Shown: positions 1 through 64,000 of the stretch, piece after piece | Layout of the letters: the number at the start of each line of letters is the position of its first letter | How positions within the stretch are numbered: the first letter of the stretch is position 1 | Assembly: GCA_913058265.1 (NCBI GenBank) | Contig: CAJXPQ010000009.1 | Span: 1-64,000, forward strand | Source of the DNA: an uncultured Oligoflexia bacterium | Lineage (GTDB): Bacteria; Bdellovibrionota; Bacteriovoracia; Bacteriovoracales; Bacteriovoracaceae | Direction of reading: 5' to 3' | DNA: 64,000 nucleotides | The notes under the pieces: generated by a model | What the model was told of the DNA's origin: nothing | Databases searched by the model: none | What the model saw: the letters and a program-made list of their open reading frames with translations, nothing else | Translations under genes and position numbers: made by a program

Positions 1-6
1 TATCTT

Positions 7-1188
7 ATGAAATCTAAACTTCTAAGAAATATCCCCGTCATCCATACCTTTAATTTCTTTTATATGTTTTTGATAATTATCCCTATTCTGATTCCATTCT
101 TTGAGAGCTTTGGACTAAGTATGTCCGAAATATTTATTACTCAAGCAGTTTTTGGTATTGCTATGGCCTTATTTGAGATCCCTTCTGCCTATTTAGGTGA
201 CCTGTGGGGAAGAAAGAATATTCTATTGCTAGGATCATTCATTACTGGTGTTGGATTTACTTTTCTGTTTCTTGCAAACGGTTTTTGGAGTTTAATTTTT
301 TATGAAATCTTGCTTGCTATAGGTGCTAGTTTTGTTTCAGGTGCCGACTTATCTGTTTTATATGATTCTATTGATGAGAAAAATATAGAGCTGAGAGTAC
401 GTTCTCTTGGTAATATGCAGAGTTTTAAATTAGTCGGGGAAGCTATTGCTGGTGTTCTTTGTAGCCTCGTTCTTTATTTTTCCAGTTATAGTACTGTTGT
501 GACGATTCAAGTAATTGTGGGGTGGTTTCCATTTATTTTAACTTTCTATTTAATAGAGCCACCAATAGAGCGCATGAAAAAAGATTCTCATCGGGAGAAT
601 TTCAAAGAGATTATTCGACATATCTTTAAGAAAGACTCGCTCTTATCTTTAATTTTTTTTAATACAGTTCTTTGGTCACTTTCCACATTTTGTGCTGTTT
701 GGATTATTCAGAAGTATTGGCTCACAAGTGGTGTTGAAATTTATCAGTTAGGTATACTATGGGGTGCATGTAATTTAATTGCTGCGATCACTGGTCGACT
801 GGCCAGGCGAATTGAACTTGGATTGGGCATTAAGCACACACTGAATTTTATGTGTATATTGCCTGTAGTTGCGTATATTACTATGAGCCTGTCTCAAAGC
901 ATGTTGGCGGTATCGGTGGTTGCACTTTTTTATGTCTCACGTGGAATTAATAGCGTTATTATGAAGGATGCGTATAACAGTCGTTTACCGTCAAGGTTTA
1001 GAAATACTGCGAACTCACTTATGTCCCTTGTTTTTAGAGGTACTTTTTTTATCATAGGCCCTCTAATTGGTTTCTCAATCGATAATTTTGGACTTGATAA
1101 TACCCTTCTATCCTTGGGTCTATGTTTCGCATTATGCTATCTATTTATGATGCTTCCTTTAATATACAAAATAGGGTTAAATAAATAA
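7..1188 (+). CDS. MFS family transporter
   Basis: About 393 residues with roughly twelve hydrophobic segments, the usual size and layout of a major facilitator superfamily permease in the inner membrane. The loop between TM2 and TM3 carries a motif-A-like sequence (GDLWGRKNILL, about residues 65-75). The substrate cannot be read from sequence. The stop overlaps the start of the glutaminase gene by one base (TAATG), so the two are co-translated. Glutamine/glutamate-related transport is therefore possible but only inferred from position. The six bases before the ATG contain no stop, so a slightly earlier start outside the window cannot be excluded. Confidence 0.85.
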   Translation: MKSKLLRNIPVIHTFNFFYMFLIIIPILIPFFESFGLSMSEIFITQAVFGIAMALFEIPSAYLGDLWGRKNILLLGSFITGVGFTFLFLANGFWSLIFYEILLAIGASFVSGADLSVLYDSIDEKNIELRVRSLGNMQSFKLVGEAIAGVLCSLVLYFSSYSTVVTIQVIVGWFPFILTFYLIEPPIERMKKDSHRENFKEIIRHIFKKDSLLSLIFFNTVLWSLSTFCAVWIIQKYWLTSGVEIYQLGILWGACNLIAAITGRLARRIELGLGIKHTLNFMCILPVVAYITMSLSQSMLAVSVVALFYVSRGINSVIMKDAYNSRLPSRFRNTANSLMSLVFRGTFFIIGPLIGFSIDNFGLDNTLLSLGLCFALCYLFMMLPLIYKIGLNK

Positions 1189-2120
1189 TGGATATAAATG
1201 ATTACGATGTAAAAAATATACTGAAACTTATTTCTGAAGATGTTCAAAAATATGTAGGTCGTGGATCTGTTGCGAGTTATATTCCTTTATTGGCAAAAGC
1301 TAATCCAAAATCTTTTGCCTTAACATTGATAGATAAAAACATGGAAATTCATACTGTTGGTGATGATTGTACTGAATTTTCTATTCAATCTGTGTCAAAG
1401 GTTTTTACTCTAACAATGGCGTTAAATCTCGTTGATGAAGAGGTTTGGGGCAGGATGGATCGCGAACCCTCAGGTAAAGCATTTGATTCACTAGTGCACC
1501 TTGAAGAGCATAATGGGATCCCCGCGAATCCATTTGTTAATTCTGGAGCAATTGTACTTGCTGATATTTTAATCACCGCTCTTGGTGATCAGGCAGTTCC
1601 TGAATTTTTAAAATTCATGAGAAAAGTCAGTGGTAATCCTGAGCTAAAGATTAATCAAGAAGTTTATCAATGTGAAAAAGATACTGGCTTTAAAAACTAT
1701 TCATTCGGTCATTATATTAAAAGTTATGGCAATATTGAGAATGATGTCGATCTTGTCTTAGATGCTTATTTTCAATTTTGTTCTTTAGATATTACTAATA
1801 TTGATCTCTGTCGTTCTTTCTACTTTTTAATGAATCAAGGTGTCTCAATTCTTGGTGAGCGAGTAACCACTCACAGACACTGCAAACGTATAAATTCAAT
1901 AATGTTTACCTGTGGAACATATGATGAGGTTGGAGAGTTTGCCTACACGGTAGGACTTCCCGTTAAAAGCGGTGTGAGTGGTGCTATCGGTGGTTGTCTG
2001 CCAGACCAATATGCTGTGAGTGTGTGGTCTCCAGAACTGAACAAGAAAGGTAACTCTTTTCTTGGGCATAAGGCGCTAGAGGCACTGACAACGATGCTGG
2101 ATAAGAGCTATCTAAGTTAA
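1188..2120 (+). CDS. glsA: Glutaminase (serine-dependent, beta-lactamase-like fold)
   Basis: 310 residues, the normal length of bacterial glutaminase, which hydrolyses L-glutamine to glutamate and ammonia in the cytoplasm. The S-x-x-K catalytic pair is visible as SVSK (Ser68, Lys71). Other family motifs are NPFVNSGAI and GVSGAIGGCLP near the C terminus. It overlaps the upstream transporter by one base and is probably translationally coupled to it. About 160 AT-rich bases without a gene follow before the next CDS. Confidence 0.93.
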   Translation: MDINDYDVKNILKLISEDVQKYVGRGSVASYIPLLAKANPKSFALTLIDKNMEIHTVGDDCTEFSIQSVSKVFTLTMALNLVDEEVWGRMDREPSGKAFDSLVHLEEHNGIPANPFVNSGAIVLADILITALGDQAVPEFLKFMRKVSGNPELKINQEVYQCEKDTGFKNYSFGHYIKSYGNIENDVDLVLDAYFQFCSLDITNIDLCRSFYFLMNQGVSILGERVTTHRHCKRINSIMFTCGTYDEVGEFAYTVGLPVKSGVSGAIGGCLPDQYAVSVWSPELNKKGNSFLGHKALEALTTMLDKSYLS

Positions 2121-2280
2121 AATCTTTATCACCTAATATCGTCTATATTCTATACAATTCTTTATTACTTACCCAATTATATGTTTTTAAATCTCCTAGG
2201 TTGTTTAAATATAATGAACAACTTGGCATATATATTGCTTCATATGTAGTATATTTAGTAATTTTTTTATAGGAGTTTAG

Positions 2281-3828
2281 ATGAAACATTTGATTTCAGG
2301 ATTATTAATTTTATCTTCATTGTCAGTATTTGCAGGCAATTTATCTGATTCAATACCTTATCCGTTTTATGAAGTACAAAAAACAGTTGATGGTAAAGAT
2401 AATAAAATTCAATTATTAGATCATGGTGTGGCTTCACTTCAAAAGCGAATTGATATCATTCGTAATGCTAAGAAAAACATAGAGGTTGAATATTTTATTT
2501 ACGCCACTGATACATCTGCAAAATTATTAACGTTAGAGTTGGTCGATGCTGCGAAAAGAGGTGTTAAAGTAAGAATGCTTATTGATAAATCAATGGCTGT
2601 TTTTGTGTTTAATGAATTTTATGCAAAAGCACTCTCTGTACATGGTATTGAGGTAAGTTACTATAATGCCTCTCCATTAATTCAAGTTTCAAGTATCAAT
2701 TTTCGAAATCATAGAAAACTTATTTCAGTTGATGATAAATTCGCAATTACGGGCGGAAGAAATGTGGAAGATGATTATTATGACCTGTCACCTGACTTTA
2801 ATTTTTTAGATAGAGATATCTATGTTGAAGGTCCTATTGTAAAGACTATAAGGGATTCCTTTGATGAATATTTTAATTCAATGGCTACAGAAAAAGCCAT
2901 CTTACCTGAGAAACCGGCGAGTATTATTACTAAAAAAGTTAAGCGTTTGGGTGGCAAGGTCACATACAATAAGGAAGTAGATAACTCAGAAAATGTTAAA
3001 ATATACGAAGATAAGATGAAGGTTGCTGAGGATTTTCTTGTGAGAACGAATGACGATGTATCCCTTTTGCAAAGTATAAATTCAGAGGGAACTCCAATCC
3101 TAAATCTTGCTGAGATCTACTCTTGTCCTGAGATTACATATTCTACAGATAGACCAGGTGGAACTTTCTGGCGACGATTGGTTGACGATTATTCAGATGA
3201 TTATAGATATCTTCGAAAAACTCTTTTTGATAAAGTTAATGCCGTGGATAAGGGAGTATTACTTTCATCTCCGTACCTTATTAATAATGGTTATTCACAG
3301 TCTCTAATGAAGAGTTTAATGGATAGAGGTTTAGATATTACTACCTATACAAACTCTCTCGCTTCAACGGATGCAGTTTATGTTGCAGCTAACCTCTATA
3401 AAGATATTAGTGCTTGGGCAAAATCTGGTATCAATATTTATTTACACTCTGGTGAGTATATTGATCAGGATGGAATTGTGAATAGCAAGGTTAAAACCGC
3501 CAAGTGGGGAACTCACTCTAAGACTCATATTTATGATTATATTGATGACACCCAATCAGAGATAATGGTTGGTACTTATAATATTGATAATCGTTCGAAT
3601 CATTACAACTCCGAGATGGCAATTTTCTGTAAAGGAAATGTAAGACTCACTAAAGAGTTGCGTTATAGTATCCTCTCAAGAATGAATGAGGGAATGAAGG
3701 TTGATAGCGATCTTACAGCAACAACTAAGACGGGCAAAAAAGTTGAAATTTACGGTGCCAATAAAGATGACTTAATGTTGATGAGACTTATATCCTTGCC
3801 TTCATGGCTCTTAAGGCCACTTCTTTAG
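2281..3828 (+). CDS. Secreted phospholipase D-family (HKD) protein
   Basis: 515 residues with a signal peptide (hydrophobic stretch 4-16, cleavage likely after VFAG). Both HKD motifs are complete: H144-x-K146-x4-D151 in NHRKLISVDD and H412-x-K414-x4-D419 in THSKTHIYDY, each followed by a typical GGRN- or GTYNIDNRS-like stretch. The enzyme should form a two-half phosphodiesterase active site outside the cytoplasm. Likely substrates are phospholipids or cardiolipin-type lipids, and a nuclease is possible. An AGGAG precedes the ATG, and a strong terminator follows, so it looks monocistronic. In a predatory bacterium such an enzyme could act on prey membranes, but nothing in the sequence proves this. 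Confidence 0.85.
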   Translation: MKHLISGLLILSSLSVFAGNLSDSIPYPFYEVQKTVDGKDNKIQLLDHGVASLQKRIDIIRNAKKNIEVEYFIYATDTSAKLLTLELVDAAKRGVKVRMLIDKSMAVFVFNEFYAKALSVHGIEVSYYNASPLIQVSSINFRNHRKLISVDDKFAITGGRNVEDDYYDLSPDFNFLDRDIYVEGPIVKTIRDSFDEYFNSMATEKAILPEKPASIITKKVKRLGGKVTYNKEVDNSENVKIYEDKMKVAEDFLVRTNDDVSLLQSINSEGTPILNLAEIYSCPEITYSTDRPGGTFWRRLVDDYSDDYRYLRKTLFDKVNAVDKGVLLSSPYLINNGYSQSLMKSLMDRGLDITTYTNSLASTDAVYVAANLYKDISAWAKSGINIYLHSGEYIDQDGIVNSKVKTAKWGTHSKTHIYDYIDDTQSEIMVGTYNIDNRSNHYNSEMAIFCKGNVRLTKELRYSILSRMNEGMKVDSDLTATTKTGKKVEIYGANKDDLMLMRLISLPSWLLRPLL

Positions 3829-3852
3829 TTTAATTAATAAATTTTGATATCT

Positions 3853-3888
3853 AAAAAGGCTTCCATCATATTAAGAAGCCTTTTTTAT
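3853..3888 (+). terminator. Rho-independent terminator after the phospholipase D gene
   Basis: An 11-bp perfect inverted repeat (AAAAAGGCTTC ... GAAGCCTTTTT) with an 11-base loop ends in a run of T. It lies 25 bases after the stop codon. Confidence 0.85.
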
Positions 3889-3913
3889 TGTTTATTCATC
3901 TTCTCAGGTTTAC

Positions 3914-3936
3914 AATGCTCCTCCTCAGGGAGCATT
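3914..3936 (+). promoter_or_regulatory. Hairpin that buries the OPT transporter ribosome binding site
   Basis: AATGCTCC (3914-3921) pairs perfectly with GGAGCATT (3929-3936) across a 7-base loop. The Shine-Dalgarno GGGAG (3928-3932) lies almost entirely in the second arm, five bases before the ATG. If formed in the mRNA, it would block ribosome entry. Regulation is inferred; the complementarity is visible. Confidence 0.5.
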
Positions 3937-3937
3937 T

Positions 3938-5782
3938 ATGAAACAAGAAAATATTAAAGAGTTTACTATTACGGCAGTGTTGTTAGGTATTGTGATTGGC
4001 GTCATAATGACAGCTGCAAATGTATATCTAGGTCTTTACGCCGGTATGACAGTTTCAGCTTCAATACCTGCAGCTGTTATCGCTATGGGAGTTTATAAAG
4101 GATTCTTAAAAACAGATTCAGTTCATCAAAGTAATATTGTTCAGACTATGGCATCCGCTGGAGAGTCCTTGGCCGCCGGTGTTATATTCACTCTTCCTGC
4201 GCTTGTCCTGGTCGGCGCTTGGACTGAGTTTGAATTCTGGCCCACAACTTTGATTGCTATGTCCGGTGGTTTGCTCGGAATTATGTTTATGATTCCCCTT
4301 AGAAAAGCACTTATTCAAAATGAAGAAGAACTTACATATCCAGAAGGGGTGGCCTGTGCCACAGTCCTTAATTCAGGTTCTGTAGAGTCAGGTAAAGACG
4401 GCTTTTATACAATTATAAAAGGTTTATTTATTGGTGCCGGCTTTAAATTTTTAGCTTCCGGTCTAAAGCTTATTGCAGGGTCTGTTGAGATTGCCAAGAA
4501 AGTAAAAGGGGCCAGTCTATTTTTTGGTCTGGACATTTCGCCAGCACTTCTAGCAGTTGGTTATATTGTTAAAATTGAAGTTGCAAGTTTAGTTATGATT
4601 GGTGGCGGGATTGGTTTCTTTTTGGTTATACCATTCCTTGGAACACCTTTTGGTACTGAAGATCTCTCTGCACTTGATCTTGCATGGACTCTATGGTCTA
4701 CAGAGGTTCGTTACCTAGGAGTCGGAGCCATGATTACCGGTGGTCTATGGTCAATCGTTTCTGTGCGTAAAGGTATTGCTGATGGAATTAGAGGTTTAAG
4801 AGATATGAGTAGTTCTAACAAAGAAACGGTTCGAACTGAGACTGATATGCCGTTAATGGGAATCGTTGTGATTATGCTTCTTTGCTTTTTTATAATGGTA
4901 GGACTTTATAATTCAATGATTGGTAATCTTGGGATTACACTAATTACGACAGTACTAATGATTATTTGTTCTTTCTTATTTGTTGCAGTTTCTAGTTATA
5001 TTGTAGGTCTAGTTGGTAGTTCGAATAATCCTGTTTCTGGGATGACAATATCTGCTCTTTTGGTTTCAGCAGCATTATTTCTTGTTCTTGGATATCACGG
5101 ACAATCTGCAATCCTTGCAACTCTTGGTGTCGCAGCAGTTGTTTGCTGTGCTGCCTGTACTGCGGGAGATTGCTCGCAAGATTTAAAGACTGGTTACCTT
5201 ATTGGTGCCACACCGAAGTATCAACAATACGCTCAAATAATTGGTGTTTGTATCCCAGCATTTGTTATTGCTCCGGTACTTACTATTCTTCATCAAGCAT
5301 ATGGAATTGGAGATGGTCTTAAAGCTCCTCAGGCAACTTTATTTGCTTCCATAACTAAAGCACTTTTTGGCCAAGGAACTCTTCCTTACAATATGGTCAT
5401 TTATGGAGCCTTGTTTGGTGCGTTAATTATTTTTATTGATTCGATATTCCTTAAAGGTAAGAAATTTCGCTTACACCTTATGCCACTTGCAGTTGGTATA
5501 TATCTTCCTGTTACTCTTGCTATCCCTATTTTCATTGGTGGTTTGATTAGATATTTTATAGACAAGAAGCTGCCGAATAGAGATGAGAGTAAGAATAAAG
5601 GTGTCTTGCTTGGTTCTGGCTTTATTGCCGGTGAAGCAATTATGGGTGTTGTGATAGCTATTGTTATCTATAACTTCGGAGATATTCTCGTGGTTAAGGC
5701 ACAAGGATTTTTGGTTGAGATCTTTTCTATAGTCGCTTTCTGTGCACTTACGTCCTATTTATATCGTGTTGCAAAAAAGTAA
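3938..5782 (+). CDS. OPT family oligopeptide transporter
   Basis: 614 residues, nearly all hydrophobic, with more than a dozen membrane segments. Glycine-rich loops such as NPVSGMTISALLV and CTAGDCSQDLKTGYLIGATP are typical of the bacterial OPT family, inner-membrane symporters for oligopeptides or metal chelates. It stands alone between a terminator and the fatty-acid/olefin operon. Peptide uptake would suit a proteolytic lifestyle (inference). The start is supported by GGGAG five bases upstream, which is itself inside a hairpin. Confidence 0.9.
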   Translation: MKQENIKEFTITAVLLGIVIGVIMTAANVYLGLYAGMTVSASIPAAVIAMGVYKGFLKTDSVHQSNIVQTMASAGESLAAGVIFTLPALVLVGAWTEFEFWPTTLIAMSGGLLGIMFMIPLRKALIQNEEELTYPEGVACATVLNSGSVESGKDGFYTIIKGLFIGAGFKFLASGLKLIAGSVEIAKKVKGASLFFGLDISPALLAVGYIVKIEVASLVMIGGGIGFFLVIPFLGTPFGTEDLSALDLAWTLWSTEVRYLGVGAMITGGLWSIVSVRKGIADGIRGLRDMSSSNKETVRTETDMPLMGIVVIMLLCFFIMVGLYNSMIGNLGITLITTVLMIICSFLFVAVSSYIVGLVGSSNNPVSGMTISALLVSAALFLVLGYHGQSAILATLGVAAVVCCAACTAGDCSQDLKTGYLIGATPKYQQYAQIIGVCIPAFVIAPVLTILHQAYGIGDGLKAPQATLFASITKALFGQGTLPYNMVIYGALFGALIIFIDSIFLKGKKFRLHLMPLAVGIYLPVTLAIPIFIGGLIRYFIDKKLPNRDESKNKGVLLGSGFIAGEAIMGVVIAIVIYNFGDILVVKAQGFLVEIFSIVAFCALTSYLYRVAKK

Positions 5783-5844
5783 AACATCTAGCTCTTTTAG
5801 GCAAGTTAGTGTTTAATGGAGCAGCTTAATTTAATAGGTATTAT

Positions 5845-7074
5845 ATGACTAAAAGAATTGTAATTACAGGCATAGGTTTAACATCTCCAATTGGAAATAA
5901 CCTAGGTGAAATGCGTACTAACCTTATTGAAGGTAAGAGTGGTATTGCTGAAACTGATATCCGTTATATGGGAAAAAGACCTGCTGGATTATGTGACTTT
6001 GATGAATTTAAATATCAAAAGAAAAAAATGCGTAGACGGGGTACTCGAGCAGGCTCTATAGGAATATATTGTGCTAACGAAGCATTAGCTGATGCAGGTA
6101 TTACAGTTGATGATAGTAATAGAAATGATATTGGTGTTTTTATTGGACTAACTGAACATGGAAATGTTGAGACGGAAGAAGAAATTTATCAAATGCATGA
6201 GAATGACCTTGATTATAGACTTTGGTCGATTCACCATAATCCAAGAACGGTATCAAATTCACCTGCTGGTGAAATTACTTTAAATTTAGGAATTCACGGT
6301 CCACATTTTACCGTTGGTGCAGCTTGTGCTGGTGGAAATATGGGACTTATTCAAGGTGTTCAACAAATACTTTTAGGCGAGGTTGAAACAGCTCTTTGTG
6401 GTGGCTTGAGTGAGTCACCTGCTACCTTTGGTATCTTTGCTGCTTTTAATGCTCAAGGCGCATTGGGGTCACACCCTAAGGATGCATCACTTGCATCTAG
6501 GCCATTATGTGAAACAAGAAATGGTATTACTATCGCTGAGGGTGGTTGTGTTTATCATATTGAAACTTTAGAGAGTGCAGAGAAAAGAAACGCGAAGATC
6601 TATGGAGAAATACTTGCGTATTCTTATAATTCAGACGGGACAGATTTTGTCTTACCAAATAGTGAGAGACAAATTCAGTGCATGAATAAGGCGCTCGATA
6701 GAGCAAACCTTACTGTCGAAGATATTGACATTGTTAATCTTCATGCAACTGGTACCGTTATGGGTGACATTAACGAAGTCAAAGCTGTTAGCGAAGTTTT
6801 TAATGAAAGTAAGAATACTTATATAAACTTCACTAAAGGTCATATCGGACACACTATGGGGGCGGCCGGAGCATTAGAGCTTGCTGGAAACTTACCAAGT
6901 TTTGAAGATGGTATCGTTCACCCAGGAATAAATGTAGTAAAACTAGATCCTAATTGCGAAATGAATAATCTTGTAATAAACAAAGCAATTGAGACAAATG
7001 ATATTGATATTATACTTAATAATTCCTTTGGAATGTTAGGGATAAACTCAACAGTGATAATTCGTAAAATATAA
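5845..7074 (+). CDS. Beta-ketoacyl-ACP synthase (KAS I/II, FabF-like)
   Basis: 409 residues of thiolase fold. The decarboxylating condensation triad is intact: Cys161 in GAACAGGN, His300 in NLHATGT and His336 in GHIGHTMGAAGA, with Lys331. It should therefore be an active elongating ketosynthase and not a chain-length factor. It should extend acyl-ACP by two carbons using malonyl-ACP. It is the first gene of an operon running through an ACP, a CrtI-like enzyme and oleABCD, so it is probably dedicated to that pathway and not the housekeeping FabF. The active-site and C-terminal glycine-rich motifs differ in detail from housekeeping FabF (AACAGG for TACASG, NSFGMLG for NSFGFGG). Confidence 0.9.
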   Translation: MTKRIVITGIGLTSPIGNNLGEMRTNLIEGKSGIAETDIRYMGKRPAGLCDFDEFKYQKKKMRRRGTRAGSIGIYCANEALADAGITVDDSNRNDIGVFIGLTEHGNVETEEEIYQMHENDLDYRLWSIHHNPRTVSNSPAGEITLNLGIHGPHFTVGAACAGGNMGLIQGVQQILLGEVETALCGGLSESPATFGIFAAFNAQGALGSHPKDASLASRPLCETRNGITIAEGGCVYHIETLESAEKRNAKIYGEILAYSYNSDGTDFVLPNSERQIQCMNKALDRANLTVEDIDIVNLHATGTVMGDINEVKAVSEVFNESKNTYINFTKGHIGHTMGAAGALELAGNLPSFEDGIVHPGINVVKLDPNCEMNNLVINKAIETNDIDIILNNSFGMLGINSTVIIRKI

Positions 7075-7086
7075 TAGGAGAATATA

Positions 7087-7332
7087 ATGAGTACAGTCGA
7101 CGTTAAACAAGTTGTTTTAGATATAATTGCTGATGTAGCGCCAGATGAAGATCTTTCTACTTTAAAATCATCTGATGCTTTAAGAGAACAATTAGACCTA
7201 GACTCAATGGATTTTCTAGATATCGTCATGGAATTAAGAAAACGCCACAAAGTTGAAGTTCCTTCTGAAGACTATTCTCACCTTGCATCTCTTGATAGTT
7301 GTGTCGCTTACCTAACTCCAAAGTTCGCATAG
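7087..7332 (+). CDS. Acyl carrier protein
   Basis: 81-residue acidic protein with the phosphopantetheine attachment site at Ser40 in LDLDSMDFLD, the expected place between helices 1 and 2. An AGGAG sits seven bases before the ATG. It lies 12 bases after the ketosynthase and 6 bases before the CrtI-like gene. It is presumably the private carrier on which the cluster's acyl chain is built and modified before OleA takes it. No phosphopantetheinyl transferase is present in the window. Confidence 0.93.
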   Translation: MSTVDVKQVVLDIIADVAPDEDLSTLKSSDALREQLDLDSMDFLDIVMELRKRHKVEVPSEDYSHLASLDSCVAYLTPKFA

Positions 7333-7338
7333 TTTACT

Positions 7339-8742
7339 ATGGCCAATAATTACGATGCTATTATTGTTGGTGCAGGAATGTCTGGACTAGCTGCAGGTAT
7401 TAGACTGGCCATGTTTAATAAAAAAGTGGTCATCCTGGAACAGCATACTATTGCCGGCGGATTAAACTCATATTACTCGCGAAGAATTAAATCAACAAAA
7501 GAAATTATTCACTTTGACGTCGGTCTACACGCATTAACTAACTTTGCTAAAAGAGGAGAGAGAGGTAAACCCCTTACAAAACTTCTTAAGCAATTACGAT
7601 TTGCCTATACAGATTTCAATCTTAAAGAACAAAGTCATTCAGTTATAAAGTTTGCCTCTGCAGAATTAAAATTTTCTAATGACTTTGATTTGTTACGGTC
7701 TGAAGTAGCGGCCGTTTTCCCTACTGAGATTGATAATTTTGATAAGTTTGTTAAACACGTTCTTGATTATAATGAATTGGATCTTTCAGCTTCGTATATT
7801 CCCTCAAGATCTGTTCTTGAAAAATTCTTTTATGAACCATTATTGCGCGAAATGATTATTGCTCCACTTCTTATTTATGGCTCTGCTTGGGAGAATGATA
7901 TGGATTTTTCTCAATTCGTCATTATGTTTAAGGCGCTATACTGCGAAGGCTTTTCTAGACCAGTGGGTGGGGTGAGAACAATTATAAGTTTACTGGAGGA
8001 GAGGTTTATTTCTCTTGGTGGTGAGCTCAGATATAGATCATCTGTTGAAAATATTTTAACAACACCCAATAAAAAAGTTGCAGGAGTAAGATTAAAAAAA
8101 GGGGAGGAACTTTTTTCAAACAAAATCTTCTCATCTGTTGGTCTTCCAGAAACTATGTCATTAACAGAGAATGATGACTCTCCCGCTGATATTGGTAATT
8201 TATCTTTTACGGAATCGATACTTGTTACAAAAGATAAAAGTTTTTTAAAAGATAACGATGCAACCATTGTATTTTATAACAAAAGTGATGAGTACCTTTA
8301 CCAAAAGTCTGCAAGCTATGCAGATTTATCTTCAGCTGTTTTCTGTATGCCAGATAATTATGATCGCGATGACTTAACTGGTAAGGGACATATTCGTGTC
8401 ACAAATATGGCCAACTTTTCTTTATGGGATGATCTGGAGAGAGAAGATTATCTAGTTGAAAAAAATAAAATTCTTGCAGATGCGATTGAGCTTAGTGGCA
8501 ATTTACTTAACCATAGTATTGAGCCAATCTTTACTGACATATTCACACCAAAAACAGTCAAAAAATATACTCGCCACTTCAATGGTACCGTCTATGGGTC
8601 TACTACTAAGTTGAAAGATGGACTTACTGAGGTAGATGGTCTCTATATTATCGGTACAGATCAAGGTTTCCTTGGTATTGTAGGGGCAATCTTAAGTGGG
8701 ATTTCAATGGCAAATTTACATGGCCTCATGGAGGTAAGATGA
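7339..8742 (+). CDS. CrtI/RetSat-like FAD oxidoreductase (phytoene desaturase superfamily)
   Basis: 467 residues. The N-terminal dinucleotide-binding motif is VGAGMSGLAAG, followed by an acidic strand end (LEQHTIAGG) and the superfamily's C-terminal FAD motif (GLYIIGTDQGFLGIVGAILSG). Relatives desaturate, isomerise or saturate conjugated polyenes (phytoene desaturase, retinol saturase). There is no carotenoid gene here. Its stop overlaps the oleA start (ATGA), so it is translated with OleA. I infer that it introduces, isomerises or removes double bases of unsaturation in the ACP-bound or released acyl chain used by OleA, that is, it acts on C=C bonds. Similar enzymes occur in the candidate ladderane clusters of anammox bacteria. 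Confidence 0.82.
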   Translation: MANNYDAIIVGAGMSGLAAGIRLAMFNKKVVILEQHTIAGGLNSYYSRRIKSTKEIIHFDVGLHALTNFAKRGERGKPLTKLLKQLRFAYTDFNLKEQSHSVIKFASAELKFSNDFDLLRSEVAAVFPTEIDNFDKFVKHVLDYNELDLSASYIPSRSVLEKFFYEPLLREMIIAPLLIYGSAWENDMDFSQFVIMFKALYCEGFSRPVGGVRTIISLLEERFISLGGELRYRSSVENILTTPNKKVAGVRLKKGEELFSNKIFSSVGLPETMSLTENDDSPADIGNLSFTESILVTKDKSFLKDNDATIVFYNKSDEYLYQKSASYADLSSAVFCMPDNYDRDDLTGKGHIRVTNMANFSLWDDLEREDYLVEKNKILADAIELSGNLLNHSIEPIFTDIFTPKTVKKYTRHFNGTVYGSTTKLKDGLTEVDGLYIIGTDQGFLGIVGAILSGISMANLHGLMEVR

Positions 8743-9758
8743 ATTTAGTAGGTACTGGCATTAAGGCGATTAACTTTTGTGAACCTGATGATTTTATAAC
8801 ATCAAGTTCTATTGAGTCTGAACTTGCAGATGTTTATGAAAGACTTAAACTCCCTGTCGGCCGTATTGAAATGCAAACAGGAGTTATATCAAGAGGTGTT
8901 TATCTAGAAAAAAATCCAAGTGATATTGCTTCTATCGCAGCTTCAAATCTGTTTTCTCAGGACGGAATTGATCCTGTCTCAATTGATCTCTTAATATATA
9001 CTGGTGTTTGTAGAGACTTCCTAGAGCCTTCTACTGCTAGTATGATCCATGATAACCTTAAGCTTCGCCCAGACTGTCAGTCTTTTGATTTATCAAATGC
9101 ATGCCTTGGATTTGTGAATGGAATGTCTCTGGCCGCAAGTCTTATTAAAGGTGGTTCTATTAAAAATGTTTTAGTCGTTACCGGTGAAAACTCAAAGCCT
9201 TTAATTGATTTTACTCTTAGAGCTATGAAAGATGAAAAACAAACAAGAAAATCTATAAAGAAATACTTTGCCAACTTTTCAATTGGATCTGCGGGAGTTG
9301 CTGCTGTTATAAGCGGTTCTGATCTACTTGGAGAGTTTACTACTTATTGTAGCCTATCCGATTCTTCTGCTAATAAACTTTGTCAGGGAAGCGGTAATCT
9401 TGAGGAGCTTGTTATGGAAACAGACTCTGAAGCATTAATGCAAAAAGGTATTTCTCTAGCAAAAACAAATTGGCTCTCTTTTTCTAAAGAAACAGATATG
9501 AAACAAAATGATTTTCAACATTTTATATGCCATCAAGTTGGAATTCACCATAGAGATTTTATGTACAAAAGTTTGGAGCTAGATTTAGCAAAAGACCATA
9601 CAACATTCGATCGTTACGGCAATACCGGCTCTGCTGCTTTACCTTTAACTCTTGCCAAGGCTTTTATGGGTAACAAATTAAAAAAACACGATGAGATTGC
9701 TATGCTTGGCATTGGCAGTGGTCTTCATACAATTATGATGGGAGTTAAGTGGTGTTAA
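8739..9758 (+). CDS. oleA: OleA, head-to-head acyl condensing enzyme
   Basis: 339-residue thiolase-superfamily protein. OleA joins two fatty acyl-CoA molecules in a non-decarboxylative Claisen condensation to a 2-alkyl-3-ketoacid. Visible catalytic residues: Cys122 in SNACLG, His265 in ICHQVG and Asn295 in YGNTGSAA. CRDFLEP (Glu96) matches the motif carrying the cross-dimer glutamate that acts as base in Xanthomonas OleA. The general KAS III enzyme FabH lacks this motif. Three more ole genes follow in canonical order, which makes the identity secure. The start overlaps the CrtI-like gene by four bases. Confidence 0.92.
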   Translation: MNLVGTGIKAINFCEPDDFITSSSIESELADVYERLKLPVGRIEMQTGVISRGVYLEKNPSDIASIAASNLFSQDGIDPVSIDLLIYTGVCRDFLEPSTASMIHDNLKLRPDCQSFDLSNACLGFVNGMSLAASLIKGGSIKNVLVVTGENSKPLIDFTLRAMKDEKQTRKSIKKYFANFSIGSAGVAAVISGSDLLGEFTTYCSLSDSSANKLCQGSGNLEELVMETDSEALMQKGISLAKTNWLSFSKETDMKQNDFQHFICHQVGIHHRDFMYKSLELDLAKDHTTFDRYGNTGSAALPLTLAKAFMGNKLKKHDEIAMLGIGSGLHTIMMGVKWC

Positions 9759-10612
9759 CAAAAGATATGATTAAGCAATATCCATTTAAATCTAACTTCT
9801 TCATGCAAAATGGAGTTCGCCAGCACTATATTGACGAAGGTGAAGGGAATGTCATATTCCTTATACATGGTAATCCGACCTGGTCCTTCTATTATCGTAA
9901 TATGATTAAGTCACTTTCTAAAACAAATAGAGTCATAGCAATTGATCACATTGGCTGTGGTTTATCAGACAAGCCAATAGACTATTCCTACACACTTGAG
10001 CAACGTGTTTCTGATTTAGACAACCTCATTAATAGTTTCAACCTTGAAAGTTATTCAATGATGGTTCATGACTGGGGAGGCGCTATTGGCTTTGGCCATG
10101 CTGTAAATCATGTTGGAAAAATTTCCAAAATGATTATCTTAAATACTGCTGCATTTAGATCGCCTCATATCCCATTTACAATTAAATTATGTAAGTTACC
10201 TTATGCAGGCCCTTTTATAGTTAAATACTTTAATGCTTTCTGTTACCCTGCCACTTTTATGACTACTGTAAAAAAACTACCTCGAGTTGTTAAAGACGGC
10301 TACCTGCTTCCTTATAACTCTTTTGAAAAGCGTATTGCCATCAGTGAATTTGTACAAGATATTCCACTTAATTCAAAACATCGTTCTTATGATATGTTAC
10401 ATAGTATTGAAAAAGGTCTGCCTTCTTTGGACTGTGATAAGCTTATTTTGTGGGGAGGAAAAGATTTTTGTTTCCATGACAAATTCTATCAAAAATGGAG
10501 AGAAGTTTATCCTGATGCTCAGTTTAAGTATTATAAAAATGCTGGCCACTATGTTATCGAAGATGAAAAAGAAGACACTATAGAAATGGTTGAGAAGTTT
10601 TTGGGAGCATAA
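9749..10612 (+). CDS. oleB: OleB, beta-lactone decarboxylase (haloalkane dehalogenase-like)
   Basis: About 287 residues of alpha/beta-hydrolase fold. The nucleophile is Asp108 in MVHDWGGAIG, as in haloalkane dehalogenases and OleB. His267 lies in NAGHYV, and an acid is likely at Asp239. HGNPTWSFYYR forms the oxyanion region. OleB decarboxylates the cis-beta-lactone made by OleC to a cis-olefin. The reading frame overlaps oleA. The start is either GTG at 9749 or GTG at 9752; the latter is seven bases after GGGAG and overlaps the oleA stop (GTGTTAA). ATG at 9767 is a weaker alternative. Confidence 0.9.
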   Translation: MVLTKDMIKQYPFKSNFFMQNGVRQHYIDEGEGNVIFLIHGNPTWSFYYRNMIKSLSKTNRVIAIDHIGCGLSDKPIDYSYTLEQRVSDLDNLINSFNLESYSMMVHDWGGAIGFGHAVNHVGKISKMIILNTAAFRSPHIPFTIKLCKLPYAGPFIVKYFNAFCYPATFMTTVKKLPRVVKDGYLLPYNSFEKRIAISEFVQDIPLNSKHRSYDMLHSIEKGLPSLDCDKLILWGGKDFCFHDKFYQKWREVYPDAQFKYYKNAGHYVIEDEKEDTIEMVEKFLGA

Positions 10613-12246
10613 TGTTCGATAAAATTAAAAATATTTCAGAGTTAATTACCTATCAGGCAAAAAAGTTCCCTGATAAGACTTCTATAGCATTAGCGAAAAA
10701 GAAAATGACAGGTGGTTATAAGTATCCTTCCTATACTTTTACTCAGTTAGATAAGCGGATTAATAAAATTTCAAATAGATTAAGCAACCTTGGTGTTAAG
10801 CCTAGTGATAAAGTCCTTTTTTTCGTAAAACCTAATCTTGATTTTTCAGCTATAACATTCGCTTTATTTCGATTGGGTGCTACTACTGTATTTATCGATC
10901 CTGGAATGAAAAAAGAATACTTTTTAGAAGCTATTGAAGAGGTAAAGCCTGATGTATTGATTGGTATTCCTCGCGTTCATATATTTAGACACTTTAAGGC
11001 CAGATACTTCGCGAATATTAAATTATTTATTACAACTGGAAAGTTTTTTAATTTAAAGTCACACTCAATCTATAGAGGCCTTAAACAAGCCGATGATAAA
11101 TTCACTCCCTTTAAACCGTCTGATAATTCTCTTGCTGCAATTCTTTATACTTCCGGTGGAACTGGTAAACCTAAGGGTGTTTGCTACACCCATAATACTT
11201 TTATTCATCAAACTAAGATGCTACAAAAAGAATTTAATTTGACTTCAAATGATGTTGATATACCTGGATTTCCATTATTCTCATTTTTCACCTTAGCGCT
11301 AGGAATGAAAAGCTGTATTCCTGATATGGATGCTGCTAAGCCAGGTGAGTGTGACCCCAGTTTTCTCTACCGTAATATTATAGATAATCAGGCGACTTTT
11401 GCTGCGGGCTCTCCTGCTATATGGGAGAGGCTGGCAGATTATTGTTTAAAGCACAATCTCACTCTACCTTCAATTAAACGCATGACAATGTTTGGTGCCC
11501 CAGTAACTGTTGATCTTCACCAAAAAATTTCTAATATTTTGCCTAATGGCACTACATACACTCCATATGGAGCTACTGAATGTCTGCCTGTTACTAATAC
11601 TTCTGGTGAATTTATTCTTAAAAATACTTGGAGAAATACCAGTAATGGAGATGGGGTATGCGTTGGTAAGCCAATGCTTGGAATTAAACTCAAGATAATC
11701 AAATCAAATAATGATATTATTGATAGCCTTAAGCATGTCCAAGTTCTTGCACCTTTTGAGATTGGAGAAATTATTGTTACCGGTGCAAATGTTACTGAGA
11801 ACTATTATGAAAATGAGCGTGCTACTATTTTAGCAAAAATTCGTGATGGAAATAATATATGGCACCGTATGGGAGATGTCGGTTATTTAGATGAACAAGG
11901 TTTACTTTGGTTTTGTGGTCGAAAAGCTCATGTTGTAAGTTATCAAAGTCAGTTCTTTTATCCTATCCAGATTGAAGCGATCTATAATCAGCATCCAAAG
12001 GTTAAACGATCTGCTCTAGTTGCACACCCTAAGACTGGAGTTCCAACCATGGTTATTGAACGTCACGACAGAGTTACAGATCTAAATGATTTATTTCTTA
12101 TGGATATGCGAAACCTTTCTCAGAATAATAAACCAACAAAGACCATTAAAAACTTTTTTGCTGTTAACGATTTTCCCGTAGATACCCGACATAATATTAA
12201 AATAGATCGCATTAAGCTTGCTGAAATGATTAAGGAACTAAAATGA
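10612..12246 (+). CDS. oleC: OleC, beta-lactone synthetase (AMP-forming ligase family)
   Basis: 544 residues of the acyl-adenylate-forming superfamily. The phosphate-binding loop is YTSGGTGKPKGV, followed by TPYGATECLP and the GDVGYLDEQGLLWFCGRK hinge region. OleC converts a 2-alkyl-3-hydroxyalkanoic acid plus ATP to a cis-beta-lactone. It starts one base inside the oleB stop (TAATG). OleB and OleC are separate proteins here, as in most Gram-negatives, and are not the OleBC fusion known from some actinobacteria. Confidence 0.9.
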   Translation: MFDKIKNISELITYQAKKFPDKTSIALAKKKMTGGYKYPSYTFTQLDKRINKISNRLSNLGVKPSDKVLFFVKPNLDFSAITFALFRLGATTVFIDPGMKKEYFLEAIEEVKPDVLIGIPRVHIFRHFKARYFANIKLFITTGKFFNLKSHSIYRGLKQADDKFTPFKPSDNSLAAILYTSGGTGKPKGVCYTHNTFIHQTKMLQKEFNLTSNDVDIPGFPLFSFFTLALGMKSCIPDMDAAKPGECDPSFLYRNIIDNQATFAAGSPAIWERLADYCLKHNLTLPSIKRMTMFGAPVTVDLHQKISNILPNGTTYTPYGATECLPVTNTSGEFILKNTWRNTSNGDGVCVGKPMLGIKLKIIKSNNDIIDSLKHVQVLAPFEIGEIIVTGANVTENYYENERATILAKIRDGNNIWHRMGDVGYLDEQGLLWFCGRKAHVVSYQSQFFYPIQIEAIYNQHPKVKRSALVAHPKTGVPTMVIERHDRVTDLNDLFLMDMRNLSQNNKPTKTIKNFFAVNDFPVDTRHNIKIDRIKLAEMIKELK

Positions 12247-13235
12247 ATATTTTAGTTACTGGTGGTGGAGGATTTTTAGGACTCCATATCTGTCAGCTTT
12301 TAAGAAATGATGGTCATGACGTTTCAAGTCTATCCAGATCTCACTATATCTCACTTGATACCTTAGATATAAAAACAATCAAATGTGACCTTAGAAACTC
12401 TGATGATGTTTCTAAACTTGATCTTTCTAGTTTTGATGCTATTATCCACACCGCGGCGAAAGCTGGTGTATGGGGTGATAAAGCCGAATACTTTAATATA
12501 AACTATATTGGTACCCAGAGTTTATTCAATCAAGCAAAAGAATGTGGTGTTAAGTATTTTATTTATACTTCATCACCTTCAGTTGTTTTTGGTAAGGAGG
12601 ATATTCTAAATGGCGATGAGTCTATTCCTTACCCTGAGAAGTATTATACTGCATACGCAGAATCAAAGGCACTAGCTGAAGAATATGTTTTAAGTAGTAG
12701 CTGTGATGACATTCTTTCGCTTGCTATAAGACCACACCTTATTTGGGGACCGGGTGATCCACATCTTATCCCGCGTATTTTAGAGAAAGCGAAGTTAGGT
12801 CAACTTAAACTTGTAGGTAATGGTACTAACAAGGTTGATATCATTTATGTCAAAAATGCGGCATTGGCGCATATTAATGCCCTTAATTCATTAGTTGCTA
12901 AAAACGACCTTGGCGGTAATGCTTATTTTATCGGTCAAGAGAAACCTGTTGTCCTTTGGGACTTTATCAATCAAGTTCTTGCTTTAAATAAACTTAATCC
13001 AGTAGAGAAAAGTGTCTCCTTTAATCTTGCTTATAATATGGGTTACTTCTTTGAGTTACTATTTAGTATACTTGGAATTATGAAGCCTGAGCCACCAATG
13101 ACTAGGTTTGTTGCACTCCAGTTGGCCAAGTCACATTATTTTAGTCATGAAAAAGCAGCTACAGATTTTAACTATGAAGTTATCACGAGTATTGATCAAG
13201 GGTTAGCAGAGACATTTCCACAGAAGGGGAATTAG
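12243..13235 (+). CDS. oleD: OleD, 2-alkyl-3-oxoalkanoate reductase (extended SDR)
   Basis: 330 residues. The N-terminal NAD(P) motif is TGGGGFLG, the catalytic Y-x3-K is YAESK, and an upstream serine lies in YTSSPS. OleD reduces the OleA product to the 2-alkyl-3-hydroxy acid used by OleC. It overlaps oleC by ATGA, with AAGGAA upstream. Its 3' end overlaps the convergent enoyl-reductase gene by four bases, so no terminator separates the two operons. Confidence 0.9.
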   Translation: MNILVTGGGGFLGLHICQLLRNDGHDVSSLSRSHYISLDTLDIKTIKCDLRNSDDVSKLDLSSFDAIIHTAAKAGVWGDKAEYFNINYIGTQSLFNQAKECGVKYFIYTSSPSVVFGKEDILNGDESIPYPEKYYTAYAESKALAEEYVLSSSCDDILSLAIRPHLIWGPGDPHLIPRILEKAKLGQLKLVGNGTNKVDIIYVKNAALAHINALNSLVAKNDLGGNAYFIGQEKPVVLWDFINQVLALNKLNPVEKSVSFNLAYNMGYFFELLFSILGIMKPEPPMTRFVALQLAKSHYFSHEKAATDFNYEVITSIDQGLAETFPQKGN

Positions 13236-14032
13236 GAATCTTTAAGGCTTTGGTTGTATCCCTTCACAACATCTTGTGTGAAATGATTCACACACATACC
13301 AGCATCAACTATAATTGTTTCCGCATTAATTCCACTTGAGATCGGTGAGAGTAAGAAAGCAATTGTGTTTGCAACTTCACTAGTGTGTAAGTTCTCTTTT
13401 CTGAGAGTTAGTGCCTCTGAAAATATGTAATTATCAATATAGTCTGGAATACCCGCTGATGCTGAGGTCTTTAGTGGTCCAGCTCCTACGCAGTTTACTC
13501 GGATCTTCTTGGTTTCACTTAATGACTTTGCAAGAAAATGCACAGTACTTTCTAGCATTGCTTTAATAGGTCCTAGGTAGCCGTAGCTTGTTGCTTTTGT
13601 ATTCGATATGCCGATTGTTACAATTGAGGCCTCTGTATCTAAGAGGTCATATAATTGATTTGTCATTTGAACTAGGGAGAAGCTTGAGATATGTGTTGCT
13701 TGTAGAAAGTCTTGAAGCTTTGTTTCATGAAAAGGCTTAATTCCATCTTCAAAATTTGCAAAGGCCATGGAGTGCAGTATACCATCTAATTTATTTGTAA
13801 ATTTTAAGACATTGGTTTTAAGAGCTTTTATCTCATTTTTTTTTTCTACATCTAATATAAATACATCAGCATCAGGAAATAGCTTTGAGATCTTGGACTT
13901 ATTCGTTTCATTTTGAGCAGAGAAAATAATATTTGATCCTTGATCTATTAAAACCTTTGCGGTGAAGTAAGCTACGCTTTTCTTGTTCGCTACACCACTT
14001 ATTAAAAATGTTTTTCCTGTAAGCTTCATCAT
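13232..14032 (-). CDS. FabI-like enoyl-ACP reductase (SDR)
   Basis: 266 residues of short-chain dehydrogenase fold with the FabI-type N terminus (SGVANKKSVAY). The FabI-type spacing Tyr150-x6-Lys157 replaces the usual SDR Y-x3-K. FabI reduces trans-2-enoyl-ACP in the last step of each elongation cycle. The second conserved tyrosine of FabI, about ten residues before the catalytic one, has no obvious counterpart. The activity could therefore be altered. It is the last gene of the minus-strand operon and starts directly after the dehydratase stop. Confidence 0.78.
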   Translation of the reverse strand: MMKLTGKTFLISGVANKKSVAYFTAKVLIDQGSNIIFSAQNETNKSKISKLFPDADVFILDVEKKNEIKALKTNVLKFTNKLDGILHSMAFANFEDGIKPFHETKLQDFLQATHISSFSLVQMTNQLYDLLDTEASIVTIGISNTKATSYGYLGPIKAMLESTVHFLAKSLSETKKIRVNCVGAGPLKTSASAGIPDYIDNYIFSEALTLRKENLHTSEVANTIAFLLSPISSGINAETIIVDAGMCVNHFTQDVVKGYNQSLKDS

Positions 14033-14455
14033 TTATTCTTCCACCAAGGTACATGCAAACTCTATAATTAAAACTTTTTTGCCTTCTGCATTCTTTGTTA
14101 TACTTTTGAAATATGCTGCATTATCTAGTTGGTCTGTGATTGTTGTTGAAGTTGTAACAACCTCTCCTGGCTTTACAATGTTTTTAAATTTTGCAGAGTT
14201 TATACGGCTTACGACTGCTAGTTTATTTGTAAAGTCTCCATTCGATTTACTTGATATTAGAGCTGCTCCTGATTGAAAACAGTGCTCATTTAGTATGACC
14301 CCAGGAACTATTGGGTTATTAGGGAAATGACCTTTAAAAAAATCTAGGTCTTCGTGAAATAACATTGAAGTTACGATTGAATCATCACTTAGGTCAATGA
14401 TTTTATTGATAAATAAAAAGGGTTCTCTTTGTGGTATTAGTTCTTTAATATCCAT
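14033..14455 (-). CDS. FabZ/FabA-like 3-hydroxyacyl-ACP dehydratase (hotdog fold)
   Basis: 140 residues, the size of FabZ. The catalytic pair is in place: His43 in KGHFPNNPIVPG and Glu57 in VILNEHC (FabZ has the same spacing to its glutamate). The N terminus IPQREPFLFI matches the FabZ pattern IPHRYPFL. It dehydrates 3-hydroxyacyl-ACP to the 2-enoyl-ACP. It overlaps the FabG-like gene by one base. An additional isomerase role, as in FabA, cannot be judged from sequence alone. Confidence 0.85.
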   Translation of the reverse strand: MDIKELIPQREPFLFINKIIDLSDDSIVTSMLFHEDLDFFKGHFPNNPIVPGVILNEHCFQSGAALISSKSNGDFTNKLAVVSRINSAKFKNIVKPGEVVTTSTTITDQLDNAAYFKSITKNAEGKKVLIIEFACTLVEE

Positions 14456-15192
14456 TAAAGTCCACCTGCTACTTCTAAGGATGTACCTGTAATGTATGAT
14501 GAGTTTTTGTCTGCAAAAAACATAACCGCATGGGCGACTTCATCAACACTCCCAAAACGCTTCATTGGCACTTGAGACTTATATTCTTTTACGAGTGTTT
14601 CATCAAGATCTTCAAGTAGCTCTGTTTCAATGAAACCGGGGCAGACATTGTTTATGGTTATTTTTCTTTTTGCTACTTCCTTGCTTACTGATTTACTAAG
14701 CGCAACCTGACCTGCTTTTGATGCAGCATAATTTGCTTGTCCTGGTAGTCCTAGCGCTCCACCTACAGATGAGATATTTACAATGCGTCCGTATCTATGC
14801 TTCATCATGTGAAGTACTGCATTCTGAGTCATGTTGAAAGTACCTTTAAGGTTTATATTTAAAACCTGATCCCAATCATCGTCAGTCATTGTGGCAATTA
14901 AATTATCTTTTCTCACACCTGAATTATTTACCAGAATATGAATTTGTTCATGTGTTGCGGATACGCTTTCAAAGAATGTTTTACATGCTTCATTACTAGA
15001 GACATCAAACTTCCTAAGCTCTAGTTTGTCTTGATGATCCACCATACTTGCCTTAAACTCTTCCGCTTTTAGGTCATTATTTGCATAAGTTGCTATGACA
15101 TGGGCACCTTCTTTAAGAAAAGCCTTTGTAATGCCTTTGCCTATCCCTCTCGTTCCGCCTGTTACGATTACAACTTGGTGTTCATATCTCAT
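14455..15192 (-). CDS. FabG-like 3-oxoacyl-ACP reductase (SDR)
   Basis: 245 residues, classic FabG. The cofactor motif is TGGTRGIGKG, followed by NNSGV, Asn114, and the Ser142-Tyr155-Lys159 catalytic set (YAASK). It reduces 3-ketoacyl-ACP with NADPH. It overlaps the upstream CrtI-like gene by four bases and the downstream dehydratase gene by one. Its place between a CrtI-like enzyme and FabZ/FabI-like enzymes points to a pathway-specific copy. Confidence 0.88.
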   Translation of the reverse strand: MRYEHQVVIVTGGTRGIGKGITKAFLKEGAHVIATYANNDLKAEEFKASMVDHQDKLELRKFDVSSNEACKTFFESVSATHEQIHILVNNSGVRKDNLIATMTDDDWDQVLNINLKGTFNMTQNAVLHMMKHRYGRIVNISSVGGALGLPGQANYAASKAGQVALSKSVSKEVAKRKITINNVCPGFIETELLEDLDETLVKEYKSQVPMKRFGSVDEVAHAVMFFADKNSSYITGTSLEVAGGL

Positions 15193-16625
15193 ATTTGTTC
15201 CTTTTCTAAATTATATATATAACTATCAATTTCATTCGCTTGGATAACGCCATAATTTGCAGCACCTAACCAGCCAGACATAATAATTCCAACACTTCCT
15301 GCGTGAAATACACCCTCGAGCTCTTTATGTAAGTTCATACTAATATCTAGGCCTTCAAACTTTGTGCCGAATGATGACCCTCTTTCATGGTGGGTAAATT
15401 TTTTAATTGTCATTGGCGTGGCAGCATCGATAAAATCAATTTTCTCCCTCACATCTGGAATCAATTTTTCTAAAGCTAGAATTGTCTCTTCTATCATTTT
15501 CGCTTTTTCGTTTTCATATTCTTCATCTGATAAATTTGCCCAGTCATCCCAGTTGGCATTGGTTGAGCTTACTATGGCGTATTTTTTAGATGTATCTTGA
15601 GGTCTTCCTTCTGGGTAATAAATACTAAACGTCCTTGATGTGATATCCATTGCTAGTAAAGCGGTCGTATCAAAAGTGGGGTAGGTGGAAGTAAATACTA
15701 AGTCACCTATATATTCGATTTCCTCACCTTGTTTCAGCCCCATATAAACTTGGCAAGATGAAGAGTTTAATCTTATTGCCTTGGCCCTTTCTAAGTAATC
15801 AACTGAAAAATGCTCTTCACCAACCATATTAAATATTGTTGAGCGAATATTGGCATTTGAGAGAATTGATTTTCCATAAACTGGTGAACCTTTTACCTCA
15901 ACACCTATGGCCCTCCCATTCTCTATTATTATCTTATCTATTTTAGTATGTTTTTTGATATCAACGTTATTTGCAAGAAGTTCATCTTGCATCATTTTAA
16001 TCAGGTGATCTGTACCACCTTTAAAAGTGTAAACACCTTTTTTCATAAAATTTGAAAAGACAATTCCGTATGTAATTGCAGGATCATCAAGGGTTGAACC
16101 ATTTGCATATACAATAGGCTCCATTAAGAACCTTACAATATCATTTCTTCCAGGAAAAAATTTTTCAAATAACTCTGCATTCGTCATTTCTTGGTCATCA
16201 AAGAAGTTCATGCCCTCAACAAAGTCATAAAATGAATTTACTTGGTTCGCTTCAATTTTAAAATCATCTACAAGCTTCTCAGTGAAGTCTTCTCTGGTGA
16301 ACGTTGATTGAATATTGTACTGAGGGTTAATGAAGCGTACATCTTTAAGTTGAACTATATGGTCTGCAATTTCTTTGTTCCAATACTTTCGACAGGTCTT
16401 CTTCATACCAAAGGGAAAACCGTGAAGAGAAATATCAAAGACATGTTTTTTGTTTGCTCGATAAAACCATGTAGCAAAACCACCTAATTTATTATGTGCT
16501 TCTAGCAATAGGACTGAACGTCCATTTTTTGCCAGCTTATTTGCCGCAGTCATCCCGGCAAGTCCAGATCCAATGATGATGGAATCGTAGCTTTTTGTAA
16601 TTTTATCTTTTGCTTTTATGAGCAT
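15189..16625 (-). CDS. Second CrtI/RetSat-like FAD oxidoreductase
   Basis: 478 residues. The N-terminal FAD motif is IGSGLAGMTAAN with LLEAHNKLGG, and the superfamily's C-terminal motif is GVFHAGSVGIIMSGWLGAANYG. By eye it is clearly a different protein from the 467-residue relative in the plus-strand operon, and so probably catalyses a different step. It is the first gene of the minus operon and overlaps the FabG-like gene by four bases. I infer a reductase, desaturase or isomerase acting on the polyunsaturated acyl intermediate. The Shine-Dalgarno is weak (CAGG), and I could not assign a convincing promoter in the 65 bases upstream. Confidence 0.82.
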   Translation of the reverse strand: MLIKAKDKITKSYDSIIIGSGLAGMTAANKLAKNGRSVLLLEAHNKLGGFATWFYRANKKHVFDISLHGFPFGMKKTCRKYWNKEIADHIVQLKDVRFINPQYNIQSTFTREDFTEKLVDDFKIEANQVNSFYDFVEGMNFFDDQEMTNAELFEKFFPGRNDIVRFLMEPIVYANGSTLDDPAITYGIVFSNFMKKGVYTFKGGTDHLIKMMQDELLANNVDIKKHTKIDKIIIENGRAIGVEVKGSPVYGKSILSNANIRSTIFNMVGEEHFSVDYLERAKAIRLNSSSCQVYMGLKQGEEIEYIGDLVFTSTYPTFDTTALLAMDITSRTFSIYYPEGRPQDTSKKYAIVSSTNANWDDWANLSDEEYENEKAKMIEETILALEKLIPDVREKIDFIDAATPMTIKKFTHHERGSSFGTKFEGLDISMNLHKELEGVFHAGSVGIIMSGWLGAANYGVIQANEIDSYIYNLEKEQI

Positions 16626-16690
16626 TTACATACCTGTTAACTATTCAAAATCCTGAATGATTCTAACAATTTAAGGTTTAGTTGAAAACA

Positions 16691-16717
16691 AAAAAGGGCC
16701 ATATTCACGGCCCTTTT
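16691..16717 (-). terminator. Terminator of the frameshifted secreted-protein gene
   Basis: A GGGCC ... GGCCC stem extended by A/T pairs (about 9 bp, 8-base loop). Read on the minus strand it ends in six T followed by GTTTT. It lies 35 bases after the shifted-frame stop of the gene to its right and just upstream of the minus-strand CrtI-like operon. Confidence 0.75.
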
Positions 16718-16751
16718 AGATTATCTTGTTCTTGTATATATTTTATCTATT

Positions 16752-17482
16752 CTATTCTTCCATGCTTTTGTTATAAACTTGTACATCTTCCATTTCTTGG
16801 CTTCCAATAAATACTCTTTTCTCAGCTAAAGGCATACTTCTACATAGTGCAGCAATACTCATAGGACTTGATATAGCGGCAACCTTGGCGATAATTACTG
16901 TTTTAGAAGCTTGAAAGTATTATCAAATTCCATTGATACTATTTTGTCCATACTGCCATTTAAGCTTCCTTGTAGTAGTGCATGAGGTCCAATTGCTCTA
17001 CATTGATACCCCAGTGAGCTTGCAGGGCATAGTGGAGTTACAGAAGTTAATGTCATTTCTACTATATAGGGTTTACCTTCTTCTTCGATTAAGTCTTTCT
17101 GCTCAAGAGAGACATTCATCATACCTGAAGAAATACTTACTGTTTTCGTCACTTCTGGCATCCTTACACATCTTGTAGATGCACTTCTTGGGTCAACAAC
17201 GGCGACTGAACTAATATGGATTATCGCCTTATCTCCACTTAATTCAACCTGATTGCTAAAGTGAATAAGTCTATCCATACAACCATTAAGCGTAGCTTTC
17301 ATTTTTACTATTGTGCCAATCGCCATGCAGCTTATTCTGCCAGGAATCTTGGGGCAAATAGGTGAGACATTTGTAATCTCAAACTCCGGTGCGTATTTTT
17401 CTAAAAATGTGTCTGGGTGAGCTGACGTAGCATTAGCTGCTACCGATAGAAATGTAATCATTGTTAGTAATAGTGTCTTCAT
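16752..17482 (-). pseudogene. Secreted two-repeat protein interrupted by a frameshift
   Basis: The protein has a signal peptide (MKTLLLTMITFLSVAANA) and two copies of a cysteine-containing repeat of about 85 residues. The first begins near SPICP, the second near TPLCP, and both contain LNG-x-MD. In the continuous frame it stops at 16895 after 195 residues, in the middle of repeat 2. From about 16914 the minus-1 frame continues to a TAG at 16752. That frame aligns without gaps to the rest of repeat 1: shared K, I, A, P, S, C, MP, K, V and I at identical spacing. One missing T in the ACTTTCAA stretch explains it. It is either a real lesion, a sequencing error or a programmed minus-1 frameshift. 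Function is unknown. Confidence 0.8.
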
Positions 17483-17605
17483 TTATGTGCTCCTGGCTTA
17501 GTTTGTGTTCTCGAGACGCAATATAGAAAATAATACACATTAATAATAATTATTTGTAATTGTCATTATGCATAATACGTACTTATGTATTTACGTGCTA
17601 AGGCT

Positions 17606-18444
17606 ATGATATCTTTCAATCTGAATAGTTTCCCAGTATTTATTGAGGTGGCAGAGAAGGCCAGTATGACACTTGCAGCTAAGTCCTTAGGGATGACTCA
17701 GCCAGGGGTGAGTCAGCATATCTCGAACCTTGAAGGAGATATTGGTACCAAATTATTTATAAGAAAAAATAAAAAATTAATACTTACTAACGATGGTAGT
17801 AGTTTGCTCCTGAGGGTACTCTTAAGATTGGAGTTCCAATCGAATTCGGAGTAAATATCGTAATACCTATTATCTCGCAATTAATTCAATCTTACCCTGA
17901 TGTAAAATTTAATATTAAGTATGGGCTTGCTGATAGGTTATTTGCTTTGATGGAGCAAGGAGATTTGGACTTTGCCTTTGTGGATGCTATCGAAAAAAAT
18001 TCTATTCTATCTTTTGATGAGGTTTATCAAGAGAAATTAGTCTTATGTTGTACCAAGAAATATATGGCCACTATAGAAGATAAAGATATCAATAAAAAGA
18101 ATATTCAAAAAATGAGTTTTATTACCTATTTTGATGATGCACGAATTGTTTTAGGTTGGCTTAAGCAAAGTTTCCGCATGAGTAATATTAATTTACATGT
18201 CTCTGTTTACTCAAAGGATACTCAAGGTGTTTTTGCTTGTATTAAAAACTCTATGGGGTTTGGAGTCGTGCCTCTACATATGACAGTTGAAGATAGAGAT
18301 GAACTCATTATCATTAATCCGAAATATGGGACTTATCGCAATAAAATCTCTCTTGCCTATGTTGAGGAAAAACTAGAGAACCCCTTATTAAGTGTGATTC
18401 ATCAATCTTTCATTCATAAATTTTCAACGATGACTATTATTTAG
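17606..18444 (+). pseudogene. LysR-family regulator with internal deletion and frameshift
   Basis: The first part (from ATG 17606; an earlier ATG is at 17585) encodes a LysR winged helix-turn-helix (FPVFIEVAEKASMTLAAKSL, then QPGVSQHISNLE). Right after LTNDGSSLL the frame is lost and ends at 17854. The other frame resumes at once with PEGTLKIGVPIEFG, the start of a LysR ligand-binding domain, and runs to 18444. The linker helix of about 25 residues that normally lies between them is missing. This is thus a real deletion and not only a one-base error. It is divergent from the equally broken secreted-protein gene, which may have been its target. The last 8 bases overlap the convergent cyclase gene. 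Confidence 0.82.
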
Positions 18445-20686
18445 AAGTCATCGTCGTTATAGTCCAATCTTCACCTTCTTTTGGTGGATTTTCTATCCAG
18501 TGAACACAAGAAGCTTGTAGGCGTAATGAGGCGGCATCATTATGATGTACTTCAAGAATTCCCTCAAAAAGAGTCTTGGCATCTTCGAACTTACCTTCTA
18601 GGTATAAGTCATATGCTTTTCTAAAGTTATTAAGAGCATCTTGATCAACCATAAAGTCATGATATGAATAAAGGACCTCATACACTGCCACTGGTAGGCT
18701 TTTACCCTTAACACGAACCTTATCAATTATACGACATGTAAATTTAGACTGATCCATTTTTTGGTAAGTATACTCTGATATTAATATCTGTGCTCCGTAA
18801 TGCTTACATAAAGACTCTAGTCTTGCGCCAAGGTTCATATTATCTCCAAGGGCAGTATAGGCAAAAATTGCATCGGAGCCCATATTACCAACAGAACATT
18901 CACCTGAGTTAAGTCCAAGGCCTATCTTAAATTCTGGTAATCCTTTATCCTTAAACTCTTTGTTAATTGCAGGTAGCGCTTCCATCATCAAAACACCAGC
19001 TTCAACAGCTTGTGTGACATGATCCCCGATATCGAGAGGTGCACCCCAGAAGGCAACAATAGCATCTCCAATATATTTATCTAGAGTACCATTGGTTGCA
19101 AAAACAATATCTGTCATCTCACCCATATATCTGTTAAGCGAGGTTGCAAGTTCTGTTGGTGTTAATTTTTCTGATATAGAAGTAAAGTCTCTAACATCAG
19201 AGAACATACATGTGATATCTCTTTTTTCACCACCAATTTTTAGCTTTTCCGGATTATCTAGCATATCGTCAACGATTGATGGTGCTACATATCTTGAGAA
19301 GGCACCTTTTATCTGTTTTTTCTCTGCAGAAGTCTGATTAAAGTTTAAGAATGTAATCCAGAAGTATGAGACTAAGAGACCAAAAGTAGCGGACGCGAGC
19401 TTAAGTTCGTAACCCAACATATAGAAGTATTTAAAATCAATATACCACATCGCATAGATGAGAATCGCCATACCAAAAATATCTAGAATAGCTTTATTAA
19501 AAAACATTATAATCATAAGAAGAGTAATGGCGATACTAAATCCAATTAATGATGTTTTGATTGTCTCTTCTATAGGTTTGTAAAAGTATTGTCTTTTCAT
19601 CATATCGACTAAATTAATATGTGCATATACCCCAGGTGTTTTTGCATCAACAGGTGTATTTCTAAAGTCGTGGGCACCAGTTGCAGTAGAGCCAATAAAT
19701 ACGATTTGGTCTTTAAAGAAATCTTTTAAGATAATTTCTTCTCCAGCATCATTCGTATAGTCTTTACCCTCAATAACACGATAAAGGGGAATACTTTTAA
19801 ATTTTTCTCCAAGGCCTGTCCATCTTAATTTTGTTTCACCACTTGAGTTAAAATTAATATTTTTCCCATTTATATCAACGGAACCTGAACAGTCACTTTG
19901 TATATTTACTGAAAGATCATTAGTTTCGTTAGAAGACATAAATGCTCTAAAACCTAACGAAGGAAGTAATAGGTAACTTTCCATGTCTTCAGAGTAAACA
20001 CTGGCATAAACGGTATAATGTCTAAAAACACCATCGAAATCCTCTTTGTTATTGAGGTATCCCATTTCAGACTCTGTTTCCACTAGTTTATCAATCGGCC
20101 AGTTATGCTTTTCAATTCGTGAGTGAGAGAATGCCTTACAATTTGGTGATACTTGTGATGGTATCATTGATGTCATTAGCTCTAGAGGTGCTGTCGGTAA
20201 AAACTCAGTCGCTGTATTTTCATCTTGTACCGTATAGGCCATGATAACACTACTTCCTTCTTTGGAATTAAATTTTGTAACTGCCCTAGCAAAAACATCA
20301 TCTGGTGATTCTTCTCCACAGGCTTGAACTGGCTCAGGAAATATTGCATCGAATGCCACAACTTTAGCATCGTAGTCAGCTAAGTTATCTAACATCGTGG
20401 CCCAATAATCTCTTGGTATTGGCCAGCGCTGAAGTTTTTGAAGTGATTGATCATCTATCTCTATCAAAACAGTATTTGTATTTTTTGGATTCTTATCTAT
20501 ATGCAGTTTTGATCTCAGATCATATGCAAATAAGTCGGGCCAGTTTAACACATCTAACAACTTCTTTACATTTGTACCTTCTTGCATTGTTCTACCAAGA
20601 AACCCTAAAGAAATTGTCGCAAATGTTGCGAGAACAATGACAAATATACCAATTGAACGTAAAAATCGTGTGATAAGCTTAAACAT
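18437..20686 (-). CDS. CHASE2-domain class III adenylate/guanylate cyclase
   Basis: 749 residues. An N-terminal membrane segment (about 12-30) is followed by a large extracytoplasmic CHASE2 sensor (about 40-370) and several membrane helices (about 378-448). The class III cyclase domain spans about 485-680. Metal-binding aspartates are Asp497 (MFSDVRDFT) and Asp541 (DKYIGDAIVAFW), with Lys537 of the purine-recognition site. The C-terminal 60 residues look like a helical TPR-like tail. It should make cAMP (cGMP is possible) in response to an external signal. It stands alone, with an AT-rich upstream region shared with hemF on the other strand. Confidence 0.92.
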   Translation of the reverse strand: MFKLITRFLRSIGIFVIVLATFATISLGFLGRTMQEGTNVKKLLDVLNWPDLFAYDLRSKLHIDKNPKNTNTVLIEIDDQSLQKLQRWPIPRDYWATMLDNLADYDAKVVAFDAIFPEPVQACGEESPDDVFARAVTKFNSKEGSSVIMAYTVQDENTATEFLPTAPLELMTSMIPSQVSPNCKAFSHSRIEKHNWPIDKLVETESEMGYLNNKEDFDGVFRHYTVYASVYSEDMESYLLLPSLGFRAFMSSNETNDLSVNIQSDCSGSVDINGKNINFNSSGETKLRWTGLGEKFKSIPLYRVIEGKDYTNDAGEEIILKDFFKDQIVFIGSTATGAHDFRNTPVDAKTPGVYAHINLVDMMKRQYFYKPIEETIKTSLIGFSIAITLLMIIMFFNKAILDIFGMAILIYAMWYIDFKYFYMLGYELKLASATFGLLVSYFWITFLNFNQTSAEKKQIKGAFSRYVAPSIVDDMLDNPEKLKIGGEKRDITCMFSDVRDFTSISEKLTPTELATSLNRYMGEMTDIVFATNGTLDKYIGDAIVAFWGAPLDIGDHVTQAVEAGVLMMEALPAINKEFKDKGLPEFKIGLGLNSGECSVGNMGSDAIFAYTALGDNMNLGARLESLCKHYGAQILISEYTYQKMDQSKFTCRIIDKVRVKGKSLPVAVYEVLYSYHDFMVDQDALNNFRKAYDLYLEGKFEDAKTLFEGILEVHHNDAASLRLQASCVHWIENPPKEGEDWTITTMTSK

Positions 20687-20802
20687 AAAAATAACCCTTA
20701 CATAGATTAAAATAATGATCTATATTATTTTTTTTTAGTAATAGATAATGTATAGATATATATCGGTAATTATTGAATATTTTATTAGAGAATGAGGCGT
20801 AT

Positions 20803-21696
20803 ATGTTACAAGAATATAAGAAAAAGTTTAGTGAACATGTCAGACTTTTACAAAACGAAATAACTGAAAAAATGCAAGGGATGGACGTAGAACTTACCTT
20901 GAACGAAGACTTATGGAAACGCTCAGATTTTAATGATCATCCGGGTGGTGGTGGAATTACTCGCGCCTTTGAAGGAGATTTGTTCGAAAGTGCTGGTGTT
21001 AATACTTCAGAGATCTCTGGTGCTATTGATCCAAAGTTTGCAAAAAATCTTCAAGGCGAAGGAAGTGAACTATGGGCCGCAGGAATATCTCTTATTATAC
21101 ACCCATACAATCCTAAGGTTCCTACCGTTCATGCAAATTTTAGAATGATTGTTCAAGGTGATAAATATTGGTTTGGTGGTGGTGCAGACTTAACTCCCTA
21201 CTATCCAATTGAAGAAGATTTTATATATTTTCATAATGTTTGGAAGCAAGCATGCGAACCTTATGGATGTTTTGATGAGTATAAAAAATGGTGTGATACA
21301 TATTTCACAAATTCTCATCGTAATGATGAAATGCGTGGTATTGGTGGAATCTTTTTTGACCATCTTAATACTGGAGACCTAGAAACAGACTTTAATCAAG
21401 TTGTGGATATATCAAAATCCTTTATTAAGTCCTATTTTCCAATCGTAGAAAAGCGAATGAATGAAACATATACTGATGACGACGTTGAGTTCCAACTCCA
21501 CAGGCACGGTAGGTATGTTGAATTTAATTTAATCCATGATAGGGGAACACTCTTTGGTCTCAAGACAAAAGGGAGAATAGATTCAATCTTAATTTCGCTA
21601 CCTAAAAGATGTATGTACACTTATAGATATGCCCCAAAAGAGGGTTCACCTCACGAAAAAATGCAAAGTTATTATAAGCCTAAAGATTGGGTATAA
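20803..21696 (+). CDS. hemF: Oxygen-dependent coproporphyrinogen III oxidase
   Basis: 297 residues from the chosen ATG, which has GAGG five bases upstream. An in-frame TTG at 20773 would add ten unlikely residues. Family motifs are plain: HANFRMIV, WFGGGADLTPYYP, GGIFFDHL and GRYVEFNLIHDRGTLFGL. It oxidatively decarboxylates coproporphyrinogen III to protoporphyrinogen IX using O2. The presence of HemF indicates an aerobic organism. No other heme gene is adjacent. Confidence 0.95.
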   Translation: MLQEYKKKFSEHVRLLQNEITEKMQGMDVELTLNEDLWKRSDFNDHPGGGGITRAFEGDLFESAGVNTSEISGAIDPKFAKNLQGEGSELWAAGISLIIHPYNPKVPTVHANFRMIVQGDKYWFGGGADLTPYYPIEEDFIYFHNVWKQACEPYGCFDEYKKWCDTYFTNSHRNDEMRGIGGIFFDHLNTGDLETDFNQVVDISKSFIKSYFPIVEKRMNETYTDDDVEFQLHRHGRYVEFNLIHDRGTLFGLKTKGRIDSILISLPKRCMYTYRYAPKEGSPHEKMQSYYKPKDWV

Positions 21697-21708
21697 GAAA
21701 GTGATCGT

Positions 21709-22641
21709 TTAAAGGTAGTAGTTAAAATATACCCTTGTGATTGTTCTTGCTTTATCGAGGTCAATATTTTCGACCGCCATATTATAACTTTGGACACGGG
21801 CCTGAACCCCAATTGATTTATTTGTTGTCTGATAACCCATATCAAAAATAACATTTGTGGTAGAATTGGTAATATCTCTACCTTCAGTATCAATTCCTTC
21901 AAACTCTAACTGCTGACCAACGATGCCAACGCTTAAAAGACCACTAACATAAAGGGATTCCCAAGTTTTAAGAGCTGCGACCCCAAAATCATAACCAATC
22001 GCTGTGGACTTTATGGCATTGAGATCTGCTATTTGATCAAAGGAGCTTTGGTATTTAAGTGGAATGAGCGAGTCACTTGATGAGGAGAGTTTAGATCTAT
22101 CAATAAAGAGGCCGTGGACATAAGACCAGTTAGACTCTTTAACAATTGAAAAGTGACCAAGAGACTTCTTTAAATCAAATCCCTCTTTTGTAAAATACTT
22201 AACGTGTAATCCATGTGAGTGAGAATTTGCTCGAGGTTGTTCTGAAAGTTCTCCAAGCTCTTCATCATCAAGTATGTAAAGTCCCTGATAATTCTGGTAG
22301 TAGGCTTCCCATAAGAAGTTTTTATAAACACCTAGTAATTGAATATCAAAAACATTCGTAGGATCGTAGATATCATCTTTAGAGTTTTCACGCTCTCCTT
22401 CAAATGTAAAGCCAATATCAACATACTTTGTTCCAAGACTAAAACTAGTCATGGTGTTTAAGTTTGGCTCATATGCAAATTTATCAAATTCCGGATTATC
22501 ATTATCATCATCATTCTTAAAAGTGTAGGAGAGTTGTGGACCTTCAAGGCCCACCTCATAAGAATTGATATAATTTTTTTTATAAAGTTCAGGAGCGTAG
22601 TGGGCACCAGCAATTATTGAAAAAATAAGTAATGCAATCAT
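21709..22641 (-). CDS. Predicted beta-barrel-like outer membrane protein, unknown function
   Basis: 310 residues beginning with a short hydrophobic signal-like stretch (MIALLIFSIIAGAH). The rest has alternating aromatic and polar strands (for example YEVGLEGPQLSYTF, TSFSLGTKYVDIGFTF) and ends in an aromatic-rich strand (VYFNYYL), as in outer-membrane barrels. It resembles DUF4421-type proteins by eye, at low certainty. It starts six bases after nfu, with GAGGAA inside the nfu end, so it is the last gene of the suf operon. Why a barrel protein would be co-expressed with iron-sulfur assembly is unclear. Confidence 0.55.
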   Translation of the reverse strand: MIALLIFSIIAGAHYAPELYKKNYINSYEVGLEGPQLSYTFKNDDDNDNPEFDKFAYEPNLNTMTSFSLGTKYVDIGFTFEGERENSKDDIYDPTNVFDIQLLGVYKNFLWEAYYQNYQGLYILDDEELGELSEQPRANSHSHGLHVKYFTKEGFDLKKSLGHFSIVKESNWSYVHGLFIDRSKLSSSSDSLIPLKYQSSFDQIADLNAIKSTAIGYDFGVAALKTWESLYVSGLLSVGIVGQQLEFEGIDTEGRDITNSTTNVIFDMGYQTTNKSIGVQARVQSYNMAVENIDLDKARTITRVYFNYYL

Positions 22642-22647
22642 CTAAAA

Positions 22648-23211
22648 CTATTCCTCTGGGGCAATATAAACTTCAATCTCTGGATTAAACTCATCTTGGA
22701 GTATTCCTCTAATTGCATCAAGTGTCCCCGTTGTAGAACTTGGGCATGTTCCACAGGCACCTTGATATTGTATAAGAAGCACATCATCTTGATAAGTAAG
22801 GACACTTAAGTCTCCGCCGTCACCTTGAAGTGCGGGTCTAATTCTTTTATCGAGAATAGTTTCAATAGTAAGTAAATCCCCTGTAAGAGTTTTTCTCCTC
22901 TCAACTTCAGGATCATGATCAGTAAAGGCCGCATCATGGTCATCTATAAGGGCTTCTACTTGCGTGATAATAGCTGGCTCAAGGTTATCCCATGTTTCAA
23001 ATGTAAATTTAGAAACAGTAACCACGTTTTGGTAAAAGTGAACCTGATCCACCCCTCTAAGGTCAAATAAAGCTGCCGCCAAAGGGACTTCTTTTGCTTG
23101 TCCTGGGTTTTTGAATGAGGTCTTGCCATCTGCTTTCACTTCACGATTTAAAATAAATTTTAAAGCGTTAGGGTTGGGTGTTGGCTGGGTGTTAATTGTA
23201 ATGTCTGTCAT
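22648..23211 (-). CDS. nfu: NFU-type iron-sulfur cluster carrier
   Basis: 187 residues. The N-terminal Nfu_N domain begins TQPTPNPNALKF. The C-terminal NifU-like domain has the cluster-binding pair Cys153-x2-Cys156 in GACGTCPSS. It receives Fe-S clusters from the SufBCD scaffold and passes them to apoproteins. It lies three bases after sufS in the operon. Confidence 0.93.
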   Translation of the reverse strand: MTDITINTQPTPNPNALKFILNREVKADGKTSFKNPGQAKEVPLAAALFDLRGVDQVHFYQNVVTVSKFTFETWDNLEPAIITQVEALIDDHDAAFTDHDPEVERRKTLTGDLLTIETILDKRIRPALQGDGGDLSVLTYQDDVLLIQYQGACGTCPSSTTGTLDAIRGILQDEFNPEIEVYIAPEE

Positions 23212-23214
23212 AGT

Positions 23215-24432
23215 TTATCCAAATAGTTCGATGATCTTTTTTAAAGCATCATATAATTTATCTATATCTTCTTTTGTATTGTAAATACTAAATGATGCCC
23301 TCGCCGTAGCTGAGACACCTAATTTCTTCATTAATGGTTGAGTACAATGATGACCTGTTCTAATGGCGATATGGTACTTATTCAAAAGCGTTGCAAGATC
23401 ATGTGCATGAATATCTTTAATCACAAATGAAATAACTGCTGATTTATTTGCTGCAGTACCAATAATTTTAAGACCTGGAATCGAGGATAGCTTTTCAGTT
23501 CCATATAGCAGTAGCATATGCTCATATTCAGCGATTTTATCAAATCCCTGTTCTGTTATGTACTCCAGCGCTGGAGCGAAACCAATAACTCCAGCTATGT
23601 TCGGCGTCCCCGCCTCATGCTTGTGAGGGAGAGTGTTATATGTTGTTTTTTCAAAGGTAACAGTGTCAATCATATCTCCACCACCAAACAGAGGAGGCAT
23701 ACTGTCGAGTAGAGTTTTCTTACCATAAAGAACACCGACACCAGTTGGCCCAAACATCTTATGTGCAGATAAAGCGAGGAAGTCACAGTCTAGTTCTTGA
23801 ACATCGACTTTTACATGACTCATGGCCTGGGCAGCATCAATGAGTACTTTTGCACCATTTTTATGAGCCTCAAGAATCATCTCTTTGACTGGATTAATTG
23901 TTCCAAGTGCGTTGGATATATAAACAATACTCACAAGCTTCGTTTTTTCAGATAGTAGTTTTGTATACTCTTCAAATATGAGCTCACCCTCATCATTTAC
24001 TGGAGTCACTTTTAGTATGGCCCCTGTTTTTTCACATAGCATTTGCCAAGGAACAATATTAGAGTGATGTTCCATCTCACTAATAATAATTTCATCACCT
24101 GCATTAAGGTTATCTTCACCCCAGCTTTTTGCGACAAGGTTAATTGAGTTAGTCGTACCAGAAGTAAATATAATTTCTTCTCTATACTCGGCATTCATGA
24201 ATTTTTGCAAGAGATCTCTCGTGTTTTCATATTTGTCTGTAGATATCTCTGAGAGTGTGTGAATTCCGCGATGAATATTTGCACATTCTTTTTGGTAATA
24301 GTAGCTAAGCTTATCCACAACAGATTTTAACTTTAAATTTGTTGCTGCACTATCAAGATAAGTTATCTTGTGCCCATCGTAGAGCTCTGCTATTTGTGGG
24401 AAATCTGTCTGTATTTTTTCGTTAAACGCCAT
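23215..24432 (-). CDS. sufS: SufS-type cysteine desulfurase
   Basis: 405 residues. The PLP lysine is Lys225 in LSAHKMFGPTG, and the persulfide cysteine is Cys363 in RTGHHCTQPLM, the class II (SufS) arrangement. It takes sulfur from cysteine for cluster building on SufBCD. It overlaps sufD by one base. No SufE or SufU sulfur-relay protein is in this operon, so the partner must be encoded elsewhere or be absent. Confidence 0.95.
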   Translation of the reverse strand: MAFNEKIQTDFPQIAELYDGHKITYLDSAATNLKLKSVVDKLSYYYQKECANIHRGIHTLSEISTDKYENTRDLLQKFMNAEYREEIIFTSGTTNSINLVAKSWGEDNLNAGDEIIISEMEHHSNIVPWQMLCEKTGAILKVTPVNDEGELIFEEYTKLLSEKTKLVSIVYISNALGTINPVKEMILEAHKNGAKVLIDAAQAMSHVKVDVQELDCDFLALSAHKMFGPTGVGVLYGKKTLLDSMPPLFGGGDMIDTVTFEKTTYNTLPHKHEAGTPNIAGVIGFAPALEYITEQGFDKIAEYEHMLLLYGTEKLSSIPGLKIIGTAANKSAVISFVIKDIHAHDLATLLNKYHIAIRTGHHCTQPLMKKLGVSATARASFSIYNTKEDIDKLYDALKKIIELFG

Positions 24433-25592
24433 TAAGCTCTCACAATATTTTTTTGGATTAAATGATTTATAATTTCTGATCGCATAGTCAAATTCTTTTG
24501 CTTTAATACGACATCATAGGCAAATGCTCGAGCTAGGATTCCGCGAGCTTTTTCTTTCTTGATTCCTCTTGATTCAAAATAGAATAACTCATCTTCACTC
24601 ATTTGACCTGTTGTTGAGCCATGGGCACATTTAACGTCATCGGCGTAAATTTCAAGCTGAGGTCTGGAATTAACTTTAGCTTTATTTGATAGGAGCAGAT
24701 TCTTATTTAATTGCTCTGCAGTAATGAGCTGAGCATCTTTTTCAACTCTCACTTTACCAGTGAATACTCCATGTGATTCATCATCCATTATACCTTTGTA
24801 CAACTGGAAGCTGTACGTATGAGGCATTGAATGATGAATATAGCTTGAGGTATCATGGTGTTGATCCCTATGAAGTGCGTACAATCCATGGGCGGAACAT
24901 GAAGCATTTTCATCAGCTAAGTTTATATAAACATTTGAGCGGGAAAGTTTAGCCCCAAGATTTATTACCATTGAGTCTAGAGTTCCATTGCTTAGTACTT
25001 TACCGTCATATGAATGGAGAAAGAGTGAGCCATACTTTGTATCTTGAATAATAACATGATTAAAATTCGCATTTGATTCAACTGTTGGCTTCGCCATATA
25101 GTTTACAAAAACATTTACAGAGCTTGAAAAGTCTTCAAACACTTCTAGTTTACTTCCAGAATTAACTATAAATTCATTGTGTAGATTAATATACGCAAGC
25201 TTATTTTTGAAATCATATTTGATCATTATTGGCTTGTCTAATGACGAATTTTTTACAACTGAAAATTGGTAACCCATCTTATTGTTTGCTTGAGTAAGAT
25301 GAGTGGCAATATCATTGTTAAATGGAGTGTTTTCGAATTTATTATTTTGTAGGGAGTCGATTTCCACCGAGCTCGGAAGGTTATGCTCTAGTCCTTCTTC
25401 ATTAATATTAACTAAGTAGTAATTTTCATCACTCAGACTTAATGTATTGATATTTGTCGCCAACTGCACAGAGTGATATTGGTTCTCTAACAGGTGATCA
25501 AGCCTTGTGTATTTCCAACTTTCATTTCCTCTTTGTGGAAGAACGGATGGATCTAGCTTATCAATGGAATATTGAGTTTCATTTATTGCCAT
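24432..25592 (-). CDS. sufD: SufD, Fe-S scaffold subunit
   Basis: About 386 residues from the ATG overlapping the sufC stop (TAATG). An upstream in-frame start at 25616 would overlap sufC by 25 bases and is less likely. It is a SufD-type right-handed beta-helix protein, with the conserved end region CAHGSTTGQMSEDELFY. It pairs with SufB and the SufC ATPase to build clusters. Confidence 0.92.
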   Translation of the reverse strand: MAINETQYSIDKLDPSVLPQRGNESWKYTRLDHLLENQYHSVQLATNINTLSLSDENYYLVNINEEGLEHNLPSSVEIDSLQNNKFENTPFNNDIATHLTQANNKMGYQFSVVKNSSLDKPIMIKYDFKNKLAYINLHNEFIVNSGSKLEVFEDFSSSVNVFVNYMAKPTVESNANFNHVIIQDTKYGSLFLHSYDGKVLSNGTLDSMVINLGAKLSRSNVYINLADENASCSAHGLYALHRDQHHDTSSYIHHSMPHTYSFQLYKGIMDDESHGVFTGKVRVEKDAQLITAEQLNKNLLLSNKAKVNSRPQLEIYADDVKCAHGSTTGQMSEDELFYFESRGIKKEKARGILARAFAYDVVLKQKNLTMRSEIINHLIQKNIVRA

Positions 25593-26356
25593 TACTGTAG
25601 ACCTTCTGTTAACCAATCATAGCCTTTTTCTTCTAGTTCTAGTGCTAGGCTCTTGTCACCAGTTTTGATAATTTTCCCATCAAATAAAACATGAACAAAG
25701 TCAGGCTCTATATAGTCTAGAAGTCTTTGATAATGTGTTACAAGAACGATTCCATTGTGCTTAGACTTGAGTGTGTTTACACCTTTTGCAACAGTTTTAA
25801 GAGCGTCAATATCTAGCCCTGAGTCTGTTTCGTCGAGAAGAGCTAGTCTTGGATTTAATATTAGCATTTGTAATATTTCGTTTTTCTTTTTTTCTCCACC
25901 AGAGAAACCTTCATTAACAGCACGATCTAAAAAATCCTCATGCATCTCAAGTAGTGGAAGCTTTGTTTTGATGAATGTTCTAAAAGAATCTTCATTCATA
26001 GTGTCTGCACCCTGGTGCTCACAAAGAGCATTAAAGGCTTCTTGCATAAACGTTATATTTGTTACACCAGGTATCTCTATAGGGTACTGAAAACCAAGAA
26101 AGATTCCTTCGCAGGCCCTTTCACTTGCTTCTAGCTCAGCTACATCTGAAAGAGCACCATTGATACTGTATTCAATGTTTCCTTCAGTCACTTCGTAGTC
26201 TGGATGTCCTGCAATAACTTTCGCGAGAGTCGATTTTCCTGAACCATTAGGCCCCATAATGGCGTGTATTTCACCTGGTTTAATTTCTAGGTTTATCCCA
26301 TTGAGAATAGGTGAACCTTCAACTTTTGCATGTAAATCTTTAATTGATATAAGCAT
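25592..26356 (-). CDS. sufC: SufC, Fe-S assembly ATPase
   Basis: 254-residue ABC ATPase. Walker A is GPNGSGKST (35-43). The SufC-type signature is FSGGEKKKNE, and Walker B is LALLDETDSGLD. It is soluble and drives conformational change of SufBD. It lies 14 bases after sufB and overlaps the sufD start. Confidence 0.96.
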   Translation of the reverse strand: MLISIKDLHAKVEGSPILNGINLEIKPGEIHAIMGPNGSGKSTLAKVIAGHPDYEVTEGNIEYSINGALSDVAELEASERACEGIFLGFQYPIEIPGVTNITFMQEAFNALCEHQGADTMNEDSFRTFIKTKLPLLEMHEDFLDRAVNEGFSGGEKKKNEILQMLILNPRLALLDETDSGLDIDALKTVAKGVNTLKSKHNGIVLVTHYQRLLDYIEPDFVHVLFDGKIIKTGDKSLALELEEKGYDWLTEGLQ

Positions 26357-26370
26357 TATATTTCCTTTAA

Positions 26371-27813
26371 TTATCCAACTGAGTTTTCTAATTTCATTTC
26401 TATGAGTTTTACTGCTTCAACTGAGAATTCCAGAGGCAGTGTTTTAAATACCTCCTTACAAAAACCATTCACAATTAACGAGATCGCTTTCTCTGGATCA
26501 ATGCCGCGAGACTGTAAATAGAACAATTGATCAGCACTGATTTTAGAGGTACTTGCTTCGTGCTCAATAGTTCCACTTGGGTTTTGAACATCAATATATG
26601 GAAAAGTATTTGCAGAACATTTATCACCAATTAACATCGAGTCACATTGAGAGTAGTTTCTTGCATTATCAGCTCCGGGCATTATTTTAACCTCGCCGCG
26701 GTAAACATTCTCTGAATCGTCAGCTGAAATCCCTTTCGAAATAATCGTAGATTTCGTATTTTTACCTATATGGATCATCTTAGTACCAGTGTCGGCCAGC
26801 ATTTTATTATTAGTTAATGCCACTGAGTAAAAAGCGCCCTCTGAATAATCGCCTTGTAAAATACAACTTGGATATTTCCAAGTTATCGCAGAACCTGCTT
26901 CTACCTGAGTCCATGAAATCTTTGAATTTCGCCCCTTACACAGACCTCTTTTTGTTACAAAGTTGTAAATTCCACCAACTCCATCTTTGTCGCCAGCATA
27001 CCAGTTTTGAACTGTTGAATATTTTACTTCAGCATCGTCCATTGCAACAATTTCTACAATGGCAGCGTGTAGCTGGTTCTCATCTCTTTGAGGAGCAGTA
27101 CAACCTTCTAAGTAATTAACATAAGATCCCTCTTCCGCAATAATAAGTGTTCTTTCGAATTGCCCTGTCTCTTTCGCATTAATTCTAAAGTATGTTGAGA
27201 GGTCCATAGGACAAGTCACACCTTTTGGAATGTATACAAATGATCCATCAGTAAAAACTGCAGAGTTTAGAGCAGCATAAAAATTATCTGATGTAGGTAC
27301 AACTCTTCCTAGGTACTTTTTTACAAGTTCAGGGTAGTCGACAATTGCTTCAGATATAGAACAGAAGACAACACCAGACTTTAGTAAGTCATCTTTCCAT
27401 GTTGTCCCTAGAGATACTGAGTCAAAAACAACATCTATAGCGACTCCAGATATTCTTTTTTGCTCGATTAGAGGTATCCCTAGTTTTTCAAAAGTTGCTA
27501 AAAGCTCTGGGTCGAGATCATCGAGGCTCTTTGGTCCTTCTCCTGCTTCAGATTTTGGTTTTGCATAATAATATAAGTCTTGAAAATCGATATCTGGAAT
27601 TTTAAAATATGTCCAGTCTGGCATTTTCATTGTGAGCCATTTTTTATAGGCATTTAAGCGAAAATCCAGAAGCCATTCTGGCTCATTATTCTTCTTAGAG
27701 ATGAGTCGAACAATGTCTTCATTTAGACCTTTTGGAAATTCTTCCATCTCTATATTTGTTTCGAATCCCCATTTATAATCTTCGTTGATTCGCTTTTCAA
27801 TTTCATCGCTCAT
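26371..27813 (-). CDS. sufB: SufB, Fe-S scaffold subunit
   Basis: 480 residues, the usual SufB length, with conserved stretches such as [30 protein letters not shown] and [20 protein letters not shown]. It forms the main scaffold for nascent clusters with SufC and SufD. It overlaps the end of the Rrf2 regulator gene by 11 bases, so the regulator and the scaffold are co-translated. Confidence 0.96.
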
Positions 27814-28252
27814 TTATGGCCTTTGTTTTAAATAGTAGTGATTGTGGACCTGGTGTATCTTCTAATAACTCTCTTATTGTTAGAGTTTGAAAAAAGTAAT
27901 TCAAGTGTTCATTTAGTTTCTTAATTGGGCCGGTAATATTGCATGTCTCTATTAAATTACAGTTAATAGATTCACAGTCGTGCTCAATACTCTTGCCTTC
28001 AATTAACTCAGTTAATTTATAGTAATTAATATTATTAAGATTAGTGGACAGTTTATATCCACCTTTTACACCTTGGCTAGATGATAGAATTCCGTGATTA
28101 TTCATAAGCTGCATGACACGTGATGTTGTATCGAAGGGAGTATTGTACTTCTCACATATCATTCTTGCAGTTGTGAGCTCTTCTTCCCCATGTGCTTGAA
28201 AATGTTTAAGTACTATAAGTGCGTACTCAGTTTTTCTATTAACTTTTAACAA
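27803..28252 (-). CDS. Rrf2-family Fe-S-sensing regulator of the suf operon
   Basis: 149 residues with the Rrf2 winged helix ([15 protein letters not shown], then [13 protein letters not shown]) and three cysteines Cys93, Cys98 and Cys104. These resemble the IscR cluster ligands, with spacing C-x4-C-x5-C here against C-x5-C-x5-C. The start is TTG with AAGG upstream, the usual N terminus for the family. It is first in the suf operon and presumably represses it when clusters are plentiful. A near-perfect palindrome upstream is a candidate operator. Confidence 0.88.
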
Positions 28253-28293
28253 AAAATGCCTTGCGTCGTGAAACAGGTTCTTATTTAACTTAT

Positions 28294-28309
28294 TTATACA
28301 ATTTTATAA
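28294..28309. promoter_or_regulatory. Candidate operator of the Rrf2 regulator
   Basis: TTATACAATTTTATAA matches its own reverse complement at 14 of 16 positions. It lies about 40 bases upstream of the rrf2-suf start codon and about 90 upstream of the PilZ gene on the other strand. Dimeric Rrf2 proteins bind such sites. Autoregulation is inferred; AT-rich DNA gives chance palindromes. Confidence 0.4.
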
Positions 28310-28398
28310 CACCGGCTTTTAATTAATGCAATCGAGATCTAAGGAAAATTTAACGTATTTATCAGTTTTATTTTTTCAATTATGATTATAATAATATT

Positions 28399-29076
28399 AT
28401 GAACTTTAGAGATACTTCAAGCGTTAAGGATATCACCTCGCTAATCAAAAATACCGCTCCAGACAACTCTGTGATTTGGCAGACTATTAATGGCAATAGG
28501 GTTGTTTACTCTGTTGATGAAATTCTATTCAATGAAACTCTAAAAACCTTAAAAATTATTATAAAGGATTTTGAACACAATCTCCTCGTGGATGAGACAA
28601 TTTATATTAAGCTTTCTTATAGAGAAACCTTATTTAAGGCGAGAGTCATTAATCTTTCTGGTAATGTCCTTTCATTGTACCTTCCTACAGAAGTTAAGAC
28701 TCATGAGCTGAGAGCGTCTGAAAGGTTTAAGTTTAAGCCTAAGGATGGGAAGTTCTTAACGTTTAATATCTCAAATAAAAGCACTACCATAGTTCAAAAA
28801 ATGAAAGTCAAAGTTGTCGATATATCTGAGCAAGGTCTTTGTGTTTTGTTAAGTAATGAGAATAGGAACTTTATAAAAAATGCCTCAAAGGTAGAGCTTT
28901 CTTATTTAGGTCATATTGAGCTTATGTTCCCCTTAAGGGCCGACATTAAATATACACAACACCTTAAATATAGAGATGCTGGTAAGGTTGTTTACGCAAA
29001 TAGAGCAGGGCTTATGCTTGAAAGTAAAATAAGTTTCGGTGATCTTCTCTTTTATACAAGTAAGGCTACATCTTAG
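28399..29076 (+). CDS. PilZ-domain cyclic-di-GMP receptor-like protein
   Basis: 225 residues. The N-terminal half is a YcgR-like beta domain. A PilZ domain follows, with both c-di-GMP signature elements: R105-x3-R109 (RASER) and D141-x-S143-x2-G146 (DISEQG). It has no signal peptide and is cytoplasmic. It should respond to cyclic-di-GMP, but its output partner is unknown. A TATAAT at 28387-28392 ends seven bases before the ATG, and no Shine-Dalgarno is seen, so the mRNA may be leaderless. It overlaps the convergent argS by 11 bases. Confidence 0.75.
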   Translation: MNFRDTSSVKDITSLIKNTAPDNSVIWQTINGNRVVYSVDEILFNETLKTLKIIIKDFEHNLLVDETIYIKLSYRETLFKARVINLSGNVLSLYLPTEVKTHELRASERFKFKPKDGKFLTFNISNKSTTIVQKMKVKVVDISEQGLCVLLSNENRNFIKNASKVELSYLGHIELMFPLRADIKYTQHLKYRDAGKVVYANRAGLMLESKISFGDLLFYTSKATS

Positions 29077-30820
29077 CCGGAGCTTCAATTCCCAGTAATG
29101 CTAAGCCTTCTTTAATAGTAATCATAACCGCATTACATAGAGTTGCTCTTGCGGCCTTAAGCTCTTCTGACTCTGCATTTTGCACAGAGCACTCAGCATA
29201 GAATGAGTTAAATGCTTTGGCTAAATCGTAAAGATACCCACATAAAGCATGACTCTTATAGCCTTTAAGTGCGCTTTCTATAGTTGTATTGAAGTTCGCT
29301 AGTTGGAGGATAACTTCCTTTTCATTAGCATGAGTAAGTAAGGAGTAGTCACATTCGCCGCTGATATCTAATTTTGCTAGTAGGGAGTTAATTCTTGCAT
29401 GGACGTATTGAATATAAGGGCCTGATTCACCATCAAGCTTTAACCATTCAGACATATCAAAAACGATTTTTTTGTTAGAATCTACTCGTGTCATACCATA
29501 TTTTATGGCACCAGCTGCAACAATATTAGCTGTGTGATCTGTCTCGTTTTGAGTCCAAGTATCTTTATATTTGCTGAGATAATCATTTTTAATTTTATCG
29601 TTCATTTGATCAATTAGTGCTTGGATCGCTACGACGTTACCTTTTCGTGAGCTCATGGCCCCGTCTGTAAGCTCAACCATTTCATACTGCAAGTGAAAGC
29701 AGTCTTTAGCATGTTCAAAACCCATTTTTTCTAAGGTTTTAAATACCTGTTTGAAGTGTCTTGATTGTCTATTATCTACAACATAAATACTTTTCTCTAC
29801 TTTCTGATCTATAAATTTTCTTCTAGCTAACTCTAAGTCCTTTGTTGCGTATAGCCCGGTTCCATCTGACTTTAATAAGAGACAGAAGCCTAATTTGTCG
29901 TCGCTTAAATCTATTCCTACAGCGCCATCATCTTTAATGAATAGTCCTTTTTCTAGATATTCTTCAACGAGTGATACTGAGCTTGCGTCTACGTCACTTT
30001 CCCAATACCAAGAGTCAAATTCCACATTTGCCCATGTATAGACTTCTTGCATGAGTTCAATTGACCACTCTCGCGTTTCACTCCACAGGTCATAGTATTC
30101 TCCGCTACCTGAATGCAGTTGTTGTAGTATCTGTGTTAGCTCTTTTCTGTTTGTATCTTCTTCAGGTGTACCTTTTTGATCTTCAAGTAGGGTACTGCCT
30201 TTTGTATAGAGTGATCCAAGCCATGCTCCTTTACGAGTACTGGGAGGAGTCTCTTTATTATGTTTCTTATAGTACCAGAGACATTTTGCAACGTGTGTTC
30301 CTACGTCTCCAGGGAATGTCGTTGAAAGCGTCTCAACGCCAGCATACCTATGAAGTTTAATCAGAGAATCTCCAAGGCAGAGATTTCTCATATGACCTAC
30401 ATGCATCTCCTTATGAGTGTTGGGTTGCGAGTACTCGATTATTGTTTTAGGAGAGTTACTTACAAGGTTCTGCTTAAAGGTCTCTCCGGTAATAATGCCT
30501 TCAAGAATTAATTTATTGGATTCATCAGAGTTTAGAAAAAAGTTTAAATATGGCCCAAATACTTGTGCTTTTTCTACTAGTGAGTTTTCTTCTAAGCTTT
30601 CAAGCAATTTGTTTGCTATTTGTGGCGGAGCCGATTTAAGTTCTTTTGCTAGTGGAAAACAAGCAAATGCGACATCACCCATACCTTTTTTTGGTGGTCT
30701 TGATAGCAACTTATAAGCTGCTATAGAGTCCATGCTTGATTCTGGGCTTAATTGCCGAACTGCTTGAGCGATTAAGTCGGCGATGCTTTTGTATATCTTG
30801 TTATGTTGACTAAATTCCAT
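29066..30820 (-). CDS. argS: Arginyl-tRNA synthetase
   Basis: About 584 residues from the chosen ATG, which follows GGA with spacing eight and gives the usual N terminus (MEFSQHNKIYKSI). The frame is open to 30934, but that extension is hydrophobic junk overlapping the neighbouring gene. The class I HIGH motif appears as HVGHMRN. MSSRKGN takes the place of KMSKS, as is common in ArgS. It charges tRNA-Arg with arginine. Confidence 0.96.
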   Translation of the reverse strand: MEFSQHNKIYKSIADLIAQAVRQLSPESSMDSIAAYKLLSRPPKKGMGDVAFACFPLAKELKSAPPQIANKLLESLEENSLVEKAQVFGPYLNFFLNSDESNKLILEGIITGETFKQNLVSNSPKTIIEYSQPNTHKEMHVGHMRNLCLGDSLIKLHRYAGVETLSTTFPGDVGTHVAKCLWYYKKHNKETPPSTRKGAWLGSLYTKGSTLLEDQKGTPEEDTNRKELTQILQQLHSGSGEYYDLWSETREWSIELMQEVYTWANVEFDSWYWESDVDASSVSLVEEYLEKGLFIKDDGAVGIDLSDDKLGFCLLLKSDGTGLYATKDLELARRKFIDQKVEKSIYVVDNRQSRHFKQVFKTLEKMGFEHAKDCFHLQYEMVELTDGAMSSRKGNVVAIQALIDQMNDKIKNDYLSKYKDTWTQNETDHTANIVAAGAIKYGMTRVDSNKKIVFDMSEWLKLDGESGPYIQYVHARINSLLAKLDISGECDYSLLTHANEKEVILQLANFNTTIESALKGYKSHALCGYLYDLAKAFNSFYAECSVQNAESEELKAARATLCNAVMITIKEGLALLGIEAPAKM

Positions 30821-30869
30821 TTTTTTTCCATTTAAGCTTAGAGAGTGAAAATTCGATAAGTAGGTTATC

Positions 30870-31253
30870 ATGAGAATATATATGAGTAAATTATTACTCT
30901 TTAGCATATTTACTCTTACTTCAAGCATTGGCAATGGCCAGGAAGCAGATGCTAATCAAGATATTCTCTTACAAGATCCTAATCTATCATTAAAATATCA
31001 AAGAGGCCCTTACCTTGTTTATGATTGCTTCTCTAAACATTGGGTTTGTACCGCCGAGCCGGAATGGAATCAGTGCAAGCAGATTAGAGAGTACGCAATT
31101 GGTGAGAGAGATAGAGTTATGCCCTGCTCAACTGTAAAAAAGTTTGGCGATGATCAAGCTTGTATTAAATATCAGCGAATATTAGTAAATGAATCTATGC
31201 AAAATAGATTTTGTCTTCATCCTGAAATTAGAGAAGTTGAAAAAATTTATTAG
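30870..31253 (+). CDS. Small secreted protein, unknown
   Basis: 127 residues with a signal peptide (hydrophobic 5-18) and a mature part with about six cysteines (VYDCFSKHWVCTAEPEWNQC and further), probably disulfide-bonded in the periplasm or outside. No known family recognised. The start at 30870 has AGG upstream; an internal ATG at 30882 is the alternative. It overlaps the convergent GNAT gene by four bases. Confidence 0.65.
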   Translation: MRIYMSKLLLFSIFTLTSSIGNGQEADANQDILLQDPNLSLKYQRGPYLVYDCFSKHWVCTAEPEWNQCKQIREYAIGERDRVMPCSTVKKFGDDQACIKYQRILVNESMQNRFCLHPEIREVEKIY

Positions 31254-31684
31254 ATACTTTTACACATCAAATAATGGGGACCAACATTCTCAACATGAAA
31301 TTCATCAGATATAATTTCAAAGCCAACTTTTTTATAAAAATCAACTGCTGAAACTCTAGCATTACACCAAAGCATTTTAACATGATTTCGTTGGACAATA
31401 GGGAATGCAGTTCGTAAAAGCGCCGAGCTTAATCCTTTGCCTTGAGAGGCAAGTTTAGTTGCCATTCCTCTTAATTGATATTGGTATTCATCCTCAATAC
31501 TTTTATTTCGTTTAAGATAAAAAGAGGCGACAGAAGTGAGCTTATCATCTTGGAATGCACCGAGGTGAAAAGTATTGTCATCAAAGTCGCCATCAAAGTG
31601 GCAGCTCTCAATAGGGAGTCCTTGGCGCAGAACTTCACTGCGTAATTGGTATGTATCTTTTGCTTCAATTTGTTTCACTTCCAT
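31250..31684 (-). CDS. GNAT-family N-acetyltransferase
   Basis: 144 residues with the GNAT acetyl-CoA loop in LRGMATKLASQGKGLSSALL (Q-x-x-G-x-G/A type) and the late strand FYKKVGFEI. The acceptor is unknown. It appears to be a single-gene unit. Confidence 0.82.
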   Translation of the reverse strand: MEVKQIEAKDTYQLRSEVLRQGLPIESCHFDGDFDDNTFHLGAFQDDKLTSVASFYLKRNKSIEDEYQYQLRGMATKLASQGKGLSSALLRTAFPIVQRNHVKMLWCNARVSAVDFYKKVGFEIISDEFHVENVGPHYLMCKSI

Positions 31685-31743
31685 AGATTAGTGAATATAC
31701 AGTGAATTATAGAAAATAAAAGAAGTGCTGCATTAACAAAGAC

Positions 31744-32340
31744 TTATGATTTTCTCATAAGCATTTGGCCACCAATCTTTGAGAGAGTTTCAGCAAAGAT
31801 TTCAATAATAAAGTCGGGTATTTTAGTTTTTTTACCTTTCCAGTGAGAAGTCGCATAAAAGTGACATTGATTATTAAACTCCTTAATTTCAAAGTAACCG
31901 GCGAGACCAGTAAACATCCCAGTAGGGAAGCTAAAGTTATAACGCCCTTGCTTTTTTGGTCTATCGACAATGATATGTATGATCATGGGAGTTGGAAGCA
32001 CTGGGTGATCTGCTTTTAAGGTGAATAGCTTACTTTTTTGATTATAATCCGATCTTTTTATGAAGCTGATCCACTCTTTATAATTCTCAAGCATCGATAT
32101 GACTCTAAGAGCTTTTCTGCATTTGCGCTTATGTAACGCCATCACTTTCATGTCAAATGTTTGTATGTTTTTTTTCTGGCCGTTCACATTTGCATCAGCA
32201 AGGATTTCGAAATTATTAAGGTATTTTTGTTGAGTTTTTGAGATCGACCACCTGTCTGAAATAAATTTATCTCGTTCATTAGCAATTGCGTTAATTGAAA
32301 CAAAAACAATTAAAATTAAAGTAGTTAAGGCGATTTTCAT
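31744..32340 (-). CDS. Periplasmic START/SRPBCC-like protein
   Basis: About 198 residues from the ATG at 32340; five extra residues are possible from 32355. The signal peptide is MKIALTTLILIVFVSINAIA. The mature sequence has the feel of a START/polyketide-cyclase fold: a strand with MENYKEWISFIKR-type helix entry, then SFPTGMFTGLAGYFEI, and a long C-terminal helix. This would bind a hydrophobic ligand. The fold assignment is by pattern only. Confidence 0.5.
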   Translation of the reverse strand: MKIALTTLILIVFVSINAIANERDKFISDRWSISKTQQKYLNNFEILADANVNGQKKNIQTFDMKVMALHKRKCRKALRVISMLENYKEWISFIKRSDYNQKSKLFTLKADHPVLPTPMIIHIIVDRPKKQGRYNFSFPTGMFTGLAGYFEIKEFNNQCHFYATSHWKGKKTKIPDFIIEIFAETLSKIGGQMLMRKS

Positions 32341-32467
32341 AATAATTATTATCACTAATAATATCCTTTAACGCAATTAGACTTTTCACAATGCTTCACA
32401 CAATTTAAGCTAAATCACTGAAAACATTAAAGTATGGAAATTGTGAACAAGATAAGGATGCTTGAAC

Positions 32468-34582
32468 ATGGCCGTTAAAGAGGTAAAGCGTAAAAAGACA
32501 CGAGTTAAAGAGGCCGAAATTGAGGCTAAAGACCAAAGGTGGCATTGTCGAAATAGAGTGACGCTTGTTTTTGGATCAAATGACGTTGAAGAACTTGATA
32601 CTTACACTTACACAGAGAATTCACTTGAATTTAAGACAGTGCAGTTTCATCAAGCTAAGTCTAAGGCGATCGAAGAAATCCTAGATAATTGTATTGATGA
32701 GTTTTATCGAGGGCATGTAACTGAGGTTACGACGAGACTCTCTGACGATGGAACTACTGTTACTATTGAAGACAACGGTATTGGATTTCCGCTTAATAAA
32801 GTCCCTATGGTTTATTCTGAATTTAGAACAGGATCAAAATTTAAGGATTTAGAAGTTGATTCTAAGGGCTATTTACATAGAACTTTAGGTCAAAATGGTC
32901 TAGGTGCTGCCGCTACTTGTCTTACATCTGATATATTTAACGTCACGGTTAGACATTATAACTCTAAGAAAGAGCAAACCACCCAATTTATTGATGGTGC
33001 AAATAAAGTTAAAAAATCTAAACCTAAACCTTTTAAAGGTGCATCGGGTGTTAAGATTGAAATTAAACTAGCGAAAGAAGTTTATAAAAATATTAAAATT
33101 GATAAAGAATTACTTGAAAAGCGAATTATCGATCTTGCTTATAATAACCCTGGTCTTAAGTTTGTTTTTAATGGAACAACTTATCACTACACGAAAGGTT
33201 TGTATGAGCTTGCGCAAAGGGTTAGCCCTGACCACGCACAACTTCTAGGTGATGATAAATTTACTTTTGAAGGTGTCAATCTTAAGAAGAAAAAATACAA
33301 AGCTCTTATTGATATCAATGTTTCAATTGTTCTTGATAAACAAAGTGAAGAGCGTGAAAAATATATTTCTTTCGTTAACTCTACCCCTACATTTGACGGT
33401 GGATTTCATCACGACAGAATCAAGCGACTATTCATCAATATTTTAAAAGATAAACTTGAGCGAGAGGCTAAGAAGGCCAAGGTTGCAGTCGTAGATAATG
33501 ATATTTTGGGTGGAATGACATTTGTTATTGGTGTAATTATGCCAAACCCTAGGTTTGAATCACAGACTAAAAGAAAGCTGGTTAAAGATGGTGAGCTAGA
33601 TAAAGTTATAGAGTCATTTATGGATAAGTATATGACCAAATTTATTCGAAATAATAAAGAATATCTTGAACATGTTATCGAAAGAGCTAAGTCGAGAGTA
33701 AAGTTTGCTGAACTTAAAGACGCCTCTAAGATGGGTAAAAAGCAAAAGAAACAAAGAGTTGAAAAGCTACTTGATGCCAACGAAAGAAAAGATAGAACCC
33801 AGTGTACTTTATTTATTTGTGAAGGGGACTCGGCAATTGGCGGTCTAAGATCTGCTCGTAACAAACTTTATCAAGGCGGGATTGCACTTAAAGGGAAACC
33901 AATGAATGTAACTCAAGCAACGATTAAAGATGTTTTAAATAATCAAGAATTTTCAGATATTATGGCCTCAATTGGTCTTATCATTGGTCAGCCTGCTGAA
34001 ATTGATAGTTTACGCTATTCAAAAATTGTTTTTCTTGCGGATTCGGATGTAGATGGTGGGCATATTAATACTTTGCTTACAAATTTCTTTTTCACTTATT
34101 GGCCTGAGCTCTTTACGAATGGGTCAATCCAGATTGCTAAAGCACCACTTTTTGAAATTATCACCGATAAAGATCCGATTTATGCAGAAAGCGAAGACGA
34201 ATTGGAGAGTATCAAAAAGAAGCAAACTGTTAAGATTAAAGAAATTCAAAGAAACAAAGGTCTCGGTGAAATGAGCCCTGAAGCATTTAAGTATGTGCTT
34301 AGCCGAGAAGAGTATACAAAGATTACTATTGATCATTTAGATGAAGCCAAACATATGCTTCATACATGTTTCGGTAAAGATACTCAGCTTAGGAAAGATT
34401 TATTACTTGATTCTGAGACCTCTGTCTCTTCAACTAAGAAATCAAAGTCTAGGCCAGTGAAGAAGGTTGCAAAGAAGAAAGTTGCAAAGAAAGTTGCAAA
34501 GAAAGTTGCCAAGAAAGCTCCTAAGAAAGTTGCAAAAAAGAAAGTTGCAAAAAAAACTAAAAAGAAAACAGCGAGAAAATAG
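32468..34582 (+). CDS. parE: Type IIA topoisomerase B subunit (ParE/GyrB-like) with lysine-rich tail
   Basis: About 704 residues from ATG 32468 (AAGGA nine bases upstream; a TTG at 32462 is too close). The GHKL ATPase motifs are EEILDNCIDEFYRG, EDNGIGFP and GQNGLGAAAT. The TOPRIM domain has CEGDSAIGGLRSARN and ADSDVDGGH. It hydrolyses ATP and drives DNA passage with the A subunit encoded immediately downstream. After about residue 655 comes a tail of roughly 45 residues made of KKVAKK-type repeats, like histone H1 or Hc1 tails and unusual for this family. Confidence 0.92.
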   Translation: MAVKEVKRKKTRVKEAEIEAKDQRWHCRNRVTLVFGSNDVEELDTYTYTENSLEFKTVQFHQAKSKAIEEILDNCIDEFYRGHVTEVTTRLSDDGTTVTIEDNGIGFPLNKVPMVYSEFRTGSKFKDLEVDSKGYLHRTLGQNGLGAAATCLTSDIFNVTVRHYNSKKEQTTQFIDGANKVKKSKPKPFKGASGVKIEIKLAKEVYKNIKIDKELLEKRIIDLAYNNPGLKFVFNGTTYHYTKGLYELAQRVSPDHAQLLGDDKFTFEGVNLKKKKYKALIDINVSIVLDKQSEEREKYISFVNSTPTFDGGFHHDRIKRLFINILKDKLEREAKKAKVAVVDNDILGGMTFVIGVIMPNPRFESQTKRKLVKDGELDKVIESFMDKYMTKFIRNNKEYLEHVIERAKSRVKFAELKDASKMGKKQKKQRVEKLLDANERKDRTQCTLFICEGDSAIGGLRSARNKLYQGGIALKGKPMNVTQATIKDVLNNQEFSDIMASIGLIIGQPAEIDSLRYSKIVFLADSDVDGGHINTLLTNFFFTYWPELFTNGSIQIAKAPLFEIITDKDPIYAESEDELESIKKKQTVKIKEIQRNKGLGEMSPEAFKYVLSREEYTKITIDHLDEAKHMLHTCFGKDTQLRKDLLLDSETSVSSTKKSKSRPVKKVAKKKVAKKVAKKVAKKAPKKVAKKKVAKKTKKKTARK
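34459..34579 (+). repeat. In-frame repeats encoding the lysine-alanine tail
   Basis: Imperfect copies of AAGAAAGTTGCA and AAGAAGAAAGTTGCA encode KKVA and KKKVA units at the 3' end of parE. Near-identical units can expand or shrink by slippage without changing frame. Confidence 0.75.
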
Positions 34583-36016
34583 ATGACTGAAGCGATTTAC
34601 CTACATTCAATGGAAGCCGTGCCTTTAGAGGCGATAGTTAAAGATGAGTATAGAACATATCAGATTTATACGCTTATGGATCGTGCGATTCCCTATTTGG
34701 GAGATGGTTTAAAGCCAAGTCAAAGACGTATTCTTTTTACACTATTTAAAAATCAATCCAAAGGTTTAATGAAAGTTACTGGACTAACTGGTCTCGTACT
34801 TACATTACACCCACACGGCCCTGCATCGGTTGAAAGTTCAATCGTAAATTTGGCACAAGATTATACGTTTTCAAATAACTATCCTCTTATTGATAAGAAG
34901 GGTTATTTTGGTGAGCGAATGGAAACCCAAGCGGCGGCGGGAAGATATATTGAATGTAAATTAGGACTAGTTGCTAAGGCGGTTCTGTTTGATGATATGA
35001 ATCAAGTTGTCATGGTTCCAAATTATGATGAAAAGGTAATGGAGCCAGTAGGATTACTGCCAAAATTACCTATCATGCTTTTAAACGGAGCTGAGGGAAT
35101 TGGTACAGGATTCTCATCTGTTATTCCAAGCTTTAACCACAGAGACATAATTAAATCTATGATCCAATATATTCAAACCGGATCAGCTAGAAAGCTTAAG
35201 CCATGGGTGAGAAGTTATTCTGAGCAAATCGAAGTTGAAAAATCTGGTAAAGTTCATTTTCGTATGGCCTTTAAAGAAATAAATGACAAGATTTATATCG
35301 TTGAATTACCTCGAGGTTATGATGCGAAAAAGACTTATAAGTTTTTGAATAAACATATTGATAATGATTTCATTAAAGATTATATCGATTCTAGTGTTGA
35401 TAATGAAGTTATGATTGAACTTATGTTCAAGCGTGGTCAACAGCCTAAACTTTCAGAAGTTGAAAGAGTTATGGGAACTTCAGCCTCTCTTTCCCCGAAT
35501 TACACACTTATATCTGAACGGGGTGTTAAGATATTTGATAAGCCCGAAGAGATTATTGAGATCTTCTCTGAGCAAAGAATTAAAATTGTTAAAAGAAGAT
35601 ACGAACTTCTCATTATTGATGCTAAAGAGCGTCTGGCCAAGAATAATGAAATCATTCGATTCATTAAAGAGAAGCATTACGCACAGGCCGAAAAGAAAGC
35701 AAACAGAAAAGCTTATGTTGAATATCTATCAAAAAAGAAATTTAAGTACTCTGAGTATTTAGCTGATATGGCCATCTACCGTATGACTAAGGAAGAAGTT
35801 GAAAAACGTAACCTTATGATTAAAGATGATAAAGCTATGATTAAGCAGTGGGAAGTTATCTTTGGTTCTAATGCTCGAATTAAGAAAGAACTCATTAAAG
35901 AGCTTGAAAAAGTTGGAGCAGATTTAGACTCAATCATGAAGGCTAAAGAAGATGCCAAAAAAGCTGTTTATAGAAAAATTTCTAAGACGTCTAAAAAGAA
36001 GAAAACTAAGAAATAA
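34583..36016 (+). CDS. parC: Type IIA topoisomerase A subunit, short form (ParC-like)
   Basis: 477 residues. The breakage-reunion domain has LKPSQRRILFT, LHPHGPASVESSI and the catalytic Arg121-Tyr122 in AAGRYIECKLG. The family's C-terminal beta-pinwheel is absent: typical ParC/GyrA have 740-870 residues. In its place is a helical end and a lysine-rich tail (SKTSKKKKTKK). HPHGP replaces the usual HPHGD. It follows parE with no gap. The pair resembles the short second topoisomerase pair of chlamydiae and T4-type enzymes in architecture. Topoisomerase IV-like decatenation is the likely role. Confidence 0.85.
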   Translation: MTEAIYLHSMEAVPLEAIVKDEYRTYQIYTLMDRAIPYLGDGLKPSQRRILFTLFKNQSKGLMKVTGLTGLVLTLHPHGPASVESSIVNLAQDYTFSNNYPLIDKKGYFGERMETQAAAGRYIECKLGLVAKAVLFDDMNQVVMVPNYDEKVMEPVGLLPKLPIMLLNGAEGIGTGFSSVIPSFNHRDIIKSMIQYIQTGSARKLKPWVRSYSEQIEVEKSGKVHFRMAFKEINDKIYIVELPRGYDAKKTYKFLNKHIDNDFIKDYIDSSVDNEVMIELMFKRGQQPKLSEVERVMGTSASLSPNYTLISERGVKIFDKPEEIIEIFSEQRIKIVKRRYELLIIDAKERLAKNNEIIRFIKEKHYAQAEKKANRKAYVEYLSKKKFKYSEYLADMAIYRMTKEEVEKRNLMIKDDKAMIKQWEVIFGSNARIKKELIKELEKVGADLDSIMKAKEDAKKAVYRKISKTSKKKKTKK

Positions 36017-36734
36017 GATTTTTTATAACCCATTCTGGGTCATCACTCGGTAGGTCATGGCCTGCCGTTTTGTGATAATATATCTCTGCTTGATATTTTT
36101 TTGCTATCCCTTCCGAGCATTTGTAATTCGTGAAATTATCACCCATACCTGTTAATACTGTAAAAGGTGTTTCAATTCTTGCAGGTAATTTAAACTGTGA
36201 GGCCGCTAGCAATTGTTTAAGTAAGATCACTATATTTAAATTCATAGTCTCAGCTATTTTTACATAATCATTTAATACTTGATCTGAAACTTCTAAATGA
36301 TTTGTTGTCACCGCTAGAATTTCTTTTTCTCTAGATTTTAAATCTTTATTTAACAGACTTTTTAAAACAGTCCTAATCGCCCTAGGTTTTATTCTATGGA
36401 ATAGAGGAGAGGTGCTTTTACTTGAAGTATTAATGGTAACAAGCTTTTTAAAGTCGTTCGGATATTTTGAGCACCAGTCTATCGCAATCATTCCCCCAAG
36501 AGATATTGCACATATGGACCAATCTCCAGGATGATTGGCTTTTTCTTTTAGCCACTGTTCTCGCATATGATCAGATAAGCTATTTATTGATATTGCTGAA
36601 TTCGCTTCTCCGTCTAGCCCAGGTGTATCGATACAGAAAACTTTGCCACCATCTAATTGTTGCTCGAGTTGCTCTGGAAACTTATACCAATGTCTTTTAT
36701 CGCGGCCGAGACCTCTTATTAATAACCAGTTCAT
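36006..36734 (-). CDS. Alpha/beta-hydrolase
   Basis: 242 residues. The nucleophile elbow is AISLGG (Ser in A-x-S-x-G-G), and the catalytic histidine lies in KTAGHDLPSDDPEWV. The N terminus (MNWLLIRGLGRDKRHWYKFP) fits a cytoplasmic esterase or BioH-like enzyme. The substrate is unknown. It overlaps the convergent topoisomerase gene by 11 bases. Confidence 0.8.
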   Translation of the reverse strand: MNWLLIRGLGRDKRHWYKFPEQLEQQLDGGKVFCIDTPGLDGEANSAISINSLSDHMREQWLKEKANHPGDWSICAISLGGMIAIDWCSKYPNDFKKLVTINTSSKSTSPLFHRIKPRAIRTVLKSLLNKDLKSREKEILAVTTNHLEVSDQVLNDYVKIAETMNLNIVILLKQLLAASQFKLPARIETPFTVLTGMGDNFTNYKCSEGIAKKYQAEIYYHKTAGHDLPSDDPEWVIKNLIS

Positions 36735-36791
36735 ATTAAGATTATAAAAGAGAAGGCTAAAGTTATCAATATGGTAAACGATAAGAATAGT

Positions 36792-36908
36792 ATGAAATTT
36801 GTAGTCGTACTTATATTGTTAAATTTTGCTTTTATGTTTAGTTTTGGTTCAATTGAGAATACTGACCCTAACTACACAGCTAAATTAAGTCAAAATGTCG
36901 TAAAATAA
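36792..36908 (+). CDS. Small secreted or membrane peptide of 38 residues
   Basis: MKFVVVLILLNFAFMFSFGS is a good signal or anchor segment, followed by a short polar tail ending QNVVK. An in-frame ATG at 36771 would add seven residues. A terminator begins at the stop codon, which supports a real transcription unit. No family recognised. Confidence 0.45.
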   Translation: MKFVVVLILLNFAFMFSFGSIENTDPNYTAKLSQNVVK

Positions 36909-36940
36909 AAAAAAGAGAGACATTGCATCTCTCTTTTTTT
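36908..36940. terminator. Bidirectional terminator
   Basis: The stem AAAAGAGAGA/TCTCTCTTTT has a 7-base loop and is flanked by A and T runs on both sides. It can therefore stop the small plus-strand peptide gene and also the minus-strand gene ending at 36978. Confidence 0.8.
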
Positions 36941-36977
36941 GTATCGTTTTGTTGCCCCTGGATAAAGCTTTTAAACT

Positions 36978-37208
36978 CTATTTCCAGTAATCTTTTCCAA
37001 ATTTCTTCATTTGGATACTATCAACTTTATTAGGATTAGAATGTAGGTTTTCATTTTTAAGGACCCAGTCAACACTACTTGGATCTCTTTCAACATATTG
37101 TTGTGCTTGCTTCATTTGTCTTTCAGGTTCATATTCATAAGAGACATCACCTGTTCTTGCAAAAGCAACTGTTGAGCTAATCATGATTATGCTTACTAAA
37201 TATTTCAT
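36978..37208 (-). CDS. Small secreted protein, unknown
   Basis: 76 residues with a signal peptide (YLVSIIMISSTVAFA) and a charged mature part of about 58 residues. The ATG has GGGAG six bases upstream and lies within the last 32 bases of the metalloprotease gene, so the two form an operon. No family recognised. Confidence 0.65.
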   Translation of the reverse strand: MKYLVSIIMISSTVAFARTGDVSYEYEPERQMKQAQQYVERDPSSVDWVLKNENLHSNPNKVDSIQMKKFGKDYWK

Positions 37209-37998
37209 AGTGATCTCCCTTTTTAATTTTTATAATTTCTTTATTATTTGGATATAGTTCAAATATCAGTACTATAGGCTTTGACTCTCCACTACTTGTG
37301 TTCGGAATCGCTCCGCTTTGACCAGCACTGCTAGAGCCAATCCTGCTAGAATACTTTGCTAGTAAAGTCGTAATGTCTTCATTTTTAGGTGTTCTATTTT
37401 CTACGTACCTACTTATAGTCGGATACATAACTGATGATTCATATGAAGTATTTGAATGATACAAACCTAAGAAGTGTCCCATTTCGTGTAGTACTACTGT
37501 TGAAAGGTCGTAACCCCAAGAGTCGTCTGTTGAAAAACTGAAATAATCATAATTAAGTAAGATATCTGCATGGTTGATCTCAATGTACTCAGAACTTCGA
37601 CCTATATTCCTCTGGGTTCCATATATTTGAGTTACCGCAAGTGCAGTTCCAGGCAATTCATCGGGCCAATCATAAGTCTTGTATATACCAAGCTCAGAGT
37701 CTCTGTAGGCATCAAGATTAGATTTTTCATCTATACTTGAAGCTGAAAAGTTAAAGAATTGATATTGATTATTTACCGAGTTATCCCAGGCAGTCGAAGC
37801 ATCCTGGATTGCTGTTTTCTCATCTGCTGTTAAATTCGAACCCAATTTAACACTAAGTGGAAATACAGAAGTTGATTTCCAAGAACTTGGAGCGTAACTA
37901 TCTGCAAATGCGCTACTACCTTGATCATCATATATTTGATCAGATACTTGCTCACATCCAAGGAGTGTTATTGAAAGTAGGATTGAAATAATTTTCAG
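37177..37998 (-). CDS. Metzincin zinc metalloprotease lipoprotein, CTG start
   Basis: The catalytic zinc motif HEMGHFLGLYH (His171, Glu172, His175, His181 of the full protein), followed by a Met-turn (VMYP), identifies an M10/M12-type metzincin. A TTG at 37845 would leave no export signal. The same frame stays open upstream and encodes KIISILLSITLLGC, an ideal lipoprotein signal with lipobox LLGC (Cys15). The only start there is CTG at 37998, six bases after AGGGG. An out-of-frame ATG AGC TGA overlaps it. The enzyme should be membrane-anchored outside the cytoplasm. A one-base error near the start is the alternative explanation. Confidence 0.75.
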   Translation of the reverse strand: MKIISILLSITLLGCEQVSDQIYDDQGSSAFADSYAPSSWKSTSVFPLSVKLGSNLTADEKTAIQDASTAWDNSVNNQYQFFNFSASSIDEKSNLDAYRDSELGIYKTYDWPDELPGTALAVTQIYGTQRNIGRSSEYIEINHADILLNYDYFSFSTDDSWGYDLSTVVLHEMGHFLGLYHSNTSYESSVMYPTISRYVENRTPKNEDITTLLAKYSSRIGSSSAGQSGAIPNTSSGESKPIVLIFELYPNNKEIIKIKKGDHYEIFSKHNHD

Positions 37999-38096
37999 CT
38001 CATGCCCCTAGTTAATTCCTACATAACTAGTCGGCTATTTTGGCATGAAACTTGAGTGAAATGATCAGGCAGAGGCTGATTTCCGCCCGAATTATG

Positions 38097-38741
38097 TTAT
38101 TTTAAGCTGTTAGCGTGATCTTCTAGGAACTTCGCAATTCCACTATCTGTTAGAGGGTGATGAAATAGTTGGTTTAGTACCTTATAAGGTATTGTGGCCG
38201 TATCTGCACCAATAAGTGCACATGTTTTAACATGGTCTGTATGTCTGATTGAAGCCGCTAGTATTCTTGTTTGGTAGGCATAGTTATCAAAGACGTCTCT
38301 AATCTCTGATATTAACTGCATTCCAGTTTGTCCAATATCATCTAGCCTTCCTACAAATGGTGAAACATAAGTTGCTCCATTCTTAGCTGCAAGTAACGCT
38401 TGATTTGCACTAAAAACCAAAGTGATATTAGTTTTGATATTGTTTGCAGTTAAGTCATTTAAAGCAATCATCCCGTCTTTAGTCATGGGAAGCTTGATGA
38501 TAACGTTGTCATCGATCTTTGCTAGCTCATATGCTTCCTTAAGCATTCCCTTGTAATCGAGAGAGATAACTTCTGCAGAAATTGGCCCGTCTACGATTTT
38601 AGCAATATTGCTTATCAGAGTTTTTTGGTCAATTCCTTCTTTTGCTACTAGCGATGGGTTAGTTGTAACTCCATCAATCAGTCCCCATGCGTACGTTTCA
38701 GCAATTTCGTCAATATTTCCTGTATCAATAAAAAATTCCAT
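38097..38741 (-). CDS. Transaldolase / fructose-6-phosphate aldolase family (short type)
   Basis: 214 residues, typical of the TalC/FSA/MipB subfamily. The N terminus is [13 protein letters not shown] with [14 protein letters not shown], and the Schiff-base lysine is Lys83 in [10 protein letters not shown]. It transfers dihydroxyacetone units in the pentose phosphate pathway or cleaves fructose-6-phosphate. The exact activity cannot be fixed from sequence here. Confidence 0.92.
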
Positions 38742-38797
38742 TTGTTCTCCTTAAACTTAGCTTTTAATTAACAGCATTTTGCTACATAATAGAAGTA

Positions 38798-39583
38798 ATG
38801 AAAAGAGTTGGCGAGTCCCTTTTAATACTATTTTTAATCTTTCCGTTTATAAGTTACGGAAATGTTCTTACGCCGGTTTTTCCTGACAAGGGAGTGGCCG
38901 AAAGAGCTAATAATGGTTATATCGACCCAACAGTTGACTATAGTCGCTTCTTTGGGCGGGTTTCTGATAAAGACGACACTGGCCGCATTCTTAAAGTAAA
39001 AGTTGAAAACAATAATACCAAGTTTCTGAAGGCGGGCGATGTTGTTTACTTTAAGGTTAATAATCAAAAACGAAGTAATTTTTGTAAAGCCTCAGTGAGA
39101 GCTGCTGAGGATTTCTACTTCAGCATTTATGTACAAGACTTCTCGGGCTGTTGGAATCAAGAACGTTATTTTCCACGAGGCATGCAGCTTAATTTTAAAA
39201 CAAAAAAAATGGCAGATAGAGTTTTTGAAGCCAGCAAGTATAGAGAGCTTTTAATTTTAAGAAAAGAAGGCTTCCTTAAACAGTTAAATGAAATCAATTA
39301 CTTTCTTTGGACTTACGATCAACAAAGGCTTAAAGAAGCTGCAGATTACGATATCCAAATTAATGAATTGATGAGACAAAAGCAATTGGCACTCGACAAT
39401 ATGATTCAGAAAAAGCAGGAAAATATAATGCTCCAAGCTGAACTTGCCAATAAGTTAAATGCTATTGATGAATCACTTGATCACTACAAAGTAGAAAGAA
39501 GAGAGATGATTACCGACAGGTGGCATCTAGACCAAGACAATGGGCTTCCTTTTGGAAGACGTCCCCTTAAAATAAAAAGATAG
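38798..39583 (+). CDS. Exported protein with C-terminal coiled coil, unknown
   Basis: 261 residues. There is a signal peptide (about 1-22), a middle beta-rich domain with two cysteines (SNFCKASVR, FSGCWNQ), and a long charged helix from about residue 150 to 240 predicted as coiled coil. No family recognised. It is followed eight bases later by a TonB-like gene, so a role in an envelope complex is possible. Confidence 0.6.
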   Translation: MKRVGESLLILFLIFPFISYGNVLTPVFPDKGVAERANNGYIDPTVDYSRFFGRVSDKDDTGRILKVKVENNNTKFLKAGDVVYFKVNNQKRSNFCKASVRAAEDFYFSIYVQDFSGCWNQERYFPRGMQLNFKTKKMADRVFEASKYRELLILRKEGFLKQLNEINYFLWTYDQQRLKEAADYDIQINELMRQKQLALDNMIQKKQENIMLQAELANKLNAIDESLDHYKVERREMITDRWHLDQDNGLPFGRRPLKIKR

Positions 39584-39591
39584 TTACTCGT

Positions 39592-40122
39592 ATGAAATTA
39601 TTCTCAAGCATCGTATTTAGTCTCTTTATCCATTCATTACTTATATTTCCAACCATGTGCGCGGAAAACAAAGACACAATCATTAGTGCTAAGGGCTTTC
39701 GCATATCAGAAGTTGAAATTGTACCAAGTTATGTTAGTCCAAAAGAACCAGACGAAGCCGTAAAGAATCCTCATGGGAAGACCGCTGAGATTAAAAAGAA
39801 AGTAACAATTAAGCCTCAGAGTAAAATCAAAGGGCAGGAAAAAACAAATATTTATATAACAAAAATTAGAAAGAGATTAACTCAAGTCATTTATGGTAAT
39901 TCTAAGTTTAAAAAGATGAAAGTAAAGGGTAATGCGCTTCTTAAAATTCAAATTCAAAAAAATGGATCATATGATGTGCTTTATATAAATTCCGAAAATA
40001 ACAGACTTATGGATCTAATTGAGCAAAGTCTATATAAGCTTGAATCTTTTCCCGAAATCCCTGACAACCTAGGTCTCCAGGAGTTACAGTTAAAAATACC
40101 GTTAGAATTTAACTTTAATTAA
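39592..40122 (+). CDS. TonB C-terminal-like periplasmic protein
   Basis: 176 residues. The N-terminal hydrophobic segment (about 5-20) may be cleaved or an anchor. A lysine/proline-rich linker follows, then about 85 residues with the TonB C-terminal pattern (YITKIRKRLTQVIY, KGNALLKIQIQKNGSYDVLYI, FPEIPDNL). Such domains contact outer-membrane receptors or act in gliding and envelope complexes. No ExbB/ExbD is adjacent. It overlaps the convergent peptidase gene by eight bases. Confidence 0.65.
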   Translation: MKLFSSIVFSLFIHSLLIFPTMCAENKDTIISAKGFRISEVEIVPSYVSPKEPDEAVKNPHGKTAEIKKKVTIKPQSKIKGQEKTNIYITKIRKRLTQVIYGNSKFKKMKVKGNALLKIQIQKNGSYDVLYINSENNRLMDLIEQSLYKLESFPEIPDNLGLQELQLKIPLEFNFN

Positions 40123-41107
40123 TTGGACTTAATAATCTATAAGTAGTTGAGGCAACAGCAGTTGTTATCTTCTCCATATAAGTGAAGTCGAGTCTTGAAT
40201 CAAATTTGTCACATTTTTTGTGGTAACACTTGTCTGAATCACCACCGAAAAAGTTCTCAGAGATTACTATTGCCGGTATATTTGCTTTCCAAAATGATGC
40301 GTGATCTGACCTGTCTGTACAACCTGGTACTTTAGTCAACCCAAGCTTGTGCCAATTCATGATTCCTTCCATAGTCTTAGTCATAAAAGTTGATTCCGAG
40401 CGATCACAGTCAATGATATGAAATCGACCATCTTTTCTAGAATTAGTTCCCATCATCTCAAAGTTAATAACCCCAATGATTTTACTCTGCTCATCTTTGC
40501 TGAGCGCTTTAACATACTGCTTAGAACCTACAAGTCCTTTTTCTTCTTTATCAAAACCAACAATTCTTAGGTCATACTTAAAGTTATAAGGCGCTAGTGC
40601 CTTAGCAATAGCAAGAGTCCCTATGGTTCCCGAACCGTTATCATTGGCGCCAGCATTTCCTACAGAATCAATATGCGAGGTTATCAGAATAACTTTACTA
40701 GAGTCTTGACCTTTTTTTGTAGCAATAAAGTTCTTGCCTTTGGAGAAGAATGATCCAAACTCTTTGATTTCTGTTTCATAACCTAGGTTTTTATATTCAT
40801 TCGTGAGGTACAATAGAGCGTTCTCAATTCCTTCCTTGCTACCACGCTCAGAAATATTTATAGATTTTCCATTTAGGATAACTGGCGCAGCACCAGAGAA
40901 CTCTTTCAGTCTTTGAGAAAAGAAAGAACCGTCTACATTTATCAAAGTCGAGTCTTTCAGTATCTCTTTCAGTGAGATTGACTTATTTTGTAGCATATTC
41001 TCAGTATATTCGAAGGCTTTAGTATCTGTAGACCACAAGTGATCACCATGAGCATAAGCTGTTAGAGTCGTCATAAGCGTCATTGTGATTAAAATAATAG
41101 ATTTCAT
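40115..41107 (-). CDS. Secreted M28-family zinc aminopeptidase
   Basis: About 330 residues from ATG 41107, which has AAGGAAGG five bases upstream (an in-frame ATG at 41128 does not). The signal peptide ends near TAYAHG. M28 metal-binding stretches are visible: SHIDSVGNAGANDNGSG, FDKEEKGLVGSKQY and the late DRSDHASFW. Two cysteines near the end lie in KCYHKKCDKF. It probably removes N-terminal residues from peptides outside the cytoplasm, which matches the OPT peptide transporter elsewhere in the window. Confidence 0.88.
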   Translation of the reverse strand: MKSIILITMTLMTTLTAYAHGDHLWSTDTKAFEYTENMLQNKSISLKEILKDSTLINVDGSFFSQRLKEFSGAAPVILNGKSINISERGSKEGIENALLYLTNEYKNLGYETEIKEFGSFFSKGKNFIATKKGQDSSKVILITSHIDSVGNAGANDNGSGTIGTLAIAKALAPYNFKYDLRIVGFDKEEKGLVGSKQYVKALSKDEQSKIIGVINFEMMGTNSRKDGRFHIIDCDRSESTFMTKTMEGIMNWHKLGLTKVPGCTDRSDHASFWKANIPAIVISENFFGGDSDKCYHKKCDKFDSRLDFTYMEKITTAVASTTYRLLSPIN

Positions 41108-41287
41108 AAGTACCTTCCTTTTAATCAAAATACAGCATAATAGATGATCAGAAAAGTTAGATTATTCTCATATTATATAACATCTTATATGGCATTTTTT
41201 GCTGAATCTCATTGGGTCGCCTCAAAAACTTAAGTGAATAAATAAAAAAAGCGAATAGACAGTATCTATACAACTTAGGAGATACTT

Positions 41288-43165
41288 ATGAGACTTACAG
41301 TCATCATTATTCTTATGGCCGTGTTTGCTACTTCAGCTTTTGCAGAGCGCGACTTTAAATACTTTAAACTAAAGTCTGATTACCAGGCCAAATTGGTTGA
41401 ATCTGGTCTCGCGGTTAGAAATGTAGATGGGAATAAAGTCTCTCCGATATTTGATAAATTATGGGCCAAAATTAAAGAAGAGGGACTCGAGCAAGTTAAT
41501 AAGCTTACTGAAGATATCCTAAAATACAACGAAGACTTTAAACTCGGTGACTTAAACAAACCAGGAATTGATTGGGAATCTTCTGTTGAAGGAGAGTTTG
41601 GTATTATCGTAGGCAGACGTGTTGATCCAACTCTTGATTCTGATAATTGGCAAGTACGAGATGTGCTAGAAGTTTCAATTTCCGCATCAACATTCTTAAA
41701 GCAAATGAGAGAAGGTGGAGTTATTGATATCACTGATGAAAAACTTAAGCTTTTTGCTGATATAAGTTTTTCTAGAACCTACACATATCACCACTTCGCT
41801 AGCTCATATAAAAATGGACTTACAAAAAATTTCAGCAAATTGTTCTTAGGATTTAATTATTTTAGAAAGTCTAATTTTATTGATATCGAAGATGGGGAAG
41901 TTATTACAAAAGATGATTTTTTAGGAGCAAACTTAAAACTTTCAGTTTCTACTCCTTCTATGTATTTCATGTCAGGACAAGGAAAAGGATCGATTTATTT
42001 ATCAAAACTAAATACAATTTCTTATCATAGACCACTGCCACAGGATAGATATGGTCTTAATGATATTATGAGAGCATCTAGAAGAACTACAAAAGTGACT
42101 GGTGCTTCACTTCAACTCGACCTTCAAGCAGACTTCTATTCACTACTAACAATCACCATTTTAGGTGCTGAATACACAATTGATATGACTAAGTCGAATA
42201 TTGCTAATATGACTTTTGGTACGCAGGATTTAAAATTGATGGAGTCAGATCAGTCGTATAAGGACGCTATCGTTGATTTTAATAGAGGACGTAATCCATC
42301 AAAGATTGATCTTCTTTCTGAATATATTACAAGTTCGGAAGAGGGCAGTAGAATCTCTGAGCAGCTTGATCTCTATGCCATGATTTGGGGTAAACATATT
42401 GGAACTGCAACAGAGGCAATCGTTTTTGATTCTGAACACGGTACACGTTACCTTTTTAGACATAATCACGAGAGAACTAAACTTGTGAAGTCTTTTTGGG
42501 ATGGAATGTTTAGAGCTGGAAATATGAGCCGCTACAACGAAAGAACTATTGAAAATATGGTTTTTGAATATGAAAGTAATGGAGCTGAAATGGAGTTTGA
42601 AGATGTTGACCTTCAGCTACCAGCAAATATAAGTTTTAGAATTTCAAAAGAATATAGAACTAAAAAACATAAATCCTCTTATACTAAAAAAGTATTGGCA
42701 CTAGTTAGCACATTTGAAAATGTTGATGGAGGCTTAGTTGTAGGTATTCAGGATGGAACGCTTAAGGGCCCATATGCTCTAGATTTTCACGGTCAAGTAG
42801 GTGCAAATGGACTCAATACCATTATTGAAATGGACATGAATGTACTTGAAAATCGTTTAACTCAAATTTGTGGTGGCGCCAAGGCAGATCCGAAATGTTT
42901 TGATAAGTTAAAATCTTTATACTTAAAAATTTCAACAAACTATCAGTTATCAAATTCAGTAAACCTAAAAAGTTTAAAAGAATTTCTACAATCTGTATCT
43001 AGCTATGCAAAAAGTTTTAAAGCGTTAAAAATTCTCTTTGGTGAAGAAAATGTTCAACTTTATGGATACCTCCAGTCTAAGACAAATTCAGATATGGACT
43101 TTCATACTTTCTTTAAAGAGGGAGATTCACAGGGACTTGGTGTGATTAAGGATCTTCTTGAATAA
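41288..43165 (+). CDS. Large exported protein, unknown
   Basis: 625 residues with a signal peptide (VIIILMAVFATSAFA, cleavage before ERDF). The mature part is rich in strands and charged residues, and cysteine-poor except CGGAKADPKC near residue 535. No known family recognised. TTAGGAGA precedes the ATG, and a terminator follows. Its size and the next secreted protein suggest a lineage-specific envelope or secreted system (inference). Confidence 0.65.
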   Translation: MRLTVIIILMAVFATSAFAERDFKYFKLKSDYQAKLVESGLAVRNVDGNKVSPIFDKLWAKIKEEGLEQVNKLTEDILKYNEDFKLGDLNKPGIDWESSVEGEFGIIVGRRVDPTLDSDNWQVRDVLEVSISASTFLKQMREGGVIDITDEKLKLFADISFSRTYTYHHFASSYKNGLTKNFSKLFLGFNYFRKSNFIDIEDGEVITKDDFLGANLKLSVSTPSMYFMSGQGKGSIYLSKLNTISYHRPLPQDRYGLNDIMRASRRTTKVTGASLQLDLQADFYSLLTITILGAEYTIDMTKSNIANMTFGTQDLKLMESDQSYKDAIVDFNRGRNPSKIDLLSEYITSSEEGSRISEQLDLYAMIWGKHIGTATEAIVFDSEHGTRYLFRHNHERTKLVKSFWDGMFRAGNMSRYNERTIENMVFEYESNGAEMEFEDVDLQLPANISFRISKEYRTKKHKSSYTKKVLALVSTFENVDGGLVVGIQDGTLKGPYALDFHGQVGANGLNTIIEMDMNVLENRLTQICGGAKADPKCFDKLKSLYLKISTNYQLSNSVNLKSLKEFLQSVSSYAKSFKALKILFGEENVQLYGYLQSKTNSDMDFHTFFKEGDSQGLGVIKDLLE

Positions 43166-43180
43166 GACCTATCTAAACTC

Positions 43181-43222
43181 AAAAACCAAGGGCTCTTCAA
43201 ATGAAGGCACTTGGTTTTCTTC
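43181..43222 (+). terminator. Terminator after the 625-residue exported protein
   Basis: The perfect stem AAAACCAAG ... CTTGGTTTT encloses a 19-base loop and ends in a T-rich run, about 15 bases after the stop codon. Confidence 0.7.
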
Positions 43223-43246
43223 TAAAGGGCTGAAATTGCTTAATAT

Positions 43247-43275
43247 TTGTTCCAGATTAGGTTATAGCTTATAAT
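43247..43275 (+). promoter_or_regulatory. Candidate promoter for the 663-residue exported protein
   Basis: TTGTTC at 43247-43252 and a perfect TATAAT at 43270-43275 are separated by 17 bases. The expected transcription start falls on or beside the ATG at 43282, and no Shine-Dalgarno is present, so the mRNA may be leaderless. Confidence 0.45.
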
Positions 43276-43281
43276 GATTTT

Positions 43282-45273
43282 ATGTATTTAAGACTGATCC
43301 CAATATTTTTATTTACCCTTCTAACTCAAAATGTATATTCTGAAACTACACCTGTATCTGAAGAAGAGGTTGAGACATATTTTGAGGCCTATCAAGAACA
43401 GGCCACAGAAGAGCAATTATTAGCATCTGAGCTTTTTCAAAAATGTAAAGAAGCTGGAGATAAACAGGCCACCTTTGATTGTATGAATGGTGTTTTTACA
43501 AATGCTAGTGAAGAAAATCTTACAAAAATCAGCGAACAGTTTGGTTATAAATCTTTAGATAAGAATGCTGCCACCAGTTCTAAAGATATATTAGAGTATC
43601 TACAAGAGAGACTCCGAGAAGGAATCTTTGGAAAAGAGACTGATGCCAAGAAAAAATTAGAAGACAGAACTTTTGTTAATCACGATGCGTTTTATCAGAT
43701 GTATAAAGAGCAAATTGGAAAAAATACACTGCTTACTATTTCTAATTATTGTCTTTCAAATTGGTATGTCAAAGACAAGTATAAATTCCTATACGTTAAA
43801 AATAAAAGTACAACGGATAAGGCAGATTATGAATTTAAGCTCATTGATATTTTTAAAACAAAACCTTCAGCTAACTTCTATAACAATGAAGGGGACTCTC
43901 TTTTTACTATTCAGGATGCTATCGCTGACGAAAGTCATGACATGGCCAAGGTTTTAACCTTTGCAGAGACCTATCCTCAGGCGAATCGATATACAGATAT
44001 GAAAGAGGCTGAGGTTTGTTCACTTCAAACTAAGGCCGAATGTGATAAACGATTTACCGAAGGAACACCTCCTAAAGTTAAAGACTATAAAAGTTTGGCG
44101 CTTATTGAGAAGTTAAAAGATGTAGAGTTTTTACTCTCCCATGAAAATCTGTTTAAAACAGATTTAATAAAAGATAGGTACACTTTCTGTGCCCAAAATA
44201 TTAAAAATATGTGTGAAATCTTTAAATGTAATAATATCTATGACACCTCAACACCTCAGAAAACGTTGGATAGTTGTACCGCCCTTGGTGCCCCTGTCAC
44301 AACAGCTGCAAATACAAGTACATCAATTGATCTGAAAGCTAATAATGATAATGGTGCTATAGCTTGTAACCTTATGGGAAGATTAGAAGAGTACCGGACG
44401 ATGATAAACACCACTCAAACAATTCAGGATGATAATCAGAGCTTTAAGGTTAAGAAAGGATTTTTTACTGACAGGAAAATCTTTAATCCTGACAATATCG
44501 ATAGTCTGACATCTGTTAACTCTAACGAAATAGGTGCTGAAATTACAGGTCTTGAAGGGTTTGATGGATTAGAACAGAACTGTACGGAGAGAGATCAAGC
44601 TACTGGTTCTTTGAAATTTAAAGAAGATGCTTATGATAATGAAGCCTGCAAACCTCTCATCGCTAAAACCAATAAAGACAAACTTGATACAATGGAGATT
44701 GATACAGCTGGGAAAACTGAGGCAGAACTAAGATCTCTAAAGCTTGAAGATCTCCAAAAAGGATCTCAAGAATACGATGATTTTAAAAACAAACATAATT
44801 TAACAGATGAGGAAATGGCTGATCTTGATATAATAGAACCTTTATTAAGACAAGACTTCCTTACAAAAAAGAAAGCACTCGTTGCTGCTCTTAATAAAAA
44901 GTATATCTTAGAAAAAAAATTAAAAGCAGATTCTTCAGATCAAAATGATGCTGTAGAAGTGAAGAAGGACATAGCAAACAAAAACCTTGCCGATATTCAA
45001 CAACATAGGAAACGGGTCCAAACACTATTTGAATATTCTAATATTGTTTCTTCATACCTTGAGATCGATGATGCTGACGGTGAAAACAAAAGACAAAATA
45101 CGACTCCACGTACAGTAGAAGTTGCTGACGCCAAAGAGGGTGACTTAAAAGAGTATTTCAAAAATAATGAAGAAGAGGGTGGGGCATCTGCCAGCGGTAG
45201 TGTTGATTATATAAATGCCATTGGTGCTATCTTAGGTGTTAATGAATCCAAGGATGATGCTGTAGAACCTTAG
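43282..45273 (+). CDS. Large exported protein, unknown, cysteine-bearing
   Basis: 663 residues with a signal peptide (LIPIFLFTLLTQNVYS). The mature protein is acidic and helical, with scattered cysteine pairs (FQKCKEAGDKQATFDCM, CAQNIKNMCEIFKC) and charged helical stretches. It ends in a low-complexity GGASASGS region. No family recognised. Its start may be leaderless. It overlaps the convergent oxidase gene by four bases. Confidence 0.62.
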   Translation: MYLRLIPIFLFTLLTQNVYSETTPVSEEEVETYFEAYQEQATEEQLLASELFQKCKEAGDKQATFDCMNGVFTNASEENLTKISEQFGYKSLDKNAATSSKDILEYLQERLREGIFGKETDAKKKLEDRTFVNHDAFYQMYKEQIGKNTLLTISNYCLSNWYVKDKYKFLYVKNKSTTDKADYEFKLIDIFKTKPSANFYNNEGDSLFTIQDAIADESHDMAKVLTFAETYPQANRYTDMKEAEVCSLQTKAECDKRFTEGTPPKVKDYKSLALIEKLKDVEFLLSHENLFKTDLIKDRYTFCAQNIKNMCEIFKCNNIYDTSTPQKTLDSCTALGAPVTTAANTSTSIDLKANNDNGAIACNLMGRLEEYRTMINTTQTIQDDNQSFKVKKGFFTDRKIFNPDNIDSLTSVNSNEIGAEITGLEGFDGLEQNCTERDQATGSLKFKEDAYDNEACKPLIAKTNKDKLDTMEIDTAGKTEAELRSLKLEDLQKGSQEYDDFKNKHNLTDEEMADLDIIEPLLRQDFLTKKKALVAALNKKYILEKKLKADSSDQNDAVEVKKDIANKNLADIQQHRKRVQTLFEYSNIVSSYLEIDDADGENKRQNTTPRTVEVADAKEGDLKEYFKNNEEEGGASASGSVDYINAIGAILGVNESKDDAVEP

Positions 45274-46457
45274 TTAAATCTTTTCGCACTTATAAAGCTT
45301 GGTATCTCTCTACCAAATAATGAATCTGCTAAACATTTACCACCATGAAAGGCAAGGCCCAGGCCGTGTGCTGTAAATCCACCTAAGAAAAATATTTGAT
45401 TATCAGTCGGTAGTGCTCCTACCATGGGTTGTCCATCTACGGAAAACCCCATAATTCCACTCCAGCGGTGAGTAATTTCTGCATCTTTTATCGCAGGTAT
45501 ATGCTTACGTAAGAAAGACTCAAGTGCATCTTGTATCTCATCTGATGTTTCATCTGAATAACCAATTTCCGCATCCTTTTGTAATTGTCTAAAGCCACCA
45601 ATAACCATCTCTCCTGTTGGGAGCTGTCTAAAATAATCTAGTACAAAGTTTGCGTAACATGGTCCTTCCATAAATCTTGCTACTGGTGCTGTGGCCATAA
45701 TTTGTCCACGGGTAGGAAAGATCTTATCTTTAAAGAAATCATGTAGCAGGGGAGAGTACCCATTTGTGGCCATAATCACTATAGGCGCCTTGATATAGGC
45801 CTTATTCGTTTTTACGAGCTTGTCTTCACCGTCATTTGTAATCTCAAAGACTTCATGGTTTTCGCAAAGTTCAAAATGCTTATCTTTAATTATTTTATTT
45901 TTAATATTTTTTATGAGTTGAATGGGATGAATTGAGGCATCATCCGAATACTTAATACCACCAACAAATTCGTCTGCACCTAATCTTAATTTAATCTCTG
46001 ATTGATCTAGAACTTCGACATTGATTCCGAGACCTTGCATGAGTTCATAAGATTTTTTTAATTCATTGAATTCCGTTTCTGTAGATGCAAGTGAGAAACT
46101 ACCTTTATGTTCAAAAAGTAATTCTTCTTCATTTCCATTTATAATTTCTTCTTTTAAAAGTGCGAGGTTTGTTTCCGAAAACTTCCAAATTTCTAAGGCT
46201 TCATCTATACCGTGCTTATCAATCAATCTGTTAAAGTGCTCTACTGAGCCACATGTTATAAAGCCAGCATTACGGCCCGTAGCACCTGAACCAATTTCAC
46301 CTTTTTCTACAAGACATATATTCAGACCCTCATTTTCTTTTAACAGCCAATATGCTGAAGATAGACCGGCAATTCCACCACCTATAATAACTACGTCACA
46401 TTCTTTGTGGATATGTTTGTCTTGAGAGAGAGTGTCATTCCAAAGTGATACAGTCAT
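45270..46457 (-). CDS. DAO-family FAD-dependent amine/amino acid oxidoreductase
   Basis: 395 residues. The FAD motif is VVIIGGGIAGLSSAYW, followed by GSGATGRNAGFI, as in glycine/D-amino acid oxidases and gamma-glutamylputrescine oxidase-like enzymes. The C-terminal part has GFTAHGLGLAFHGGKCLA. It oxidises a C-N bond of a small amine or amino acid; the substrate is unknown. The GNAT gene 12 bases upstream is in the same operon, hinting at a joint amine pathway. Confidence 0.85.
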   Translation of the reverse strand: MTVSLWNDTLSQDKHIHKECDVVIIGGGIAGLSSAYWLLKENEGLNICLVEKGEIGSGATGRNAGFITCGSVEHFNRLIDKHGIDEALEIWKFSETNLALLKEEIINGNEEELLFEHKGSFSLASTETEFNELKKSYELMQGLGINVEVLDQSEIKLRLGADEFVGGIKYSDDASIHPIQLIKNIKNKIIKDKHFELCENHEVFEITNDGEDKLVKTNKAYIKAPIVIMATNGYSPLLHDFFKDKIFPTRGQIMATAPVARFMEGPCYANFVLDYFRQLPTGEMVIGGFRQLQKDAEIGYSDETSDEIQDALESFLRKHIPAIKDAEITHRWSGIMGFSVDGQPMVGALPTDNQIFFLGGFTAHGLGLAFHGGKCLADSLFGREIPSFISAKRFN

Positions 46458-46469
46458 AGCTTTTTACCC

Positions 46470-47042
46470 TTATAAATATTTAATCATCTCAACTGCAGAG
46501 CAGAGACACTTTGTATCTTTACCACAATGAGTACAGTCATAATCCACAAGGTACCAAAATTTTTTGTGAATACTAACTGTTTTGAAGTCCATTTTTTCTA
46601 AATATCTCTGAGAAGAGTTATTCGGAGATTCCATCCAGCTATGGCAGACAACGCCTTTTGCACCCATCTCCTTTAAAATTTCTAGAGATTTACTTGAAAG
46701 TAACTTTCCAAGACCGTCACCCTGATAGGATTCATCAATAAATAGTGATTTGAAATAGCCCGCTGCGTCAATATCTATATTCCATAAGTCAGCATTAACT
46801 TTCAGAGACTTTACCTTAGTCCACTTACCTGGGGCAAGCGTTAGCCTCATAGCGATAATCTGATCACTATCTACCGCTACTGCCACAAGGGATGCATCCA
46901 GGCCATTAAGCTTACCTCTATCAATAAGATCCAAAAGTTGTGGTTCAGAGAAATAGTTCTTACCAATCCATTTATCTGAAAAGTCTAAAAGCTTTGGTAT
47001 ATCTGACGCTTCAATATTTCTGATATTTATGTGATTTTTCAT
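46470..47042 (-). CDS. GNAT acetyltransferase with C-terminal cysteine cluster
   Basis: 190 residues. The GNAT core has FIDESYQGDGLGKLLSSKSL (Q-x-x-G-x-G) and a late strand RYLEKMDFKTV. After the core comes DYDCTHCGKDTKCLCSA: four cysteines spaced C-x2-C-x5-C-x-C, which could bind zinc or a metal cluster. It precedes the DAO-family oxidase gene in the same operon. The acceptor is unknown. Confidence 0.78.
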   Translation of the reverse strand: MKNHINIRNIEASDIPKLLDFSDKWIGKNYFSEPQLLDLIDRGKLNGLDASLVAVAVDSDQIIAMRLTLAPGKWTKVKSLKVNADLWNIDIDAAGYFKSLFIDESYQGDGLGKLLSSKSLEILKEMGAKGVVCHSWMESPNNSSQRYLEKMDFKTVSIHKKFWYLVDYDCTHCGKDTKCLCSAVEMIKYL

Positions 47043-47089
47043 AAAAGTATTTTACTTTATTATTTTTGATTTTGTAAATATTAGTATTT

Positions 47090-47117
47090 TTGTACGGTAA
47101 TGATCGCCTAGTATAAT
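47090..47117 (+). promoter_or_regulatory. Candidate promoter of the 122-residue secreted protein gene
   Basis: A perfect TATAAT at 47112-47117 has a weak TTGTAC 16 bases before it. The leader to the ATG would be about 22 bases. Confidence 0.4.
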
Positions 47118-47145
47118 AAGACAAATTATCTGTTAAAATGTATAT

Positions 47146-47514
47146 ATGAAAATACTAGTCTTAGCTTTATTATTTTTATCCAGCAGCGCTTATTCCGAGA
47201 GCATGACGAAGTCATGTAATGGAACCATTCAGTACTGTGATGAATATGGTTTTTGCACCGATGAACATTTTTATTTATATGCTTATCAGTATGTACAATT
47301 TTATAATGGCCAACTCAGAAGCCATCGTAATCGATTTAAATTTAGAGGTTTTATCTTGGGTGAAGAAGATGATTATTCTTTCTCTGGTCAATTTACACAA
47401 GATCACCTTATCTATAATGGTCCAAACCTAGATGTAGCTATTCCGTGGAACGTTCAACGCTCCACTTATATGATTGATCATACTACTGGTGCTTGGTCAG
47501 TTCTTTGTCGTTAA
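47146..47514 (+). CDS. Small secreted protein, unknown
   Basis: 122 residues with a clear signal peptide (ILVLALLFLSSSAYS). The mature part of about 104 residues has four cysteines near its ends (KSCNGTIQYCDEYGFC and a final LCR) and many aromatic residues. No family recognised. A good -10 box lies upstream. Confidence 0.65.
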   Translation: MKILVLALLFLSSSAYSESMTKSCNGTIQYCDEYGFCTDEHFYLYAYQYVQFYNGQLRSHRNRFKFRGFILGEEDDYSFSGQFTQDHLIYNGPNLDVAIPWNVQRSTYMIDHTTGAWSVLCR

Positions 47515-47638
47515 CTTAATGATATTGCGCTATTCAAGCACTTGAAGGCTCCTTAAACTCTTACTATTTTACACGTCTCCTTGCTGTATAAGCTTGCTCT
47601 GGATAGCTTCGCCTTAACAGATAACAAAAGGAGCACTT

Positions 47639-48172
47639 ATGAAGTACATAATGATGACATCACTTTTAGTATCTATACTTGGCTGTCAAGACCTCAAAGA
47701 GACTGAAAACAGTAATGTTCAAATCAGTACCAAGCCTAGAATTTCAATGCTTGAGCCTTTAACGCAAGACCTAGTAGATCCTCTTAATTGTAATGATGAG
47801 TATATTATTGGCAGTAAGATAGAGGAAGACATTGTTAGAATCTATAAAATGGAGAGTATCTATAAGATTCAAGAAATCACTGTATCTCTTACTCATGAAG
47901 AATTGATAACAGAGGCCAGCCTGGTTAAAAACACTCCTAATATCTCTGCACCAAATGAGAATCTAGTTTTATTTGCGGATTACTCTGATAAACTTGTTCT
48001 TAATAGAAAAGAGTGGGTAAAACGTAAAGTTGAACTTTATTTATATGAGTCGACATCTGATGGAGTCATTCAGGGAGACCTTATAAGAAAGACTAACGAC
48101 CGGTTTGGCTACCTTATAGAATCAGAGTTAAATGTAATTACGTTTAATAAGTGTCGTTATATAAAAGGTTAA
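47639..48172 (+). CDS. Predicted lipoprotein, unknown
   Basis: 177 residues. The N terminus MKYIMMTSLLVSILGC carries a lipobox (ILGC, Cys16). The mature part is polar with two further cysteines (LNCNDEY, NKCRYI). AAAGGAG precedes the ATG with good spacing. It lies two bases before the next lipoprotein gene, so the two may act together at the envelope. Confidence 0.72.
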   Translation: MKYIMMTSLLVSILGCQDLKETENSNVQISTKPRISMLEPLTQDLVDPLNCNDEYIIGSKIEEDIVRIYKMESIYKIQEITVSLTHEELITEASLVKNTPNISAPNENLVLFADYSDKLVLNRKEWVKRKVELYLYESTSDGVIQGDLIRKTNDRFGYLIESELNVITFNKCRYIKG

Positions 48173-48174
48173 TA

Positions 48175-48933
48175 ATGAAAAATTTTGGTTTTCTTTTTTT
48201 GTGTGGTTTTATTTTTATGGGCTGCTCAAGCAGTACACCAAAAGGACAGTACTCAAAATCAAAGGTAGAGCGGCCTTATGCTTTACCAGATGATGTGGCG
48301 ACATTTGCCTTCGGACAATCCACTGTTATTACAAAGTCTTCGGAACTAGATATTGTGCTTGATGAAGATGATAGCGCTGAAGCTGCTTTCAGTATTCCTT
48401 ATTTTCGATTTGAACAAGGTATAAGTAAGAATGCAAGTTGGTTATACCCACTTGGTTTTAAGTGGGCCATTTTTGAAAATGAGACATCTATGTTTGGTGT
48501 GAGTGCAGCATCAGTTATTTTTTACTCAACACTTAGTGTAGATTATTGGCATAAAATCTCTGAAAAAATTTCTCTAAGGCCATATTTTAGAACTAGAAAC
48601 ATTTCATTTTTTATCATTAATGAGCAAAGACAGGGGCCAGGACTAGATATTCTTTACCAAGCAACTGAGAAGTTTGCTTTAAGTATCGGTGGTGGTGCAG
48701 GTACATATTCTGCGAACTCAGATTTCATTGATGCCATTGTTAACGATATCAATGATGACGATGAAAGCGATACCAGAGTCGATGGAACTTACACTGGCTT
48801 TAATCTTACAGCACTGTACTCAATTACAGATAGCTGGGACTTTAACTTCGAGGTCGGGTCAAGTACTGATAAGGTAGAAGACTTTACTCTTGAGACTACC
48901 AATATGGATATTGGATTTACTTATATTTATTAA
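48175..48933 (+). CDS. Predicted beta-barrel-like lipoprotein, unknown
   Basis: About 252 residues from ATG 48175, chosen because it gives the lipoprotein signal MKNFGFLFLCGFIFMGCSS (lipobox FMGC). An earlier in-frame start at 48151 lies inside the upstream gene. The remainder alternates strands and turns and ends in an aromatic strand (DIGFTYIY), as in outer-membrane barrels. Acidic loop NDDDESDTR near residue 195. No family recognised. Confidence 0.65.
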   Translation: MKNFGFLFLCGFIFMGCSSSTPKGQYSKSKVERPYALPDDVATFAFGQSTVITKSSELDIVLDEDDSAEAAFSIPYFRFEQGISKNASWLYPLGFKWAIFENETSMFGVSAASVIFYSTLSVDYWHKISEKISLRPYFRTRNISFFIINEQRQGPGLDILYQATEKFALSIGGGAGTYSANSDFIDAIVNDINDDDESDTRVDGTYTGFNLTALYSITDSWDFNFEVGSSTDKVEDFTLETTNMDIGFTYIY

Positions 48934-48935
48934 TA

Positions 48936-49730
48936 TTAAATATTTTGCTTAAGCGCCAAATAAAGACCTTTTAATACCAAGTCAGGCTCTATTAAATTAA
49001 ATAGTGGCCTATCAATAATATTCTCTTCTTCGGCCTTAGCATATAACGATGCAAACCCTCCTGTTCCAATGACAACTGGGGGAGTTCCAGCATAAACTTC
49101 ATGGCTTATACGAGTAATAATTTCTTTTATGGCACCATAGTGGCCATAAAAAAGTCCAGATTGAATACTCTCCACTGTTGATCTTCCAAGGCAGCTTGTT
49201 AGTGGCTTTATTTCAACTGAAGGGAGTTTTGATGTTTTAAGCTCTAAAGCTTCCATCGAAATTTTTAAACCTGCGAGAATTGTTCCTCCAAGATATTCTT
49301 TATTAGAGTTAACTGCACATAAAGTGGTTGCAGTTCCAAAGTCGATAACAACTAAGTCTCTTCCTGGGAATAAATGTGTCGCTGCTATAGAGGTTGCGAT
49401 TCTATCCGCACCAACTTCCAGAGGATTACGGTATTTAATTTTTAAGCCTGTTTTAACTCCCGCCTGTAGAACAAAAGGATTTATTTGAAAGTATTTCAAA
49501 CAACCATTTTTTAAGGAGTGGAGAACTTGGGGAACCACGGTACAGATTGAGATCTTTTCTATGACTTCAGGATCAATTGAATTTTCCTTTAAAACAGATT
49601 TTAAAAATAATCCATATTCATCAGAACTAGCACCTGTTGTTGAAGTTTTTCTAAAAGTGAATTTTAATTCATCACCGTCAAATATACCGCCATAAATTTG
49701 ACTATTACCTACGTCTAGACACATTATCAT
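48936..49730 (-). CDS. coaX: Type III pantothenate kinase
   Basis: 264 residues of ASKHA fold. The N-terminal phosphate loop is [24 protein letters not shown] and [14 protein letters not shown] are the type III signatures, and [12 protein letters not shown] follows. It phosphorylates pantothenate, the first committed step to coenzyme A. It is the last gene of the pan/coa operon and overlaps coaBC by four bases. Confidence 0.95.
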
Positions 49731-50956
49731 ACTCGTTCCTCATTAATTTTTGGAAGTTTTTGTACTAACTTTGATAGAGATCTCGCTAGCTCTTCTTTAG
49801 TTTTCAGTTCTATTTTTTCATGTTCACGAGAATGGATCGTAAAATCATGGGATGAATCTTGTATTTTTGTTAATTCGTTATGAACCACATAATCAACTCC
49901 GTCGTTGTTGAACACAGAATCAATTTGCAATTTTTGTTTCTCTGTCGATAGTGTGTGGGTAAGCTTAAAGCCAATAATATTAATATCTTTATTCTTAGAG
50001 TAAGCCTGTAGATTCTGAATTATCTTGGGATTCTTTTTCAAGTGAATTGAATAGTTTTGAGAAGATGAAAGTTTCTCCGAAGTATTGACCTTATTCCCAG
50101 ACTCATCCTTTAAGTAATCAACACTATAGTCACTAATAGCAGCAAGGTGAATAATGCAATCGTAGTAGTTTTCAGATAATTGCTGCTTAAGTAACTCATC
50201 TAGACTTTTAAAAGAGCTAAATCGAAACGCCTCTACATCTTTTGGAGGTATTGTATCCACTGCATGCAAAAATGTTATTTCGGCCCCGTTTTCTCCCATG
50301 ACTCTTGCGATCATATCGCCTGTTTTGCCCGAGCTCATATTACCAATATGTCTGACACCATCTATAGGCTCTCTAGTCCCCCCTGATGTTATTAAAACTT
50401 TATGCCCTTTAACCATAGGAAGCTCTGTAAGCTGAGTAAAAATTTTATTGATATCAAGTAACTTACCAGCTCCGATTTCACCACAGGCCAATATACCCTT
50501 ATCTGTGTCACCAATTGTAATGCCAAACTCTTTGAGTTTATTTAAGCTAGTCTGAGTTTGAGGGTGATCCAGCATAGATGTATTCATAGCAGGATATATA
50601 ATAAAGGGTTTATCAAATTTATGAGATAAATAAATATTACTTGCAAGGTCATCAGTTACGCCACTTGCAATCTTGTTAATATAATTTGCTGTGGCCGGGG
50701 CAACAACGATTTTATCTGCCCAGCGTGTAAGCTCAATATGTGACATTGGATCTCTACTATCAAACAACTCTGAGTAAACCTCACCATTACTTAACGCTGA
50801 AAAGGAGAGTGGGGTGACAAACTCTTGCGCCGACTTCGTCATAATCACTTTGATATTATAACCACTTTTCCGAAGCATGGAGACAAGATCTAAGCTTCTG
50901 TAGGCCGAGATCGAGCCGGTGACAATAAGTAGTATTTTAGAGTTCAACATTATCAA
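49727..50956 (-). CDS. coaBC: Bifunctional phosphopantothenoylcysteine synthetase/decarboxylase
   Basis: 409 residues. The N-terminal CoaC flavoprotein half has [11 protein letters not shown] and the substrate flap [10 protein letters not shown]. The C-terminal CoaB half has [20 protein letters not shown] and GFKLTH. It adds cysteine to phosphopantothenate and decarboxylates the product. The first ATG overlaps panC by 20 bases; ATG 50950 (two codons later) is equally possible. Confidence 0.95.
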
Positions 50957-51689
50957 TTAACCTCACATCATTTAAGTTTACCGCTGCATGCCTTCTGTTC
51001 CACTTTGTTGTGACATAATCTACTTCAAAGCCCGCAAGCTCCAATTCTTTATGAAGCTCAATATCAAGCCCTGCGCTCTTAATTATTCTAGAGAACTCTG
51101 CAGCTTTTAATCTTGCCTCTGAACTTAGAAGTTTATTTCTAGAACTCATTGCTAGTCCGTCTTTTTCTCTAATTGTACTAAGACCAATTATATTTACTGG
51201 TATAAAGAAGGCCGCTACCATGCTTTTTATTAGGGTCAGCTGTTGATAGTCTTTATTGCCAAAGTAAGTATTACTAGGCTTTGCTATATTTAAAAGCTTC
51301 ATTACAACTGTGAGCATGCCATCAAAGTGATTTGATCTAAAAACACCTTCCATCGTCTGGCTTATTTCAGATTCACTAATTTTAAAGGTGTAATCGTCTG
51401 GATATATTTCAGAGTATTTTGGAAGAAGTACACAGTCAACACCGATGCCTTTAAGCAGCTTTAAATCATCTTCTAGGGTCATAGGGTAAGTATTAAGATC
51501 ATCAGGATTGTTAAATTGAGTAGGATTCACATAGATACTCACGATTGTTAAATCATTATTTTCTTGTGACTCTTTGACTAGAGATAAGTGTCCAGCATGT
51601 AATGCGCCCATGGTTGGAACAAAACCAATTGTCGTCTTTATTGTCTGCCTAAATTCAAGCCACTCCTGAATGGATTTAAAGACTTTCAT
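50937..51689 (-). CDS. panC: Pantothenate synthetase
   Basis: 250 residues, somewhat shorter than the usual 280. The ATP site is PTMGALHAGHLSLV (HxGH), with MSSRNKLLSSE in the KMSKS-like position and FGNKDYQQL between. It joins pantoate and beta-alanine. It overlaps panB by one base and coaBC by 20. The beta-alanine-making enzyme PanD is not in the window. Confidence 0.95.
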   Translation of the reverse strand: MKVFKSIQEWLEFRQTIKTTIGFVPTMGALHAGHLSLVKESQENNDLTIVSIYVNPTQFNNPDDLNTYPMTLEDDLKLLKGIGVDCVLLPKYSEIYPDDYTFKISESEISQTMEGVFRSNHFDGMLTVVMKLLNIAKPSNTYFGNKDYQQLTLIKSMVAAFFIPVNIIGLSTIREKDGLAMSSRNKLLSSEARLKAAEFSRIIKSAGLDIELHKELELAGFEVDYVTTKWNRRHAAVNLNDVRLIDNVEL

Positions 51690-52477
51690 TATTCATAACT
51701 CTCTTTGATATTTGGAAAATTTTTATTTTTAACATCAGCATCAAATTCGTTAAATGCATTTAGCATCAGCTCATATCCATTAAGATAATGTCTTATGAAT
51801 TTAGGCTTAAAAGAATTATTAAGGCCAAGCATATCTTGCATAACAAGCACTTGTCCGCTGGTATCTGGGCCTGCGCCAATGCCAATCGTGGGTATCTTAA
51901 GCTTGTTGGTAATTTCTGTTGCTAGGGGACTTGGTACACACTCTATAACTAGTGCAAAACAACCAGATTTCTCTAATGCATGTGCATCTCTAATAATTGA
52001 CTGACTCCCTTGTTCATTTTTACCTTGAACTTTAAAGCCTCCAAATTGATTAGAGAATTGAGGTGTAAGGCCTATATGTCCCATGACAGGAATCCCAGAC
52101 TCAACTATATGCTTAATAAGCTCAGTGTTACCTGCAGCACCCTCAAGCTTGATAGCATTTGCTCCAGCTTGCATAATCTTCATTACATTATTCATATTGG
52201 TTGCAAGATCAATACGATAACTTAAGAAAGGCATATCACCAATTATGAACTTTGTAGGTGCTGCTCTTTTAACCGCCATTATATGAGTACAAATCTGATC
52301 AATATTAGCATTCACAGTGCTGTCTTCACCGTGCATAACCATAGCAGAACTATCTCCAACTAAAATGCAGTCAATATCAGAGTTAGCGACAATTTTTGCT
52401 GATGTAAAATCATAACATGTGATCATAGAGATATTGTTGTCATCTTCTTTCATCTGTTTAAAGTCTAGTATGTTCAT
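51689..52477 (-). CDS. panB: 3-methyl-2-oxobutanoate hydroxymethyltransferase
   Basis: 262 residues. Characteristic stretches: MITCYDFTSAKI, ILVGDSSAMVMHG, KLEGAAGN and GHIGLTPQFSNQFGGFKVQG. It makes ketopantoate from ketoisovalerate. It overlaps the DUF2520 gene by four bases (ATGA) and panC by one. Confidence 0.95.
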   Translation of the reverse strand: MNILDFKQMKEDDNNISMITCYDFTSAKIVANSDIDCILVGDSSAMVMHGEDSTVNANIDQICTHIMAVKRAAPTKFIIGDMPFLSYRIDLATNMNNVMKIMQAGANAIKLEGAAGNTELIKHIVESGIPVMGHIGLTPQFSNQFGGFKVQGKNEQGSQSIIRDAHALEKSGCFALVIECVPSPLATEITNKLKIPTIGIGAGPDTSGQVLVMQDMLGLNNSFKPKFIRHYLNGYELMLNAFNEFDADVKNKNFPNIKESYE

Positions 52478-53190
52478 AATAGCTCCATGCCTTTACTAAT
52501 CTCTACAAAAGATTGGTATAGGCGCTTAAGTTGAGGCTCCGCTAGAGAGTCTATATTCTTTTTGATTGTCTCAGAATCATTCCTTACAATCGGGCCTGTT
52601 AAATTTTTCAAAGGATCAATCAAAGTATTTTCAAATACTTTTTCCATATAGGGTTCAAGTAAATTTTTATCAATTCCAATTTCATTAAACGCTTCGATGC
52701 ACTTCGCCCATAGGAGAGTTGTAAAATTACCGCTAGTCACGCAAAGAGCGTGATAGTAGGGAATATGCACTTTTTCAATTTTTGTTGTTGGGTTTGGTAG
52801 CATGGGAAAAAAGTCTTTAAATCCAATGTCGTTATTGAAAGATATAAAAGGAATCGTTTTATAAAACTCTGATTCATATAGATCGTTTGTGAATGTCATT
52901 AATGGATGAAAACAGACAATATCTTCAATTTCCATAGCACCTGAAAAGTGGACTAAAACTTTTGTCTTTAAAAACTTATTCTCATTAATAAAGGACTCAA
53001 TTACTCCATCAGTTATTGCGAGTAAAATATGACTGTAATTTTTTGAAATACTTTGAAGGTCTTGTTGTGATTTTCTTGTCCATCGTGAATGATGTACTTT
53101 TAAACTATCAAAGTAAAAACTAAGATGTTTAGCTAGTCGACCATCGCCGATGATAAGATATGTCGGTACTTGTTGCATAATCAAGTCCAT
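52474..53190 (-). CDS. DUF2520 Rossmann protein, likely PanG-type ketopantoate reductase
   Basis: 238 residues. A Rossmann-like N terminus (YLIIGDGRLAKHLSFYF) is followed by a helical DUF2520-like half with the conserved HALCVTSGNFTTLL. As I recall, this two-domain family includes PanG, the alternative ketopantoate reductase described in Francisella. Here it is the first gene of a panB-panC-coaBC-coaX operon that lacks panE, exactly where a ketopantoate reductase is needed. The function is inferred from context and family. An ATG four codons later (53178) is an alternative start. Confidence 0.7.
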   Translation of the reverse strand: MDLIMQQVPTYLIIGDGRLAKHLSFYFDSLKVHHSRWTRKSQQDLQSISKNYSHILLAITDGVIESFINENKFLKTKVLVHFSGAMEIEDIVCFHPLMTFTNDLYESEFYKTIPFISFNNDIGFKDFFPMLPNPTTKIEKVHIPYYHALCVTSGNFTTLLWAKCIEAFNEIGIDKNLLEPYMEKVFENTLIDPLKNLTGPIVRNDSETIKKNIDSLAEPQLKRLYQSFVEISKGMELL

Positions 53191-53271
53191 CTAAAAAAAA
53201 GCATTAATAAAAGTCACTGCAACAAAAGCTGTCAGTGCTATTTTGCCAATATACAGAGCTACGACCTTCAC
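53191..53271 (-). CDS. Possible 26-residue membrane peptide
   Basis: A GTG-initiated frame encodes MKVVALYIGKIALTAFVAV and ends FINAFF, one hydrophobic helix with positive N-terminal charges. Its TAG abuts the DUF2520 (PanG-like) gene start. No Shine-Dalgarno is evident, so this is tentative. Confidence 0.22.
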   Translation of the reverse strand: MKVVALYIGKIALTAFVAVTFINAFF

Positions 53272-53356
53272 TGCTATACGCAGAGCACTATACTTATTTC
53301 TTAAGATTTTTTATACTTTCTAATATAATTCTCTTATTAATATTAAGGAGAAATAT

Positions 53357-53791
53357 ATGAGCGACGATGAAAATCCTGTTTTAACTCGAGAACAAGTGGA
53401 CGGATGACTTGGCGTCTCCAGCGATCCAAAAGCGGAGCGAAAATATGAAGAAATGATGTCTTTTGAAACCTTGCGACCTAAGTATAAAACTCTTCCTAGG
53501 GACAAACTGGATTGTTTGATTTTTCACTGTGTGAATCGAAAAGTTAATTATGATCGAATATTTGAAATTGCTACAGCAATAAAATTAATAAAAGGTGATG
53601 GGCAAGCTGGAGTCAACCTTAAATCTCATGTGATAAGCAATTTAACTATAAAAAGAGATATGCTTTTATTGTTGAAAAAGAATGGCTTAGCTACAGATTT
53701 AAAAAATAGTAAATACCTGTCTAGTATTTCGGATAAGGATTTGGATGATGAGTTGTTAAATTTAAGGTTATATATCCTAGAGATGGAGTAA
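53357..53791 (+). pseudogene. Small unknown gene interrupted by an in-frame UGA at codon 17
   Basis: An AAGGAG six bases before ATG 53357 marks a strong translation start. The frame runs MSDDENPVLTREQVDG, then TGA (53405-53407), then LGVSSDPKAERKYEEMM, and stays open to 53791, giving 144 residues. The downstream part on its own would start at an ATG without a good ribosome site. TGG (Trp) to TGA is one base change. The stop context UGA-C is a leaky one. The product is cytoplasmic, helical and charged, with no known family. It could be a fresh nonsense mutation, an error or readthrough. Confidence 0.65.
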
Positions 53792-53795
53792 GGTT

Positions 53796-56700
53796 CTAGT
53801 AGTATTCAAAGCCATATACCTGCCAACTTAGTACCGTCTTACCACTTGCATCTTTAGTAAAGCCACTGCCGCCAGGACCATTGTCATATTTGAAGTTAGG
53901 ATTAGTAGCTAGTGTGCTATATGTAAGGCCGCCAGCATGAGGAGTCGCTACTGCTCCACCTGTGGCACTACCTAAGTAAAAGGTACTTCCTGAAGTAATT
54001 GTTCCGCCAAGACTTGAGATAGGAACAACAAAAGAATCAAGATCAGCTACAAGGCCGTCAACAAAGCTATTTTTGATTGTCGCTCCGGTAAAGGATTGGC
54101 CTCCTACTAAACCACCAGAAGTACTGCTGTTAGGCAAGTCGTCAGCTGCATTTAATTCTGTAGGATCAATAAGAACATAAGAATCCTCAATTTCAACATT
54201 ACCAATGGCCCCTGAAACAAACCCAATTAGGCCACCGATATTACCACCAGAGCCTTCGATTTTAGAAAAATTAGCATATGAGCTTTCGATTTTTATAGTT
54301 GATCCACCACCGGAAATAGCACCGAGCAATCCACCTTGTGAACCAGATGCGGCGGCACCTAATATTTTACCTTCAAATCCAGAGTGCTCAATATATGCGG
54401 TAGATCCATTATCTATATAACCTACAAGACCACCAACATTAGCAAAACCATTACTATTAATATCAGCATTCTTTATTTGCACATATATATGGGCGCGATC
54501 ATCATAGACTTGACCAATGAATCCACATTTTTGAGTCCCACAGTCAAGATTGAAACCTTCTATAATTAGAGGTGCGCCTCTCTGACCAATCTGTGCACCT
54601 CTCCCAATAATTGCAAAAACACCAGAAGCATTCACTGCACCACTATTTTCTTGAATATTAAATAATTTAAATCCATTAGGAATGATATCTCCACTAAAGA
54701 AAGCATCAGTTATACTAGTATCATTTGTTCCAATAGGTGTTACTGCACTTGTAAAAGTAATATTATTTTTAAGTTCATAGGATTTACTTACTAATAAAGA
54801 GTCATTACCAATTGAATTCCAATCAGCTTCACTTGAAATTGGAAATGGATCCAGTAGGTTTCCTGCAAGATAATTACTACCATTATGACCAAGTGAGAAC
54901 CAGGCATTTTCAAAAGCAAGCTGGCATGTTGAATCAAAAACAAACGCTCCGACGGCAACTAAAGTTGTACAGTCACCTGAGTTTGTAGGGTCTGTAAATA
55001 AATTATTAATTTCACCAGTTGCAACTGTTTGACTACATGATCCTCCATAACAATAAACTACCGTAGGATCAGTAGCATCACCATCGGTAATAGGTGTCCC
55101 TGGCAAGTCCATCATAATAGCATTAAAGTAAAGAGTAAGTGTATTGGCCTGTTGATCACCTACAATTAATCCACAAACATCAGTGCTACAGTCAACGCCC
55201 GTATTTTGAGGAAAATCTAAGCTAACCTTTGCATATATTGTATGAAAAGCACCTGTTGGTATATTGGCACCACTGGCCCCAACAATTCCACCTGCTCTGT
55301 ATGGTGATGCAGTTTTTTCAGATGTTACGTCTGCACTTATATATGATTCCTCAAGTTTATGTCCAAGGCCATCAGCATAACCATAAGCTCCACCGAGATA
55401 CTCAAAACCAGTTATTGCTAAATTATCAACTATCATTCTATTTGCATTTAAATGCTGAGTATTTCCTGCAATACCACCGCGATAGTTATCTGATGCATTT
55501 GCAACAATAGAGGAGTCTAATGCAATCACACCACTAACAGTAGACGAAGAAATATTTAACGAGACCCCGCCGGCAGAGGTTGGGACATGATTTCCAATTA
55601 TCCCACCGTGCTTAGTTCCAGAAACGTAGGTATTTATATATGCTTTTGAGTTCATAATTTCTAAATTAGAAAAACCACCAGAGCTTACCTCGCCAACAAT
55701 CCCACCAAGGCTATTTACAAAAGTACCACTCGCTGTATTTGCATCTGTTATTATTATGGATGTATTTACTCCATCTATTTTTACACTTGTCGCATCATCA
55801 ACTTTTCCCACAGCACCTCCAACATTAGAAGTGGCAGTTACGGGCTTTGGGTTAAAGTCTAGATCTGACTTTGCATCGGATATATTTGCGGAAGATACAA
55901 AACCCGCTATACCGCCAACATTAGAAGGTGAATCAGAAATTGATGTCACTGCATATACTTTCTCTCTAATTTCAGCACTAGTAACTAAGCTTCCAACTAT
56001 ACCACCAACATTATTTAAGCCACTAATAGAAACTCTATCCGAGCCAAATGAGCCTGGATCTGTTGTATCAAAACCTACAGAACAAAGCTCGATCGCATTA
56101 TTACTTGCACTACTTCCGGCCATTTTACCAATTAATCCACCCGTTGAGTTTGAAGTATTAGTAGTAACAGTACTTGTCACACTTGCAAACGAAGTAATTT
56201 TTCTTATATAAACATCTTCACCTGATATTGCAGAACTAAAATTTACATAACCAATTAAGCCACCAACACTTATTGTGGAGTCAGTTCCTGTTACCACAAC
56301 TGAGCTATCTGCATCTATTGTTATATCTTGTATTTCAATTCTGGGACCGGTTCCAAGTTCAAGCACAAAGTTTGCTAGAATACCGAATGAATCATTAACA
56401 GCTGTAGTTGTCATTGATAAGTCAAAATTTTCAATATTCATATCATGTATGCGAACTTCATCAGTAGAGTTATTATTAATAACAGCGAAAAGTGGACTGT
56501 CACCGTTTTTTAGAGTGAAGTTTCCACCGTCAATTTCTCCTCTAAAGGGGGTTAGAATTGTCGTATTTGAACCGCCAAAATCAATATCTTTTCCAATTAT
56601 ATAAACAGCATCTTCTTCATGGGGAGAGCCGTCGCCAATATTGTGAAACTGAGTATTAGTACAAACCATATAAGGGCCGCCTGTAGTACCAGCACCCATC

Positions 56701-57569
56701 GCACCTACAAGTTGAGAAGCATCACAGGCTTCCTGATTAAGATAGATATCTAATTTACCGTCTCCTTGATTTGGAGTTGCTGAAGCAGAAGAGTCTGCAA
56801 GACTTTTTGTAAACGATTCTTGAAATATATAAGTATTTTTACCAACAGTACAACTTGTATCTGTGAAAGTCTCTATCTGGTAACCTATAGCAAAATTACT
56901 ACTCCCAAAGGGTAGGCTAACCATAGAGTCCTTAGCACCAAGCGAGAAGGTGCCAAAGCAAGTACTAGTTAGTCCTGGAGTGACAGATCCATCAAGGCCA
57001 AGTTCTAGTATGCTTATCTTAACACTGTCGGCATTTCCAGTTATAATATCATCAGAAGGCTCACAAGCAATGCCTTCTGGAATAGTTCCAAGCTCTTCTA
57101 TATATCTTTTTACTCCCAAGCAAGAATTAAATCTCAATTGCTTGAAGTTTGTATCAACATCAAGCTCATTACCAAAAATGGCATTCGCGCATTTTGCATT
57201 TGATGTATTCATAACGAGGTCAAAGTCGCCGCCGTTAAGGTTCGCTGATTGGATAACATCACACTTAACTTTATTGATTGAAGAAGCTTCTAGAAGTCCT
57301 GCAGCTTCAGTCCAGCCAATTGCAGCGAAGTTCCATGTTCCATTTGGAATTGAAATCTCATCGCTGTCAGAGGAATTTATTACTTTCGAGAATTTATCGC
57401 CGTTTGTGCTATTTCCAAATACAACAAGGCCGCCAGGAAAATTTGCAGAGCCAGTAACGGCCGCTATAGAGACCTTAAGCTTAGATTCTCCAGGCTGTGA
57501 TCCACAACCAACCAAAAAAGAGGTTAGTGCTAATAGTAATATAAATGAGTATTTTTGATTCATTTTCAT
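53796..57569 (-). CDS. Giant GLUG-repeat surface lipoprotein
   Basis: 1257 residues. The lipoprotein signal has lipobox FLVGC (Cys22). A beta-rich N-terminal region with cysteines runs to about residue 330. About 900 residues follow in which I count roughly 14 copies of a GLUG-type motif (GGLIGYV, GGIVGSL, GGIAGFV, GGAVGKV, GGIVGEV, GGLVGYI, GGLLGAI and others), each separated by turn-rich beta-helix-like segments. GLUG motifs occur in large bacterial surface proteins and adhesins. It is probably displayed on the outer membrane and used in contact with other cells or surfaces (inference). Internal repeats make it prone to recombination. Confidence 0.85.
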   Translation of the reverse strand: MKMNQKYSFILLLALTSFLVGCGSQPGESKLKVSIAAVTGSANFPGGLVVFGNSTNGDKFSKVINSSDSDEISIPNGTWNFAAIGWTEAAGLLEASSINKVKCDVIQSANLNGGDFDLVMNTSNAKCANAIFGNELDVDTNFKQLRFNSCLGVKRYIEELGTIPEGIACEPSDDIITGNADSVKISILELGLDGSVTPGLTSTCFGTFSLGAKDSMVSLPFGSSNFAIGYQIETFTDTSCTVGKNTYIFQESFTKSLADSSASATPNQGDGKLDIYLNQEACDASQLVGAMGAGTTGGPYMVCTNTQFHNIGDGSPHEEDAVYIIGKDIDFGGSNTTILTPFRGEIDGGNFTLKNGDSPLFAVINNNSTDEVRIHDMNIENFDLSMTTTAVNDSFGILANFVLELGTGPRIEIQDITIDADSSVVVTGTDSTISVGGLIGYVNFSSAISGEDVYIRKITSFASVTSTVTTNTSNSTGGLIGKMAGSSASNNAIELCSVGFDTTDPGSFGSDRVSISGLNNVGGIVGSLVTSAEIREKVYAVTSISDSPSNVGGIAGFVSSANISDAKSDLDFNPKPVTATSNVGGAVGKVDDATSVKIDGVNTSIIITDANTASGTFVNSLGGIVGEVSSGGFSNLEIMNSKAYINTYVSGTKHGGIIGNHVPTSAGGVSLNISSSTVSGVIALDSSIVANASDNYRGGIAGNTQHLNANRMIVDNLAITGFEYLGGAYGYADGLGHKLEESYISADVTSEKTASPYRAGGIVGASGANIPTGAFHTIYAKVSLDFPQNTGVDCSTDVCGLIVGDQQANTLTLYFNAIMMDLPGTPITDGDATDPTVVYCYGGSCSQTVATGEINNLFTDPTNSGDCTTLVAVGAFVFDSTCQLAFENAWFSLGHNGSNYLAGNLLDPFPISSEADWNSIGNDSLLVSKSYELKNNITFTSAVTPIGTNDTSITDAFFSGDIIPNGFKLFNIQENSGAVNASGVFAIIGRGAQIGQRGAPLIIEGFNLDCGTQKCGFIGQVYDDRAHIYVQIKNADINSNGFANVGGLVGYIDNGSTAYIEHSGFEGKILGAAASGSQGGLLGAISGGGSTIKIESSYANFSKIEGSGGNIGGLIGFVSGAIGNVEIEDSYVLIDPTELNAADDLPNSSTSGGLVGGQSFTGATIKNSFVDGLVADLDSFVVPISSLGGTITSGSTFYLGSATGGAVATPHAGGLTYSTLATNPNFKYDNGPGGSGFTKDASGKTVLSWQVYGFEYY

Positions 57570-57753
57570 AATTCCCTAACAACATATCGGACAGAGCCTC
57601 TGTTTCAGTTAATATTATAGTCGAGTAAAATATCGATTATTCGTAAGGGAGTACTATGTTACCGATTTTAAAGACTTATTAAGTAAAACTGAATTCTTAT
57701 GGAGCAAGTAGAAAATTTACTATATTAGCGATTTGTCTGGTTTAGTGGGCAGT

Positions 57754-58491
57754 TTAGAGAATTGGCTTAAGCTTTATCTGTTCAAGCATACTAGTAATAT
57801 GTTTTTGAATGCCTGCTTGATTAACAGATCCGTAAATAGAGTGTTCTTTATCTGTTATGGTTAAGATTATTTCCTTTTTTTCATCTTTTGTTTTGTTTAA
57901 TGAATCATCAAAGGAAAGAACTTTAATATTGATAAGGCAAGTGACTATCAGATCCTTCTCATCCATTTTAAATTGCAAAATCATCTTTTGAATTTTAGCC
58001 CATTCTTTTGTTGCGGGTGGAGATACTTGTGCTTCAATATAACCTTTTTTATTTTTTAGCGCCTTAAATTTAAATCTGTAAAAAGTTTCAAAAACTTCTA
58101 TAAAAGAACTGAAAACTTTAAAAGGTATGATTTTAAGTTCTATAAGCCCGCAGCTAAGTGGGTCCTCAATATCTCCAGTTAGAATCTGTAGTGAACCAGT
58201 GCTATCAGTTATAGGAGAGTTGATATCTAGTGTGAAGTTGAACCCCAAAGAACTTTGCCCTTCGGCCATGAGCATACTCTCTATGAGTCTAATACCTGTG
58301 GCATCTTTAGCTTTGAGCTTTTTAGATTGGCAGTAGCATAAGTGTACCCCATGCTTTGTGAGATCATCTGTGGCGTCCTTTGATGTATTGGTAATGGTAA
58401 GGTCACCTTTAACTGAAGAGCCTTGCTCCCAGGCGTCACCTTGTATATTTAGGGTATAGTTTAATGGCTTATTAAAGAATTGTGCTTTCAT
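57754..58491 (-). CDS. Arrestin/Spo0M-like beta-sandwich protein (tentative)
   Basis: 245 residues, cytoplasmic, no signal. The first 150 residues look like an arrestin-type sandwich, with a pattern AWEQGSSVKGDLTITNTS and later FFETFYRFKFKALKNKKGYIEA-like strands. A Spo0M-related protein is the best guess. The last third is helical. It is a single gene with 184 bases of non-coding DNA to its left, where I see nothing notable. Confidence 0.45.
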   Translation of the reverse strand: MKAQFFNKPLNYTLNIQGDAWEQGSSVKGDLTITNTSKDATDDLTKHGVHLCYCQSKKLKAKDATGIRLIESMLMAEGQSSLGFNFTLDINSPITDSTGSLQILTGDIEDPLSCGLIELKIIPFKVFSSFIEVFETFYRFKFKALKNKKGYIEAQVSPPATKEWAKIQKMILQFKMDEKDLIVTCLINIKVLSFDDSLNKTKDEKKEIILTITDKEHSIYGSVNQAGIQKHITSMLEQIKLKPIL

Positions 58492-58590
58492 TATTAGATA
58501 ATAAGGATTGAAGTCATATATGTAAATAGTCTTTACACGTCTATAATTGTTTCAATTTAACACGTTACAGGCCTCGTTTGAGGCAATCCT

Positions 58591-59151
58591 ATGAAGATGA
58601 AAATAATACTTCCTACAGTCCTGATCTCTTTAAGTCTCTCTATATCAGCTTTTGCATGTAGAACTGATCGAGTTGTAATTGCGAACACAACAAGCTTTGG
58701 ATTTTCATTCGGTGGTGGGGACTCTAGCTTTACTGGTGAGATGGTACGAAGAGTTGAAGTACCACTTAGTGTAGATAATAAGCAAGGTTGCATGACGCAA
58801 ATATCAAGCCTTGACTTTGAAGCGCAAACTTCAAAAGGTGGAACCTTTGCTGGCAAATTTAATATTCATTTACCTAAGACAACTTTTAAAAAAGTAAAAG
58901 GCCATACAGAAACTTATATATTGTTTAATGAAGAATCTAGTAGTGACCGGGATAAACTCTCCAGGCTTCAAATCTCTCCGGCCACTGCAACATGTGTTGG
59001 TAATACTGTAGTCTCTTTAGAATCCTTTGAGGGAGACCTATCAAATGCTAAAGACCTTCATGACTACAATCAAAGCTTAAACATATCCTACCTCATAATG
59101 ACCGGCTCAGCTGCCGCCAAGCTTAGAAGCTGCATTTTTGGACCAAATTGA
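58591..59151 (+). CDS. Secreted protein, unknown
   Basis: 186 residues with a signal peptide (MKMKIILPTVLISLSLSISA, cleavage before FACR or CRTD). The mature part has about four cysteines and strand-rich segments such as NTTSFGFSFGGGDSSFTGEM. No family recognised. Its end overlaps a second short frame. Confidence 0.65.
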   Translation: MKMKIILPTVLISLSLSISAFACRTDRVVIANTTSFGFSFGGGDSSFTGEMVRRVEVPLSVDNKQGCMTQISSLDFEAQTSKGGTFAGKFNIHLPKTTFKKVKGHTETYILFNEESSSDRDKLSRLQISPATATCVGNTVVSLESFEGDLSNAKDLHDYNQSLNISYLIMTGSAAAKLRSCIFGPN

Positions 59152-59416
59152 GAATATACCCAATTATTCACTTTATGACATAGAGGAAGATCATCAAGTA
59201 AGTCGACCCAATATTTATCTAGCCAGTAGTCTTTCTATGGGAGCGATTGATTTAAACACAGAGTATTCTACAAAAATAACAACAGATCTTATTTGTAGCG
59301 ATAAATTTAAAGAACTCATGAAAGTATATCACTCAGATAATATTGCTTCTCAAAAGTCTAAATTATCACTTAAAAAGATCAAGCATTCTCGCAATAAAAT
59401 CAAGCTGTCTTGGTAA
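59138..59416 (+). CDS. Possible short protein overlapping the previous gene
   Basis: A 92-residue frame opened by TTG 59138, with lysine-rich C terminus (KLSLKKIKHSRNKIKLSW). No Shine-Dalgarno, and the start lies 14 bases inside the previous gene. It may be a decayed gene fragment or a shifted continuation of the neighbour. Codon composition by eye does not rule out coding. Confidence 0.3.
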   Translation: MDQIENIPNYSLYDIEEDHQVSRPNIYLASSLSMGAIDLNTEYSTKITTDLICSDKFKELMKVYHSDNIASQKSKLSLKKIKHSRNKIKLSW

Positions 59417-59598
59417 TCTGTTAGAGTTTTTTGAGCTATTCTAATCCAGAGTTTTGGCAGGAATTTAAAAGATCAATTAATGGGGACGAGAGTACGCAAT
59501 AAGAAATATATAATCAGTAGTTAGGTTTTTATTTTGAATTGAAATATCAGTTTTTTAAGATAAATATATTCAAAACTAGTTACAAGAGAGGAGAGTAT

Positions 59599-60156
59599 AT
59601 GTTGCTTGATAGATTTAGATCATTGAGCTTTGGACTTAAAACAATCTTTTTAATAGAAATGTTTTTTTCTATTTATGGTTCATACGCTATAACTTTATCA
59701 CTTCTCGAACTTGACTGGTTTGGCACTTTACATAATTTACTCCCTGTATCTTCAATTGTACTTGTTATTCTGATGCTAAGACATGTTAGCTGGACATGGA
59801 TTTTTGGCGTTATTCATAATATACTTACCTTGTTAACACTTTATATCTTTAGACTCGATGTTAATGAAAAGGCTCAAGAAACAATTTCTAGCTTAAGATC
59901 GCAAGGGATTGATTTATCAGGAATATTCATAAGTAATTACTTAGAGTATGTGACAGATATTTTTATATCATTAAACATATTGATAGCTGTGTTTTCGTTC
60001 ATTTGTATTCTTCTCTTCATTAAAAGTAAGAGTTTTTTTGAAGGCAAACCTGTAATTCTGAGGAGTAATCTTCTCTCATATTTTTTTAAAATATTTGCCT
60101 TAAGCCTTCTTGCATTGGTCAGCTTAGTAAGTTATTTTTGGTTTAAACTTCAGTAG
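59599..60156 (+). CDS. Four-helix integral membrane protein, unknown
   Basis: About 185 residues from ATG 59599, which follows a strong GAGGAGAG; an upstream TTG frame start at 59539 is rejected. Four membrane segments (about 14-34, 42-62, 70-85, 120-145) and a fifth near the C terminus (about 160-180) are seen. No family recognised. The 202-residue membrane protein encoded at 61949 has a similar layout, though I could not establish homology by eye. Confidence 0.6.
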   Translation: MLLDRFRSLSFGLKTIFLIEMFFSIYGSYAITLSLLELDWFGTLHNLLPVSSIVLVILMLRHVSWTWIFGVIHNILTLLTLYIFRLDVNEKAQETISSLRSQGIDLSGIFISNYLEYVTDIFISLNILIAVFSFICILLFIKSKSFFEGKPVILRSNLLSYFFKIFALSLLALVSLVSYFWFKLQ

Positions 60157-60196
60157 GCGATGAGAGGTTGCAAGCACTGTTAAGGACGTAATACCA

Positions 60197-60706
60197 ATGA
60201 ATGAGCCCAATGTTAAGATTAATTTAAAAGGAAATGGTTGCTTGAAGACTTTTCTCTTTTTGTTCTTTTTGCTTTTTTATGGCAGCGGTACGAATATTAA
60301 TGAGTTCACAATATGTGATGATATGAAAAAACATGTAGTTGATATGAATGTATTGAAAGACTATAAAGTTATCTATTTTTATGAGAATGGTTACGGCCAC
60401 TTAGATCCAAGAGATTATGGTAATGGCTACTACGGGAGACTTGTCACAAGCAAGAGAAACACTGAGCATGATGCTTTGTCTGGAGAGTGGTTATTATTAA
60501 ATAAGTATTATCAAACTGAGCCTCGATTTGTGAGTACTGGTTTTGCCTCTGACCATTTCGATATTGTACTTCAGCAAAATGATATGCTTGTCTTTTTAAG
60601 TTCAACTCACTTATCTAAAATATTTAACATTAAGAGTCCTTTGTCATCTGAGGACCCTGGCAAGCTACTTAGAGAGAAGTTCTGTGTAAACAGGAAATAT
60701 AACTAG
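60197..60706 (+). CDS. Single-span or exported protein, unknown
   Basis: 169 residues: a basic N terminus, one hydrophobic segment (CLKTFLFLFFLLFYGSG, about 15-31) and a polar domain containing NGYGHLDPRDYGNGYYGRL. Cysteines near residues 41 and 164. The segment may be an anchor because the N-terminal part is long for a signal peptide. No family recognised. Confidence 0.55.
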   Translation: MNEPNVKINLKGNGCLKTFLFLFFLLFYGSGTNINEFTICDDMKKHVVDMNVLKDYKVIYFYENGYGHLDPRDYGNGYYGRLVTSKRNTEHDALSGEWLLLNKYYQTEPRFVSTGFASDHFDIVLQQNDMLVFLSSTHLSKIFNIKSPLSSEDPGKLLREKFCVNRKYN

Positions 60707-60753
60707 CTATACAGTGTGCGCGACAAGAAATTGCTTACAAGGACTTTTTGATA

Positions 60754-61908
60754 CTAAATTAAACAAAGTTCTATAAAAAATGGAGACTTTAAATCTTTTG
60801 AATCTTTTGAATCTTTTGAATCTTTAGAGATATTAAATTTTGTGCTTTCAACTGTGAATAAATGTGCTTTTGTATTCAATGTAAAAAAATGATTGAATCC
60901 ATTATTCCACCTTATACCTTTATAGCTCGGAGGCACAACGCTTAGACAATGAAAATTCTTTACATAACCTTTAGTGAAAATATTCGAAATTAAAATGTTA
61001 AGGACATGATTTACATCTTTATCCGATAGTGTTGAAGATAGTGTAAGTGATGTTAGATGCAATGGTCTTAATTCTTCTTTTAGTTGTGGCGCTTCTTTTC
61101 TAAAGCATTTAATTATTGAGTAGTAAGTTTTTTGTAATGGCGAAAGATTTGGTATGATTATTTTTTTTAAATGATCAATTGATTGTAACTTTGTATACGC
61201 GACAATCTTAGAGTTCTTAATAACAACAACTTCCTTGCTGAAATTTGCTGCATTCCAATTGGCCTTACGATACATGTACTCTTTAGGGTAGTTAAGCCCT
61301 AAGTTTAATTTAGAGTGCTCATGATTCAAAAAATTTACTAATTCACTCTCATTAAATATAGTAGTCATTTTGATGTCAGGACTGACCTCTGTCCCTGAGA
61401 AATTGAATATATTGACCATATTGTATGATGCTCTTAAGTTATATGTGAACTCATTGCTGGGGTTATTTAGGGACGAGATTGCTCTTTTGTTCTGATCAAG
61501 GATATATGTATAACAAAGGGATACATCGCAAAATTCATCAATATTATTTAAGTTATCAATGAAGTCACGGTAATAATTTTTCCAGATTGCACTTGCTCTT
61601 TTTGTTGAAATACGTAAATCAGAAAGTAAGCATACCTTAACACATTTTCCCTCTAAGAAACGTTCATGTTTATTAATTACTGCTATACCTTCAATCTTCT
61701 GATCAGATGGAGAGCGAAGAAGTAAGACATAGACATCTGACAATTCCTGCTCGTAAAAGCTAAAAAAATTTGGTTTTCTATCGTAATATATACTATTACC
61801 ACTATTCTCCATCTTGGACTGACTATAAAAAGTTAGGATGCTTTTATTATCTCTTGATGAGGCTATGCTTATATCTTTAAAGTCTTTGATGAAGTTTGTA
61901 AGTTTCAT
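60754..61908 (-). CDS. GNAT-like acyltransferase-fold protein with SKD repeats
   Basis: 384 residues, cytoplasmic. Strand-helix patterns such as VYVLLLRSPSDQKIEGIAVI and GKCVKVCLLSDLRIS recall large, divergent GNAT-fold proteins. The identification is weak, since no clear acetyl-CoA loop is seen. Near the C terminus a DSKDSKDSKD stretch is encoded by a tandem 9-base repeat. It stands alone and is divergent from the membrane-protein gene at 61949. Confidence 0.45.
   Translation of the reverse strand: MKLTNFIKDFKDISIASSRDNKSILTFYSQSKMENSGNSIYYDRKPNFFSFYEQELSDVYVLLLRSPSDQKIEGIAVINKHERFLEGKCVKVCLLSDLRISTKRASAIWKNYYRDFIDNLNNIDEFCDVSLCYTYILDQNKRAISSLNNPSNEFTYNLRASYNMVNIFNFSGTEVSPDIKMTTIFNESELVNFLNHEHSKLNLGLNYPKEYMYRKANWNAANFSKEVVVIKNSKIVAYTKLQSIDHLKKIIIPNLSPLQKTYYSIIKCFRKEAPQLKEELRPLHLTSLTLSSTLSDKDVNHVLNILISNIFTKGYVKNFHCLSVVPPSYKGIRWNNGFNHFFTLNTKAHLFTVESTKFNISKDSKDSKDSKDLKSPFFIELCLI
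60792..60827. repeat. Four tandem 9-base repeats (AATCTTTTG)
   Basis: Three exact copies plus one final variant (AATCTTTAG) within the GNAT-like gene. Read on the minus strand they encode SKD units. The unit is a multiple of three, so copy-number change alters length and not frame. Confidence 0.85.
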
Positions 61909-61948
61909 TTGAATATTATAAGGTATTATATTGCAGAGGAGTAGTACA

Positions 61949-62557
61949 ATGTTTACAGTTTCTTTTTTTTATATCTTATTAATTAATCTGGTTTGTGTAC
62001 TACTAACTTCATCCGTTTTTTTCTTTTTGCAGAATAGTAGGAACGAAGTAGGTGGTAAGATATCCGCTGTTAAGTCAATTTGGTTGTTTTTTGTTATTTA
62101 TTACTGGTTTTTGTTACCATTCTTTTTCTTTTTCATTAACTTTGATAATTATCAAACCTACATTCTTATTATTTCACTTCACCTTGTATCAATGTGGATC
62201 AGAGGAATTATAGAACTTGTCATGATTTACAAATTTTATAATTGGTCTCCACTGTACGGTATAACACATACATTTGTTCACTTCTTAGGTATCTTACTTT
62301 ACGTGGCAGTTAATTTTCTCTCACTTAGCAAATGGCCAATTGAATATTCACTCTATCTATTCATATTACTGGTAACACTTATATGTGAAGTGTGTTTTGC
62401 TAAATCCTTCTGGGGCATAAGAGGGGACTCAGTTAACACAAAGAAAATTTACTTTGCTAGTGATGATCCAAAGTGGACCAAGATTAATAGATTAACATTC
62501 AATGTTCTCTTATTCCTTAAAGGGTCATATCTATTTATGATGTTTTTATCTTTTTAG
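61949..62557 (+). CDS. Integral membrane protein, unknown
   Basis: About 202 residues from ATG 61949, which has AGAGGAG seven bases upstream. Five or six membrane helices, many aromatic residues, and a hydrophilic loop near residue 165 (KSFWGIRGDSVNTKKIY). No family recognised. Its end overlaps the convergent NTF2-like gene by 23 bases. Confidence 0.6.
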   Translation: MFTVSFFYILLINLVCVLLTSSVFFFLQNSRNEVGGKISAVKSIWLFFVIYYWFLLPFFFFFINFDNYQTYILIISLHLVSMWIRGIIELVMIYKFYNWSPLYGITHTFVHFLGILLYVAVNFLSLSKWPIEYSLYLFILLVTLICEVCFAKSFWGIRGDSVNTKKIYFASDDPKWTKINRLTFNVLLFLKGSYLFMMFLSF

Positions 62558-63167
62558 ATTTATTTTTAGAAATAAATAAACCTAAAAAAACTCCAAAAAT
62601 AAATGCTATAATAATAAATATAATTGCATATCTTTTCGCATTATTAACTAAAGGGTTGTCAAACAAGTCCGTAGACGAGTGAAGGTTAATTATCTGCCAT
62701 TTCCCATTGTTTTTTAATAGTGTGGTAGACCATCTTCCAGGTACATGGATTTCATTCCCATCAGTCATTATGAAGCTATCATTTGATTGTCCAAAGGAGA
62801 TCCCAACCTCTCCCTCGTAAAGCCTAGTTAATTCATCTACCTGTATGCCACTTTTAAAACTTTCTACAACTTTGGTTCCACCGGACGTTTTCTCTTTCAA
62901 GTAACGAATAATTTCTTTCGTACCCTTGCTTGTAGTAGCATCAGGCCATGTAACAATAGCATCTTCATGGAAGTCATCACTTAAGTTATCTAAGTCCCAA
63001 TTATCAACTTTTACTACTATGCTTTTGAAGAGCTTCCGAAGTTCAGAGTGTCTTTTATCTTCATCTATTTCTACCGAGGGAGAAGAGCTTAGACTAATGC
63101 TAACTTCATCATTCGAGATACTTTGAAATGAAAATAGAATACATATAATAATAAGTTTGAATTTCAT
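62535..63167 (-). CDS. Exported NTF2/SnoaL-like protein with C-terminal membrane anchor
   Basis: 210 residues. There is a signal peptide (about 1-17). An NTF2-like domain (about 40-165) has the typical pattern WDLDNLSDDFHEDAIVTWPD and WSTTLLKNNGKWQIINLHSS. A C-terminal transmembrane helix (about 180-200) is followed by lysines, giving a cytoplasmic stop-transfer. NTF2-like folds include SnoaL cyclases and ring-hydroxylase beta subunits. It overlaps the Rieske oxygenase gene by four bases, which suggests a joint function. Confidence 0.7.
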   Translation of the reverse strand: MKFKLIIICILFSFQSISNDEVSISLSSSPSVEIDEDKRHSELRKLFKSIVVKVDNWDLDNLSDDFHEDAIVTWPDATTSKGTKEIIRYLKEKTSGGTKVVESFKSGIQVDELTRLYEGEVGISFGQSNDSFIMTDGNEIHVPGRWSTTLLKNNGKWQIINLHSSTDLFDNPLVNNAKRYAIIFIIIAFIFGVFLGLFISKNKSKKIKTS

Positions 63168-64000
63168 GAATTATCCTTTGATTGTTTAATTTTAAAACCT
63201 TCATGGCCTTGAAGCCACTTGAAATATTCAATAATTGGAGTATCCTCAGTGTAGGTAGTCCCTAGATTGAAGTGTGTTCCGTGAAGTGTTCGAGCTTCTT
63301 CTTCTAAATATTTATATGTAAAGTGTCTTCTAACGGCCATGATTAATGGTTGAAATAGAGATTTAATTTTATTTGTTTTCTTACTGAAAACAATACCACT
63401 TAGTTTGCAGTTATTGTCATCTAGTGGTGTTGAGTTAAGAATAAAATACGATGTAACACCGTTACTAAACTTGCCGTTTAATAAAAATAGATTCGCCCCA
63501 TATGTATCAATAGTCATATTTATTTCTTTTCCTGCAACCAATTGTATCAGCTTCTCTCTCAAGGAGGTTCCTATTACTTTTGCTGTATATGTATTTGCTC
63601 TTTGGTATGGCATTTTGGAGTTAATTGTAATATCTGATAAAAGCTCCCGTTCATGTACAGATCTAAAGTGATTAAGGTCAAAGGCATGTGATGCTAAAGT
63701 GTACCAGTTTATCTCACCTTCAAAGGAGAAAGAACTTGAAGCTGTGAATTCCTCAATAAACTCATTAATAAAAAAAGGAAAATCAAATAATGCTTCTGTA
63801 TTGTTAAAGAAAAAAATATGTCCACATATATTTTTGACAGGATAAGTCTTAATGTTTGCCCAGCTTGGAACATCTTCACTATTAGGTGTATGAACGCATA
63901 TCCCCTTATCAAACTTGAAGCCGTGATAAGGACAAGTAATAGAACTCTTTGAAATTTTTCCTTTTGAGAGGTCTGCATTCATGTGAGGACATCTTGCGTC
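63164..64000 (-). CDS. Rieske [2Fe-2S] non-heme iron oxygenase, partial
   Basis: The reading frame runs out of the window at 64000. The first ATG in view (63982) is not the true start, because the codons before it complete the Rieske motif: RCPHMNADL supplies C-x-H, and CPYHGFKF supplies C-x2-H. The mononuclear iron site is visible as DLNHFRSVH (Asp, His-x4-His). It is an oxygenase alpha subunit of the size seen in sterol-, choline- or pheophorbide-type enzymes. The N terminus and any reductase partner lie outside the window. It is followed by the NTF2-like gene. Confidence 0.88.
   Translation of the reverse strand, partial: DARCPHMNADLSKGKISKSSITCPYHGFKFDKGICVHTPNSEDVPSWANIKTYPVKNICGHIFFFNNTEALFDFPFFINEFIEEFTASSSFSFEGEINWYTLASHAFDLNHFRSVHERELLSDITINSKMPYQRANTYTAKVIGTSLREKLIQLVAGKEINMTIDTYGANLFLLNGKFSNGVTSYFILNSTPLDDNNCKLSGIVFSKKTNKIKSLFQPLIMAVRRHFTYKYLEEEARTLHGTHFNLGTTYTEDTPIIEYFKWLQGHEGFKIKQSKDNS

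Follow-up and report, generated by a model that had tools for sequence, protein, structure and literature searches.

A bacterial type IIA topoisomerase subunit that ends in a histone-like, lysine-rich extension raises the question of which enzyme carries such a tail and what the tail might add to it. In the 64-kb stretch of DNA analysed here (the window), from a marine relative of predatory bacteria, the open frame of the B subunit at positions 32462-34582 (+ strand) has the C-terminus SETSVSSTKKSKSRPVKKVAKKKVAKKVAKKVAKKAPKKVAKKKVAKKTKKKTARK. Its lysine-rich tail, delimited by sequence, charge and pLDDT, comprises residues 651-706 (34412..34579, + strand). These 56 residues include 25 Lys and 2 Arg and have a net charge of +26, which confirms the original observation of a lysine-rich tail on this subunit and moves its start slightly upstream of position 34440. 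In a charge scan covering all stop-to-stop frames of at least 100 residues in the window, the tail was the most basic 45-residue stretch (+25, runner-up +15), and the C-terminal 56 residues had a negative net charge in E. coli ParE (-5), in GyrB of the same genome (-4) and in the B subunit of Agrobacterium phage Atu_ph04 (-7). The tail had been described as encoded by near-identical short DNA repeats, and Tandem Repeats Finder (best score 100) detected tandem units of 12 and 15 bases encoding KKVA(K) at 34459..34555 (+ strand) that are indeed near-identical in DNA. AlphaFold modelled residues 650-706 at a pLDDT of approximately 30, so the tail is predicted to be disordered. The proposed resemblance to histone H1-like tails also held, as the tail is a low-complexity Lys/Ala/Val sequence, predicted to be disordered and encoded by repeats.

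The B gene likely starts at the ATG at 32468 (32468..34582, + strand, 704 aa), a choice supported by the N-terminus of most B relatives, MA(I/V)xxVKRKGK or similar, and by an AAGGA upstream of this codon; the alternative is a TTG at 32462, two codons upstream (706 aa), and residue numbers follow this longer frame. The predicted ATPase and TOPRIM core was recovered with Pfam as a GHKL ATPase domain (HATPase_c, residues 69-174, 32666..32983, + strand, E 4.7e-9), a transducer domain (DNA_gyraseB, residues 261-417, 33242..33712, + strand, E 6.7e-25) and a TOPRIM domain (Toprim, residues 449-549, 33806..34108, + strand, E 1.2e-9). The ATPase residues E72, N76, G106 and G108, the transducer QTK at 368-370 and the TOPRIM residues E454 and D527/D529/D531 were invariant in all 26 aligned rows.

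The ATG of the A subunit (DNA breakage-reunion, 34583..36016, + strand, 477 aa) immediately follows the B stop codon. The topoisomerase IIA A-subunit domain is present in its whole extent (34682..35905, + strand; Pfam PF00521, positions 1-431 of 432, E 4.1e-85), and no other Pfam family was found in A at E≤0.001, nor a C-terminal beta-pinwheel, the domain that grips DNA next to the gate in GyrA and ParC. Tyr122, in the motif A-x-R-Y (34946..34948, + strand), is preceded by R121, both invariant in 26/26 rows, and from the GyrA motif we take it to be the catalytic Tyr. The chain closes with a short basic end visible in its sequence, KISKTSKKKKTKK (35975..36013, + strand). Stop-to-stop A frames measured 465-493 aa in all 33 taken, the window's included. 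The hallmarks of the type IIA superfamily were thus all present (GHKL ATPase, transducer QTK, TOPRIM E and DxD(xD), Arg-preceded Tyr), and since no catalytic residue of either subunit varies across the 26 rows, the enzyme should be active as a topoisomerase.

The AlphaFold models, both built on 26-row alignments, had a mean pLDDT of 78 for B and of 72.6 for A, the N-terminal third of A being poor. The B model matched the ATPase regions of topo II, phage enzymes, gyrase and topo IV about equally (Z 33.7-29.4, 50 matches listed). The A model terminates in helices without a pinwheel; its residues 5-461 aligned with the cores of topo II, gyrase and topo IV, with 8gcc as the best match (Z 25.5, 3.9 Å rmsd over 430 residues). 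Its top 12 matches were eukaryotic topo II (Z 25.5-24.2) and the best gyrase or topo IV reached 23.9, a separation that is not clear when matches within 1 Z of each other are counted as tied. The T4-type A chains 8ylu and 8yo3, which were found by sequence search, were not among the 50 structural matches listed, an absence that means little.

Neither subunit reached any of the NCBIfam cut-offs listed, those of the topo IV subunit models included. A scored 168 bits against a cut-off of 644 on its best full-length model (NF007209), and the best model for B gave 299 bits with a cut-off of 740, the parE models giving 216-233 against 723-900. For comparison, ParC of E. coli scored 1426 bits and GyrA of the window's genome 1197 bits on their own models, and four phage A subunits scored 77-162 bits on their best ones. 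One topo IV A model, NF007208, is only 479 positions long. Among solved relatives, the best profile matches of A were to eukaryotic topo II (170 bits), followed by topo IV (151 bits) and phage T4-type enzymes (146 bits), and those of B to GyrB (232 bits), topo IV (211 bits) and phage (204 bits), so that B taken alone leans toward gyrase. The C-terminal domain of GyrA, with its GyrA-box, wraps DNA; A has no such domain, and the genome has a separate, complete gyrase.

In a tree of 31 A rows, in which ParC was represented by E. coli and Shinella, without the Chlamydia- and Borrelia-type ParC, the bacterial and archaeal GyrA, ParC and one Lactococcus phage formed one clade (100/99) with the window's family outside it. 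The other phages and the eukaryotes formed another (99/96), with Agrobacterium phage Atu_ph04 apart, and the window's family was a third clade (100/100) on a stem of 1.42. In AU tests, a sister relationship of the family to ParC of E. coli and Shinella was rejected (p-AU 4e-86), while its union with phages and eukaryotes together was not (p-AU 0.37). Membership in eukaryotic topo II was ruled out, as grouping with the eukaryotes alone was rejected (p-AU 0.0018) and B and A are encoded by two genes. Chlamydia- and Borrelia-type ParC are short. Provisionally, then, the sequences place the A/B pair in a separate deep type IIA lineage, apart from the sampled GyrA and ParC rows; the third lineage is provisional because long branches are present and the short ParC types lie outside the sample. 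The subunit had originally been called ParE-type, a label that suits the gene order and the general fold and that the phylogeny of A contradicts. An ordinary topoisomerase IV whose ParE and ParC have drifted in sequence, ParC having lost its C-terminal domain, would likewise account for the B-A order, for the fold, for a second enzyme beside gyrase and for NF007209, a model named topo IV subunit A, being the best full-length match of A. We nevertheless consider it very improbable, given that every cut-off listed was missed by a wide interval and that the GyrA/ParC clade excludes the family, the tree with the sampled ParC (E. coli, Shinella) as its sister being rejected.

In the window's genome, the complete gyrase adjoins recF-like and dnaN-like frames (both recognised by eye), and no further type IIA A- or B-like gene was found at E≤0.001. 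A survey of the phylum with A covered 368 genomes, 129 of them from the window's family (Halobacteriovoraceae/Bacteriovoracaceae). A match of at least 270 bits was obtained in 114 of these 129, and a 115th family genome, G018, has the enzyme with A broken off by a contig end. The 14 family genomes without an A match are mostly incomplete, the exceptions being G111 (98% complete), G031 (91%) and G108 (90%). Among the 239 genomes outside the family, no match exceeded 111.5 bits, a level that the gyrase of the family itself reaches. Among the 368 genomes of the phylum, the enzyme is therefore confined to Halobacteriovoraceae/Bacteriovoracaceae, where it occurs beside a normal gyrase. The best 80 of 109 related loci, all close (at least 60% identity in the best segment), come from records titled Halobacteriovoraceae, Bacteriovoracaceae, Bacteriovorax or Halobacteriovorax, or bearing wider or adjacent names (Bdellovibrionales, Bdellovibrio sp., Oligoflexia, Deltaproteobacteria, Proteobacteria and, in one case, Epsilonproteobacteria); these labels were given by the depositors, mostly to metagenome bins. 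A viral origin was rejected: when viral contigs were searched with the A alignment, 20 stretches matched, and none of them encoded a relative. All relatives in phage records were below 60% identity, the best being approximately 29-30% identical and those among the matches listed that cover more than 200 residues approximately 24-31%; neither viral contigs nor phage records yielded a donor for the gene pair. In plasmid records, the 25 of 169 matches listed were only of GyrA/ParC level.

The tail is common in the family, though not all members have it. Among the best 80 of 109 loci, 76 reach B, the other four lacking it because of contig ends, and two were dropped to leave 74 clean loci: L102, with unresolved bases at the B end and a short frame, and L139, with its B frame broken at 454 aa. 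The genes are adjacent throughout, with a B-A spacing of approximately -7 to +44 bases in all 74 (A starts estimated from the alignment). Net charge past residue 650 was at least 10 in 37 clean loci, 5-9 in 8 and below 5 in 29 (37/8/31 when L102 and L139 are kept), and the tail measured 1 to 120 residues. In a set of 34 genomes, in which each genus except the window's was represented once and from which G011 was left out for an open contig end, the corresponding counts were 20, 2 and 12. The absence or weakness of the tail (net charge below 5) in 29/74 loci and 12/34 genomes indicates that the enzyme as such does not need it. The original claim that family members end shortly after the core applies to the three outside B-type subunits compared above and only in part to this family, where half of the clean loci are strongly basic.

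On the B tree, which includes L102 and L139, the strongly basic state requires 12 changes, at least 8 of them forced by starred branches, and it is clustered (0/500 shuffles as low). All three other genomes found for the window's genus are tailed (53-67 aa, net +21 to +28), so the tail is not an assembly artefact. In G018, with a B 83% identical to the window's, it is truly absent: the chain ends in DNEVKINLKSI and A starts 9 bases past the B stop codon. A large clade that includes the loci labelled Bacteriovorax stolpii mostly has a conserved end of 24-32 residues, e.g. SEEIDVDLTNIIAGNKADKKKAAREARA, and in another clade the chain terminates at the core. The A subunits of tail-less members showed, by eye, no obvious compensating tail or pattern in their basic end. 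Bacteriovorax stolpii is a predator, as is Halobacteriovorax marinus (PMC12642874, PMC5760749). The B. stolpii-labelled loci (L087, L093, L096, L097) are tail-less, with net charges of 0 or +1, and the H. marinus-labelled L121 has a tail of net +19; since both states bear predator names, the tail does not separate predators from non-predators, and the suggested link to a predatory life cycle is not supported.

KKVAKK-like segments are not restricted to the B subunit. The window's genome contains 85 exact sites coding for KK[VAIT][AT]KK, compared with 5 for the reversed pattern. Two or more sites are carried by a SWIB-domain protein, an NYN-domain protein, IF-2, a phasin-like protein (a sub-threshold Pfam match, E 0.0076), an aldehyde dehydrogenase (two sites), the B subunit, array proteins on contigs C7 and C17 and a fragment at the end of C24. 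Fumarase carries one; single sites in ordinary enzymes may in some cases be due to chance. Across the 34 genomes, tail charge rose with the number of motif sites elsewhere in each genome (Spearman 0.60), the median of this number being 96 for net charges of at least 10 (n=20) and 29 for those below 5 (n=12). GC content was rejected as the cause, as the partial correlation given locus GC stayed at 0.58. Only 3 phylogenetically independent pairs were available on starred branches (sign test p=1), so the link remains an association. The sites on many proteins, together with a tail charge that tracks their number, make the B tail look like a member of a genome-wide suite rather than something that arose on this enzyme alone. 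Its H1-like composition, its predicted disorder and the presence of KKVAKK on the SWIB protein, IF-2 and histone-like array proteins suggest that it likely binds polyanions non-specifically, while the modules on aldehyde dehydrogenase and fumarase weaken a chromosome-specific reading. Lysine-rich low-complexity regions are described as enriched in prokaryotic DNA-binding proteins in one paper (PMC6821194).

We consider it moderately probable that the A/B pair is a type IIA topoisomerase in the topo IV slot and that the B tail is a disordered DNA tether that partly replaces the missing domain. We infer that A and B assemble, presumably as A2B2, into an ATP-driven type IIA topoisomerase that would work beside gyrase, relaxing and decatenating DNA. 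This enzyme lacks the beta-pinwheel for holding DNA beside the gate, and in about half of the family, the window included, its B subunit terminates in a polycation predicted to be disordered. The tail begins at the end of the B core, which corresponds to the B/A fusion point in eukaryotic topo II, and so should sit near the DNA gate. There it would most likely bind DNA non-specifically, so that the enzyme stays attached from one strand passage to the next (processivity), and increase the local concentration of second DNA segments, a role proposed by analogy with the repeats of Streptomyces TopA and the tail of yeast topo II. Several observations weigh against such a tether: the many tail-less relatives and the forced state changes on the B tree, the lack of obvious compensation in their A subunits, the KK segments on proteins without an expected DNA role, and the near-identity of the DNA repeat units, which is what recent slippage predicts.

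The last two observations would be explained directly if the tail were a tolerated by-product of repeat slippage, KKxxKK-rich genomes gaining such segments on many proteins and a disordered C-terminus being a place where they do no harm. The excess of sites over the reversed pattern, the correlation of tail charge with motif count, also at given GC, and a tail length that varies from 53 to 67 aa within one genus are all in keeping with this. However, reading frame and strong basicity are kept in the segments as these change in sequence and length, some of the other carriers (SWIB, IF-2, NYN, array proteins) could well act in the nucleoid or on nucleic acids, and the correlation has only the three phylogenetically independent pairs to support its independence (sign test p=1); we regard slippage, the main rival of the tether, as possible but rather unlikely. 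Improbable, in our judgement, is that the tail mainly binds another polyanion, such as polyphosphate or RNA, or is modified at its lysines, and thereby controls where or when the enzyme works and not its affinity for DNA. The histone-H1-like AlgP of P. aeruginosa is described in part of one report as affecting the spacing of polyphosphate granules (PMC9239181), the phasin-like protein of the window's genome has a similar tail, and acetylation of the lysines in the Streptomyces TopA repeats is suggested in the excerpt of PMC7398561, but nothing noticed in the locus hints at polyphosphate or a modifying enzyme, and the topoisomerase tails described in the excerpts of the papers cited here act on DNA. 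A wider form of the tether reading, in which the pair is a third cellular type IIA lineage, the resident second topoisomerase of Halobacteriovoraceae/Bacteriovoracaceae, whose B subunit has repeatedly gained (or lost) a eukaryote-like disordered polycation that in some members could close as a clamp, is tentative and seems to us doubtful as a whole.

The enzyme that bears the tail is more interesting than the tail itself. Its core is an apparent deep branch for which we found no description in the literature searched, and it bears on the relationships of gyrase, topo IV, phage and eukaryotic enzymes. Among the titles and abstract starts of the matches listed from the open-licence literature, no paper dealt with a lysine tail on ParE or GyrB, and none with the A/B enzyme of Bacteriovorax or Halobacteriovorax or with its activity. 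The main text of a comparative genomics study of the phylum (PMC11656739) has no mention of topoisomerase, gyrase, parE or histone, and the excerpt of PMC12642874 treats gyrA only. The place of the T4 topoisomerases is called less certain in the excerpted text of PMC8084294, where Bdellovibrio is not mentioned. Lysine-repeat tails have been linked with type I topoisomerases from GC-rich hosts, and tails that are disordered with eukaryotic topo II. Here, such a tail is found, in some relatives only, on a bacterial type IIA enzyme that is encoded by two genes in AT-rich genomes and lacks the usual domain for holding DNA. The B cores in this natural series of tailed and tail-less enzymes are 65-87% identical to that of the window, so that the contribution of a polycationic extension to a type II topoisomerase can be addressed directly.

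Among known systems, bacterial topo IV (ParC/ParE) is likewise a second type IIA enzyme beside gyrase with separate A and B genes, whereas the pair described here has no ParC pinwheel, lies far under the model cut-offs and falls outside the GyrA/ParC clade. The T4-type phage topo II (gp39/gp60/gp52) shares separate subunits, a short A without C-terminal domain (open frames of 429-544 aa in ten phages; that of Lactococcus phage 949 is incomplete at a stretch edge) and the low identity given above. It differs in that none of the three phage subunits compared ends in a basic extension, and the family lies outside the main phage and eukaryote clade, although the union of the two was not rejected.

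Actinobacterial TopA is the closest parallel for the tail. As described in excerpts of PMC7398561, this topoisomerase likewise ends in H1-like lysine repeats, comparable ones are found on several further DNA-binding proteins of the organism (HrdB, Ku and HupS in Streptomyces), and acidic residues past the repeats are proposed to dock back and form a clamp; removal of the repeats left the velocity of Streptomyces TopA unchanged and sharply cut its processivity. In the window's family, an acidic-hydrophobic end is found in a minority: tails ending L-x-x-[MH]-[ILV]-[DEN]-Y or close to it, such as LADMIDYLD and LVDHLEY, occur in 7/76 loci (from the best 80 of 109, L102 and L139 included) and 2/35 genomes, the loci lying in two separate parts of the B tree, and not in the window's tail, and could be the docking end of a clamp. 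TopA is a type IA enzyme and this one is type IIA, and the function of the tail has been demonstrated there and is proposed here. The hosts there are GC-rich, whereas the window has 35% GC, so a GC-rich explanation for the repeats does not transfer; the window genome's own TopA has no lysine tail. The disordered, lysine-rich C-terminal domain of yeast topo II, according to the excerpt of PMC9674351, drives DNA condensation and shifts the product from knots to catenanes. Eukaryotic topo II has in common with the enzyme described here the fold of the catalytic core, the absence of a beta-pinwheel and a disordered basic extension, and provides the best solved-structure matches of A by sequence. 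It is, however, a single fused chain with its tail at the end of the A part, whereas here two genes encode the subunits and the tail, shorter and of purer lysine-alanine-valine composition, is on B.

KKVAKK-like lysine segments were carried by several proteins of the window's own genome. A SWIB/MDM2-domain protein, likely a nucleoid protein, had a KKATKKVAKK array at its N-terminus (L193:2027-2422, minus strand; contig C9:79026-79421), and in a 355-aa protein with no Pfam match at E ≤ 0.01 over 100 residues were made up of a KKVAKK array (L198:1848-2912, plus strand; contig C17:53847-54911). Metabolic enzymes are also among the carriers, namely an aldehyde dehydrogenase with N-terminal KKATKK segments at two sites (L194:527-2053, minus strand) and a fumarase with one such N-terminal segment (L195:1001-1954, minus strand). 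The window has a 9-base tandem repeat of 4.2 copies at 60788-60825 (TTTGAATCT).

The C-terminal end of the ATPase/TOPRIM subunit (B) varied among relatives. A conserved acidic-hydrophobic end, approximately L-x-x-[MH]-[ILV]-[DEN]-Y, followed the lysine repeats at loci L120, L125, L130, L138, L148, L150 and L151 and in genomes G013 and G015; its carriers occupy two distinct regions of the tree. At most loci of the clade that includes L083-L098, a non-repetitive, conserved end of 24-32 residues, reading S-x-x-I-D-V-D-L-x-N-I-I-A-G..., was present instead of the lysine tail.

Genome G056, from another family of the phylum, encoded a second pair of GyrB-like (678 aa) and GyrA-like (946 aa) frames (contig C83:1971-5536), perhaps a separate topo IV.

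In the breakage-reunion subunit (A, 34583-36016, plus strand), residues 80-85 include positions that we take to correspond to E. coli GyrA Ser83 and Asp87. Aligned by eye, the former was Ala, Gln or Pro and the latter Ser, Thr, Ala or Gln in all 26 aligned rows, while the adjoining Ser82 and Glu84 were invariant in this alignment. This enzyme may be insensitive to fluoroquinolones.
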